In this document: positions 1-64,000 of the stretch, piece by piece
Position numbering within the stretch: the stretch's first letter is position 1
Layout of the letters: each line of letters starts with the position of its first letter
Origin: Arctopsyche grandis
Lineage: Eukaryota; Arthropoda; Insecta; Trichoptera; Hydropsychidae
Assembly: GCF_051622035.1 (NCBI RefSeq)
Contig: NC_135361.1
Span: 5,895,001 to 5,959,000 of the forward strand
Length of the DNA stretch: 64,000 nucleotides
Reading direction: 5' to 3'
Notes under the pieces: generated by a model
Told to the model about the DNA's origin: nothing
What the model saw: only the letters and a program-made list of their open reading frames with translations
The model's database searches: none
Translations under genes and position numbers: made by a program

Positions 1-63
<63 letters not shown>

Positions 64-100
64 TTTTATTTATTTTTTTTTTTTTTCTTTTATTTTTTAT
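1..100. repeat. TA microsatellite and T-rich tract
   Basis: (TA)n from the window edge to about 55, then a T-rich run to about 100. Confidence 0.95.
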
Positions 101-940
101 TTATAAGACATTTGATATTCCTAAGTTAAAAACTGTGGATATGCACAACGGAGAACATATAAGAGTATCACGTATAAAAATAATGAGTGCAAAATGTAGT
201 GGAAAAATAAATAACGACTTGCAGCACACGTACAATGTATCTAATAAATTTAACGTCTGAAGTGTGTATTTTCAGACCCCTTCGCCTTTGAAGTTCGAAA
301 CATGTCTGACACATTTTTCTAGCACATCTATTAACTCGTGTTCGCTTTAACAAGTTACTTAAATTGAATGGAAAAGTGTTAAACACGCATACGTAAAACC
401 TCTACTCTTTCGCCGACGTTTAGTCACTACGGTTCTAATTCTATATATAAGTGCGTTTGTTTCAGCGATTCTGAACATTTTTATATGCATAATGACGATG
501 CACTTTAGGGTCATGTATGCCATTTATTTCATACCATGTTATTATATTATATATTCTTCTAAGTTGTCATCCTCTCTGCAGATATTCATGAACTCCCAAA
601 ACTATCACCCTCCATCAGTCTCCATCTTTCTCTAAACTCTGCTAGCCCAATAGCCTCAGTCAAAGAAGAGCCAGTAGAATCTTGCACATACATATGTATA
701 TGGTCTATCGAGTAAGCAACCTTCCCATTCCTTACGAACCCTCCACATGTTCAGTCAAAAGTAATCTTTCCAATCCATCCTCTTACTATGTATGTACATG
801 TTTGAAGAATCCGAAGATTTTTTTATTCATTTATTTATTGAATAGTCAACAGAACATATGTAGAAATGCATAAAAATAAATAATAAATGTAACAAAATAA
901 CATCTGAGCCCAATTTACATAAAATGGTACATAGAGACAA
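100..940. other. AT-rich DNA, nothing recognised
   Basis: No coherent ORF, repeat terminus or RNA gene. Short ORFs at 168-386 and 682-873 look like chance frames. Confidence 0.5.
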
Positions 941-946
941 ACAAAT

Positions 947-1392
947 TTATTTTATTTTTATTTTATTGTCACAAATCAATACACACTCGCCATTACAGAT
1001 TTGCTCCAATGCGACGGGTATACGTTAATGAAATACATAAACAATCAGAAATCAGAAATACAGTAATACATACATATACAATCAGAATATATAGAATATA
1101 ACAATTAATCAGAAATAATAATCATAGTGACATCTATGGATTTCAGATTACTGTGTATAATTAATACAAATTATACACAGGCAGATTTTTGTGACAACAG
1201 GATTAGATTTTTTAATACCAATTTTCAGGAACCGTTTCAGCAATGATCAGATAAAATTGGCAAACTCTGATAGAGAAACGATCGATTTGGAGTCACAAAA
1301 CCCCCAAATCTAACCAGCAGTGGCGAGGACACGAACCTATGACCTCAGTGATGTTAAATATATACGCTATCACTAAGCCAAACTGCTGGCTT
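947..1392 (-). mobile_element. SINE (variant head) with fold-back end
   Basis: Nearly identical to 42045-42565. The head on the minus strand is TGGCTTAGTGATAGC (A box region) and GGTTCG.GTCC (B box). The head is followed by a perfect 20-bp inverted repeat (1361-1380 and 1387-1406, loop AACTGC) absent from the 42 kb copy. Confidence 0.7.
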
Positions 1393-1406
1393 AGTGATAG
1401 CGTATA

Positions 1407-2139
1407 AAATGTAAAAGAAAATAATAAAAACTAAAATATGACTAAATAGGACAGTGCAAAACTAAACATAAAGGGATATTATATTGAATAAAGATTATAT
1501 AGGTATAATAAAAATAGAAATGGATCAATCAATCAAGACTCTCCTGATGGCAGTCCTGAATTGATGCAAGGAAACCCCCCGTTAAACATACGATAAAAAC
1601 GCTGTAGATAGGAATATTTTAGGGAATTGGCTTTGAAAGGATTAAGTGAAAAGATTGCAACGTGTCTAGAATACCTAACTGGGATCCTGAAACCAACCTT
1701 ACTCAATTAATCGGGACAATCAAGGAAACCATTTTTGAAGACAAACTGATGATCTATTGGCGGTCTGAACTTCCTGTTAAATACTCATTTGTTCTCCTGG
1801 CTGTCCATGATACTCTCAACAGACTGCTATAATTGTCGAGATGTTACCTAGGATGTTTGGAAATTGAATGATATAATTGAATAACCACAATCAACAAGCT
1901 TGAAGTTTTATTTTATTATTCTTGGTTCGCGTGTTATTTAAACTATTGGAGCACTGAGTATTTTCTTTTTAGTATTATAGGAAAAGGAAGTGGACAAAGG
2001 GAGTGCTAGAATGGTAACCGAGAAAAAGTAAAAGAGTGAAAGGAAGATGGTTGGACAAAGTTAAAATTTGTGTTTATATGATGACGATTTTGGTGCCCCC
2101 AGATTTTGAAGCCTGAACCGTCGCTCCTTTCGCACAGCT
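1407..2139. other. Non-coding; weak RTE-like fragment
   Basis: AT-rich. At 1985-2050 broken codons resembling GHTKEVLEW and GRW.DK hint at a second RTE C-terminal relic (plus strand), too short to name firmly. Confidence 0.35.
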
Positions 2140-2405
2140 ATATTTTTATTTTTCTCTCACTTGTTCAATGCTGGTGTCATTGGTGTCATATTGGATACGA
2201 TTGACGATCCGCCACTACTCCTCCCGGTTCTGTGCCAGGTTAAAGACAACGTTGAGGGATGATTCTGCCAGTTCCTTGATTTAGTCAGACCATCTCTTGG
2301 AAGACCGTCTTCTTGCTCACCTTCCATCCAGCGCTCCGGTGACTACCAGCCTCTCCAGACTCTCCACATTCTTTCTGGCCATATGGTCAAAGTATGAAAG
2401 AACAC
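2140..2405 (-). mobile_element. RTE-type LINE C-terminal relic
   Basis: The minus strand, with stops, reads YFDHMARKNVESLERLVVTG, then KRWSD.IKELAESS and QNREE. This is the usual end of RTE ORFs (GHV.R.....L, GR...RW.D.I). Old and non-functional. Confidence 0.6.
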
Positions 2406-2659
2406 TTTTTCTACATTTCTAAGCCCGTTTTAAAGGTCACGGAATTTGACCCTTAAAGCCTTTAAACATGAGGCCACAACCCCCCAACGAATACAGTCCA
2501 AGAGACCCGTTCGTCGGAGAACGAGACGGTTGTTCATGAATATCGCACAAGAACAACCGCACACATAAAGCGCGCATGCGTTAGGAAACAATACCTGAAA
2601 TGTGCCGTGCAAATGCACGCACACCTCAAGTAAACATACATGTACGCATGATTATGCGT

Positions 2660-2666
2660 GCATAAG

Positions 2667-2712
<46 letters not shown>

Positions 2713-2790
2713 AATATACACACACACATAAACCACAAATACATACACTCACCTAAACAGCAAACGCACACTCACACACACACATTCACA
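2660..2790 (+). repeat. CA-rich microsatellite
   Basis: (CA)n from about 2668 to 2712 with decayed CA-rich flanks. The ORFs reported on both strands here are products of the repeat. Confidence 0.95.
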
Positions 2791-2799
2791 GAATATAAA

Positions 2800-3655
2800 A
2801 TATTAAAAAAAAAATCAACACATAAATGCTTTTGCAATTAAGTGGGGTAGTACTTTTGAGTACTTTTTCTACATATTGTGGAGTGTCTTTCTGAGACTAT
2901 CAGCTCTTTGAGGATGGGGATGCGTCTTGCAGTCCATGGTCGCTCCGTTACAAATCACTGCAAAACACGCGTTTGCATGCTCTTTTCGATTTCTGCATTT
3001 TTCATTTCGACGAAATTCGCGACTGTTTGACCTCATGCTCACTCGAACTTGTACCGATGTCGAACGTATAGCTTTAACTTTGGCACACATATCTTTTGCC
3101 GCCAGTACTGCTCGCACTTATGCGAACTCTATGTCAGATTCCCAATATACCTCTTCACTCGTCTTGTGATCCTGATACTTTTGCCTTTTTAAACTTGCCA
3201 GAAATACACAATGCACATCGAAATGTCATCTACGCGACCCAATAAATATCTTGTCTTTCGTACGTGCTTAAATTCAAACAGTCGCGAATTTCGTCGAGAC
3301 GTTGAATACCGAAATTGAAATCAGCATGCACCCGCATCGTCATCACACCACATTTCGAATGAATCTAGAATGTCCCTTTATCTCTTTTTCAGAGACATCA
3401 TATCTTATGTCTAAGGAAAGGCGGTTAGGATGCTTGGGCAAAAGCCTTTTTTTTTAATTACCAATAGTAATTGACAATAGCTAACCCTTTTTCGTGGGAA
3501 ATGGTAACTCCACCACCGAAGACTAGTTACATGATGTGTCTTATCATAGGTTCCCAAGTGATCCATATGGACCCCCAATTGATAATGGATATGGGTCCAT
3601 ATAGACTTACAGATCTATATGAACCCATTTCCCTATGGGCCTAAATGGACCCAAT
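2800..3655. other. Unassigned, with a separated inverted repeat
   Basis: A perfect 23-bp inverted repeat, CGACGAAATTCGCGACTG.. (3008-3030) and its complement (3274-3296), encloses about 245 bp. The remainder is unrecognised. Confidence 0.5.
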
Positions 3656-3659
3656 CACT

Positions 3660-4212
3660 TGTTTTTCTTTATTTATTTATTTATTTTATTACATTTTATA
3701 CCAGGAAGGCCTTACAGGTAATTACAAACTGGACAATTACAAACAATACAGCATTTTTATAATACAAGTCGCTGAATTACGAGACACTGAAAACTCGCAA
3801 ATTAACGAGACATCTATGAATTGTACATAAATTTTATTGTATATTAATCATACTCAAATAGTGGTGACATATTAGGTAGGAAGGATTTTAGGCAATTTTT
3901 AATCGGGAACCGTTTCAACAATGAAATCAGAAAAAATTGACAAACTCGGATAGGAAACGATCGGCCTGGAGTCACAAATATCCAGGTCTGATCAGCAGTA
4001 TAGCGGGCTCAAAACCAGTAATCAATTGGTGCTAAACATACATGCTACCACTGAGCCATACTGCTGGCTAAAATAAATAAATAATAATAATAAATATGTA
4101 TGTAATACAAAATAAATATATAAAATATAATAAAATACTCAGCTCATGGGATCGAACCCGGCGCCTCTTGGTGTTAGGCAGAAGCTTAACGACCGAGCTA
4201 TGCTGCTGACTT
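3660..4212 (-). mobile_element. Full-length tRNA-derived SINE
   Basis: The head on the minus strand (4212 to 4140) has an A box TAGCTCGGTCG and B box GGTTCGATCCC. The body contains TCGATCGTTTCCTATC and TTGAAACGGTTCCCGAT. The tail (ACCTGTAAGGCCTTCCTGG, then AAATAAATAAATAAA) is at the low-coordinate end. This copy defines the family also found at 947, 8885, 15882, 16530, 20030, 35560 and 42045. Confidence 0.78.
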
Positions 4213-4319
4213 TAGTTGTTTTTGTCTGACTAACTGACTTCTAGACTGACAACCGGAACAACTGACTCATAGACCAGGACACGGGGATACGGATCTATAA
4301 ACACATGTCAGCCATACTT

Positions 4320-4540
4320 CAGCACCACATATCACCAGCGTCTAGATTTTTCTCTTTCTCTGGCCTTAATGGTCCAAAGTTCAACACTATAAAGAATTGT
4401 TGAAAAAAATCATTTTTGGACCAGACAAATCTTCGTCAATGTGATGAATCACTGATGATATACCTGTACTTCCAAAGTTGGGTCAGTCTCATCATGGCGT
4501 TCTTTGCTATTGCTATACTTTTTAAATTCCAGTTTCACAC
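4320..4540 (-). mobile_element. RTE-type LINE relic, possibly the upstream part of the 2.1 kb relic
   Basis: The minus strand reads AIAKNAMMRLTQLWK and, after decay, an ELWTIKA segment resembling YGAETWTL. The order on the minus strand fits the relic at 2140-2405, with about 1.9 kb of later insertions between them. Confidence 0.5.
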
Positions 4541-5830
4541 CAGCTATCGTTTAAAGTAAACAATTATATGTGTCATCTTTGGCTGACTATGGCAATCAAT
4601 TATCATGAGCTTTGTCTTTGACCTGTTTTTCTCAAGACCCAGTTTTTAAGATGTTCTCTCTCAAGCACACCAGACATATGTATATATCTTCTTCTGCGTT
4701 GGTGGCGAATTTTGTATCCATTATAATAATATATACATACATAAATATAATTTAAAGAAAATGAACCAGGACATACTCATTGTAAGCGCTCAACTTCGTG
4801 CACTCACCGGGAGAAAAAAATGTTCAGAATCCCTATCCATCCAGCACTTCCGAACACGTGTTACGGCCATTTAAATACATAAAATAACGCGCGTCATCAG
4901 CCACAGACATTACAATAAATCGCGACATCCGAACGCGTTTAACACGTTTTAATTTCGCTCGGCACTTTACTCGTGGATATACATACATATTATATCATAT
5001 ATACATTTCAGAAATGTGTCGCAATTTGTTAAAACGCCCCGCAACTAATTAAAACGTTCGTTTCCAAAACGATAGTATAATATAAATATACCTTTCTATT
5101 TATGTTCGAGTATTTTCGCGGATTCGAATGTACGGGTGATATAAATCTTGTTAGGTGCAGTGCGACAACTGTCAAAACTGAAAACGAATTGCGAGATTTT
5201 CAAAACTCTACCTGAATCCAAATATGTATGTTCGTTGGTATTACATATAGAGAAAAGTTTGTTTTGCTGACTTTAAAGTAATGTGAAAAATTCAAATTTG
5301 TTTGAATGTATTGTATAAAACTAGTGATATAGAAATATCGTCGGGTAGAAATTAGAATACAATGTTGAAATTTATATTCTTATGAACAAACAACTTCTGA
5401 AAATTGTAATTTAAAAATACCTTAAGACTAAATTTCAAATCAGTTATGCGAATTTCAAATCAGTAGAATTTATCAATAGGAAGCTCGCGGGTTCAAACCC
5501 CCCTAGAGCAAAATTTGCTTATATGTACATACATACATAGATATGAGATTTTGTGAAATCGAAATTTTTTTAATCCATTTCAGAAAAATTCCCAAAATTT
5601 TTGATGTTTATCAAAAATAGATTCATATTTTATTTGATTATTTTATTTATTTGATTTGGAAAATTTGGGTGTTCGATTTAACGGTGAATTTAAAAAAATA
5701 ACATTGCTCCTTAAAACAAATCACTGTGCATTATAATTTCCCATTAATTAAATATATTTCTGTTAAATAAAAAATGTTACATTGTATTAAATTGAAATAA
5801 AAAAATGTTTTTATCATTTAAAAATTAAAA
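4541..5830. other. AT-rich unassigned DNA
   Basis: CGCGGGTTCAAACCCCCC near 5488 resembles a B box, but no tRNA fold is completed. No ORF of interest. Confidence 0.4.
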
Positions 5831-5864
5831 AGTGCGCAGATAAAGGCAGAATTGAAAAACTCAC

Positions 5865-6565
5865 ATGATTTCAACTACAACAAATTTGCAATTTAATTCA
5901 CAAATTCTTAGCTCGTCATTTATTAAGATTAAACACTTATTACACAAATTGAGCCAAATTAACGGCTCGATCGACTGTCAATTATTGAGCAGACTATCAT
6001 TGCGTGTACCAAATAGAATGACTAGATGTAATGAGCTCCTTTACATACCTAATACTTTTTCTAATTATGGAAGAAGCTCATTCATCTGGCGTGCAAGCTC
6101 CACCGTCAACACACTAATTTTAACAATTTCTATGTTTGACTTATTTAATATTAATGCTATACAAGCTAGAGTAATTATTGCAAATTTGTTTTTCGATGAT
6201 TAATTTTATTGAAAATTTACGATTGTGATTATGAATTTTTATTTTGATGTATTTATTTTGTCTTTTTGTTTTTTGTTATATATTATATTTTTTTTATTAT
6301 TTCATAATTTTTATCATATTATTATTCTTATTATTTTGATATTTTTATTATACTGTTATTTCTATTTTTTTTCTTTTTTTGTTTTCTTTAACTATCTTAC
6401 TCTATTATCATTTTTGTTTCTTATTTTAAATGTTTGAGCTTTTCTTTTTTTTTACCTATATGTGAAAATTATTAATGGTTTACTTAACATAATTATATTT
6501 TTTTTACTATCAATCTATGTAACTTAATAAACTGTAAATTTTCCAAATAAATAAATAAATAAATT
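5865..6565 (+). mobile_element. LINE 3' end fragment
   Basis: The ORF 5865-6203 encodes RLSLRVPNRMTRCNELLYIP and NYGRSSFIWRASSTVN, which resembles the C-terminal region of CR1/Jockey-type LINE ORF2. An AT-rich 3' UTR follows, ending in AAATAAATAAATAAATAAAT at about 6565. No active-site motifs remain. Confidence 0.6.
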
Positions 6566-6569
6566 GAGC

Positions 6570-8160
6570 GGTTACCGGTTGAAACGGTTACGATCCTACA
6601 TATAATATGCGAGATCTTTAATGCTCAGCGTTAATGCACATTTCATTCATTTAAGGATGTTTTATATTTTTTTATTGTGAAAGTAACTTAGCAAATGCCT
6701 GCATTTTATATTAAAATGCTAACTTAATTAAAACAATGAATTTGTTATTTTTCAAATGGTCAAGTATGTTTTTTTTTATTTTTTTTATGTATTTTGTTTT
6801 TTTTTAAGTATACACATACTTTTATGTGTTCTTTTCTGTTTTTTTTAATATATCAGAAATTATTTTTAAATTTTAAATTTATTTTTTTAAATGATATAAT
6901 ATTTTTTTATTTCACACAAATTTTATGAAATGCTTACGTTAAATGCACATTTGTTTTATAAAATGCGCAAGTTGTCCCCTTTGTATGGTAGCCTGCGCTC
7001 ATAATTATTTTCATAATTGGATGTGATGTATGAGTGAATTTTGATCTTCTCTTTTTTATTCGGGCATCACGGGGATGTTTTATATTCACGGCTAGTTTTT
7101 ATCCATACATATGTATATACATACATATATATACATATATATTTATATATTAGTACTCACTTTTGATGCAAGACATTCTCAAGTATTCTCCTTATATTTA
7201 ATTATTATTATTGAATTTGTGACTGCTTCCATTTTTAGTTGAAAATTTTCTGCTAATATTTTTACTTACCTCTTATTAAGTTCACATGGTTTTCGTGTTA
7301 GTGGTCATTTTTTATATCTCTTATTTATATATTGTATAAATATATACATACATATGCTATTTCTGTGAAATTTGTGTATTTTTGTTTTTTGCTCTGTACA
7401 ATAGTTTCGATCATGCGGCGCATTAGGAATCCAAGTAATGCCACAAACTTTAAATAAATAATAATCAAATAAAAGTATATACACAGGCAGTTCTTGAAAA
7501 ATGTATTTAATTTAGTCCATTAATAATAATACATATTAAAATGTTATACTATGAAAAACGTATAATATCTATTTCATGCAACCGAATTAAATTTCACTGC
7601 AAATAAATAGAGGGAAACGTCAAAACTCTTTGCCATAATATAATAATTCGAACATGATGCACGCGAATATGCAATAAAACATTTCTGATGCAGATTCGGA
7701 TGTATTCAAATATATACATATATATGTATATATTTTAGAGGTCGAAAAGTTCAAATTTAAATCGGCAAAGCGTGCGTATCAGACCGACACAATCGAACTG
7801 TATAACAAGCACGCTACAATACGCTTTATAAAGGATGATTCGACGGTTATGCCGAATGCTTTTCTTAAACAAAACACATGATTTTGTAGTCGAAAGATGT
7901 AAATCAACTCTGGTGTCAGCAAAACCGCGTCACATCCTATACAAATCGTCAAGGAATCGCTTTATGGCACGCGAAATTCAATAACTGTCATTCAATAAGA
8001 CAAGTTTGCCCTTTAAGATCATACGATTAAACGTCTTTAGATTATTTTATTTTGATTTTTTTTTAATATACAAATATTAGAATAATCCTTAAACATTTTG
8101 GCACCTGAAAAACAACATTTATGCTACCATAGCTAACATTATTCTTCTTCCTGTGAGAAG
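6570..8160. other. Very AT-rich non-coding DNA
   Basis: Homopolymer-rich sequence and CATATGTATATACATAC-type microsatellite patches. Only the short LINE 3' terminus at 7405 is recognisable. Confidence 0.4.
7405..7462 (+). mobile_element. 3' terminus of the deleted-LINE family
   Basis: GCGGCGCATTAGGAATCC and AACTTTAAATAAATAATA match the 3' end at 58120-58180. The copy is severely 5'-truncated. The upstream limit is not recognisable. Confidence 0.55.
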
Positions 8161-8166
8161 ACTGAC

Positions 8167-8361
8167 TCATGCGTCAACCTCTTTCTTAGAATCAGGACAA
8201 TCTCTTTGAATTGTTCCCGAATTCTTGCAGCGTGGAATATCTTCTCCACAGGAGCTACTTCTGTCATTAATGTTTAATGTTGCACAATCAGTTTTAATGT
8301 TGCACAACCAGGATAGGCATTTACGACCCTTATACTTACCATTGATCAAATTTAATTTCAA
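8167..8361 (-). CDS. Possible exon of a small cysteine-rich protein (tentative)
   Basis: A 64-codon open frame with six cysteines: GRKCLSWLCNIKTDC, SSSCGEDIPRCK, IQRDCPDSKKE, then a TGA stop. The CxxWxC then CG.....C......DCP spacing faintly resembles a single-domain von Willebrand type C (Vago-like) secreted peptide. There is no ATG start, no signal peptide in frame, and no matching upstream exon could be found. GGTAAGTATAAG inside the frame looks like a donor. It may be a chance ORF. Confidence 0.2.
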   Translation of the reverse strand: MKLNLINGKYKGRKCLSWLCNIKTDCATLNINDRSSSCGEDIPRCKNSGTIQRDCPDSKKEVDA

Positions 8362-8499
8362 AAAGTGTATTTACTTCTACTCTTCATTTTACTAACACTT
8401 GTAACTGGGGAGCTTCTTATATTGACAACCTATACTTGCAATCGCTTCACTATAAATGATAGTAGTTAGCAATTATATATAACCATGACAAATCATTGA

Positions 8500-9300
8500 C
8501 ATGTCCGGTAACAAAGAACAGACCTAATAAAAAATTAGAATGGAGTGCAATTTGGCGATTGTATGCAGTTTTCAAAACCAAAATGCCTTTTTCTTCAAAA
8601 GATATACAATCAAGGTGTTTTGCCAAGGATGTGAACTTGGGTATTGAACTTAGGAATGCTGCATAAAGTCCAATGCGATGAAAGAAGTATGGAACACCGC
8701 ATGTTCGTCGTAGCGATGAGAAGTATGACAAGGATAGTTGAGAATTGAAATGGCAATAGGCAGATCACACAATTAGAAAAATGGAAGAAAGAAGTAATCG
8801 AATGGTATCCGAGAGAATGTGAAAGGATGCAAGGAAGGCCACAGGCGAGACGGGTAGATTTTATTTACATATGTACATATGTATATGTATATAATATACC
8901 TGGAAAGCCTAACGGGTAAACCCCAATGCGCCTTTCTCGCCAATTACAAACATCGATAAACAATTTATAGAGTAATTTTACAGAGCATCATAGAGACTTC
9001 TATGGATAATTTTTGACAAACTTTGATAAATTAGCATTTTTACATCAATTTTTTATATATAAACCGCTGAATTTTGAGATTCTGAAAGACTCAAAATTTG
9101 CTAGAAAAGAAAAAGTTGCCAATTTGTTGGAACCGTTTCGATGAAATCAGATAAATTTCCAAACTCTGGTAGGATAGACAGCAGCACAACCAGATGAATG
9201 AGATGAACCATGCTCAAATCAAAGACGAACAGAAGCATGTTGGAGATTCCTTCATCCAACAGTGGATGGTAAATGGCTGTAAATGATGATGATGATAATA
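8500..9300 (+). mobile_element. Decayed RTE 3' fragment split by a SINE
   Basis: 8500-8865 corresponds to the degraded C-terminal region of the RTE ORF (GGAATGTCC-type decay; the segment matching EVLEWYPRE is near 8800). 9195-9300 contains the last codons (TTCATCCAACAGTGGATGG) followed by TGATGATGATGA, the RTE tail. The intervening 8870-9190 is a minus-strand SINE. Confidence 0.7.
8885..9190 (-). mobile_element. SINE tail fragment
   Basis: Contains the inverse of the SINE body found in full at 3660-4212 (AACCGTTTCGATGAAATC, CCAAACTCTGGTAGG, CGCTGAATTTTGAGATTC). The head is missing. Confidence 0.6.
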
Positions 9301-9482
9301 CTATTGTGGGTTGTTTCTTATAATTTAACATCTCAGGACTATAAAATTCTCTTCATTGGAATTGACGATTAAATTGAGGAGAGAGGTTGACCTCAATAAA
9401 TACTCATATAGGCTTACAAGGCCAACCATATAAAAGATATTGGATTCCACTTATAAATCAAACTTTCATGTCTTTTCTATAT

Positions 9483-10026
9483 ACATATATATAAAATTGA
9501 ATGTCTGTTTGTCTGCCTGTCTGTCTCGTATATGTTCCTAAGCCACTCAACCGATTACGATGGAACTTTCAGAATTTGTTATATGCATGTCCGGGAAGCA
9601 TACTGTGAAATAAAAACGGGGAAAAACCTCTTAATAATAATATTCGTAATTACAATTTTACCGATGCGAAAGTTTGAAGCGCCATTGTGTAGTCAAGGAA
9701 ATGTGTTCGTTGGTCACCATGTTACCAGTTGGTTTATGAAGACACGGCTTTGAAGAGACGTTATTTGAGCTCCAACCATTACTTGAAACGGGAATGGGAA
9801 TTGCATGCCTTATTCTAGCATTGCAACGCATGCCGGGTTCAGCTAGTTTAATATAAAATACAAATCCAAATTACCATTTGTAGCGACGACGATTGCTATT
9901 TTACAAGTTTTATTCGTGAGTCTTTGATATTTGACAGTCAACATCCTGCGTTCCTCGTAAATTATAATATTTTACAAATTTTCCATGCGTTATTGTGCCA
10001 TTGTAACGCATGCCGGGTTCAGCTAG
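9483..10026 (+). mobile_element. Helitron-like non-autonomous repeat
   Basis: Starts in a GTCTGTTTGTCTGCCTGTC stretch, continues CAACCGATTACGATGGAAC, and twice reaches CGCATGCCGGGTTCAGCTAG (ends 9846 and 10026). CTAG before T is a Helitron-type 3' terminus. No Rep/helicase is present. Related sequence lies at 40030-40305, 42957-43170 and 43745-44185. Confidence 0.6.
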
Positions 10027-10029
10027 TAT

Positions 10030-10740
10030 TTGGTAAAAGCTTCAACGACAGCTGTTTGATCACCCTTTATACTTATTTTCATGTACATACATATAACTGA
10101 TACGAATTGAATTAAATCCGCGCAAAAAGGCTTCGGTAATGACGAGCACAACAAAGACAAAAACCGCAATAATTGAAATCGTCGTTATAAAAAAACATAT
10201 CGGGTAGCGCATAGCGTTTCGTAACGATTCTTTTTCCTTTTGTTTTCCACTTTATTAGATTTCGAGGCGCACTGGAACGAATTTTAAAGTGGGCAGGAAA
10301 GGGAAAAGTAGAAATAATGAAGTGGCGCACTTCGCCGGAGCAGGGGTTGGTTTTTAAGGGGCACTGAGGGGGGTAGGGGTGAAAGGCACCATTGAGGGGG
10401 GGGGGAGAAAGAATTCGGTGGAAATCAAAGGTGAGCTTTCAGACTTTACCATTAATCCGTCACGATAAAGAATGGGTCACGCCAGACTTGGAAGCGGGCC
10501 TGTCGTGGAACAACCGCCATTTTTCACCGGTCGAATGTATTATAGTTCGTGATTAGTCCAGACCGACTTTTAAAAACGGTCGGAAAAACCGGTTGAAGCT
10601 CAGCTCATTTCTCACGACCAATTTAATATGTCAGGTCTCTGTTTGCGCGTACTTGTGGTGAATGGCTTGCGTTTAATTTCGGAAATTTAAAGATTGATGA
10701 AGTTTACTGCCTTATTGACATCGGTTTAATAGTATAGTAT
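10030..10740. other. Unassigned, moderately GC-rich stretch
   Basis: G-rich runs at 10360-10410 and a less AT-biased composition than the flanks to about 10620. No ORF with support. Could be unique regulatory or untranslated DNA. Confidence 0.3.
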
Positions 10741-10921
10741 TTAATAGTGTTTTGACCCCCAATCCCACATCTAAATAGGCCATTGTTCTTTCGATGACCA
10801 ATATCTGGCAGTCGTAAAGATAATATAACCTAAAATACCTAGCTCTATGCGGACCGAAGCTATACCTGCTATCCCGTTATATCCCCGAATTATAGTTTGG
10901 ATGTGTTTCAAGTTGTAACTT

Positions 10922-11432
10922 GATACAAAATAAATCCCTAAAAATAATTTATAATACACCCATATATACTAACTTGAAAAAACTGCATGCCATAAATAAT
11001 ATTACGTTAGTTACAGACATTACTAACAAACTAACCAGTAGATTCTATGACAGAATCACTAATAACCATACTAACACACTTGTGAAGAGTCTCGGTGATT
11101 ACAACAAAATGTCTATACCCTTCAGGTATAAACACACATTACCTAAACACAATCTGCTTTAGGTCATCGACTTTAGAGAGTCTTTAATTAATGTTATGTA
11201 TTAGATGTATTATGAACATTTATAAGGATTGTAAATAGGTTTTTGAGCTCTTTTTCCTATTATGACTTAGATTAAAATTAGAATAATATAATACTGTGAT
11301 TACTAACCAAATTAAATTAAAATTGTAAAATAGAAAATGATCAGTAGATCAGTAGCTATTAAAATAGATATAAGATGTATTGTGAACATAATTTCGTAAT
11401 AATAAAAAGCATTTCAAAAAAAAAAAAAAAAA
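10922..11432 (+). mobile_element. 5'-truncated Jockey-like LINE 3' end with 12-bp target duplication
   Basis: The plus strand encodes the C-terminal tail of a non-LTR reverse transcriptase ORF (10920-11162, ending FRYKHTLPKHNLL), then an AT-rich 3' UTR with AATAAA and an A tail ending at about 11432. AAGTTGTAACTT occurs at 10910-10921 and again at 11433-11444 as a perfect target-site duplication. Confidence 0.8.
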
Positions 11433-11530
11433 AAGTTGTAACTTGCAACAGCAATCCACAATTAAACAACAAGACAACCATGACAAAAATGCATTTTAAA
11501 AAGTACGATGTCTGGTTTCATTTTTTTTAA

Positions 11531-12067
11531 CCCTTTTAAGTGCTATCGTCTTTTCTGTACGCTGAAAATGTAGCCAACATTTCCAACTAGGATTATTTAG
11601 AAATTCAAATAAGCCCTAGACCACTATCCTAGATAACTACTGTCGAAGATTTCGAGTTTTGTAAAGGTGTGTTTAGACTCTCTAATATATCTTGCAACAA
11701 TATAAACTTCACTAAAGAAGTCTATTAATGAATGCATTTTTCCAAAACTAGTTCCATCTTCTTCTTTGTTGTTAAAATGTAATGCTCACAATCTAAATGC
11801 CAAGCCACAATCTAAAGTATTCAGCAGTCAGAGATTTCCATCGGAAAATTCTGCTATATTCGGATATTCTGGTGTAAACCAATCTTAATAAATGTTAACA
11901 AATGAATGACACGGATTACACGACCCATGTTCAATGCTACCTGGAAAGGCGTAGCGGATAGTATTTTTGTTTACTTTGTACATTCTCAAAATACAACACC
12001 TATCGGTGGTTTTCAGGCTTATGGACTTGTTGGCAAAACACCGATCGGCGTTGGTCAGCATTCAAAA
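11531..12067. mobile_element. piggyBac-type MITE, right end lost
   Basis: Left TTAA at 11527-11530, then CCCTTTTAAGTGCT. The body is the inverted counterpart of 27570-28107. The far end reads CAGCATTCAAA and is cut off by the LTR-like sequence starting at 12068. Confidence 0.7.
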
Positions 12068-12390
12068 TGTTAAATAGTGAATTAGATCTTATGTACTGAA
12101 TTTAATGATCCTAGTTTTAAAACTGTGATTCGCATAGAAGTAATGGTGGTATACGTATTTTATTGTTCACATCTCGGATAACCAGCTTTGAATGAATCAA
12201 TAGAGCAATCCGCTGACCTTTTATACTCAACGCCGTGATATCTATTGGTCGATTAGTCGCGAGACCTCATTGGCTGCTAAGCGCAGCTCCCTCGGCCGTT
12301 GATTCCCAATCGCTGATTAGACGATGAGTGCTGATCACCCATTGGCCGACGAATAATGATCCTTCAATCTCCATGTTGCAATACATTACA
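12068..12390 (-). mobile_element. LTR-like sequence (family E)
   Basis: On the minus strand it reads TGTAATGTATTGCAAC to ATTTAACA, with GAGTATAAAAGG as a TATA box and CAATAAAA as a polyadenylation signal in the right order. It abuts, and truncates, the end of a piggyBac-type MITE. I see no target duplication, so the boundaries are provisional. Confidence 0.55.
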
Positions 12391-14190
12391 CCGCTTAGTT
12401 CGTGAAAATATATAAAACAGTGAAAACTAGTATGAAAAATAAATTCGGATGACGTCAACCGAACGGGTTATGTATTTGTTATAATATAATTCGACAACGG
12501 GTCCCATCAAAAAGTCCGACAGCGAAACGATTCGTCGACTGTATATTTGTACGTATAAATTGGGTATTAGCGGTCTGTTTTGACTTGTGTCGAATATGAT
12601 AAAATGCGGATTTGGAGCCTACGATCCGTTTTCGCACCTGTACTACCTATGTAGTACCTAGCCGAGGCCCCGCGCTGAGCCCCCATTATACATTCGTTCG
12701 GGTCAAATCCACAAATCTCCTGTTTGACAAGGCTTAATTTGGGGATTGAGGGTCTGGCATTAGCATACGAAATGTCGAAGTCCATCCCACGGTGTGGACC
12801 CTACTCCGATAGCTCCATGCCATGCCATCAGGGAAAAAACCTGAAGGAGTGGAGGGCTAGTACAGGAGTGCAAAAAAAACGCTGACGCGTAAGCTCAAAT
12901 TAAATGGGATTACATATATCTTACCCGCTAATGGTATTCCTCGGGAAAAGCTAGAGGATGGAGAGCTTTTAATGTTTTAAGTGCTTCGGAAAATCAAGCG
13001 ACGGAAGCTTTTGAATTATTTATTTGCATTTTATGCATACATAAAATATACACCACATCCATACATCGCAAGCTTGCATGTAGGAAGTAATTAATATTTG
13101 GAAATATATGCTTATATATTAGTCAACACTATATATGTCCTTATATAGGTTTCAATTCTTGAAAGGACACGTGGTTCAGGTGGTAAATGGACTCGCTCGA
13201 AATGAACTGTTGCGGCATACCAACTTAAACGTCCACTCGATCCAAGCATGCCAACTTCATCATTCACACATGCACTCCTCTTCGTTAGACAACTAAATGC
13301 ATGTTAAGCTGAACAAAACAAACCAGCATGTCTTCAAAAATATAATAAAACTTTCCTCGCAAAGGACCAAAGCAAATCTCAAATACACACATATACAGCT
13401 AAAAATATATACAGATAATGTGTATCTGTACATATACATATATATGACAACATTTTCGTTTTTAAGACATTCTTCATTACAGTTGGGCACTTCGCATTCA
13501 TCGAAAGTCCAAATCAAAGTCCCAGAGTTACGAGGCTTTGTAGATGAATGTGATCATTCCCCGGGGATTCAAACACCGATTCATTCTCCGATCACAGAAT
13601 AGTTAAATCCCCCTGTCTAGGTTTTCGCTTTCGTGGCATTCATTCGTAATTCTATTTGTCTACGTTGTAGCTTATACGACCCTTAAAACCCTTCGGTGTT
13701 AACACAGAATACTTATTTTCCCCCGAACAATACGTTCAATGTGGGGTTTAGCCTTCAGTATACTCGTGTATACTGTTGTACATTTCATATTAAATTTTAA
13801 ACTTTCATATATAAATTTTAATTTGAATAAACATGTGTACCTGTGCTTTGTTCCAGTTGCAAGATACTTGTTCGTTAACAAGCAGAGGCACAAGAACACG
13901 GAGAGACAAGTTTGTAAAGTATGTGCAGACAGAAAGTCATAAATCATAAAACTCGGCTTGAAATCCCAAAACAATCAAGTTTAAATATAAAGAAAGTTAA
14001 GCTAACTAACACAATATTGAAAACATTCTAACCTACACGTGTGTTCTTCAACTTCCTTGTTTTCCAAGTACGAATCAATCAATTATTCTAATTTAATTTA
14101 AAATCACATTGAAACGACAACAGCCAAAATACTAGTAAAAAAATAAAAATCAAAGGAATTTTCAATTAAAAGTGAGTGAATGTTTAAAAC
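12391..14190. other. Unassigned; no gene recognised
   Basis: Contains short chance ORFs (12567-12785 minus, 13297-13602 plus). If the LTR at 12068 is a 3' LTR, the DNA just above 12391 could be its remnant interior, but I see no gag/pol motif. Confidence 0.35.
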
Positions 14191-14196
14191 GCTTAA

Positions 14197-14340
14197 AGGT
14201 CAGACCGCACTATACGGCCATCGACTGCTGCAGCACGACACAACACGGCAAAGTTGATACAAAAGGCAACTCATTTCATACAAACAATATTTGGCCGCAC
14301 GCTGCCATTCGTGTCGCAGACGCATAGTGCGGTCAGACCT
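14197..14340. mobile_element. Short MITE with 17-bp perfect inverted termini
   Basis: AGGTCAGACCGCACTAT and ATAGTGCGGTCAGACCT, 144 bp in total, flanked by TTAA-like sequence (CTTAA left, TAAC right). Non-coding. Confidence 0.75.
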
Positions 14341-14473
14341 TAACAATCGGGTATTGTGAAGTTATCCCCATGGCGCTAATTTTACACGCAGTCTTACCAA
14401 CGCAAGTATGCAATGCGTTCTACTGGCGTGCATGCTGGAGCGATGCTCTGATACATTTTTCGTTACGAAGCTA

Positions 14474-14980
14474 CTGAAGTACGGAGCGACGAGATTGAAC
14501 GAGTGTCCCGAACCAGGGTCGAGTAAGACCCCAGTATTGTTTTATCAAAATACAGCTTTTCTCAATACAAATGGGTTCAATATATATCTTATTAATCATT
14601 TTATACATAAGGGTTGGCATTCATGTTGAGATTTGTCGGACAATTTAGTAGACAATTGTAAGGTTTGTAATTAGTATATAATAATGTGTTTGATCAGAGA
14701 TACGATATTTGTGAGGGTATCCGGACATATACCCCCTGGACATTAACCCCCCGTGCAAAAAAGCCCCGTGCAAATAGCCCCCGCAATGGATAAAAATGGT
14801 TAAAAATGGATAAAAATAATGTAAAGTAATAAATATATTAACCTTTGAAGGACGGAGCGTCGAGATCGAACGAGTGTCCCGGACCGGGGTCGAGTAAGAC
14901 TCCAGTATTGTTTTATCAAAATACAGCTTTTCTCAATACAAATAGGTTCAATATATTTCATTAATCATTTGATACATCCA
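14474..14980 (+). repeat. Pair of direct repeats of about 137 bp
   Basis: 14474-14612 and 14845-14980 share GAACGAGTGTCCCG, GGTCGAGTAAGAC and CAGTATTGTTTTATC with several substitutions. The spacer contains CCCCGTGCAAATAGCCCCCG and TGGATAAAAATGG repeats. Could be termini of one unnamed element. Confidence 0.6.
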
Positions 14981-15880
14981 CATAAAAAGTTTTAGTCCTA
15001 TAACATGTTTTTGACTATTTTTGTATTAAAAAATAACGACAAGCATCAACACGCAAAGGCGCATAAGTAAGGCCAACAGGCCACTGCATGAGTCAATACC
15101 CACGCGCCAAAAGCGACGAAAATAATAGCTTACGAAAATATAGTTGTTTCTTTCTCTCGCATTGATTCGTCGATCAACAAGAATATGCAAGCGAACAGTC
15201 AAAAACATGACTTATCACTACCGCCTTTCAAATCATACTTTGGAACGTAGAAATGTATAAATGTATTTTTTACAATGTACCCCTTTTATAAATCATACAA
15301 AATATATTAAAATAAATTTCTTGTAGTTCATTCTAGGAATACCGGGAAATATAGGGTGTATAGCTTTGAAAACCACATAGTTATTACGAAAGACGTAAAA
15401 ATTGGGGCACTTTCATACCCCACTTCGGTGAGGGAGGGCTAATTATTTTTCAATCTGATGCAAAAATCGGTTTATGTCTGCCTCAATCCTAATGTTGTCA
15501 AAGAAAATAGTACAAAAGCAACTGAGCAATGTGGTGAAAATTTTATAAGTTAAATTATCGCGTGGGAAGCGCTACGCCGTTCGCTAATAATATTAAAACC
15601 GTGTTCGATGGGATATCCGCAGTTAACCCTTTCGTGACGAGGTGTCTGCGGCTGGCGGCGCATCACCATCATCACGCGTGGCGTTTTCCCAACGCCGATT
15701 TCAATCAACCATTTTGATATCGCGTGTTGTCGAACTGACGTGCAACTCGCCGCTAATCTGCTAAACGCGGACACGTCAACTCTCAAACGACCGTTGAATT
15801 CTGAATTTCAGCCAAAAAGCATAAAAAAAAGAAATTTTCCACATTTACAGCCGATTTGATTTTCTTGGTTCAAGTTTTAG
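14981..15880. other. Unassigned, with a GC-rich island at 15545-15790
   Basis: The island (GGCGGCGCATCACCATC, CGCGTGGCGTTTTCCC) stands out from AT-rich flanks and is open on the minus strand for 78 codons without family resemblance. Confidence 0.35.
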
Positions 15881-15881
15881 C

Positions 15882-16230
15882 CAGCAGCATAGCTCGGTCG
15901 CTTAGCTTCTGCTTAGCACCGAGTGGCGCCGGTTTCGATCCCATGAGCTGACCTCGATTGAAAAGAATTTTTCTGAGTATATCTGTAGTGCTGCTGGTCA
16001 GACTTGAATAGCCAGCAGCGTGGTCTAGTGGTAAGTGTTGTATTCTCTCGTGCTAGAGGTCACGAGTTCGCTTCCCACTGGAGTCTCATTGCTGGCCAGA
16101 CCTTGGTTTGTCGAGGTCGATCTTTTCATATCAGAATTTGTCAATTTTTCTGATTTGAAACGATTCCTGTAAAATCGGCTTTCTTATCCAATTTTCTATT
16201 GCGAAAAACCTTGAGTTATTATTATCTCTT
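15882..16230 (+). mobile_element. SINE with two successive tRNA-like heads
   Basis: First head: CAGCAGCATAGCTCGGTCGC with GGTTTCGATCCCATG. Second head, starting 16013: GCCAGCAGCGTGGTCTAGTG with GAGTTCGCTTCCC. The common body follows (TCGATCTTTTCATATCAG, GAAACGATTCCTG). This is either a dimeric SINE or one head inserted behind another. Confidence 0.65.
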
Positions 16231-16529
16231 AGGTTTCGCCAGATTTTCTCCATAAATGTATCTATGGATGATTATTGAAATATAAATATTTCGTATTGTT
16301 ACATAATAAATAATGTTATTATTCGTATTGTTTACGATGTTTATATTAATGTCTGACCATATATGTCAGATGATATTTGGATTTGTTTGTATGTTTAATT
16401 ATGTATTTAATAATATATGTATTATATGATGTATCGATTCTTAATCTGTTTAGCACATTCGCCGCTTTGAAGCAATCTATAAGGCGAATGTGCATGATTA
16501 ATTGAAAAATGAAAATTAAATAAAATTTG

Positions 16530-16815
16530 TGACTCCAGGTCGATCGTTTCCTATCAGAGTTTGCCAATATTTCTGATTTCATTGTTGAAACGGTTCCCGA
16601 TTAAATTGGCTAAAAACCTTCCTACCTACTATGTCACCACTATTTGAGTATGATTAATGTACAATAAAATTTATGTAAAATTCATAGATGTCTCCTTAGT
16701 TACAAGTTTTTAGTGTCTCGTAATTCATTGACTTGTGTAATAAAAATGCTGCATTGTTTATAATTGGCCAGGAAGGCGCATTGGGGTTTACCTGTAAGGC
16801 CTTCCTGGTATATAC
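16530..16815 (+). mobile_element. SINE body and tail
   Basis: GTGACTCCAGGTCGATCG, TTGAAACGGTTCCCGATT, TATGTCACCACTATTTGAG and ACCTGTAAGGCCTTCCTGG in family order. The head is absent. Confidence 0.65.
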
Positions 16816-17246
16816 ATATAAAAAATAATATAAATAATAAAGACACCAAATTTTCTTTTACCTACTTCACTTAATTAAAATGACTTAAGCACATAGTGAT
16901 ATACTAAGTGGAAGCTGTCGATTTTTTTTTCAAAACTACCGCAAGGTGTTACCTTACCTTGCATGACGTTACGTGTCATTACGCACTTCCTTGATTAATT
17001 TTCTCTACCGAAACTATAAAAGTTAAAAGTTCAAAAACTTAAATTATAATACGACAAATATATAATATTATATATGTACGTATGTATATATGTAGATATT
17101 CCAGCTCCGAGTGAATTGAGAGAAAGACAACGAAACTGCTTTCTATATAGTGATGTCGTTCTAGGGTTTCTGAGCGTTTCCGGAAACCTGTTGTGAAAAA
17201 TTAAAAGTTTTCGGAAGCCCGCTATTTGAAATAAGAAAATTCGATA

Positions 17247-17755
17247 TGTAATGGACGGATTTATGCGCGTCTTTATGCAGAGGGCGTTATACGTCGTTAT
17301 TCTTCCAAGAGTCGAGGTATGTAGAAATGTGGACTAACCTTGGGATAGTTATATATAGGTATATAGTCGGGGAGGTTCCTGACTGCAAGTCGTCTGCGTT
17401 GATAACAGCTTCCTGGCTCGGGAAACTGGCTCTGCGGTCGTCTGGTCGGTTCTCTCACGGCTGAGGTTTCTCCGGAAACGGCGTGAGGAATGCAGGGGAC
17501 GTTGTGCTGGAACTCAGGGGAGGGAGTGATGCTACACTCAACCTCGCGGCGGTTCTTCAGCACGGATGGTGATGGATCTCTGGGCCCCGTCTCCCCCTGG
17601 AGACGTGCACAGGAGAGATCTTTCTTCGACGGGAGATCGCGGGTGAGAGAGCGCGCGCTACATGCGCGCGCGCCTATAAGGCTTTTCCCTAGGTTGTCAC
17701 TCGAAATAAAGGGCGAGTGTTGCCCTATGGGACGATGGGAAAACGTCGCGTTACA
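17247..17755 (+). mobile_element. Solo LTR (family B)
   Basis: Runs from TGTAATGGACGG to CGTCGCGTTACA, 509 bp, with GATA on both sides as a 4-bp target duplication. An AATAAA lies at about 17705. The body is GC-rich compared with its surroundings. A second copy is at 40531-40991. Confidence 0.82.
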
Positions 17756-18720
17756 GATATAATTTACGGGAATATTTTTAAAAGATTTTCGATGATTGCA
17801 ATTTTTGAGACGAAAAATAGTTCAAATGTGTTTAATTCATAGCTGAATACATAGCAGGCAGGGAGAACTTCTAAACGTAGAAAAAAAATGAAATCAATGA
17901 AATAATGTTTTCAAATAAAATAATTAAAAATTTTACTTGGAAAAATTATTCATTTTTACATGAAAATTAATATTACTTTTTAGTGCTCGTGCAATTTTTT
18001 CTAGAAAAAATAGCCTTTAGTACTCTAATCTAAAATTTTATATGGCTTTTGGCGATCTAATTTTAAAATTTAGAGCGCCTTTTGGCGCCCTTACTTATTT
18101 GGCTAAAACCGGCACTGCATATACATAGATCGGAAGCCCGTTGTTCCGAAATTGGGATGACACCACTGCCTCTAACATTTTTGACACGATCAGTTGTCGG
18201 TCTGCAGACAGGCCGCAAATCAACGCACGCATGTCGTTCGTCAGCCACCCCACATACGACCTTGATATTCATTATTCAGGTCCGGATTAATGGCGAGAAC
18301 GGTTCCATCTGGAGATCGACTACGTGGAAATCGCACATCCACACAGTAGTGCACATCGCATCGGCACGAAGGGAGTAGGCCGAACGTGTTGCAACTGTCG
18401 GAAAATTGAACCGAACACGTCCGGCTGCATATCCTCGTACCACGTTAAGTGCATACACCTGCCTGGTACAATGGGTACCCGGAAACCGCACCATTCAATT
18501 ACCCCCGTGTTGCCCTAACCGTTGCGCATTATCAATTCAACCAGACATAATCTATTAACCGCACACTGGATGCGAATTATAATAATTATTATACGATTGT
18601 CGAATGCTTCCATCGGGATATTTGACGACTATCTAGTTACTAGATAGCCCCCAAATATACTAGATTCTAGTATATACATATTTATTTAAGTACATATTTA
18701 TACTATCTAGTACATATTTA
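17756..18720. other. Unassigned, with a GC-rich stretch at 18100-18520
   Basis: Overlapping short ORFs on both strands (18082-18378, 18063-18272, 18276-18494) and balanced base composition. No family recognised; may be remnant mobile-element DNA upstream of the truncated LINE. Confidence 0.35.
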
Positions 18721-19790
18721 TGGGGAATTCATACTCTGATCCCGCTTCTTTGAAGTGCGGGGTTAGACAGGGTGGGTCAATGTCTCCTGGCTTATTCAAC
18801 CTTTACATGGATGAACTTTCACATCGCCTTCGACAGACTGGAGTTGGTTGCCACATAGGAGGAATATGCAGTAACCACATCAGCTATGCGGATGACATGG
18901 TGATCTTGGCGCCTTCTCCAAGTTATGCTGCAGAACATAATATGCGGTATAATACGAGTAAATCCATGGTATTGATTTTCCGATACGGTCGAGGTCCTCA
19001 TTTCGTCCCCAACATTATTTTAGATGGTCGTAATCTTGAAACTGTTACGGAAGTCAAGTATCTGGGACACTTGCTGACGGAGGATCTATCTGATGACCGT
19101 GACATCGAAAGACAAAGAAGAGCCATTTGTGTAAGGGCAAATATGCTGGCTAGATGATTTTTCCACTCCAGTGTAGAGGTTAAGAGACAATTATTTATGT
19201 CCTTTTGTACTAGCCTCTATACTGGTGAATTATGGACCAGATACAAGCGGGAGACGATGAGGAAGATAAAAGTACAATACAACAACTGTTACCGTGCTCT
19301 TTTCGGGTTACCTAGGAGCTGTAGCGCGTCGCAAATGTTTGTAGAAGGGCATGTGCCTCACTTTGAAGCCATTCTCAGGATGAGAGCGGCCTCTCTACGT
19401 CTTCGTATATTTTTATCGCCTAATTGTCTTCTTGCTGCTGCATCTTCTCATTTGCATTCTTCATTGTATGTTCGATGGATGGAACTGCTACACCGACCGC
19501 CTTGAATAGACATCAAATTATTATTATTTATTATTATAAGACTTATTTATTATTATTTATTTATTATAATTATTATTTTTATTATTTATTATTATTATTA
19601 TTATTTATTATCAGTAATATTTATATATTTACTTATGTATTTATTTATTTATTTTTTGTTTACTATTTTTCAATACTTTTTTTATTATCTATATATTATT
19701 TATATGGGCGTTGGGGATTGCACTATTCTCCTCATCGTCTGGAATAAAAGCTATTATTATTATTATTATTATTATTATGTGTGAATTTAT
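18721..19790 (+). mobile_element. 5'-truncated copy of the same CR1/L2-like LINE
   Basis: Begins within reverse transcriptase (WGNSYSDPASLKCGVRQGG in the intact copy; here from the GGGNSY region) and runs to the same 3' terminal block and (ATT)n tail. Lesions: a 33-nt in-frame deletion after SPS that removes ALNRLLEVCSS, and a stop replacing an Arg codon at 19155. ORF pieces are 18720-19157 and 19197-19505. Confidence 0.88.
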
Positions 19791-20029
19791 GTGAGTATAA
19801 TGTTTAAGAGTAATGGCAAACAGTGGTATACATGGGTGTACACTGTTGGCAGAAGTGTATGACGCCAACTGGCAGTTGGTAGTAGAGCCGCTAGCCGGAC
19901 GGCCACCGGTAGGTGCGTACGCGCACGTGTGTATACTTTAATGTACAATAAACGACAAAGATCGCCTTTAATTGTATCTCTCCTGCAATCCTCCCTATAT
20001 CTCGAACTCTACATTTATATTATCTAGTT

Positions 20030-20355
20030 AAATAAGCCAGCAGCATAGCTCGGTCGTTAGCTTCTGCCTAACACCGAGAGGCACCGGGTTCGATCCCATG
20101 AGCTGACCTCGATTGAAAAAGAATTTTTATCAGTATGTCTGTAGTGCTGCTTGTCAGATCTGGATATTTGTGACTCCTGGTCGATCGTTTCCTATCAGAG
20201 TTTGCCAATTTTCTCTGATTTTATTGTTGAAACGCATCCCGATTAAAATTGGCTAAAATCCTTCCTAAATACTATGTCACCACTATTTGAGTATGATTAA
20301 TGTACAATAAAATGTATTTACAATTCATAGGGGTTTACCTGTAAGGCCTATATAT
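20030..20355 (+). mobile_element. SINE, head and body, shortened tail
   Basis: Head GCCAGCAGCATAGCTCGG with GGTTCGATCCCATGAGCTG, body CGATCGTTTCCTATCAG and TATGTCACCACTATTTGAG, ending GGTTTACCTGTAAGGCC. Confidence 0.7.
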
Positions 20356-20394
20356 AAATATATATATTTATAGGGCTATCTAGCCAATATTTTT

Positions 20395-20900
20395 TTGCGG
20401 GCCACAAAAATGCTGGGATTCTTACTACGAGTTAGTAAACCTTTCCAGAGTGCGTTGGTGCTTAAAATTATTTATGAATCTCTAGTACCTAGCTTTCCAG
20501 AATTTTCTTCCATTATATGAAGTCCTACCCATATGACTCATTCCTTGGCTATATCCTAGTGCATTCCTATTAGGGGCGTTAGGCTTTAACTCATTGGAGT
20601 CTCATCGTGTTATGTTTCTGGGAAACCACTTTTTTAAGCTATTAAGTGGGATAGTAAACAATCCTCAGGTATTTAATGAATTAAAGTTGTATGCACCTAG
20701 TAAGTTCAGGGACCTGAGGACGTGATTTGTTTGTTCCTCCTGTGGCTCGCACAAGTATTTTGGCAACGTCTCCTATATCTAGGGCGATATATCCTGCTCA
20801 ACCGGGTTTGCTGGTGAAATTGACCTCTTCAATGTAAACTGTGCTAGCCTGGTTGAGTGGTTGTTGAGCAACGCCAGCGGTTGATTTTACCAATTATACA
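20395..20900 (+). mobile_element. Decayed Jockey/R1-type LINE C-terminal fragment
   Basis: Broken plus-strand frames give MLGFLLRVSKPFQ, ALVLKIIYESLVPS and SPTHMTHSLAIS, which follow the AL..LY.SLV.S..EY.S.IW pattern of this LINE group. Several stops are present, and a run of TTATTATTAT follows. Confidence 0.5.
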
Positions 20901-21439
20901 TGTGAATGATTATTTTAATTATTATTATAATGATATTATGGTATTATTATTATTATGATGTTATGTTATTATTACGATGATTTTATGATTATTATGATGT
21001 TATGTTACATTATTATGATATTATATTATTATTATATTGTTATGATTGAATGACATAGCACTGTGGCTAAAATGTTAAAATAAAATAAAATAAAATATCT
21101 GGGGACACCGGACGTCCGGATTTTCCCACGCATATCCTCTTTTAAGGGAACTCGTATCTGTCCGGTATTCTTGCAAAATTTAAAAACTCCATTCCAAAAA
21201 CTGTCAATAGTGTGTAAGTAATCTTTGGATTCACTATATATGTACAAACATACATGTGTCTAACTAGAGTGCGAACCCGAGCCCTGGAAAAATAATGATT
21301 CTTAGCCACTTTGGTGGAGATGGGAGCACTTATTTTAAAATAAAATACATATTGCCAGTGGCGGATCAAGTAAATGGGGGGCGCCAGGCGCATTTGAAAT
21401 TTAAGGGCCCTATTTCAGTAAAATAATGCTGTCATCGTT

Positions 21440-22615
21440 TTTTTACTTTATGTACGTAGTAACAATAGATGAAGTTTTGTGATCATGCGAAAATTCAAAG
21501 TCGAGATTTTGACTGATTCGAACTCGGAATCGATCACTGATCACATTTTCATTTTCTAGAAAAAAATTATGTGTGTCTGTGTATTTTTTGAACACTGTTA
21601 GTCCTATCGAACTGAAACTGAGTATCGGTTACTGAAATTCTTATTGACACCACGTAATTTTTTTTCAAATTTTTAAGTTGACTGGAAATGGTACCTCCCC
21701 TTATAGGTGTACTCTTTTTTTTTAAATTTTTGAATTCAATTATCTTCCAAACCGCTAACTGAATCGGACTGAAATTTTTTCACATGTAATAGAAATAATA
21801 ATTTTTATGACTCTATATTTTTTTAATATTTTTATATGAACCGGAAGTAGTACTTTTACTCTAGAGAATCGAGGCTTTTTATATTTTTCTCAGAAACCTT
21901 TTGGTTTATTAAACTGAAATTTCATATCTAGAAGTTCAAGCGTAATAACAAGTTATGTATAAAATTTGGTAAGCATAACTCAACCGGAAGTGGCAGTCTA
22001 TTCTTGTTCGATTTTTAAACATGTGTTCTTCACGAAAAAATTCAAGTATAATTCTTGTATCAATGTGATGAAAATAAAAAAAATCATTAAATTTAATAAA
22101 CCGGAAGTGGGATTTTTCCTTTTTAAAAGGGCCAAAAATGTTGTACCCACTATTCTGTCCACACCCCTGAACATATCAATCATATGAAAATTTGAATTTG
22201 TATTCTTTATGTCCTAACTAAGAGCTGATAAGGTTTTGGTCATAAGTCGTAAGCCGGAAGTAGTATTTTTTTTTAAAACAATATTTCATTATTTTATTTT
22301 GTCCTTTTAAATTATATTAATCTTTTTGATATTTATTGTGTATAATACTGATAGTGATTTTAAGTGATAAAAAAAAATTGAACACAATCTGACAACCGGA
22401 AGTAGAACTTTTGTCTTGTGCAAGTTTACATAGACTTGCGCTCAATTTGTATCGAAAATGCTGTCTTAGCCATTAGTATTTAATAATGCTGCCGTATGTG
22501 TGAATATTTCTGTACGGTTCATTATAGGATTTTGTTTTGTGACTTTCTTATATTCCTCAATAAATAATAAAGTCATGGGTCGGTCACACCCAAATTTTTT
22601 TTACTCAGTTTGTGT
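21440..22615 (+). repeat. CCGGAAGT repeat family, copy 1 (no MITE)
   Basis: Begins ATGTACGTAGTAACAATAG and ends AAAGTCATGGGTCGGTCAC. CCGGAAGT occurs at 21841, 21984, 22101, 22254 and 22396 (spacing 117-153 bp), each after an ACTGAAATTT-type segment and before a GTAGTACTTTT or GTGGCAGT segment. There is no coding capacity. This copy shows the empty site for the MITE present in the other two. Confidence 0.7.
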
Positions 22616-23139
22616 ATGAATTTTATTCCTGTAACAAAAAACGCGTCCTCTGTTTTTCCTTGTTGTCACATAATTGTCCTACAATTCTGCTAAAAAAATC
22701 CTTCAATTTCTAGATAAATTGTAATGTCAAATCTGGAGTGTGCCGAGGATGGTCCAATATCTCCCATTAAGACTTTATCCAGTGTTTTTTCGATTTTTGA
22801 GCAATGAGATGACATTCGAAATGCAAACAAGTCATGTTCCCGTCAAGGATGCATTTCAAAGTACATATCAATATTTTTCATATCAAAACATTTGGTAGAT
22901 TTATAGTCATTATATAATATAATTAAAACACCAAGACTGGATGTTTTAGTTCGATTTATTAAAACATAGCAATTAAATGTATAAAGACTGTATTTGGTTA
23001 ATTTATGTATGTGCACAATATAATTGAAAGCTAATTATTACATACATACATACATACAATCTCAAATGGTTCGAAATCATAACTTTCGTAAACACTTAAG
23101 TTTGATCTACTGCATGACTAAAGTAACTTAAAACTTGTT
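22616..23139. other. Intergenic, downstream of mS38
   Basis: AT-rich with a (CATA)n patch at 23041-23057. No signal beyond the mS38 3' flank. Confidence 0.4.
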
Positions 23140-23862
23140 TTAAGATTTATTAAAAGATTTAAATTGTTTATATTCCACTCTCTTATCTATTCCCATCAAC
23201 TGTTTAATATAAAATTCTGGATATCGTTTCCCTCCCCATGATTTGGGAATAGGATTTGCTTTTGCTGCCTTCAATTTTCGGGAAACATACGATTCAGCTG
23301 ACCACGCTTGAGCTTCTTTTAGTTTGATCATCATTTTTGATTGAAATATCTTTTCTTTCTTTATTTCGCGACGTTGTTTTACCTGTAACAAACAATCATA
23401 AAAAATAAATATGGAATTATTCCACTAAGAAGATTTGAAATGATGTTTTAAAAGCAATTGCCTTGGCCCATTCGTATTTCATTCTCTTCCTTAGTTTTCT
23501 CAATTTGTGAACCCTCATCTTTTTCCTTCTGATGACGATCAGTCGTTCAGCTTGCTTCTCAGTTTTATCATCATTTGTAGGACAATCAATGAAATTATCG
23601 ATAGTTTTATCCAAAACAGGAACGCTGATGATTTTGGGTAGGATAGTAGTAATACGAAGTCGGGGCATATCCATAATCGGCAGTCTGGTCCGATTTAACG
23701 GCTCTTCAAAATTAGAGATAGAATTGGGTGAAAAGTGTAATGTGGAGCGCTCGTTTGCTTTGATCTCTTCGTTTTGAAATGACTTGACAAACGGCAAAAC
23801 CACACGTGCGTTCGATCCATTTGAATTGCCAACGGCAATCGTATTTATTAATTTGATCTGAC
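23140..23862 (-). CDS. AURKAIP1: Mitochondrial small-subunit ribosomal protein mS38 (AURKAIP1 family), 3' two exons, 5' exon not found
   Basis: Component of the mitochondrial ribosomal small subunit that contacts rRNA through a Lys/Arg-rich C-terminus. Exons on the minus strand: 23862-23462 (entered in phase after a TTTTAG acceptor) and 23382-23140 (stop TAA). The diagnostic region is the basic core VIRRKKMRVHKLRKLRKRM, followed across the intron by KQRREIKKEKIF and then SWGGKRYPEFYIKQL, as in AURKAIP1 and fungal Cox24. The intron 23461-23383 is 79 bp and appears to use a GC donor (AAG|GCAATT) with a TTACAG acceptor. The alternative GT donor 36 nt further on is weak and would insert 12 residues inside the core. 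The mitochondrial-targeting 5' exon should lie upstream (23.9-25.8 kb), where repeats intervene. The gene is divergent from RALGAPB. Confidence 0.82.
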
Positions 23863-25859
23863 CTAAAACCCAAAATGGTAATGCTTTTTAATTTCAATTA
23901 AAATATAATAACATATGAACAAGATGGGTCAATTGTTTGCGTTTTAAAAATTAAAATGAGGTTATGTAAGTAATTGACTTATATTTGGACAATCGAGATA
24001 TTTGCTTGATAATAGATACATGTTACATTAAAGCAGTACTAACACGAAAGAGGGCGGAGCCCCTTGAGGGGCGCAGCACTGGCTATTGCCGCAAAACTCC
24101 TCAAAGCCGCAGCCATCCCATTGACAGATGTAGTAAACTCGACTAAACACCAAATTTCATGTCCATTACGATTACAACATTTTAAATTCAAATTTTTCTC
24201 AAATTAAATAGAGGAAACGTTATGAATTGACAAATTGAAGTTGATTTTTTTTTTTTTTATTCAAAATAGCGTAGCAGGCATGAGTAATAGTCGCTGTCGT
24301 AAAAGTAAAAACAATATGCGGAATTATGGAGTTTCAAAAACTCCATAATTTCGATTTATGGAGTTTTTGGGTGCCAGATGTTCCGTGATCGAGATTTTAG
24401 TTACGTGCGCGAGATCGCTTTTTACGGAATAATCACCGAACCATGCGGCATATGCTTATCATTTTTTTCTTTAATGTAAGAATACAAAAAAATATACTTT
24501 ATTTCTATTATTTATAATGATAGTAATTTTATAAGAAAAATACAAATATTTGATCTGGATAGTTGTTAAGGGTAACTGGGGCACTGCCCCACATGCAAAT
24601 AAATCCTGTATATTGTTGGTGACTCGGCAATAGTCAACAACTGTTTCTTTATCACGCTGATCATGCGGTGAGCAGACTCGTTTCGTAATTCAGTTCGGGG
24701 CAGTCGATTATCTACCGTGGTCTTGTGGTCACTAGCTTCAGTTTACCTGCTACTCTGGCACTTGCGAATGGTACTGTGTGCGGAGTGTAGACGGTCATTC
24801 GAAGCAAATAAAAAGATCTGTAATTTCGAGCACAGAAGCACGCATTTAATTGGTTCGTAAAGGTTTCTTCGGGGCAGAATAAGTCAGCCCCAGCTGTATT
24901 CTTTATAAAATTCAAAAAACGTTTTCAATTATTTCATTTTTATCATTAAATATTTTTTATTAATCACATTTTTGCTTCTTTAAAACACAATGAACCAATT
25001 CAATAATTTAAAAGTCATTTTCCTTCCATAAAATGGTACTAAAATATATTAAGTTCATTTTTTTGGAAAAAAATATGAAGGGGGGGTGGATTTAGCCTCT
25101 TCGTGCCCCACCTGTTTTTAAAGTCACAAGCCACCCCTGGTAATTATTATTATATGCTTAATATTTCGGAATGCAAAAGAAATAAAAACAACAAAAATAT
25201 ATTAGTAAAATTGATTTAAGACTGGTTTATCAACGATCGGCGTATTCAATCTTTTGATAAATTAATAAGGTACTCTTCTATTTTTACAAGGTCTTTTTGT
25301 AATAATAAGTTACATGTTATTACTAACCAGACCAATGTTCAAAAAACCAGTACTGTGCTGTTAAAACTAGTGCCTGTGATTATTTTAGATGAGGAAATAT
25401 TATAGTCGTTGGCCATGCAAGTCATTGACCACTTCGATTTTAACCCCAAGAAATAAGAAACTAAAAATATTAGAGCATATCTGAGATAAAAGGTCTTTCG
25501 GCCAAAAAGTGCTTTATAGGGTAAAGTGACAGTTGACAGCTCGTCAGTGAATAAGTATTTCAGAAGATTTATACGCTTCACCTATGAATGTGGGTGTATT
25601 TAATAAAGTTAATTATAAGGTTCGTATACTTCAGTCCAACTTTATTTCAGTGATAAATAATTTCAACTTTTTATTTAATACACACGTCACGATATTATAA
25701 CGGTAAAGTCGCAATCATAATAAACACACAGACGTGGATTTTATCGCATTCGATGTATGCATTTGCAATATTGCGTATATAGCATGAGTTGTGTGTGCCA
25801 TCAAACTGACATCCAATATATATAGAATTCAATTAATTTACCTGTTTGAATGTATTCAG
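23863..25859. other. Interval between mS38 and RALGAPB with mobile-DNA debris
   Basis: Holds the unseen first exon of mS38 and the RALGAPB promoter. 24030-25140 looks like mobile DNA: GGGCGGAGCCCC near 24050, a hairpin 24322-24350 (AATTATGGAGTTT arms), and a relative of the 53743 MITE ending CACCGAACC at 24442. 25150-25700 shows nothing definite. Confidence 0.4.
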
Positions 25860-25889
25860 GAACGTAATTTGAGCGGTGGTTCCTCTCAA

Positions 25890-28800
25890 ATGTATGGAGA
25901 ATGGAGCTGCATAGCTCTAGGCGGAGGAGCAGGTCACGGAGTACTAGGCGCCCTACGAGGTGGAGGCCGAGAAGTCACTCTCGCAGTCCTAAAACAACTT
26001 GTCCCACCTCCCCAACAGCAAAGAGTTGAACACCCACCATTGAACACACACCAAGAAGTATGAGTTGATAATCCAATCCTCAAGCATCGTTCAGAGTTGT
26101 ATCATAATGTTCTAACTTGCAGGTAGAATGGGTGATGGAAGTGATACGTTACGGCCTATCGTTGCCTCTGACCGAACAGGACGCATTACGGGATTGTGTC
26201 ACGGTGTATTGCGATTGGCTATCGGCTCTGTTGCCGAGCAATGCCGTGTCCGGATCGATCTCAAACACGACGCCGCCGATTCCAACTCCGGTTTTAAACG
26301 AACCTGAACGGTACGCCAGACGTATCATAGAACATTTGCACAATTTATTCGTACCGAGGCCCGGAGAAGGTATGCCGACTGATTGTTTTCAAATATGTAC
26401 ATATATGCACCCACAATATAATATAGATTAAAAAATAATGTATACCCTTTCGATTTCTTGCAAGTATTGCCATTTATATATCAGGAAGAACTCGGTAAGG
26501 ACACTTTGGTTTATCTAACAATCACTATAATAGAACCATCGTGTTAAAGGCTAGAATTTGACGAGCGAGGGGTGTACCGTTGTTTCATTCGCACTTCTTC
26601 ATCTGTATCTGTATTCGTTGACCTTCATCTGTGCCACACCTTTGTCAACTAACGTATGTACATAAATATAAACGGTGTGGTTCAGATGAAGAGGTGATGC
26701 AAATAGAATAGCGTCTTGTTCGTCAAGTCCTAACCTTAAGCTTTGAATACTTATCTGCTTATTGTTTCATCAGGTACGGATACGATTAATAAACAAGCGG
26801 TGTTGTGCCACCGTGTGTTGCGAAGCGTTCAGCAAGTTTGCGCACGTGCCAATCTTTCACAAGAGACTTGGTATTCGGCATTGTCTTTCCTTTTAGCCAT
26901 TAATGATACCCTCTTAGCTCCACCCGCTGTGAAAGATGACGTCGCTGACCAACTTTGCGAACGCGTACTCTCCGTTCTGTTCGAAGTGTGGATCATTGCC
27001 TGCCACAGGTTTGTCCTGAACCTCACTTCATCATTAAACACACCACGATCAGCTTTTACCATTACGAATATTCGTCGCAGATGTTTTCCGAGTCCACCGC
27101 TGTGGAAGACCTTAAGAGAAGCAACCATGCGATGGCGGCATCGCACGGCTTTGACCGAACAGTGGACACGTGTAACACTTTGCCTCACGGCGAAATTACT
27201 CTACAATATGTACGGGCCTATGTTTCCAATTCTAAACATCAGTAAGTGCTTGCGGAACGTTTGCTGCCTCCGAATTCAATCTTTGCATATGTATATTGAC
27301 CATTTAATGTTTTCAGACGAGGAAGACGTCAATTTGATCCCTGGAGACATGTCTTATGATAATATATCCCAGTCTTGGTACAGAATGTTGCATACTATTG
27401 GAAACCCTGTAGATTTATGCAGACCTCAGATCATAAGCCAAACTCCTCAGTTTCTACAAGTTTGTCATGTCAAATGTTATTCCAGGGCCGCGCCTACTAT
27501 ATGTACTAATGTGTGCAACGCACACAGGCGACTGAAAGAAATGATAGTCGAAAAAATTATCTTCCTTAACCCTTTGAATGCTGACTAACGCCGATCGACG
27601 TTTTGCCAAAAAGTCCATGGGCATGTACAAAGTAAACAAGAATACTACCCCCTAAGCTTTTCTAGGTAGTGTTGAAAAAAAATGCATTGAACATAGATCG
27701 TGTAATCCGTGTCAATGTTTACAAAGACTGGTTTATACTGGAATTTCTGAATTTATAACCGTAGCAGAATTTCCCGATAGAAATCCCTTGGATAGAAATG
27801 GCTTGGCATTTATATTGTGAGCATTACATTTTAACAACAATGAAAAAGATGGAACTAGTTTTGAGAAAATACATTCATTAATAGACTACTTTTGTTTATT
27901 TTATATTGTTGCAAGATATATTAGAGAGTCTAAACACACCTTTACAAAACTCGAAATCCTCGGCGGTAGTTATCTAGGGTTCGTTTGGTTTACCTATAAT
28001 TTTTATACGTGTTTACTATTGGATTTCTAAGTAATTCTAGTTGGAAATGTTGGCGAAATTTTCAGTGTGACGGGCTTTCAACAGAAAAGACGTCAGCACT
28101 CAAAGGGTTAAAAAATATGAAACCAGACATCGTACTTTTTAAAATGCATTTAGTTTATCTTGTTGTATACTTGTGGATTGCAAGTTATAACACACCCAAA
28201 TTATAATTCGGGGAAATAACGGGATAGCAGGTATAGCTTCGGTCCGCATAGAGCTAGGTCTTTTATATTATATTATCTTTGCGACTGCCAGATGTATTTC
28301 TTCAAGGATTACAAGGTGTATTAGTTGAGTATATGGAAAGAACAATGTCCTAGATGTGGGATTGGGGGTAAAAACACAATATTTTCAAGAATGAATTTGA
28401 AAACGTTCAGTATCTCTTGTAGTCTGAACTAAACGTTTTGGTTTTATGTCTGTTTTTCTGGTTCATTTTTATTGTGATTAAAATTTTCAACACTATACCC
28501 CAAATTAATGTGATTTATACAAATGCTGATGAAATTAAAGAGCGGCCGATTTAAGTTGCTGAACTCCTAGGCGCGGCCCTGTGTTATTCGTTTTACATTT
28601 TTGCTATTTGATGTTTATTATAGCTTTAATTATTTTGATTTAAGTTTGCGATAACGCAAGAAGACGCATGCGATCCAAGCCAACATCCATGCTTATTAGC
28701 ATTACCGACGATATTTTTGAAAGCAATGAAAGGACTCGCCGCCCAAGTGGATGCTTTCTTAGGTGCAAATTCAATTTTTATAACTTATATGCAAATATTT

Positions 28801-31800
28801 TAATCTAACTGTATTATCCCGAATAAAATGCGATGTTTTTTTACTCCCATATATTCTATTTATCATATATTCTATTTATGGGGGTTTTTTTTTCTTATAT
28901 AATATATATGAAAAAATAGAATAGAATCCAATATATATTGATCGCATTATATTCGAGCTAATACGGTGTATATTTTATTTAATTGTGCAGTTTTAAATGG
29001 TATTATATGTAAGGACACCTTTGATTTAATGAAGTTGCCGACTGAGATGTATGCTCGCTCTTAGAGCTGACGGTTTATAAAACATGTGGCAAATCATCGG
29101 CGAAATGCTGATCACTTGTTAGGTCTATAGCTGCTAAAATCACACCTACATATACATACAAATGTACGATGATTTTGGTCATCAATATCAGTGGAAGTGT
29201 CATCCGCCATTAAGATGGTGAAAAAATATCGTTTTAGACATGTTTGAAAATACTTTCTCGTATTTCTTCCTGACGTTTATCGAGCGTTTTTTTTAGCCTC
29301 TTCTAACTTTTCGCCGTCATCTGACCATGTCAGATTTTAACATTTTTTTAAACCTCATAAACGAGAAGAACCCAACAAAAACCATTATCATATTCGAATT
29401 CAGTGAGTCAAACTTAGTAAAGATCGACTTGTCTCTGCTTCAGTATTTATTTTTGTTGCTTAGTGTAATTGTAAATATAATTTAATATGATGATAACTTT
29501 TGAATAAGAAAAAAAAACAGTTTGAAACATGAGATGAGACACTGTATGGTACATGAACATGTCTAGCATCAATCAGTCGGTGGCTTACGTCCGATTTAAC
29601 ATTGTATTAAATTCGAACTACCTCGATTATTTACAAGGCATATTTAACATTTGTATCTACATATGATCATGTGTTTCATCTATTTTCATTCCAATTAACA
29701 ACACTGTTGTATTTAAATGAATAATATAATCCAATATATGTAGATATAACACATTTAATGTAATTCGCTTAGCTCATTGTAATTTATGATGTACATATAT
29801 TAACCCTTTGCCCGCGGCAATAAATATAGCGAACAAGCCCTGTACGCGGCACCCTTTTCGCGAATTTGGCAATCGAGTTTTCGACCTTAAATACAGATTT
29901 TAATATTTACTCAAGTAACCAGATATGTTAATTAATACATAAAGTATTATTTTAAATAATAAAATACATAATATATCTCGTAGTTTTGGCTAAATTGTCA
30001 AATAATCATTCTTCATACAATTGAGACGTATCGTCGCCATTGTTCAACATACGTGACGTCACATAAACGAGGTTTCAGTATGGTTCCACAAAAAACTAAT
30101 TTTGACTGGTATATATTCATTTTAAGCAAGTTGAATAGATGGCATTCAACTCTTAGTAATATATTCAACCAATTTTGAACCTTAAAATAGTTTAAATATG
30201 CGCATATTTGGCTCAAAATCCCGTGCAAAGTTCAGAAATTCTATGGAAGACAGCCGCGCTACAGACTTTTCGCGCAAAGCTTCCATAGAAGATGGCCGCG
30301 GGCAAACGGTTAAGATTCGTTTCATATGAACATTTATATTATACTAACACTTGTGGTGTACGATTTTATGTGCTATATGTATATAGTGGCGTTGTGGTTT
30401 TTTATTCTCGTGCTGCGGAGTATTGGGTTTTGGTTTCGAATTGGTGATATTGTCTCGTGTACAGATGTTTTATCGGGTGTTACTGTTGTACATAGAAGTG
30501 TCTAAATGTGTGTATTAATCTGAAATGATTTGAGTTATGATTTTTTATATTAACTGTTGAGTTGTATATCTTTTGGCAATGGGTGCAGGCATTAGCCAGC
30601 CGAGCTGGTGGACTGATTTGTACGAGTGCAGTTCAGCGGGGCAGAGTGCTGCACAAAGTTCAGGGCATGCTACAAATCAAGGTGCGGGAACACCACCGCC
30701 ACACAGACGCCTCGCTAAGAGCTTCAGTGTCGCTAGCGGACACCAGACTAACCGTAAGGAGTCTGATGCATGTTTATATAATGATGTCCCTTCATTTTAT
30801 CACGTGTTGTTTTTATTTTTGTGATCATTCTTCGCTTTCTGATGAGTTTTTTTTTTATTTTTAATCCAATTTTGTGTGTTCAAATATTTAATTTTATGCA
30901 ATTTTTTTTTTTTTGTCTTCAGCAATATTCCTGCAATGATTTTTTTTATATTCTAATAAAATGTCAAATTGATTCAATGTAAAAATGTATACATAAAGAT
31001 TATATATTTTTTTAATTTTTTTATATGGTATGATAAATTGGGCCTTTATTTGGCTTAGACGGTGAAAAATGTTAGTTTTCACTCTATTATGCACAAAATG
31101 GGTTAATTATGCACATTGCACATAAGAATCGTAATGCTTATAATAGATAGCTTGTTACAGGGTTCTCCCTAGAAAATACTTGAAAAGAGGAGAGGTTTTT
31201 ATATTGAAGCGTATTCTACTGCATAAACTTTGATGAAGACTCGAAAAATGAACTCGTACCAAAGAATTAAGATTGGGAGTGGGGGTAATGAATCTCACGC
31301 ATACACGCGTACTTGTCCCGTAAACCATCTACACTCCTAATCTTAATGCTTTGGTACGAGTTCTTTTTTCGAGTCTTCATCAACTCAGAGTTTGTGCCGT
31401 AAGGTGGACCCATGCGTAGGGGTGGGTTCAGGATCCAAATGAAAGGCCAAAGCCGCTTCACAGCATTTATTCAACGATTCCAGAGGTTCACACGCCACCA
31501 CCGCTCACTCCAGAATAATCTGATCTACCGTGTGTACCTCCTTATAAAAGACAAGTTATGCAGCAGAGCTTCCTGATTAATTAATGTGTCTATTGTTTAC
31601 ACACCCACTCGCCCAGGTCTGTGAGAACTCCAGTGTATCCTTTGTTCAGGCACTTACTTAGTCCCGTTAGCCTATTTCAGGGTCTCTATTGTTCACCCAC
31701 GGATGCACTTATACAGTGGATACTCTCATCTATGTAATAGATATTTCATCATAAGATAATTAGCAGTGGCGTAACAAGTGAGGGAAACCGGGGTATCGCA

Positions 31801-34800
31801 CCTCGGGTGAACCAAAATATATTTTTAATTAATGTTTTTCACAAAATGTCATATTTTATAGTAACTTACATAGGTTCACTTCGAAAAGTAAAATATGAGC
31901 GGGTGCAAATTCATTTACAAACGTTTAAGTTGATCAGTGTTCTTTGTAGTCCGTCTGTTGGATAGTTTTTCTAGTCTTTGTATTGAAAACAATAGTGTGG
32001 CGTCAGATTTAAGCTTGACCGTGAAAGTGGAAGTTTCATTTAAAGTCAATGCTTTCTATACATATATATTTCTATACATATACACCCAAAAAAAAATGCT
32101 CGCCCCGGACGCCATTTTTCCTCGCTACGCCACTGACGATTGGTGTTGAATGTTTCAACTTTTTTTTTATGTTTCGTTTGATTTTTTTTATTTAATCCTC
32201 ACTTTTTATGCCTCTACATATATACAGCTAAAAACTATGAACCTCCTAAGTATGTATCACATTATGATACATAACATTACTAGATTATTCTTTAACTGAA
32301 ACGGTTAGTAATGGCAAATAAAAAGGGGCTAGGGAGAACTTTGTTTATTGTTTTATATATTTTTTACTGTAATTGCTATTATTTATTTCCCACAATCTAT
32401 TCTATAGTTTACAATGCGCTTGCATGTTATCACTACAATGAGCCAGTATTACTATCAGCATTTTTATTATTTCATATGTACGAAAACACTCGCACTTTTT
32501 TAATGATTAATACACCACATGCATCTATCCTCATACAAGTCATTCTGATCAGACTGGTTACTTTTTTTATATGTAATAACGAGTCGTGTAACTAATTTCA
32601 GGATTACCGAGATCGTCCCTCATAGGTCTAACCAGTAGTCGTCCTGTGAGCGTTGCTCCAACTACGCCACCGAATCCTATACCAATCGCTAGTAAAACAC
32701 ATGCCTTCTTAATTGTGTTGTATAAAATGTCATTATTTGGTTCTTAAAACCGACTATTGCTCACAGGTAGTACTGAACGTCCGCCACTTGCACCGGTGAG
32801 GCCCAGAGTCAATTCCATTCTACACCTCTTCGGCGACTGGCTTTTCGAAGCGGCTCTTATTGGAACGTTCACTCATAGCGCTTCCACTCGTAAGCTATTC
32901 TCATTCAATTTTATATTCGTGTTGAAACTATACTGTTACAAAAATTAATTGTATTGTAGAAAGAGTTGAAGGAACGCCTCCTCCATCATTGCCTGATCTT
33001 CCGTCTGGTCTTCAAATACAGAACTATCAAGCAGGTATGTATGCGTGCTTTCAGTTTTATCTGTTCTTTGCTATATGTGTAGGGTTGGAATTGAACGAAA
33101 GGCTGATGTATGGGATATGGCTGAGAAAGAGTATTGTTGCGTGGACGTGAAGAGGGGGCTTCCAGAATCGGAGAGAAAGACGCAGGAGGGTTGTAGAAGG
33201 TGCTTATTCGTGTGCTCTCGTCGGCGCTCCAGGTCGGAATGGTTTCCAGACCGAGAGCGCCCCATATTTATACCCGTTGGGCACAACACACATACATACA
33301 TACACCTGTAAACTATTGGTCGATGAGTGGGGCAATCCCATTGGCCGTTACGTACGGCTTATTCATTCGGCGAGGAGATTTTGGCACAAACGAGAGATCA
33401 GGTGATTAGCGCTCGTAAGCCATCGGTTCACGAGCGCCACCCACCTAATCTCTACGTTACGGTATGTTATGGGGATGATGATTGATTGTGGGGTGAGGGA
33501 TGAAAGGGACAGAGATGTAACCGCCAGTCGCAGTTAGACCTGTACTCCTAGCGGTCGGCCGTCAAGCCACCACCTATATCTTATATATTGATGGCAGTCT
33601 GCGTAATTCCAACACGGCACCATCAGCCAAAGGTCCAGCTGGACAGTTACCACCTGATCCAGTTTCAGTGCTACCTTGTGGTCTAACACGAACCAATCCA
33701 CAACCCAACAGTTGAGCCCACAAAACGCAAACTTCGGACCGACGCCACGCCACTTTGGTTTCGGTATATCTCAAGAGATTATCTGGAAATCAAGTATATA
33801 ATTGAATATTATTATATATATACAATTTAGGGTTGGAATTTCTCAGCCATAGCTGATGTATGGGCTATGGCTGAGAAAGGGTATGTTACGACTGATTGTG
33901 AGAAAGGGATGAAAAGGGGTAGAGATGTAACGGTTAGTCGCAGTTGGACCTGTGCTCCGCGCGGTTGGTCGCTAAGCCTCTGCACGTATCGTCTTAATAA
34001 ACAACATGACTGAAAACCGCACGTGTTTGGTCTTCACCTCACCCGCAACATCCCAACTGTGGTCCTGAACAGCGTCATCTGCCAGGATTTAATACCACAT
34101 TTATTTAATGTTTTAGGTCGAGCTGAAGCTCTCGGCGCATTGTGTCGCGTCTTCACATCTAAACAATCCAGAGAAACTGTCCTTGCAGCTTACTATGCAC
34201 GATTTTATATTGCTGTCCAGCGTGGACTTCAAGATCCAGCTACAGTTCCTAGTGTCCTGCTCAATGCCGCAGACATATTTAGGTGATAATCAAGATCTAC
34301 TTAAACTTGTTTGCAATTATTTCAAATTTTATCATTCAAATTTCATTTCCAGATTGGACCTAGATGGAGTTTATATTTTAGTACCTGATTTTATTGAAGC
34401 TTTAGAAAAAGTTTTGCCTGAGAAGGAATTGAAATTGAACTCTGGCAATGTTGACAAAAAAGAATTGAGAAGAGCGAGCATTTCAATTCTTCTTTCCTTG
34501 CTAGTTGTTCCTCATCATTTACAAAATCTTCCTATCAAAGAGTTGCCGGGAAATCCTGACAGGTATAATATACAATAATCTGTTTGACTTTATTTAGCGA
34601 TGGACCGACCGAGTGGAGGTGAAATTAATAGACTTAAAGGTCTATTCATATTATCCGGCAGTTCACGGCTACAGCACAGCACAGCAGCTCACGTAAACGA
34701 CAGTTTCTTTTCATTCTATATACAGAAACACACGTTTTGGCATGTTCAAACAAGTTTTAGCCCAGTACAAGGCAAAATTGGCTTGCATATAGATGACAGA

Positions 34801-37800
34801 GCGTGACGATACGGCGAAATATTACTTGCGAATATTTCCACAGTGGCCAGAGAAAACCGGTTTTTGCTTGATTCGTTTCAGTAACATGTACTGCTGTACA
34901 ATACGAATAGATTTTGTAGGTTACTACTGTTACGTCTACGCCACGTTAGATATGAATATGTGCATATAAAATTACCAAAGAATACTTTTCGTACGTGCTG
35001 TGCTAGCATGAATAGACCTGAAATGGTAAGCTTATAAATAATGCTTTACGACATGGTTGAATTTGGGTGGCCATCCTTTGAGTTGGGACCGATTGTTGGT
35101 GGATACTACTTGGCTTCTTTCCCAGCCGTTACATCAATTAGTCGTGCATTAAATCACGCCGTAATTTAATTCCTATCGCTTCACAGCATTTACATATTTA
35201 ACGATCCAAGAGGTCCACACGGAACTACCGCTCACTCCAGAATATCTCCTCTACTGTGTTACCTCCTTATAAGAGACAAGTTGCGCAGTATAGCATCCGT
35301 TGGCGTGACTATTGTCTAGGCACGTAAAAGTCTACCTTGGTGAATCTATTGTTTACTCACGCACTCGCCCAGGTCTTTGAGAACTCCAGCTTATCCTCTT
35401 TTCGGGCCCTTTCTGAGTCTCGTTAGTCTAATCCGGGGTCTCTATTGTTCACCCACGAATCCACTTAGACAGTGGATACTCTCTCTCTCTCATGTTCCCA
35501 CGTAACAATGTTTTCTTTAAAACCAAAATCGTTTTATATATGTATGTATACTAGTTACCATATTATGCTTTCGAGCAGAGTGTCACGGGTTCGATTCCCG
35601 TCCTTGGTTTGTGAGTCTCCTATCAGAGTTTGCCAATTTTTCCGATTTTCATTGAAACGCTTCCTGTAAAATTGGCATTCCCTCCCCAATTTCTCTCGCA
35701 AATTTTGAGTTGTTCGGCGTCTAAAGGTTCGCCGGTTTGATAAAAAATTTCCCCATGGATGTCTCTGTGGATGTAATCGTATAAAAATTTGTATACTACA
35801 TATAAATGCTTATTGATTGTATTACATAAAAAAATGCTTGCAATGTTTGACCATAGATGTCATATAATGTAAAAGTATATAATAATTATGTACTATATGT
35901 ATGTAATTTGGTTTGTTTTTTATATGTATAGTCGAAGAAATGTTATATTAATAGAAGTGGCTTTAGGCGTCATATTGTTTTCAAGTGACGATTGTGCACA
36001 TACAATCCTAAATAATTTTAGCATCAGTCGTATTTGATGCTTGGTGCTCGACATATGTTTGATAAAAACTTCTCTGTTTGTTTATATTACTCGCAAGGTG
36101 GGCAAGCGCATCGTTAAAAATTGCACAATGCATTCAAAAACACACAATTAACAACATGGGATACATTTTTATAAGTAAACTGATCCAATTCATTCCGTGC
36201 GTTGTAGCGTATTTATAGAGACGTACCTCGTAATATTGACAACAATTATTTATTCATAAGGGCCCTTCTATTATTATTATTACATTTCTCTGCGTATAGT
36301 ACACACGTTGCTTTGGAGCGATCTGTAGTAAGACGATTGTACATGATTAATTGAATAAAAATAAAATATATATGATTATAATATTGTTACGTACACCGCC
36401 GAGTAAGTGCAATCGGATTAGGCCGAGTAGCATCCCAGAAACTGTGTGACCGTTATAATTGGTTTCAAGGATTGTCTCTTGTTTACCTTACACGCTTATA
36501 TCAGATTTTTTTAATGCCTTCTGCATATTTCATACAGATTAGATATTAAACTAATCCGTGTTAAGGCACTTATAAAAGTGATGTTATTAAAAAAAAAAGC
36601 GTGTTGTTGATAGATAAAAAAATGTCTCGAAAATATACCAATGCTGATTTAATTAATATTTTATTAATATTGCTACGTACACCGCCGAGTAAGTGCAATC
36701 GGATTAGGCCGAGTAGCATCCCAGAGACTGTGTGACCGTTATAATTGATTTCAAGGATTATCTCCCGACTGTGCAAGTAGGCTAAACAATGGTCACCGAA
36801 TTAGCCGCTATTGGTCCCTTCTCAGAAGTGACCGATACCGTGGGACTGAGTGTCGTGGGAATACATATCCGGGTACATGCCTAAACAATAGGGAAGTAAC
36901 CGAACGTCGAAGATGCCCTGAGCGACCGATCCGTTATAAGGCGGTACTTAGGCGATATCAAGACATTCTGGACGGAGCACTGCCAGTGCGTGTTCTCCTC
37001 AATCACCAATAAATGCTGTGAAACGACTTTGGCATTTTACTTGGATCCTCCACCCACCTCTACGCAGCAATATTATATTTATAAATTTTTCAGAGGATTA
37101 ACCTTTGGAGATTTGAGCGCTAGAGTTTCATTGCTAGTCGTCGGTGCCGTTCAGGCCGAATGGTGTCCACCCTTGGCCGTTCCATTGCTATCAGCTCTCT
37201 ATCTCTGCATCAGTCACGCACCGACAAACGCTGGCCAAGGCCTACTCGGAGCACCGCAGACCGCCAGCGGTAAGAAAATTCACAATTGATGGCATAATCA
37301 AGTAACATAATGATCTTAAACGTAACTTGAATAGTGTTTTATGCGGGCTCTTCACTCGCCCGTGAAAATCGCGCCACAACTCAATGAGTGTGGTGACATA
37401 TTTTTACTAACACCTTAGCGCCAGTGGCGTAGCTAGAAATTTTGGGCCCTGATGCAAAAATTTCTCCCCACTTCCTGGCCAGTTTGTTCGCTCCAGATTT
37501 TATTTCTTTCGTAATTTACTAACATTCTCATATACTAAGCCCACTTTAGTATATTTCGATATTAGATTTCGTTTCTGAAATGTCTTCGCAGTCGAGCGGC
37601 TCCACGCCTGGTTTGTTATTGACACGCCTACTTAGCTTATACGCAAGTGTATAACAGTGGCGTACGGTGAAATTGTTTCAAATCGAGCGTGGGCCGTGAT
37701 GGTTTGCATCATTCTGCGAAATGGTAGTGTAGGAATCTCATCACCGTAATCGAAACCATCGAAATCTATTGCGACGGAGAATATATTTCTCACGCTCAAC

Positions 37801-40800
37801 CATTGACGTCATCTCAAGTCGAAGAACACCTGCAGCCATTACACTAAATCGAGTGGAACGACGCCAAACATTCTAGCATATTCCGCCCCAACAAGCCAAG
37901 CAGAACGACACGAAATCGAAGAACACCTGCAGCCATTAAACTAAATCGAGTGGAACGACGCCAAACATTCGAGAAACGTCCACCCTTATCGACAAACCAC
38001 ATTCCTCGCACACATAAACACCACCTGCGACGAGTCACGTGGATCCCCGAAAACAATATAAAAGGAGGTCCACCCCAAACAACTTCAGTCGACCCACAGC
38101 AACAATTACACGCGACACACAGTAGCGGACCAGTCGACATCCAGCATCTGACCAGCTACCACTGCACTACCCTACGATGGAAGAACGCTTGCAACTCAGC
38201 CGGATCCAGAGCAACGACACATTGCAGATCCAGCGGCCCGCACGACACCAAGTCAACAGCCAATAGCCGTCTCGAGAACACTACGATTCCAGCCGCTTCA
38301 ACAACATATTTATACACTTGTATATTCAAACAATAAAGTACCTTATTCAAACAAACAGCAGTATTAACTACCAAACACAGACGAACTCGTCTATAATACA
38401 TGGCGGACTGGTGGTGAAGAACACCTTCATAACTAGATCAGTCCCCATAGTAGCTACTCCACTGGACTTCGCACAGAGTTCCCCGCCAATAACGGGGAAC
38501 GTCGCAAACCGGTATTCGACAGCTCGGCGACGAAAGAATCACGTTTTCACCGTGTGTGTGAGTCGAGATGTGAGTGTGTGCGTTTCGCTTCGCGTCGTGA
38601 CGCGTCCCTTCGTCGGGAAAACAAATACGGGGAACGCCACAACGCGCGAAATGCACACACTCACATTTCGACTCACACACACGGTGTTCGCGGCCGCACA
38701 TGATGCGAGTGAAGAGCCCGCTTTACAACATTGTAGAGAACAATGCAAAATAGTAATTCAACCTTCGTTTTTTTCATTGCTCAATTGCAGTTTAGTTTTG
38801 CACTTATTCGTTATTCCTTGTTTAATTTTCGACACCGCATAAGTGTGTGTCGCGTTGTCGATTCTCATCGCTTAGCTTGTATTCATGCTTTTATGCCGAA
38901 TGTCGGGCCTCAGGGCGTTCGGAAGGAGACAGCACCGGCCACGGAGCGCATAGTTCATCCAGCAGCCTTCACGGAACACCTTCATCCATCGACGATTTAC
39001 CAAATGCAGATTCACTTTTAAGGGACATAGAACCCTCCACACCCGGCTTTGGTAATACATTTTTTTTTCTTTTATTTTTTAAATCCACTGTTTTTTTTTT
39101 TTGTTTTTTTCATTATTGTTTTTGACATCACGTTTATAATTTTTACTGCTTATTATTTTTGCATTTTATTGCACGTGTTTTTCGTTGTTGTTGTCGTTGT
39201 TTTGCTAGCGAAGATTTCGTTTTTGTAGGCTCTGGATTACTAGTTCGTGCCACGTATTTGGTGTGCCATCGACTCATATCCTCGTGGAAGTCTGATCTCA
39301 TCGTCTCTCTGGCCGCTCTGGAACTTCTCGCAGGCTTAGCTCGTCTCCACAACACTCGCTCAGGTAAAATTCATCGGTATTGATAAACAATGCACGCTTA
39401 CAATGTTAATTTAAAATAAAAATATATTAAAACCATAACCTATATGTTAATTGATGTTGTATTTGTTGTTTCTATTTATGTATAATTGACTATATCAGGC
39501 CCGGCCCTTGGGTATATGGCACCCCTAGGCAGATTGGTTTAGCCCCCACCCCCCCCCCCCCCTTTAATTTCGTGAAAGTTCTTGGAATTTTATGTTGAAG
39601 AAAAATATATCAAGACAAGAACAAAAATTTTTATTCAAAATAGGCATGTTTTATGTATAAAAATGAATAAAACAAAATAGAATACGGGAACTATGAATAA
39701 ATTCAACAATGAATTGAAGAATTTTATAATTTTATTCTTTCGAATATGATTGGTTAAGATATTAAATTTCGTGAAGCAAATCCATCCCTGATATATTTGT
39801 GTGGTAGAGAATCCTGACAGATGACGCTGGTCAAGACCACGGTTAGGATGAAGTGGTTGAGGTGAATACCAAACACGTGCGTTTTCAGTCATGTTGTTTA
39901 TTAAGATGATACGTGCGGAGGCTTAGCGACCAACCGCGCGGAGCACAGGTCCAACTGCGACTAACAGTTATATATTTGCCCCTTTTCATACCCTCTCACA
40001 ATCAGTCGTAACATACTCTTTCTCAGTCATAGATTTGTTGAATGCATGTCCGGAAAGCTTACTGTGAAATAAAAACGGGAAAAAAACCTCTTACTAATAA
40101 TATTCGTCATCGCGATTTTACCGACGGGAAAGTATGAAGCGCCAATGTGTAGTCAAGGAAATGTGCTCGTTGGGAACCTCGTTACCAGTTGGTTTATGAC
40201 GACACGGCGTTGAAGAGACATTGTCGAGTTCCAACCATCACTTGAAACGGGAATGGGATTTGTATGCCTTATTCTAGCATTGCAACGCATGTCGGGTTCA
40301 GCTAGTTTTATATAAAATACAATTCCAAATTACCATTTGTAGCAACGACGATTGCTTTTTTTCGTTTATTCGTTTTTAAGTTTTATTCGTGAGTCGTTGA
40401 TATTTGACAGTCAACTTCCTGCGTTCCTCGTAAATTATAATATTTTACAATCAGTATTATTACTCCGAGTAGAAGAACTAGAATGTTTTATAAGTTCAAA
40501 GAAAACCAAATTATTTTTCTTTTATATTTTTGTAATGAACGGATTTACGCGCGTCTTTATGCAGAGGGCGCGATACGTCGTTATTCTTCCAAGAGTCGAG
40601 TTAGGTGGAAACGTGGACTAACCTTGGGATAGTTATATATGTGTATATAGTCGGGGAGGTTCCTGACTGCAAGTCGTCTGCGTTGATAACAGCTTCCTGG
40701 CTCCGGAAGCTGGCTCTGCGGTCGAGTCACAGCAGCGGGAGGGGGGAGGCAGGAGACAAACTCCGTACTGCCTCGTGTGGACACAAGATGGCGATCTCTG

Positions 40801-43800
40801 GGCGTCTCTGAAGACGCTCGGCGGAGATGCTGGAGGTAGGTCCGTCCCGGATGGTGGCGGGCTGTCGAGAGAGCGCGTCTCGATACTTCTCGAGAGGGGT
40901 ATGGTGTTTGGCGCGGTAAAGTAACTGGTGCCAACCTAAAGATTACTACCGCTACCAACTGAAGGGACACTCGGGAGAACGTCGCGTTACATTTTCAATT
41001 TAATAATCAAAAAATGAAAAATGGGGGCGCCTCGCAGCGCCCCTTATCTATGGCGCCATAGGCACGTGCCTAGTCTGCTGCACCTTTGAGCCGGCCCTGG
41101 ACTATGTATATGTAATATAGAGGTTTTGTTTTAACCGTGAATATAAATGATTAAATAAATGTCTTTAGATACTTTAGGTATGATATTTTTTGTTTTGCAT
41201 GCGTCAGATTTTGTAATAGGTAAGAATACGTGTCATAATTTCCTATATATTTCTTCTCGTAGAATTTGTGTTGTATTAGAATGATGCATGTTTTGTTTGA
41301 ATGTTCAAATAATTACTTACTGAAAATTTATATATTATAAATGTATTAATTGAATTTTTATGTCGAATATACATATATAGATAGTTTGGAATGTAAACGA
41401 GCCGTACGCTGGATATGTGATTATATCAGCGTGCAGTGTTCAAGGCCACCGCCAGCTCACTCTCGAGACCTTCACTCTTCAGTCGTCGCAGCTTATCATT
41501 GTTTGGCCGCTTGGTTGAGGGCTCCTCTTCTAGCCGACCCGGAATGTCTCGCCACTGTCATGGAAGTCGTAGAGCTCGGCATATCAGGATCGAAAAGCAT
41601 CGGTCAGTGTGATACTTTCGTTTAAATATAAACGCAATACTTTTCGCTCATTGGTTTTGTACCTCTTGTAGGAAAACCAGGCGAATCGCTTAAGATGAAG
41701 GACGAAAAGGAACTGAAACCAGTATCGATGAGAGTACGCGATGCCGCTGAAAATTTACTCGCTTTGATTTTAGAACAAGTATTATTATTTTTTCTTTATA
41801 TTGCTCATCTATGTATATATGTTACACCGAATCCACGAAATTGTCTATTACAAGCATTCGGCAAGAGAATTGCCGAATGCGTGAAAAATGCAAGCACGTT
41901 GCCCAGTTCACGGATTCCGTAAATTCTTTGCCGAATGCGTGAACTGGACAGCGTGTTATATTATAACCAAGTGTCAAAGTGACAGCTGAATAAGGATGTT
42001 TAATTTAGTTTAATTTACATATTATTATGTATAATATTTTATTTTATTTTATTTTATTGTCACAAATCAATACACACTCGCCATTACAGATTTGCTCCAA
42101 TGCGACGGGTGTACGTTAATGAAATACATAAACTATCAGAAATCAGAAATACAGTAATACATACATGTACAATCAGAATATATAGAATATAACAATTAAT
42201 CAGAAATAATAATCATAGTGACATCTATGGATTATTTTTAGATTTTTTTTTTTGTATACAATTTTTATACATACAATAAATACGAAATTATAGAGATGTC
42301 GATAGAGATATCTATAGATTTCAGATTACTGTGTATAATTATTACAAATTATACACAGGCAGATTTTTGTGACAACAGGATTAGATCTAATACCAATTTT
42401 CAGGAACCGTTTCAGCAATGATCAAATAAAATTGGCAAACTCTGATAGAGAAAAGATCGATTTGGAGTCACAAAACCCCCAAATCTAACCAGCAGTGGCG
42501 AGGACTCGAACCTTTGACCTCAGTGATGCTAAATATATACGCTATCACTAAGCCAAACTGCTGGCTAATGACTCCATACATATGTTTCACTGTTAAAATA
42601 TTGATCAAAATGTATAAAAATGGCATTAATTTATGTATAAGTCATATGAGATGATCGAAATATAGGTATGTAGTCATATTATACATAAAAATATGTAAAT
42701 TAAACTAAATTAAACATCCTCATTCAGCTGTCACTTTGACACTTGTCCACGCTGTCCAGTTCTAAAAAACAACACGGAAGCGCTGCTGTCTATTTGCCGA
42801 CTCCATGCTTTGAGCAGACAAATTCTTGCCGAATACACGCATTCGCCAAAAAATTTGCCAAATCCGTGAACTGGGCAACATGCTGGCATTTTTCACGCAT
42901 TCAGCAATTATCTTGCCGAATGCGTGTAATAGACAATTTCACGGATTCGGTGTAACATATACATATATAAAATTGAATGTTTGTCTGTCTGTCTGTCTCG
43001 AATAGGCTCTTAAACTAATGAACCGATTACGATGGAACTTTCAGGATTTGTTGTATGCATGTCCGGGAAGATTACTGTGAAATAAAAACGGGAAGAAACC
43101 TCTTAATAATAATATTCGTAATTACGATTTTATCGAAGCGAAAGTATGAAGCGCCAGTGTGTAGTTAAGAGGGCTGTATACCCGAAATCTCTTTTGTTGC
43201 TGTTCCTTTCTTCGATATATATATTGAGGGAATGCGACAGTTGCACTTCGACTAGATAATACGTATTTTAAATCGACAAAATTGAGGTTTCGTATTCTCC
43301 AGTTTTCTCCTCCGAAGATGGACCAATTTTTAAAAAAAATTCATCATCGATATGAGAAAGATATTTTATATGCAAACGTGCGCGTATTATTTTTAAATTG
43401 ACCGTTAAATAAGCACGCTGGACTCTTTTCGTGGGTGTAAAAAAGAGGCGATTTTATAGATGTTTGACGGCTCCTAACTCATATAAAATATAACTAATCA
43501 AAAAAATAAAAGCACAGATGCATGCCAATGGTGGATATCCATAGCATATTAAAAAATAATTTCTCTAGTACCACAATTGAGGAAGGGAGAAGTGTAAAAC
43601 GTTTGTATGGACAAGGCGCTGGTGTTCAGCCTTCGTAAGGAAATGTGTACGTTGGCAAACAACTTGCGCGCAAGCATGCCAACGTACAAATACATTACGT
43701 ACCACTCATACCAACCTGACATTACGTACCGCTCATAACAATCCTACATATGTATATATAAATCAATGTTTGTCTGTCTGTCGCGTATGCGTTACTATAC

Positions 43801-46800
43801 TTACTATAATTTAATTTGATTATTAAGTATTTATTTGAAACTGAAACATTCACTTATCGAAACGCATCGAGAAACGGGAACGGGAATTGCATGCATTATT
43901 GTGCGATGGAGCGATGGAACTTTCAGGATTTATTGTATGCATGTAAGGGAAGCTTACTGTGAAAAAAAATCGGCCAAAAATAGGAACGGAAACGAGAATG
44001 AGTGGCATTTCAACGCAATAATTTCAAATGATTTCGCGTCGCGACATGCGTTGTTAGGGTAAAATAAACAAATAATTGAATAATTTCAAATGTGTTCGCT
44101 GCCTGCGTTTTTCCGACAAATGGGAACGGAAACGGGAATTGCATGCGTTTTTGTGGCACTGCACCCCGGCATGGGTTCAGGTAGTCCTGTATATTTCGCT
44201 TTGTACAAATTAATCCTTTTTAGGTTGGAGGATTTCCAAGTGCGTGTGGATCTGCATCGTTAGGTTCTCTTCTCGATGAACGCACTCTAGCCCGTCACTG
44301 TACTCCGTCAATTAAATCGGCCACACATCGGTATGTATTTGTTTTCTGACTTAACATATTTCTGTTGAAAAACTGCTAATACACGTGTTCTTATTTAATT
44401 TGCAGATTCCGTTATTTCGTCGCCGATGATAGTACTCTTTTAGCGCTGCTAGAAGAACCGTTGGCCAATGATCAAGATCCTCAACCCACTCTGACAGGTG
44501 AGCTTTATTACTTTATCTATGTACGTAGCTTAAGTTTAAGCGTAATATCAAATCATGTATAAAATTTAGTAAGCATCTGTCAACCGGGTGTGGCAGTTTA
44601 CTCTTGTTCGATTTTTCCTCCACTATTTTTTTCGACCCCTTAAACACATGTGCTCTTCCTGAAAAAATTCAAGTATACTTCTTGTATCAATGTGATGAAA
44701 ATAAAAAAAATCACTTAATTTAATAAACCGTAAGTGGGATTTTTTCCTCTGAGAAAAATCAATAATGTTGTGACCTCGATTCTTTCCACACCCCTGAACG
44801 TATCAAGGTGAAAATTTATATTTGTATTCTTTATGTACATACTAACTTAAAGTTGGTAAGGTTTTGGTCAGAATTCGTAAACCGGAAGTAGTATTATTTG
44901 GTAAATGGATTATTAGTCACATTGCGGTGGTCACAAATACAATTTTTGCCATAATATCGCGAATACGCAATATTTGGCACTCAAATTCTCGTTAGTATGA
45001 TAGTTATCGTTATTATAATGGACTTTCCGGCTGCCAGATGTTCCGTTATAGAGATTTTAGTGACTTTGTGACCAGTAATCACCGAACCGTATTATTTTTA
45101 AAACAATATTTCATTATTTTATTTTGACCTTTTAAATTATTTTTATTTTCTTGATATTTAATATGTATAATGATTATAGTGATTTCAAGTAACATAAAAA
45201 TTTCGAACAAAATCCGACAACCGGAAGTAGAACTTTTGTCTTGTGTTAAGTTTCCCTACATTTGCGCTCAATTTTTTAACGAAAATGCTCTCATAACCGA
45301 TATGTGTGAACGTGTATGTATGTTTAATTATTGAATTTCGTTTAATATTACTCAAATACATAGATAAAGTCATGGGTTGGTCACATTCGAATTTTTGTTA
45401 TTTTAGTGTTAAACTTTTAGTATTAAAGATATCAATGAATGCTTTTGATTATAGTTATTTTGCGCGGAGCATTCGGAAGACATGCTTGGACTTTACAGCT
45501 GAGACAACTTGCCCGCAGCAGAGCTGGTGGCCGTGTGGGTGCTTCCAAAGGCACCAGACCAGTTACCTTTTGGGAGCCACCGCCTACTGCTCCACCGACT
45601 TGTTCTCCATTGCCCCAAGGACCACCATCGGCTGCGTAATTTGTTTTATATTATCATTTCGAGTATATTCAGTTTCATATGAATACATTTTTCATAATCC
45701 TATTTGCGTTTCAGCGACAAATCTTTTCCATCGTTAGATAGTGTTCTAAGATCGTTGAATGATCCCGGCGCCAATCAATTGTTCAAGCTTTTAGAAACCC
45801 AAGCTGCAATTGAAAAAACTGCACGGGACAATCCAGACGCACAAACAGTACGATTTTTCAATTATCTAACTTTAATCAGTTTATATTGCTATAACAGCGT
45901 TATTTCTGTAATCACATAGAATCCTGAAGAATGTGTTCCACCGGAGCCTGTTCAAGATTTCCAAACTGCTAGACTATTTTTGACACACTTTGGATTTTTG
46001 AATATTGGAAGTGATAGAAAGGTTAATATAACAAGTACGTGTGTATATTAAAATGATTATAAATTCTTATATTATTATTATTGCAAGCACAGGCTGGCGT
46101 CCAGCGTCTTTTAGCTTTGGATTCTTCAAGTGAGGAGTTTAGACGAGAGCTTGGCTGTTTGGATAAATTGGGTGCTCGTGCTGCTGCTACAGCTCATATT
46201 TTCTACTGTGCACGAAGTCAACGACATCCTCAAGACGTTCTGCGAAATACAAGACAGCGAGAGTCTGTCAGTCCTGCTTTTCTTGAAATGCTTAGAGGGT
46301 AATTCGAATATTGCAATACAATTATAAGATAATCTTTAATATACTTGTACTATATAAATTTTGTTTTTAAAGGCTTGGGCGTCCTGTCAAAGTCAAAGAT
46401 CACGCAGGATGGACCGGTCATATCGACACTAGCTATAATCCGGTTGTTTCTTCCGAGGTCGAATCGGACAGTCAGGAGAATTACGAAAATTCAAAAGCGT
46501 CATCAGCGTTCAGTATCGATCCTGAAAATCATGGAGGGGCGCTTTATAATGGGGACACTCACATACTATACTGGGCTGATGCCAGTTCTGAAATAGCTTT
46601 TATCGTTCCCACCGATAAAGACGAAACGGAAGTTGAAAATCTGCTGGAGTCGCACAGTAAGACCGACGCTGATGGAAATTGTGTGTCGAATTGCAGTATG
46701 GGTTCTGGAAACAGTTGCTCGTCTTGGGACGTTTCGAACAATCCCGCCAATCAGATATGGTATGATAGAAGTATCAGCGAATCTACGAGCAACATAGCAG

Positions 46801-47452
46801 CTACGTCCATCAAAGCCAGCGTGGCCGATAAGCCTAGAACACTTTCTTTGGACTTTGAAAAACATTCCCCGAATTCTAGTTTCAGCTCTGCTGGTAAAAT
46901 ATATTAAAAAGTTCTAAACAATATCACATATTGTACTGCTTTTATTTTTAATTTATTTTGGAAATTTTCAGGTAGCGGAAGACGCAATCGACAACATTCC
47001 ACAAAAATACTTATTATATGGCTTGAAAGTTATGAAGATCACTTAGACTTGTCGATAGGTATGTGCAATATACTTTTTATTCATTATGTTTATTTAACAC
47101 TAGTTTTATGCCCGTTGAAATTTCAACGGGTGCTTTCGCATTGATACATGATTTAAAATAAAGTTACAATATGAATATTAATAATTAATTGGAATCGGAA
47201 CTGAAACAGAAATCGGGAATCAGTGTTGCCAATTAAATTATGCAATAAAAAATAATAATAAAATTATAAAACCCAAAGTCAACATCGAAGTCGAAATCGG
47301 ATAATATGAAAAGTACGTATTTTTACATCGCGTGACGTAAGCAAAAATGCATGTTTAATTTACAAAACCCAATACTCACAATTATGTATAAAAAAACCCC
47401 GGTCATTGACCTTGCAACCTTGAATATTTAAAATTACATATACATATATATA

Positions 47453-47535
<83 letters not shown>

Positions 47536-50135
47536 AATCTATAATTTGGAAAGAGACTTTGTATGTATCCTTGGTCGTCGTCGTCGTCCGTAGATCGGTG
47601 ACGTCATCGAACACGTGTTTCGATTTTTTTTTTTTCGATCCATGGGCGCCGATTTGTTTTTTTCGTTTCAATGGATTCACCCCCGCGGGGGCGCAAGGTG
47701 AGTAGCTTCATGGGGGCGCCAGGGGCGCCACAAGGGGCGCAGCCCCGTGGGGCCCCGAAGGGGGCCCGGGGGGGCGCAGCCTCATGGGGCCCCAAACGGG
47801 GCGCAGCCCCGTGGGGCCCCGAATCATGGGGGCGCGGATCATGGGGGCGCGGATCATGGGGGCGCGGAGGGGCGAAGCCCCAAAAGGCATTAACTAAGGG
47901 GGGCGAAGCCCTAAACGGCATTTAATCATGGGGGCGCGGAGGGGCGAAGCCCTAAAAGGCATTAACTAAGGGGGGCGAAGCCCTAGATGGCATTAAATCA
48001 TGGGGGCGCGGAGGGGCGAAGCCCTAAAAGGCAACTGATAATGGGGGCGGAGCCCTAGACGGCAATTAACCATGGGGACGTGGAGGGGCGAAGCCCTAAA
48101 AGGCAACTGATCATGGGGGCGAAGCCCTAGACGGCATTTAACCATGGGGACGTGGAGGGGCGAAGCCCTTATCGGCAACTGATCATGGGGGCGAAGCCCT
48201 AGACGGCATTTAATCATGAGGGTGCGGAGGGGCGAAGCCCCAAAAGGCATTAGTTAAGGGGGGCGAAGCCCTAAACGGCAGTTAATCATGGGGGCGCGGA
48301 GGGGCGAAGCCCTAAAAGGCATTAGCTAAGGGGGGCGAAGCCCTAAACGGCAATTAATCTTGAGGGCGCGGGGGGCGAAGCCCTAAAAGGCATTAACTAG
48401 GGAGGGCGAAGCCCTAGACGGCATTTAATCATGGGGGTGCGGAGGGGCGAAGCCCTAAAAGGCATTAACTAAGGGGGGCGAAGCCCTAGACGGCTTTGAA
48501 TCATGGGGGCGCGGAGGGGCGAAGCCCTAAAAGGCAACTGATCATGGGGGCGAAGCCCTAAACGGCAATTGCTCATGGGGCGTGGAGGGGCGAAGCCCTA
48601 GAAGGCAAAGGCTCAGGGGGGTGCCGAGGGCGAAGCCCTAGAAGGCAAAAAAAAAAAATTGATTTTTTTTTTTGATTTTTTAAAAAATTTTTTTTGATTT
48701 TTTTTTGATTTTTTTTTTTATTTTTTTTTTATTTTTTTTTAAATTTTTTTTTAAAATTTTTTTTTTAAATTTTTAAATTTTTTTTTTTTTTTTAATTAAA
48801 TTAGCTTAGTCATGTTTAAGCGGTTTATATTATAAACACTGAGCGAAGCCGGGTAATACAGCTAGTATATATATATATATATGTATAGATCGCAATTAAA
48901 TTGTGTTATTTAAATCAATCGCTCTATCTCGACTATAGTCGAATGGTCTGCGTACACTGCTGTAGTCGTGCAGGAGTAGGTTCGATCTTGCGAATTAATT
49001 TTTATTTTATTTTTCAAATATCGTTAAAATATATATTAATTTCAATTAAAAATATATATTTAATTGTTTAATATGAAAAGAAAAAAGTGGTTAAAAACCT
49101 CGCTAAATAAAATTACTATAATTACGTATTTTTACATGGCGAGAATGAAAAATTTCAATTAATGTTTAAAAAAAAAAGGACTATTTAAATATTGGACGAT
49201 GGCGTAATTGGTTAGCTCGCCGAACTCAGATATACCTATAAGAGGATATTTGTATTCGCGGGTTTACCGGTTCGATACCGCTGCAAAGTCTCGACGAATG
49301 AAAAATAATACAAAGTTTAGGCTTTTTATCGATTCATTCATTATGTTCGGCTAGCGATAGGACACACACAGATTAGCGTCTTTATATATGTGGTAGAGAA
49401 TCCTGACAGATGACGCTGTTCAGGACCACGGTTGGGATGTGGCGGTTGAGGTGAAAACTAAACACGTGCGTTTTCAGTCACGTTGTTTATTAAGACGATA
49501 CGTGCGGAAGCTTAGCGACCAACCGCGCGGAGCACAGGTCCAACTGTGACTAACCGTTATATCTCTGCCCCTTTTCATCCCCTTCTCACAATCAGTCGTA
49601 ACATACCCTTTCTCAGCCATAGCCCATACATCAGCCTTTCGTTCAATTCCAACCCTACATATATATAATAATATTCAATTATATACTTGATTTCCAGATA
49701 ATCTCTTGAGATATACCGAAACCGGAGTGGCGTGGCGTCGGTCCGAAGTTTGCGTTTTGTGGGTTCAACTGTTGGGTTGTGGATTGGTTCGTGTCAGAGC
49801 ACAAAGTAGCACTGGAACTGGATCAGGTGGTAACTGTCCAGCTGGACCTTTGGCTGATGGTGCTGTGTTGGAATTACGCAGACTGCCATCAGCTCTTCGT
49901 CATACAGCACTCAATATTGCCAGACGAGCTCGTTTACATGACGATAGGTACAATTCATTTAACCTACTGAAATTCTACACTACAAGATAGTGAAAATTGA
50001 TTTTTGTTTTGTATTTTCAGCTATCAATTACCACACGTTCGGAGAAGACATAAAATTCAAGAAATTGCACAAAAATTTAAAAGAGATCTGAGCGAGCCGG
50101 AATTACTTACATCTTTGTTTGCAGATCCAGTCTAA
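25890..50135 (+). CDS. RALGAPB: Ral GTPase-activating protein subunit beta, complete, 27 coding exons
   Basis: Non-catalytic partner of RalGAP alpha in the cytosolic complex that inactivates RalA/RalB. Reconstructed exons: 25890-26057, 26123-26369, 26774-27008, 27081-27241, 27317-27459, 28645-28762, 30589-30753, 32602-32691, 32767-32889, 32960-33034, 34117-34282, 34353-34562, 37094-37269, 38914-39051, 39229-39363, 41381-41602, 41672-41778, 44224-44330, 44406-44497, 45455-45635, 45715-45847, 45920-46021, 46093-46298, 46373-46893, 46972-47058, 49698-49947, 50021-50135. They total 4473 nt, every junction is GT-AG and in phase, giving 1490 residues. Family matches: N-terminus [83 protein letters not shown] and a C-terminal Rap/Ran-GAP-like region from about residue 1065 ([19 protein letters not shown]). 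The start agrees with the vertebrate start. An acceptor at 25858-25859 implies an upstream non-coding exon. AATAAA signals lie at 50335 and 50477. Confidence 0.95.
26544..26738. mobile_element. MITE-like inverted repeat in RALGAPB intron 2
   Basis: TTAAAGGCTAGAATTTGACG at the left and CGTCAAGTCCTAACCTTAA at the right are imperfect inverted repeats starting with TTAA. An inner pair (CTTCATCTGTGCCACACC and GGTGTGGTTCAGATGAAG) extends the fold. Confidence 0.5.
27570..28107. mobile_element. piggyBac-type MITE in RALGAPB intron 5
   Basis: CCCTTTGAATGCTGA and TCAGCACTCAAAGGG form 15-bp terminal inverted repeats with one mismatch. The element is bounded by TTAA at 27566-27569 and 28108-28111. TTAA duplication and CCC ends are the piggyBac hallmark. 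538 bp, no transposase. An inverted relative is at 11531-12067. Confidence 0.82.
29804..30309. mobile_element. piggyBac-type MITE in RALGAPB intron 6
   Basis: CCCTTTGCCCGCGGC and GCCGCGGGCAAACGG ends, flanked by TTAA (29800-29803 and 30310-30313). 506 bp. Distinct in sequence from the intron 5 element. Confidence 0.82.
31232..31381. repeat. Inverted repeat in RALGAPB intron 7
   Basis: 50-bp arms (31232-31281 and 31332-31381), 3 mismatches, GATGAAGACTCGAAAAATG at the left end; loop 50 bp. Probably a small fold-back MITE. Confidence 0.75.
31455..31732 (-). mobile_element. LTR-like repeat (family F) fragment in RALGAPB intron 7
   Basis: Homologous to 35179-35485 over about 280 bp, with the inverse TATA motif TATAAAAGAC. 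Both ends are ragged. Confidence 0.5.
31764..32135. mobile_element. hAT-like MITE in RALGAPB intron 7
   Basis: Ends CAGTGGCGTAACAAGTGAGG and CCTCGCTACGCCACTG form terminal inverted repeats. The 8-bp flanks ATAATTAG and ACGATTGG match at 5 of 8 bases, consistent with an old hAT duplication. It has no coding content. Confidence 0.6.
33078..34099 (+). mobile_element. LTR-bounded chimeric element in RALGAPB intron 10 carrying an inverted copy of RALGAPB exon 26
   Basis: The element starts TGTAGGGTTGGAATTG (33078) and ends ACCACA (34099), filling nearly all of the 1082-bp intron 10. The left part (33078 to about 33588) is the longer form of an LTR whose short forms occur at 39800 and 49389; it stops near the expected polyadenylation region. 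The middle part (33589-33782) is an antisense copy of RALGAPB exon 26 plus about 40 bp of intron 25. The right part (33828-34099) is a short-form LTR containing AATAAA. The order exon fragment, intron tail, LTR is the same as at 49.4-49.9 kb. No clean target-site duplication is visible. The element ends 17 nt before exon 11. Confidence 0.75.
33589..33782 (-). pseudogene. Antisense partial copy of RALGAPB exon 26
   Basis: Reads on the minus strand as the first 194 nt of exon 26 (true copy 49698-49891), preceded by the same intron end ATTTCCAG. By eye I count 8 differences in 194 nt. The reading frame is still open and encodes [21 protein letters not shown] and [19 protein letters not shown]. 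It stops abruptly after CTGCCATCA and joins LTR-like sequence. It cannot be spliced into RALGAPB mRNA because it is in the opposite orientation. Confidence 0.9.
35179..35507 (-). mobile_element. LTR-like repeat (family F) in RALGAPB intron 12
   Basis: The minus strand starts TGTTACGTGGGAACATG and contains CTTATAAGGAGG as a TATA box. About 300 bp are shared with 31455-31732 (CTCGCCCAGGTCT, TGTTCACCCACG, ACAGTGGATACTCTC). The low-coordinate end is not defined. Confidence 0.55.
35560..35880 (+). mobile_element. Diverged SINE in RALGAPB intron 12
   Basis: B box GGGTTCGATTCCCG, then TCCTATCAGAGTTTGCC, GAAACGCTTCCTG and the ATGGATGTCTCTGTGG segment of the family body. Confidence 0.55.
36385..36505 (+). 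mobile_element. Truncated family C LTR
   Basis: TGTTACGTACACCGCC followed by about 110 bp nearly identical to the start of the 36671 LTR, then divergence at GTCTCTTGTTTACC. The right boundary is approximate. The two copies are direct repeats 286 bp apart in the same intron. Confidence 0.65.
36671..37069 (+). mobile_element. Solo LTR (family C) immediately before RALGAPB exon 13
   Basis: Runs from TGCTACGTACACCGCC to TACGCAGCA, 399 bp, flanked by ATAT (4-bp duplication). It contains CCAATAAATGCTGTG as the likely polyadenylation signal. Its end is 24 nt before exon 13, so the branch point of that intron probably lies in LTR sequence. Confidence 0.78.
37728..38410 (+). mobile_element. LTR (family D) in RALGAPB intron 13
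   Basis: Begins TGTAGGAATCTCATCACC. It contains a TATA box (ACAATATAAAAGGAGG near 38055) and AATAAA near 38332. It ends about CTATAATACA, followed by TGGCGGACTGGTGG, which could be the start of a tRNA primer-binding site. Related to the 51141 LTR. The right boundary is uncertain. Confidence 0.65.
38550..38684. repeat. Inverted repeat in RALGAPB intron 13
   Basis: 32-bp arms (38550-38581 and 38653-38684) with one mismatch, GT-rich (CCGTGTGTGTGAGTCGA), loop 71 bp. It follows the internal remnant of the family D LTR element. Confidence 0.75.
39800..40029 (-). mobile_element. Truncated family A LTR
   Basis: Begins TGTGGTAGAGAATCC and follows the 49389 LTR closely, including the inverse AATAAA, until CTCAGTCATAG. 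There it switches abruptly into Helitron-like sequence. The missing end shows that it was broken by, or recombined with, the neighbouring repeat. Confidence 0.7.
40030..40305 (+). mobile_element. Helitron-like fragment within the hAT shell
   Basis: Starts inside the repeat (GAATGCATGTCCGGAAAG) and ends GGGTTCAGCTAG. The following 150 bp also match the DNA after 9846, so the shared unit is longer than one terminus. Confidence 0.6.
40531..40991 (+). mobile_element. Solo LTR (family B), nested in the hAT shell
   Basis: Runs from TGTAATGAACGG to CGTCGCGTTACA, 461 bp, flanked by TTTT on each side. The first 200 bp match the 17247 copy closely; the second half diverges, so the two represent subfamilies. 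Confidence 0.8.
41821..42956. mobile_element. Long-arm fold-back element in RALGAPB intron 17
   Basis: GTTACACCGAATCC at the left and GGATTCGGTGTAAC at the right start inverted arms of roughly 200-250 bp (41821 to about 42030; about 42700 to 42956). The arms contain repeats of CCGAATGCGTGAA and CCCAGTTCACGGATT. Flanks are TATAT/ATATA. The loop holds the SINE 42045-42565. Element ORFs are absent. Confidence 0.75.
42045..42565 (-). mobile_element. SINE inside a fold-back element, RALGAPB intron 17
   Basis: Tail TTATTTTATTGTCACAAATC, body TCTGATAGAGAAAAGATCG, head AACCTTTGACCTCAGTG and GCTATCACTAAGCCAAACTG. It has an extra segment (42240-42335) lacking in the 947 copy. It occupies the loop between long inverted repeats at 41821 and 42956. 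Confidence 0.75.
42957..44185 (+). mobile_element. Two Helitron-like fragments with unassigned DNA between, RALGAPB intron 17
   Basis: 42957-43170 has GTTTGTCTGTCTGTCTGTC, ACCGATTACGATGGAACTTT and GTAGTTAAG. 43745-44185 has GTTTGTCTGTCTGTCGCG and CCGGCATGGGTTCAGGTAG. The 43170-43745 stretch has no recognisable gene or repeat boundary. Confidence 0.5.
44515..45395 (+). repeat. CCGGAAGT repeat family, copy 2, RALGAPB intron 19
   Basis: The first part is deleted (it jumps from CTATGTACGTAGC to GTTTAAGCGTAATATC). The remainder matches copies 1 and 3 down to AAAGTCATGGGTTGGTCAC. It contains a 190-bp MITE. Confidence 0.7.
44900..45089. mobile_element. MITE inside CCGGAAGT copy 2
   Basis: Same position and same flanking TATTATTT (44892-44899 and 45090-45097) as in copy 3, so copies 2 and 3 descend from one MITE-bearing ancestor. 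Confidence 0.7.
47446..47532. repeat. TA microsatellite within the Helitron-like element
   Basis: Uninterrupted (TA)n of about 75 bp. Confidence 0.95.
47690..48645 (+). repeat. GC-rich minisatellite, alternating units
   Basis: Built on GGGGCGAAGCCCTA. Two unit types alternate: a short one ending AAAAGGCATTAACTAAG or AAAAGGCAACTGATCATG, and a longer one ending GACGGCATTTAATCATG then GGGGCGCGGAGG. The dimer is about 68-72 bp, repeated roughly 11 to 12 times, with a more degenerate GGGGCGC-rich lead-in before 47870. The core is itself an inverted repeat (GGGCGAAGCCC). Confidence 0.85.
49389..49659 (-). mobile_element. Solo LTR (family A, short form) in RALGAPB intron 25
   Basis: Plus-strand reading TGTGGTAGAG to CCCTACA, 271 bp, flanked on both sides by TATA (4-bp duplication, in a TA-rich context). 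AATAAA appears on the minus strand near 49486, which sets the sense orientation. It ends 38 nt before exon 26. Related copies are at 33828-34099 and 39800-40029. Confidence 0.8.
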
Positions 50136-50827
50136 ATGCTATTTTCATTGAGTATCTTATTACTTATTAGTCTTTATGGATAATAATTATCATTATCCAA
50201 AAAAAATTTGAAATATTTAAATATTCTACTAAAATTATTTTTGAATTAAATTAAAACTACTGAAATTTTAGCTGGACAGTACTATATTTATATTAAATCT
50301 AACAGTATTATTTTTCACTTTATTTAATCTGGCGAATAAATATATTTTCAGTTGAAATTGTATATGTAGTTTATATATAATTTTATTGTATTATATATAT
50401 CATAAATAGGAATTTATGTACTTAATTTATTTTCACATCTAGGTTATATTTATTACATTGTATGAATAATAACTTAAATAAAAATATTGAACTATTCATT
50501 CCCACAGTCCAACTTTGACTCCAACCCTAATTTAAAATTGATTTTTTCCCATAGGGTTAATTTTCAAATAACTCCGGAGTTCACTAAAATCTGGTACTCA
50601 AAAACTCCATCATTCGAAACTACCCACGCGAAATATTGTACTAACGAGAACTCGAGTGCCAGATATTCCGTATTCGCATGTTTTTTTGGCAACGATTGAC
50701 GTGCGCGCGATTGCAATTTGCGCAATAATAGAAAAGGTATTGGCGAGTCATTAGATACGAAATTGAAGATTCGGGGTTCATATTTGACTAGTAATCACTG
50801 AACCAATAAATTCAGGGTAAACGAACT
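50136..50827. other. RALGAPB 3' untranslated and downstream DNA
   Basis: AATAAA at 50335-50340 and 50477-50482 are candidate polyadenylation signals. From about 50560 the sequence becomes MITE-like (CGAGTGCCAGATATTCCGT). Confidence 0.5.
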
Positions 50828-51027
50828 ACTAGTCATATGTGAACCAGTCACAGGACAACCGTTCGCTCTAGATCGGACACACGTGATCACCCGTCATACT
50901 AAAACTGGTCACACCCAAAAATTGGTCAACCAGTTTTCTCGTGACCGATTTTAGGGTGTGACGGGTGATCACGTGTGACCGATCTAGAGCGACCGGTTGT
51001 CCTGTGACCGGTTCACATTTGACTAGT
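50828..51027. mobile_element. Fold-back element between RALGAPB and PLA2G6
   Basis: Arms 50828-50896 and 50959-51027 are reverse complements over 69 bp with 4 mismatches (CTAGATCGG, CACGTGATCACCCGTCA). Loop about 62 bp. It is bracketed by a direct repeat of about 37 bp (GACTAGTAATCACYGAACC and AATAAATTCAGGG near 50780 and 51021). Confidence 0.75.
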
Positions 51028-51053
51028 AATCACCGAACCAATAAATTCAGGGT

Positions 51054-52095
51054 TCGGTGATTACTGGTCACAAATTACTTGTCACAAAGTCACTAAAATC
51101 GCTATAACGGAACATCTGGCAGCCGAAAAGTCCATCATACTGTAGGAATCTCGTCATAGTCATCGTCATCGAAACATTCGAGAATATTCCGCAACAACAA
51201 ACCACATTCCTTGCGGAACTCACATTCATCAAAGCAGTTACTGCGACGCAGAATACATTCCCGAAAACCAGACGTCGCACACCTGCAACCATTATATTAA
51301 ACTCAAGCGGAACGCCCCTACCAGTCGAGTGGAACCAAAACGGTCGAAACACGCCGCCACCATTAAACTACATCGAGCGGAACGGCGCCAATCATTCCAG
51401 AAAATTCTACGCCTCGACAAAAGTGCATTCCTCGTTTACGCATCAACAACCACATGCGCTTACACATCAACAACCACTTCCATCAATCATTCCAGAAAAT
51501 TCTACGCCTCGACAAAAGCAAATTCCTCTCTTACGCATCAACAAACCACCACCATCGATCAGGTGATTCCAGAAACACTATAAAAGGAGGTACAACCCAA
51601 ACAACGCCAGTCGACCCACAGCAGCAAGCGTCAACACACAGCAGCAGACCAGTCAACATACAGCTCCTGACCAGCCACCACTACACTACGCGGACTTGGA
51701 AGATCAACCAGCCGGACGAGCCAGCAACACACTGCCGTATCCAGAGACCTTCCGAACAACGAGCCAGCAACACACTGCCGCATCCAGAGACCTTCTGAAC
51801 ATAGCTGAATGCCGAGCCAGCGACACTCTACCATATCCAGAGACCGCTGAACGACATACTTTTGCCCACAAATACCATACCTTTGTACAACCATAGGCAA
51901 ACAATAAAACTTTATAAAACTAGCACAACAGTGTTTCGTTAGGCTGGGATACGGTCAACACTTACCTACCCCGCCTACAATACTATAGATAACTATCATA
52001 GTAACGAGAACTTGAGTGCCAAATATTGTGTATTCGCGATTTTCATGGCAAAAATTGTCTTTGTGACCACACCAATGTGACGAATAGTCCAATTA
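51054..52095. mobile_element. MITE of the 53743 family split by the family D LTR
   Basis: Left half 51054-51140 (GGTTCGGTGATTACTGG to GTCCATCATAC), right half 51980-52095 (ATACTATAGATAACTATC to GACGAATAGTCC). Removing the LTR 51141-51979 and one ATAC restores the order seen at 53743-53951. Confidence 0.65.
51141..51979 (+). mobile_element. Solo LTR (family D)
   Basis: Runs from TGTAGGAATCTCGTC to CCCCGCCTACA, 839 bp, flanked by ATAC on both sides. TATA box ACTATAAAAGGAGG near 51580 and AATAAA near 51905. Internal near-duplicated blocks are visible (CATTCCAGAAAATTCTACGC twice, and CATCCAGAGACC-type repeats). It splits a MITE whose two halves are at 51054-51140 and 51980-52095. Confidence 0.8.
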
Positions 52096-52279
52096 CCTAA
52101 ATTCAGATACTGAAGTTGACATATTTTCATTCTGGCAACACCTTTAAGAAAAGTCAATCTGACGTGAGACCGGTTGTAATTATCACCGAACTGTCATCGA
52201 GCTTCTTCATCACCATATTGGTCGAAGAATACTACTATATAGATCGATTCATCAATTGAGGCTTTCCACCGAATCAAAC

Positions 52280-54899
52280 ATGTTTCGATCAGGTGAGTCA
52301 TAAAATTATACGCCCTCGCTATATCCTAATATCTCATACATACAATGACTCATACGCTAATTTGTAATATGAATGCAATAATTAGCATTCGTTACTTGTA
52401 TACTAAATTTAATTGTTATCGCATCGTGTATACATATACACATTTTTAATTCCATGTACAAAGATCCCGGCAACACGACCGTTATCGCCATACAGACCAA
52501 GAAGTATCAACAAAAAAGGGTGATATGTAGAGAAAATGGTGTGATGCTCTACGGACCTATGCCGGGTATACCGACGAATGATATCCCCTATCATGTTGTA
52601 TTGCTACAACCTGTTTCGAAAAGCACTGATTCTGCATATAGGTACATCTCATTTGGGTTCTTCGTACAGTATTATCATCAAAATGTTCCCGGAGACTCGT
52701 TGAATAACAGAACCGACTATGTGTGTTGTTTATATCAAATATCGATGGTATTTTTCAGTTTGTTTCGGTGCAATGAACTCAATCAAACCAAAGCTATATT
52801 CGAAGCGGTCAAAGAAACTGTTCCGTACTTTGTAAGCGTTACTAAAAAGGTTAGTATACACTTGAATTCATCTTGTTTCGTACAAATATTTACTTAATCT
52901 ATGTACGTAGTAACAACAGATGAAGTTTTGTGATCATGCGAAAATTCGAACTCGAGATTTTAACTGATTCGAACTCAGAATCGGTCACTGGTCACGTTTT
53001 CATCATCTAGAAAAAATATCTATGTGTGTGTCTGTATATTTTGAACAAAATTAGTTATATCGAACTGAAACTTAATATCAGGCACTGATATTCTTATCGA
53101 TACGACGTTAAATGTTTTCAAATTTTTAAGTTAACCGGAAATGGTACCTCCCCTTATAGGTGTTCCCTTTTTATTTTAAGTTTTTTTAATTAAATTATCT
53201 CCCAAACTGAATCAGACTGAAAATTTTGTACATGTAATAGAAAATATAAATTCTATACCCTAATATTTTTACCTCAACCGAAAGTACATAGTACTTTTAC
53301 TCTAGAGAATCGAGGTTTTTTATGTTTTTCTCAGAAACCTTTTAGTTTATTGAACTGAAATTTCATATCTAGAAGTTTACGCTTAATACCAAGTTATGTA
53401 TAAAATTTGGTAAGCATCCATCAACCGGAAGTGGCAGTTTACTCTTGTACAATTTTTTTCCCACTATTTATTTCGACCCCTTAAACACGTGTGCGCTTCA
53501 AGAAAAAATTAAAGTACAATTCTTGTATCAATGTGATGAAAATAAAAAAAAAATCACTTAATTTAATAAACCGGAAGTGGGATTTTTTCCTCTTAGAAAA
53601 ATCAATAATGTTGTGACCACGATTCTTTCCACACCCCTGAACGTATCAATCTGAAAAATTATATTTGTATTCTTTATGTACATACTAACTTAGAGTTGGT
53701 AAGGTTTTGGTCAGAATTCGTAAACCGGAAGTAGTATTATTTGGTAATTGGATTATTAGTCACATTGCAGTGGTCACAAAGACAATTTTTGCTATTAAAA
53801 TCGCGAATACACAGTATTCGGCATTCAAGTTCTCGTTAGTATGATAGTTATCGTTAGTATGATAGTTATCGTTAGTATAATGGACTTTTCGGCTGCCAGA
53901 TGTTCCGTTATAGAGATTTTAGTGACTTTGTGACCAGTAATCACCGAACCGTATTATTTTTAAAACAATATTTCATTATTTTATTTTGACTTTTTAAATT
54001 ATTTTTATTTTCTTTATATTTAATACGAATAATGATTATAGTGATTTCAAGTAATAAAAAAAATTTCGAACAAAATCCGACAACCGGAAGTAGAACTTTT
54101 GTCTTCTGTTAAGTTTCCCTACATTTGCGCTCAATTTTTTAACCGGTATGTGTTAACGTGTATGTATGTTTAATTATTGAATTTTGTTTAATATTCCTCA
54201 AACACATATGTAGATAAAGTCATGGGTTGGTCACATCCGAATAATTTTTTTGTAGTAATTGAATGTAATGTACGTATTTTCAGTATGACATTAAGCTTAT
54301 TCAAGAAATATGCGATTTAATGCGCAAAAATCCAATGTGGTCTTTGGCTCATCTCATCGTTAAGATGAATAAAATGACTCTACTAGAAGATCCCGCCGTA
54401 CAATGCCATATAAACGATCAAGATTTCGAAGGTGGAATGACACCGATTATGGTGATTCATTTTTTCAATTGATAAATTAATACATAGAATTGAAAACGTA
54501 TGTTAAGATTTACATTTCACATTTCTTTTCAGTTGGCAATTACAAACAAAAATTTACCGATGGTTAAGGCTTTGGTTTCGCTCGATTGCTCGCTCAATAT
54601 ATTATGTGCTGGAAGTTCAGTTTTGCACTACGCCGCGTCCAATGATAAAAACATTCTCAAAGTAATTATCATAAATTATAAACGCTGAAAATATTACAAT
54701 TTTGTGATGGCTTATTGAGTGTATGAATAATTTATATCATTGAATTTTTGTTTTTCACAGTACTTGCTAACAATAAATGACGGCAAAATATGGCTAAACA
54801 GTCGCAATAATATTGGATTAACACCGTTGCATTGTGCTTGCCAGTCGGAAGAAGATGAATGCTTACAAATCCTGTTGGATGCTGGAGCAGTACTTTCAG
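52280..54899 (+). CDS. PLA2G6: Group VI calcium-independent phospholipase A2, 5' six exons (partial)
   Basis: iPLA2-VIA hydrolyses the sn-2 acyl chain of phospholipids and acts in membrane remodelling. Exons: 52280-52292 (only 13 nt, MFRS), 52464-52641, 52759-52849, 54284-54451, 54533-54661, 54761-54899; the sum is 718 nt, in phase, ending in a split codon before GTATAT. The pre-ankyrin domain reads VICRENGVMLYGP then LIQEICDLMRKNPMWSLAHL, the latter matching the family signature (NPSWSLAHL-type). Ankyrin repeats follow: GMTPIMLAITNKN, SSVLHYAASNDKNILKYLL, GLTPLHCACQSEEDECLQIL. The remaining ankyrin repeats and the GTSTG lipase domain are absent from the window, so intron 6 exceeds 9 kb and is full of transposons. 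Intron 3 is almost entirely a CCGGAAGT repeat. The very short first exon is inferred from ATG plus a strong GTGAGT donor and could be replaced by another start. Confidence 0.85.
52897..54240 (+). repeat. CCGGAAGT repeat family, copy 3, PLA2G6 intron 3
   Basis: CTATGTACGTAGTAACAACAG to AAAGTCATGGGTTGGTCAC. The motif or a one-base variant is at about 53144, 53276, 53424, 53570, 53723 and 54081. The last interval is enlarged by the MITE 53743-53951. The repeat ends 43 nt before exon 4. Confidence 0.7.
53743..53951. mobile_element. MITE with 8-bp duplication inside CCGGAAGT copy 3
   Basis: Flanked by TATTATTT (53735-53742 and 53952-53959). Ends GGTAATTGGATTATTAGTCAC and GTGACCAGTAATCACCGAACC form an imperfect terminal inverted repeat. 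Copy 1 of the host repeat (near 22265) lacks it. Confidence 0.7.
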
Positions 54900-55065
54900 G
54901 TATATTTTTGCTTCGATTATTTATATATTTGTGTAAGAAATAGCTTAATTGATAATTGATAAGCATATTATATCATATATACATATAATAACGCTATTAT
55001 ACGATAATAGTCTTTTCGATTCGACATATGTACGTCAGAGTTAAAACACTGTCAACAAAACATAC
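54900..55065. other. Start of PLA2G6 intron 6
   Basis: GTATAT donor followed by AT-rich sequence up to the family C LTR. The next exon is not in the window. Confidence 0.6.
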
Positions 55066-55584
55066 TGTTGGGATGCTACTCGGATTAGGCCGAGTAGCAT
55101 CCCAGAGACTGTGTGACCGTTATAATTGGTTTCGAGGATTATCTCCCCCGAATTCACTTAGTGAGAATAGCGGTCTCATTCCGGTAGAGTTCTCAGAACC
55201 GACAGCGGTAGCGTGGGACACTTCTGTGGCAAATCTAGTACGTGACCATAACAATAGGTAAACAAATCGGACGTCAAAGATGCCCTGAGAGACCTGCCCC
55301 TTATAACGCGGTACTTAGGCGATATCAAGACATTCTGGAGGGAGCACTGCCAGTGCGTGTATCTCCTTAATCACCAATAAATGCTGTGACACGACTTTGA
55401 AAGGAATGAAACGACGGAGTGTTGTACACACGACTATTTAATATGACGGTTGGGAAAGAAGTAGTTCAGTAGCGAGCAACATGGCTGAGTTGGTCCCAGC
55501 TCGCAGGATGGTGACCGAAACCCGACCATGTCATAGAGCCGCTACACCCTTTTACTTGGATCCTCCACCCACCCCTACGCATTA
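55066..55584 (+). mobile_element. Solo LTR (family C) in PLA2G6 intron 6
   Basis: Starts TGTTGGGATGCTACTC and ends CTACGCATTA, 519 bp, flanked by ATAC on both sides. It shares GTGTGACCGTTATAATTG, GGCGATATCAAGACATTC and the AATAAATGCTGTG segment with the 36671 copy and has an extra internal block. Its first 38 bp form a perfect 14-bp hairpin (55070-55083 with 55090-55103) absent from the 36 kb copies. Confidence 0.75.
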
Positions 55585-55674
55585 ATACTAACATAATAAC
55601 AAATCAACAAAAAACCTCTATATATACTGTTTGCTACTAATGTTTCCTCTAGGGAAATAAGTCTCTCGAAATAA

Positions 55675-55794
<120 letters not shown>

Positions 55795-55806
55795 TCATCA
55801 TCATCA

Positions 55807-56400
55807 TCATTTACAGCCATTCGCCATCCACTGCTGGATGAAGGTCTCTCCAACACGCTTCCACTCGTCTCTGTTTTGCGCAACACTCATCCATCTCATT
55901 CCGCACATTTTCCTAATTTCGTTCACCCATCTTCCTTGCGGTCTTCCTTTTACTCTTTTGCCTTCTCTCGGGTACCATTCAAGCACTTCTTTTGTCCACC
56001 TTTCGTCCATCCTCCTAGCTACGTGACCCGCCCATTGCCATTTCAATCTCTTCACTCTATCCACTATGTCCACTACCCTTGTCATATTTCTCACCCACGT
56101 GTTCCGCTTTCTATCTTTCCTCGTTATGCCAAGCATACAGCGTTCCATACTTCTTTGAGTGCATTGGATTTTATTTAGCATCTTGGCGTTCAGTGTCCAA
56201 GTTTCACATCCATACGTCATCACTGGCAAAACGCATTGATCAAAGATCCTTTTCTTCAGGCAGAGTGGCATTTTTGATTTAAAAACAGCATTCATCCGTC
56301 CAAATGCACTCCATCCTAATTTCATACGTCTCTTTATCTCTTCATTTTTACTACCAGACATGTCAATTATTTGACCTAAATATAAATTGCTAGGTAGCAT
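55807..56400 (-). pseudogene. RTE ORF, C-terminal part after the nested insertion
   Basis: [60 protein letters not shown], then [17 protein letters not shown] and a stop, followed by the ATGATG repeats. It joins NSY at 58182 if the insert is removed. Confidence 0.85.
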
Positions 56401-56683
56401 ACTAACTAGCTGGTTCGTTGTTTTGATTGTCCGATATTCGGATGCTTTTTTCGAATATATTATCGATTAATAGTGTCGTGTTTTTGCATTGTGTGTAGTG
56501 TTATTGGTGTTGCTTTCATTTTTGATAAAAATTTTGCAATTGTGATTAAAATACAGTGGTTAAACTGATTTCTGAAAATATATATCGATAAATTATTATA
56601 TACTTAGTACGGTAAAAAATAACAAAAGAAGAAAGAATAAGAAAAAATTGTCATTTGTTATTTTTTTTATTTGAATTTTTACA

Positions 56684-57694
56684 ATGGGCGATTGTTGTAA
56701 CATGTGGCGTGAACTATGTGTCAATGCAATTGATCGTATTGAGAAAAGATTTTCATCCTTAGAGCAGTTAATACGAGGCTTGAATTCTCCTGTACTTATT
56801 AGAAGTGTTGTGCCTTCTCCTTCTGTTTCTCTCGTTGCTGATGCAGCCGTGAAGATGGGCAAAAAGAAAAGAAATAGACGTAAATCTGGTCTGCGAATTA
56901 ATCATGAAAAACCTGGACAACCCGCATTACCTGAGCGACCTTCGGCTGAACAACCTCCACTTAGACGTAAATTTGAGGTGGGAACAGCAGCTTCTGGAAT
57001 TATTGTTTCCGTCAAAAGGAATGTCAATATACATATATGGAAGCTCTTATTGGACACTTCGTGTGACGAGGTTTTGACTCACGTTAGTGCCATCTGTGGA
57101 TTAAAGGATGGCATTGTGGTTTCCCCTCTTAATGCACGAGGATCTTATACATCCTTTAAGGTATCTGTTCCTGCTTCTGTCGCTGGCCTGTTATTTTCTG
57201 CTGGTTCTTGGCCTGCTGGTGTTCATTTTGGTAGATTTAAAGATTGGGGAATGAGCATTAAGAATATAAAATCGAATACTAATACTACTTCTATGTCTGC
57301 CACTGACGTTGTTTCATCATTAGAGCTGCGCCCAAGTGTTTCATTTGCTGATGTTTGTACGGGAGCTGCTAGATGTTTGAAGCCTGATATTAAAACTACG
57401 TCTGCAAGTATTAGTGAATCTTCTATGGAAACGGTCGCAGTGACGTCGATGTTTGCCTCCTCTCCTACATCTGCCTGCTCAAATGGTCCTGATAGTCGTG
57501 ATTATGTTGTGACTGTGTTGGCTTCTTCTTCTGCTTCCTCTTCCGTTTCGTCTCCATTGGCTCAACCTCCGTTGGCTCAATCAAAACTGCCGTTTCTTGT
57601 CTCAAAGAAAGTCACGCGCCAAACTGGGAGACCGAAAATTGGTAATTTATTACCAAAATGCACGAGGTCTCAGGACAAAGCTGGCTGCGTTTGA
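56684..57694 (+). CDS. ORF1 protein of the deleted LINE
   Basis: 336 residues, uninterrupted. There is a basic patch GKKKRNRRKSGLR near residue 58 and Ser/Thr/Ala-rich stretches toward the C-terminus. No zinc knuckle is visible. Assigned as ORF1 because an endonuclease ORF in another frame overlaps its last 37 nt. It may bind RNA, but no domain proves this. Confidence 0.65.
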   Translation: MGDCCNMWRELCVNAIDRIEKRFSSLEQLIRGLNSPVLIRSVVPSPSVSLVADAAVKMGKKKRNRRKSGLRINHEKPGQPALPERPSAEQPPLRRKFEVGTAASGIIVSVKRNVNIHIWKLLLDTSCDEVLTHVSAICGLKDGIVVSPLNARGSYTSFKVSVPASVAGLLFSAGSWPAGVHFGRFKDWGMSIKNIKSNTNTTSMSATDVVSSLELRPSVSFADVCTGAARCLKPDIKTTSASISESSMETVAVTSMFASSPTSACSNGPDSRDYVVTVLASSSASSSVSSPLAQPPLAQSKLPFLVSKKVTRQTGRPKIGNLLPKCTRSQDKAGCV

Positions 57695-57924
57695 TTCAGC
57701 CGTTTCTACTACATATTTGTGATGATATGGTAGCACTAACGGAAACATGGTTGACTTCATCATTTTTTGATGCTGAACTTTTTGATTCTTCCTGGAGGCT
57801 GCATCGTCGCGATAGAGTAGATCGACGTGGTGGTGGTGTATTATTTGCTTGTCGTGATTGGTTTCGGTCAGTCCGGATGATAAATTTTGAAACTCTATCT
57901 GGTGAGGACTTATGGAATTCATAA
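57658..57924 (+). pseudogene. Start of a LINE endonuclease ORF, truncated
   Basis: Contains DDMVALTETWLTSSFFDAEL and RRDRVDRRGGGVLFACRDWF, the TETWL and RGGGV motifs of CR1-group apurinic endonucleases. It ends after GEDLW at the junction with the 3' UTR, so the rest of the endonuclease and all of the reverse transcriptase are deleted. Confidence 0.75.
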
Positions 57925-58161
57925 CTTGAAAATCGTAATCGAGAAAGAATATTACGAAATACAAAAACCTTGTAAACATAGAATGAATTCAAGACGATAA
58001 ACGATATATAATAATAATAATTATTATTTTTAGTTGTTTGTGTATATATATGTTTTGTTTTTGTTATGTCTAATTTATTATTTTGTTTCTTGTCTTTTCT
58101 GTTATATTTTTGACCATTGTGGCGCATTAGGAATTCCTGTAATGCTACAACGGTCCAAACT

Positions 58162-59001
58162 TTAAATAAATAAATAACTATTTACTACTTCTACTGGTTT
58201 ATCATCTAAGGGGATGCTATCAGGCATGCAATAACTATTGAACATTAGTTTAGTCTTATCTACGTCAATTTTTAATCCTACTTTTCTACTTTCCCTGTCC
58301 AGCTGTGTTAGTCTGATAAGTAGGTCAGCTGAATCACGAGCTACTAAAACTATATCGTCTGCGAACCGAAGGTGACTCAAAAAGCGACCATTGATGCTTA
58401 CTCCGGCTGTATCCCAATCCAAGTTCCTGAAAACTCCCTCAAGCACCGCATTGAATAACTTGGGCGAGATTGTATCTCCTTGTCTTACTCCTTTTCCTAT
58501 GCTAAATCTATCTGTACCTGAAAAAATTTTAACCGAAGCTGTGGCATTCTTATATATTGCAGGTAACAGTCCCACATAGGGTTCCGGCACTCCCTGTGTT
58601 TGTAGAGCGTTAAGTACTGCATTATGACTAACTGTATCGAAGGCTTTCTCATAATCGACGAAACCTAGGCACAATGGCCGTTGATATTCGTTGGCGCGCT
58701 CGATTAGTTCGCCAACTACTTGGAGGTGGTCCATTGTGCTTTAATTTGCCCTAAACCCTGCCTGTTCTATAGGTTGGTTCTCGTCGAGGATATTCTTCAG
58801 CCTTTCTGTAATAACCTTCGTGAAGAGCTTGTAGACCGCTGAAAGTAAACTAATGGGTCGGTAGTTCTTGATATCGCTTTTGTCGCCTTTTTTGTGTATT
58901 AAAATGATAGTTGCGTTATTCCATCCTTCTGGTATAGCTTGGTTCTGGATGCATTTGCTGAAAAGCCTAGCTAAGATATTAATTAGGGGGGGGGGCGCCA
59001 C
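58162..59001 (-). pseudogene. RTE ORF, reverse transcriptase part
   Basis: Continues from the frameshift at the G run. It has IPEGWNNATIILIHKKGDKS and NYRPISLLSAVYKL, then an in-frame stop (58741-58743), then MDHLQVVGELIE, FVDYEKAFDTVSHNAVL, RFADDIVLVA. It ends at NSY where the nested LINE was inserted. The YADD-type active site (here FADD) is intact but the ORF is dead. Confidence 0.85.
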
Positions 59002-60543
59002 ATTTTAGTAAGTCAATGGGAATATTATCTTCCCCTGGGGTTTTACCGTCTTTTGCAGTTTTTAGCGCGGCCTCTACTTCGCTAGGCAATACTGCAGGAA
59101 CCCTTTGGCCGTGTGTCGATTCCGGAGCGGGAAATTGACCGTTGTTGTTCTCGTAAAGTTTTGCATAGAACGTATAAACTCTGTCTATGATCTCTTCTCT
59201 ATTCCTAATTATTACTCCGCTCTCTGATCTGATTGCGATAATTTGGTTTTTGCCTAAGAAAAGATCTTGTTTGCACTTTTTCAGGCTACGGTTATTCTTA
59301 ATGGTATTTTCTATTAGCTTGCTGTTAAAATCCCTGACATCCCTGACTATTCTCTTCTTAATTTCCTTATTTACTAGATTGTATTCTTGCTTATTATTAT
59401 CCCTATCTAACTTCCTTTTATGCTTAATTAGATTTTTGGTTTCCTCTGAAATTTTGCTTAGCTTAATCTGTTTCCTGAGTCCAACTAATTTCTTACCTGT
59501 TGAGGCTAGAACCGAACTAATTACAGTGTTCAATTCCTCGATGTCTGCTTCTGGGTTTAATTTCCCGTATCGATTTCCAAGTTCGAGTTCGAATTCCTTT
59601 TTCCTAGACCTTAGTTGAGCGAAATCTGGAGAGTTACTGCATCCTTTTATTAATTTCCTACGTTCGCAATTTATATTAATGGCCATCCTGGCACGGACTA
59701 ATCTGTGATCGCTACCTATATCTACTTTACTTAAAACACTAACGTCTTTAACGGAGTGCAGGGCATTTGTTAGGATGAAATCGATTTCGTTTCTGTCTCC
59801 TTTAGGACTCTCCCAAGTCCACTTATTGTTGGTGTTTTTCCTGAAAAATGAATTAGTGATAAAGAGCTTGTGTTCTGCGAATTCTATGAGGCGATCGCCT
59901 CTGTCGTTTCTTTGGCCGGTACCAAAGTTGCCTACTGCTCTTTCTGTGTTTGCCCTTTGTCCTATTTTTGCGTTAAAGTCGCCCATGATTATTTTTAAGT
60001 GGTGACGGCTATTATCGTATGCGCCCTGTAGTTTTTCGTAGAAGTCTTCTATTTCCTCGTCTGGGTGGCTAGATGTGGGGGCGTACACTTGGAAGATTTG
60101 ACAAGTGTACCTGCTCTTAATACAACATAGCATATACGTTCCGATATGTCGTTTATTTCTATAATATTTCTTTCTATTCTCTTATTGATAAGAAACCCTA
60201 CTCCTCCTATTCTACCATTTGGTAGCCCTCTCCAGTAGAGACAGTTACCACTTTTTAGGATTATTTGGTTTTCCTGTTTTCGTCTTACTTCGCTAAGTCC
60301 TACTAAATCCCATTTGATACTTTCTAATTCATTCTCTAATGCAAGCACACTTCCTTCACTCGATAACGTTCTTACATTGTACGTGGCTAAATACAGGTTT
60401 CTATTAGCTAAGCTATCATCCATCGTCACTCTTACCTTGTTGGAGGTTTGGATATTATTTTTCTCGCATTTAACCAAGATGTGTTGAGAAAAAGGCGGTA
60501 CTTGAGAGAGATTTCCATTCAAGGAGTGAGTTCTTACCGCCAT
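58979..60543 (-). pseudogene. RTE ORF, endonuclease and linker part
   Basis: Two overlapping frames (60543-60049 and 60133-58979) encode one apurinic endonuclease: NVRTLSSEGSVLALENEL, GLSEVRRKQE, IFQVYAPTSSHPDEE, KIIMGDFNAKIGQ, SDHRLVRARM. A single frameshift separates them. The second frame ends KTPGEDNIPIDLLKCG just before the poly-G slip. Confidence 0.85.
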
Positions 60544-60639
60544 AGACTCTTCTCTGTGGTCAGCTTTGACAGATAGTCATCCTAGGTATCACTTGGATCA
60601 CTTATGAGTTATTACATGCCATTTAACAGGGTTACTTTG

Positions 60640-64000
<3,361 letters not shown>

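Follow-up and report, generated by a model that had tools for sequence, protein, structure and literature searches.

Within an intron of the RALGAPB gene of Arctopsyche grandis, an inverted copy of most of the gene's own penultimate exon, together with the tail of the preceding intron and the first part of the young LTR that lies beside that exon, sits between two pieces of what appears to be a single older solo LTR. We hold, with a probability of about 0.78, that this insert was left behind when a double-strand break was repaired in a single ectopic and one-sided event, with an LTR as template. The analysis covers a window of 64,000 nucleotides (C7:5895001-5959000) in an assembly of 475.7 Mb and 189 contigs, against which the repeat searches were run.

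The identity of the gene follows from the exons that flank the host intron (33035-34116, + strand, 1082 bp, splice sites placed by eye), which align to positions 463-501 and 541-664 of RalGAP subunit beta (PDB 9qwp_B). The exon at 49698-49947 (+, 250 bp) and the last coding exon, which comes next and starts at 50021, align to positions 1420-1519 of the same protein, and the description of the former as penultimate in the initial annotation therefore stands; two RALGAPB exons compared with Pfam gave no match. We keep the exon and intron numbers of that annotation (10 for the host intron, 25 and 26 for the donor intron and exon), which are not a recount. At the donor locus, three elements lie side by side: a young solo LTR in intron 25 (49389-49659, −, 271 bp, with TATA on both sides; sequence reading and family search), the tail of intron 25 (49660-49697, +; sequence reading and alignment to the copy) and exon 26 itself, which was recognized by sequence reading and its RalGAP subunit beta match and of which 49698-49891 is the part copied.

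According to the initial annotation, part of exon 26 recurs inverted in an earlier intron, along with the tail of intron 25 and sequence resembling the LTR next to that exon, and a blastn comparison of the window with itself bears this out: 33589-34104 (+) aligns with 49891-49384 (−), over 517 columns at 92.3% identity (744 bits). This is the top-scoring of 25 inverted pairs within positions 1-50135 (E 1e-10), where four further pairs score above 240 bits, one of them involving the right LTR of the insert itself; because of this abundance, inverted repeats are in themselves ordinary for RALGAPB. The exon copy (33589-33782, −) covers 194 of the 250 bp and matches 49698-49891 without gaps, and the roughly eight differences that had been counted by eye prove to be exactly 8 of 194. 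Six of these are nonsynonymous and two synonymous, and the reading frame stays open; the copy looks neutral, because this is about the ratio expected of neutral change. The adjoining copy of the intron 25 tail (33783-33822, −; placed by alignment) retains the 3′ splice site and differs from the donor at none of 37 aligned bases. A small insertion, ACAAT, lies at its border with the LTR (33821-33830); we considered a second template switch as its origin and set this aside, as the likely source is on the wrong side for leftward synthesis. When exon 26 and its tail were searched against the whole 475.7-Mb assembly, only two places were found, the exon itself and the intronic copy. This search, which the initial annotation had proposed, thus found no further LTR-exon 26 copy, and on this count we rejected a mobile LTR-exon element.

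The copy is part of a unit (33078-34099) that, as had been noted, fills most of the host intron (1022 of 1082 bases, 94%). Its left end is the 5′ part of a solo LTR (33078-33585, +), which starts with TG, stops at the AATAAA region and was assigned to an old subfamily by search and by diagnostic positions (18 of 20 old). This end had been described as a longer LTR form; an LTR fragment is indeed present, but it looks longer because an unrelated high-copy repeat of about 329 bp is nested in it at 33132-33460 (+), as genome search and comparison of the flanks indicate. In a search with the whole unit, 41 of the 43 places listed match about 33132-33460 alone, at 88-95% identity (40 of 1259 candidates were scored). 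The nested repeat has a TG start and AT-rich flanks and may therefore be a solo LTR from a second family. Close similarity of the left fragment to the exon-26 LTR is limited to its initial ~48 bases (98% identity), over which the subfamilies cannot be told apart; beyond the nested repeat, identity to the exon-26 LTR falls to 71%, against 93% for the right-hand LTR (reference 59-159).

The right-hand LTR is a mosaic, whose first part belongs to the subfamily of the exon-26 LTR and whose last part belongs to another. Its 5′ part (33823-33994, +) is young at all 23 diagnostic positions, its 3′ part (34042-34099, +) shows old-subfamily states at 4 of 5 positions and ends with CA, and by subfamily comparison the transition between them falls, in register, within 33995-34041 (+). 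The block enclosed by old LTR sequence thus consists of antisense exon 26, the intron 25 tail and about 170-200 bp of young LTR 5′ sequence, in the order of the donor locus. It joins the old LTR in register at the right and non-homologously at the left, where comparison of the joins leaves about 3 bases (33586-33588, not assigned to a strand) that match neither side. We infer that the flanking LTR pieces are halves of one older solo LTR, running from TG at 33078 to CA at 34099 and split at the AATAAA region. In LTR coordinates the old left half runs out at about reference 159-165 (about 33585), and on the right the old states reappear somewhere from 33994 to 34042, so that the split need have cost the old LTR little sequence or none.

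The ends of the unit carry no clear target-site duplication (TATG against TTTA), although each flank is one change away from TATA, and there is no poly(A) tract at either join. For comparison, 18 of 28 young LTRs have identical 4-bp flanks, all of them TATA, TACA or TAAA, as counted by a script that located both ends in 28 of 29 young copies and dropped the remaining one. The TATG and TTTA flanks are no proof that both halves were a single insertion.

The subfamily assignments come from copies collected across the assembly. First-look searches returned 379 candidates for the family of the exon-26 LTR and 366 for the right-hand LTR, and the piece of the left fragment that follows the nested repeat, used as a query, found 40 places including the window's own, which represent a more diverged subfamily with 77-98% identity over the matched parts. 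From the 39 other places, 29 were fetched as the old group (L042-L070), with a match length that sufficed in 24 for the diagnostic table and in 21 for the 3′ table, and these were compared with a young group of 29 copies (L010-L038), which yielded 23 diagnostic positions for the 5′ part (reference 58-163) and another 5 for the 3′ part, four of these from the diagnostic table and one from the 3′ table. Twenty of the positions fall within the left fragment, which is old at 18 of them but was itself the query that found the old group. The right-hand LTR is young at 23 of 23 positions over reference 58-163 and old at 4 of 5 over reference 209-260 (Fisher p = 0.0002, with diagnostic positions that were not chosen blind); it is young at reference 209, where half of the old copies differ. 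Membership of the old group was decided by likeness to the left fragment, and since this fragment stops near reference 165, the 3′ states were unselected. Both parts are covered in 61 distinct LTR copies (63 rows), and 2 of these, the right-hand LTR included, show a young-5′/old-3′ mosaic, and typing of 34 of the 39 other places listed as matches to the right-hand LTR revealed no such mosaic, with one of them, L072, typed at 2 of the 5 3′ sites. The sole other mosaic among the 61 typed copies belongs to a row of LTRs at C8:30435298-30436333 (the L033/L057 cluster), beside an old LTR that another insert interrupts. It lies at C8:30435576-30435858 and is not split in the manner seen in RALGAPB; mosaics can therefore also come from gene conversion alone or represent a minor lineage.

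Divergence between donor and copy follows the same partition. The exon, tail and young LTR part differ at 14 of 372 bases and the old part at 9 of 82 (p = 0.012), and the difference persists when the exon is left out (6 of 178 against 9 of 82, p = 0.021); these counts omit a patch comprising the border and a palindrome described below, with 8 differences among 27 aligned bases. Because divergence is lower in the part that would have been copied, this pattern supports ectopic repair. We also considered shared private variants as proof of the donor, and none of the five private variants of the donor LTR is found in the copy. Three of them lie outside the part that was necessarily copied, and the two that lie inside it and are missing from the copy must have arisen after copying. 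Positive proof of the donor therefore comes from the adjoining intron tail and exon, the LTR part itself giving none.

From the anatomy of the block, which the alignments establish, we infer strand invasion and repair synthesis as follows. The old solo LTR in the host intron would have broken at its AATAAA region, and the right broken end would have found its target of invasion in the young LTR, a homologous sequence 16 kb distant, either in its inverted position or on a sister or homologous chromosome. Synthesis would then have proceeded leftward, through the TG end of the young LTR and the intron tail and into 194 bp of exon 26, after which the displaced new strand would have been end-joined to the left half of the old LTR. 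One-sided repair is favored because the right join is made of in-register LTR homology and the left join is non-homologous, and because there is a single subfamily switch in the right-hand LTR, from 23 of 23 young to 4 of 5 old states. Several features by which repair-mediated duplications are recognized are likewise found here: copied genomic DNA lies between old-type LTR pieces that are contiguous within the resolution of the diagnostic sites, the joins consist of LTR homology at the right and about 3 unexplained bases at the left, and there is neither a clear target-site duplication nor a poly(A) tract to mark retrotransposition.

Two further steps are more weakly suggested. Sequence reading and searches identified in the young part of the copy a perfect 14-bp inverted repeat with a 10-base loop (33840-33877, +), private to the copy among those examined: this 14-bp form occurs in 0 of 29 young copies, and a genome-wide search for its left arm plus loop, tolerating as many as 2 mismatches, gave one place. 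A snap-back template switch during the leftward synthesis could have made this palindrome. The break itself may have been caused by excision of a DNA transposon at the split site, since two sister LTRs of the old group, L056 and L062, are interrupted at precisely the same point by an insertion that has identical GTTATAAT on either flank (L056:1580-1990 and L062:1570-1800). GTTATAAT agrees with the target pattern of hAT elements, and inserts of this kind go by the name of MITEs. A first-look search returned 1960 candidates for the short repeat family of the L062 insert, and the best local match between this insert and that of L056 (79% over 34 bases, E 5e-4) weakly hints that the two are one family.

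We also considered other old LTRs broken near AATAAA (L042, L043, L053, L056, L057 and L062) as events of the same kind, and rejected this idea: L056 and L062 have their GTTATAAT-flanked insertions, L057 holds a different insert, and the break in L053 looks like an internal deletion. In L043:1-350, LTR pieces stand head to head at their 3′ ends, with the matching old 5′ part 1.1 kb off, and this is possibly another rearranged LTR.

Several other repeats in the window were observed in passing. A third young LTR copy (39794-40032, minus strand) is cut off at 40033, the start of a repeat (40033-40450) that also occurs at 9574-9977. An inverted pair of 1.1 kb and 94% identity (18722-19778 and 61446-62551) extends past the last coding exon, and there are self-matching arrays at 47853-48648 and 60641-61679, one with units of ~72 bp and one matching in both directions in small steps.

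The origin of the insert could also be sought in replication or in RNA. In replication-based template switching (FoSTeS/MMBIR), a fork stalled in the old LTR might have changed its template to the young LTR in inverted orientation, replicated LTR, tail and exon there, and then returned. The result would be almost identical, although no two-ended break would be needed; the inverted orientation, the 16-kb distance and the private palindrome all suit a template-switching polymerase. The one-sided long homology and the small loss of old LTR sequence suit a two-ended break at least equally, and we consider fork switching unlikely, although sequence alone cannot fully separate the two. The initial annotation had favored an LTR-bounded unit that arose by read-through or template switching and was then re-inserted, and this idea, like break repair templated by RNA, would involve an antisense read-through RNA that ran from exon 26 into the LTR, ended near its poly(A) signal, and was reverse transcribed and inserted. 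The young sequence does stop near AATAAA, where such an RNA would end, and splicing is no discriminator for an RNA origin as the copy ends inside the exon; a processed, mRNA-derived retrocopy is ruled out, since the intron 25 tail is kept. The left and right LTRs differ in subfamily over reference 59-159, so that we rejected them as a retrotransposition pair, which would have been identical at insertion. The LTR pieces are not the identical pair that a new insertion would have, the unit shows no clear target-site duplication, its joins lack a poly(A) tract, the genome search found no additional chimeric copy, and the join at the right is an in-register LTR-LTR join. Re-insertion of such a unit is thus not supported, and we regard an RNA template of any kind as very unlikely.

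The remaining alternatives concern what the subfamily switch and the assembly represent. The switch would not mark the break if an LTR of an intermediate subfamily had inserted independently on the right, or if gene conversion had later replaced part of either LTR. One other mosaic LTR does exist and LTR copies are numerous, judging by the 379 and 366 first-look candidates, whereas typing at both parts covers 61 distinct copies; against this, the order of exon, tail and LTR and their join match the donor locus, a match that would not result from an independent insertion, and the 34 typed places among the 39 others listed for the right-hand LTR contain no mosaic, so that we give this explanation very little credence. 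An artefact of assembly seems scarcely conceivable: the 8 exon differences, the private palindrome, the old-subfamily flanks and the nested repeat are unlike mis-joined identical reads, and the divergence of 14 in 372 over exon, tail and young LTR part and the subfamily mosaic likewise argue for a real event. One-sided repair of a break in the old LTR thus remains our preferred reading.

Events of this kind have been described in vertebrates. Pace et al. (2009, PMC2671141) report repair-mediated duplications in vertebrates that are attributed to SDSA, including 824 closely linked ones in human that were seen as interruptions of transposable elements. Among these, human ACSBG2 contains an inverted copy of its exon 7 within one of its own introns, which is ~94% identical, keeps its frame intact and shows no trace of selection; by analogy, it is a near-identical published precedent for the RALGAPB case, and the kind of event is already known. 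As in that study, a short nearby segment has been copied into an interrupted transposable element and occurs at one other place only. The differences are that donor and acceptor lie within 5 kb in the proximal class but 16 kb apart in RALGAPB, that the catalogued joins show microhomology, deletions and filler whereas RALGAPB has long LTR-LTR homology on one side, and that the ACSBG2 copy forms part of a fusion transcript whereas the RALGAPB copy is known from genomic sequence; the genomes listed there do not include that of Arctopsyche grandis.

The proposed steps also have parallels in other systems. A 2016 study of mammalian cells (PMC5104497) describes gene conversion that terminates non-canonically, by end joining, in which homologous invasion on one side is followed by copying into non-homologous sequence, end joining of the second end and occasional template switches, as we propose here; in that work the break was induced in cultured cells and the donor was the sister chromatid, whereas the RALGAPB event would be a fossil with an ectopic donor. 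The palindrome resembles the quasi-palindrome template-switch mutations of PMC3820800, which convert an imperfect inverted repeat to longer identity in a single event, but it is seen once, in an LTR copy, and its position is what ties it to the repair. Breaks left by DNA transposons are repaired with filler sequence, as described in PMC5023962; in RALGAPB, by comparison, excision is suggested solely by the same-site insertions in the two sister LTRs.

As had been pointed out in the initial annotation, the confirmed inverted copy means that the RALGAPB pre-mRNA would hold two complementary segments ~16 kb apart; these comprise about 370 aligned bases that are 96% alike outside the border and palindrome patch. 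The consequences that the initial annotation had suggested, namely double-stranded RNA, endogenous siRNA and inversion between the copies, would be conceivable for other inverted repeat pairs of the gene as well. Were the antisense exon 26 to pair with exon 26 in cis and alter RALGAPB expression through siRNA, editing or back-splicing, a repair accident would have created a self-regulating gene, lowering or reshaping its expression, but we hold this to be highly improbable, and as regards the biology of the gene the copy is probably a neutral passenger. Its interest would lie in the event that it records. The two LTR subfamilies serve as natural markers that reveal the homologous side and the approximate start of synthesis, and the coding exon marks its extent, so that the insert may be read as a fossil of a single DNA-repair event, adding to a class catalogued in vertebrates. 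On this reading, solo LTRs scattered within a gene can shuffle pieces of its exons among its introns.
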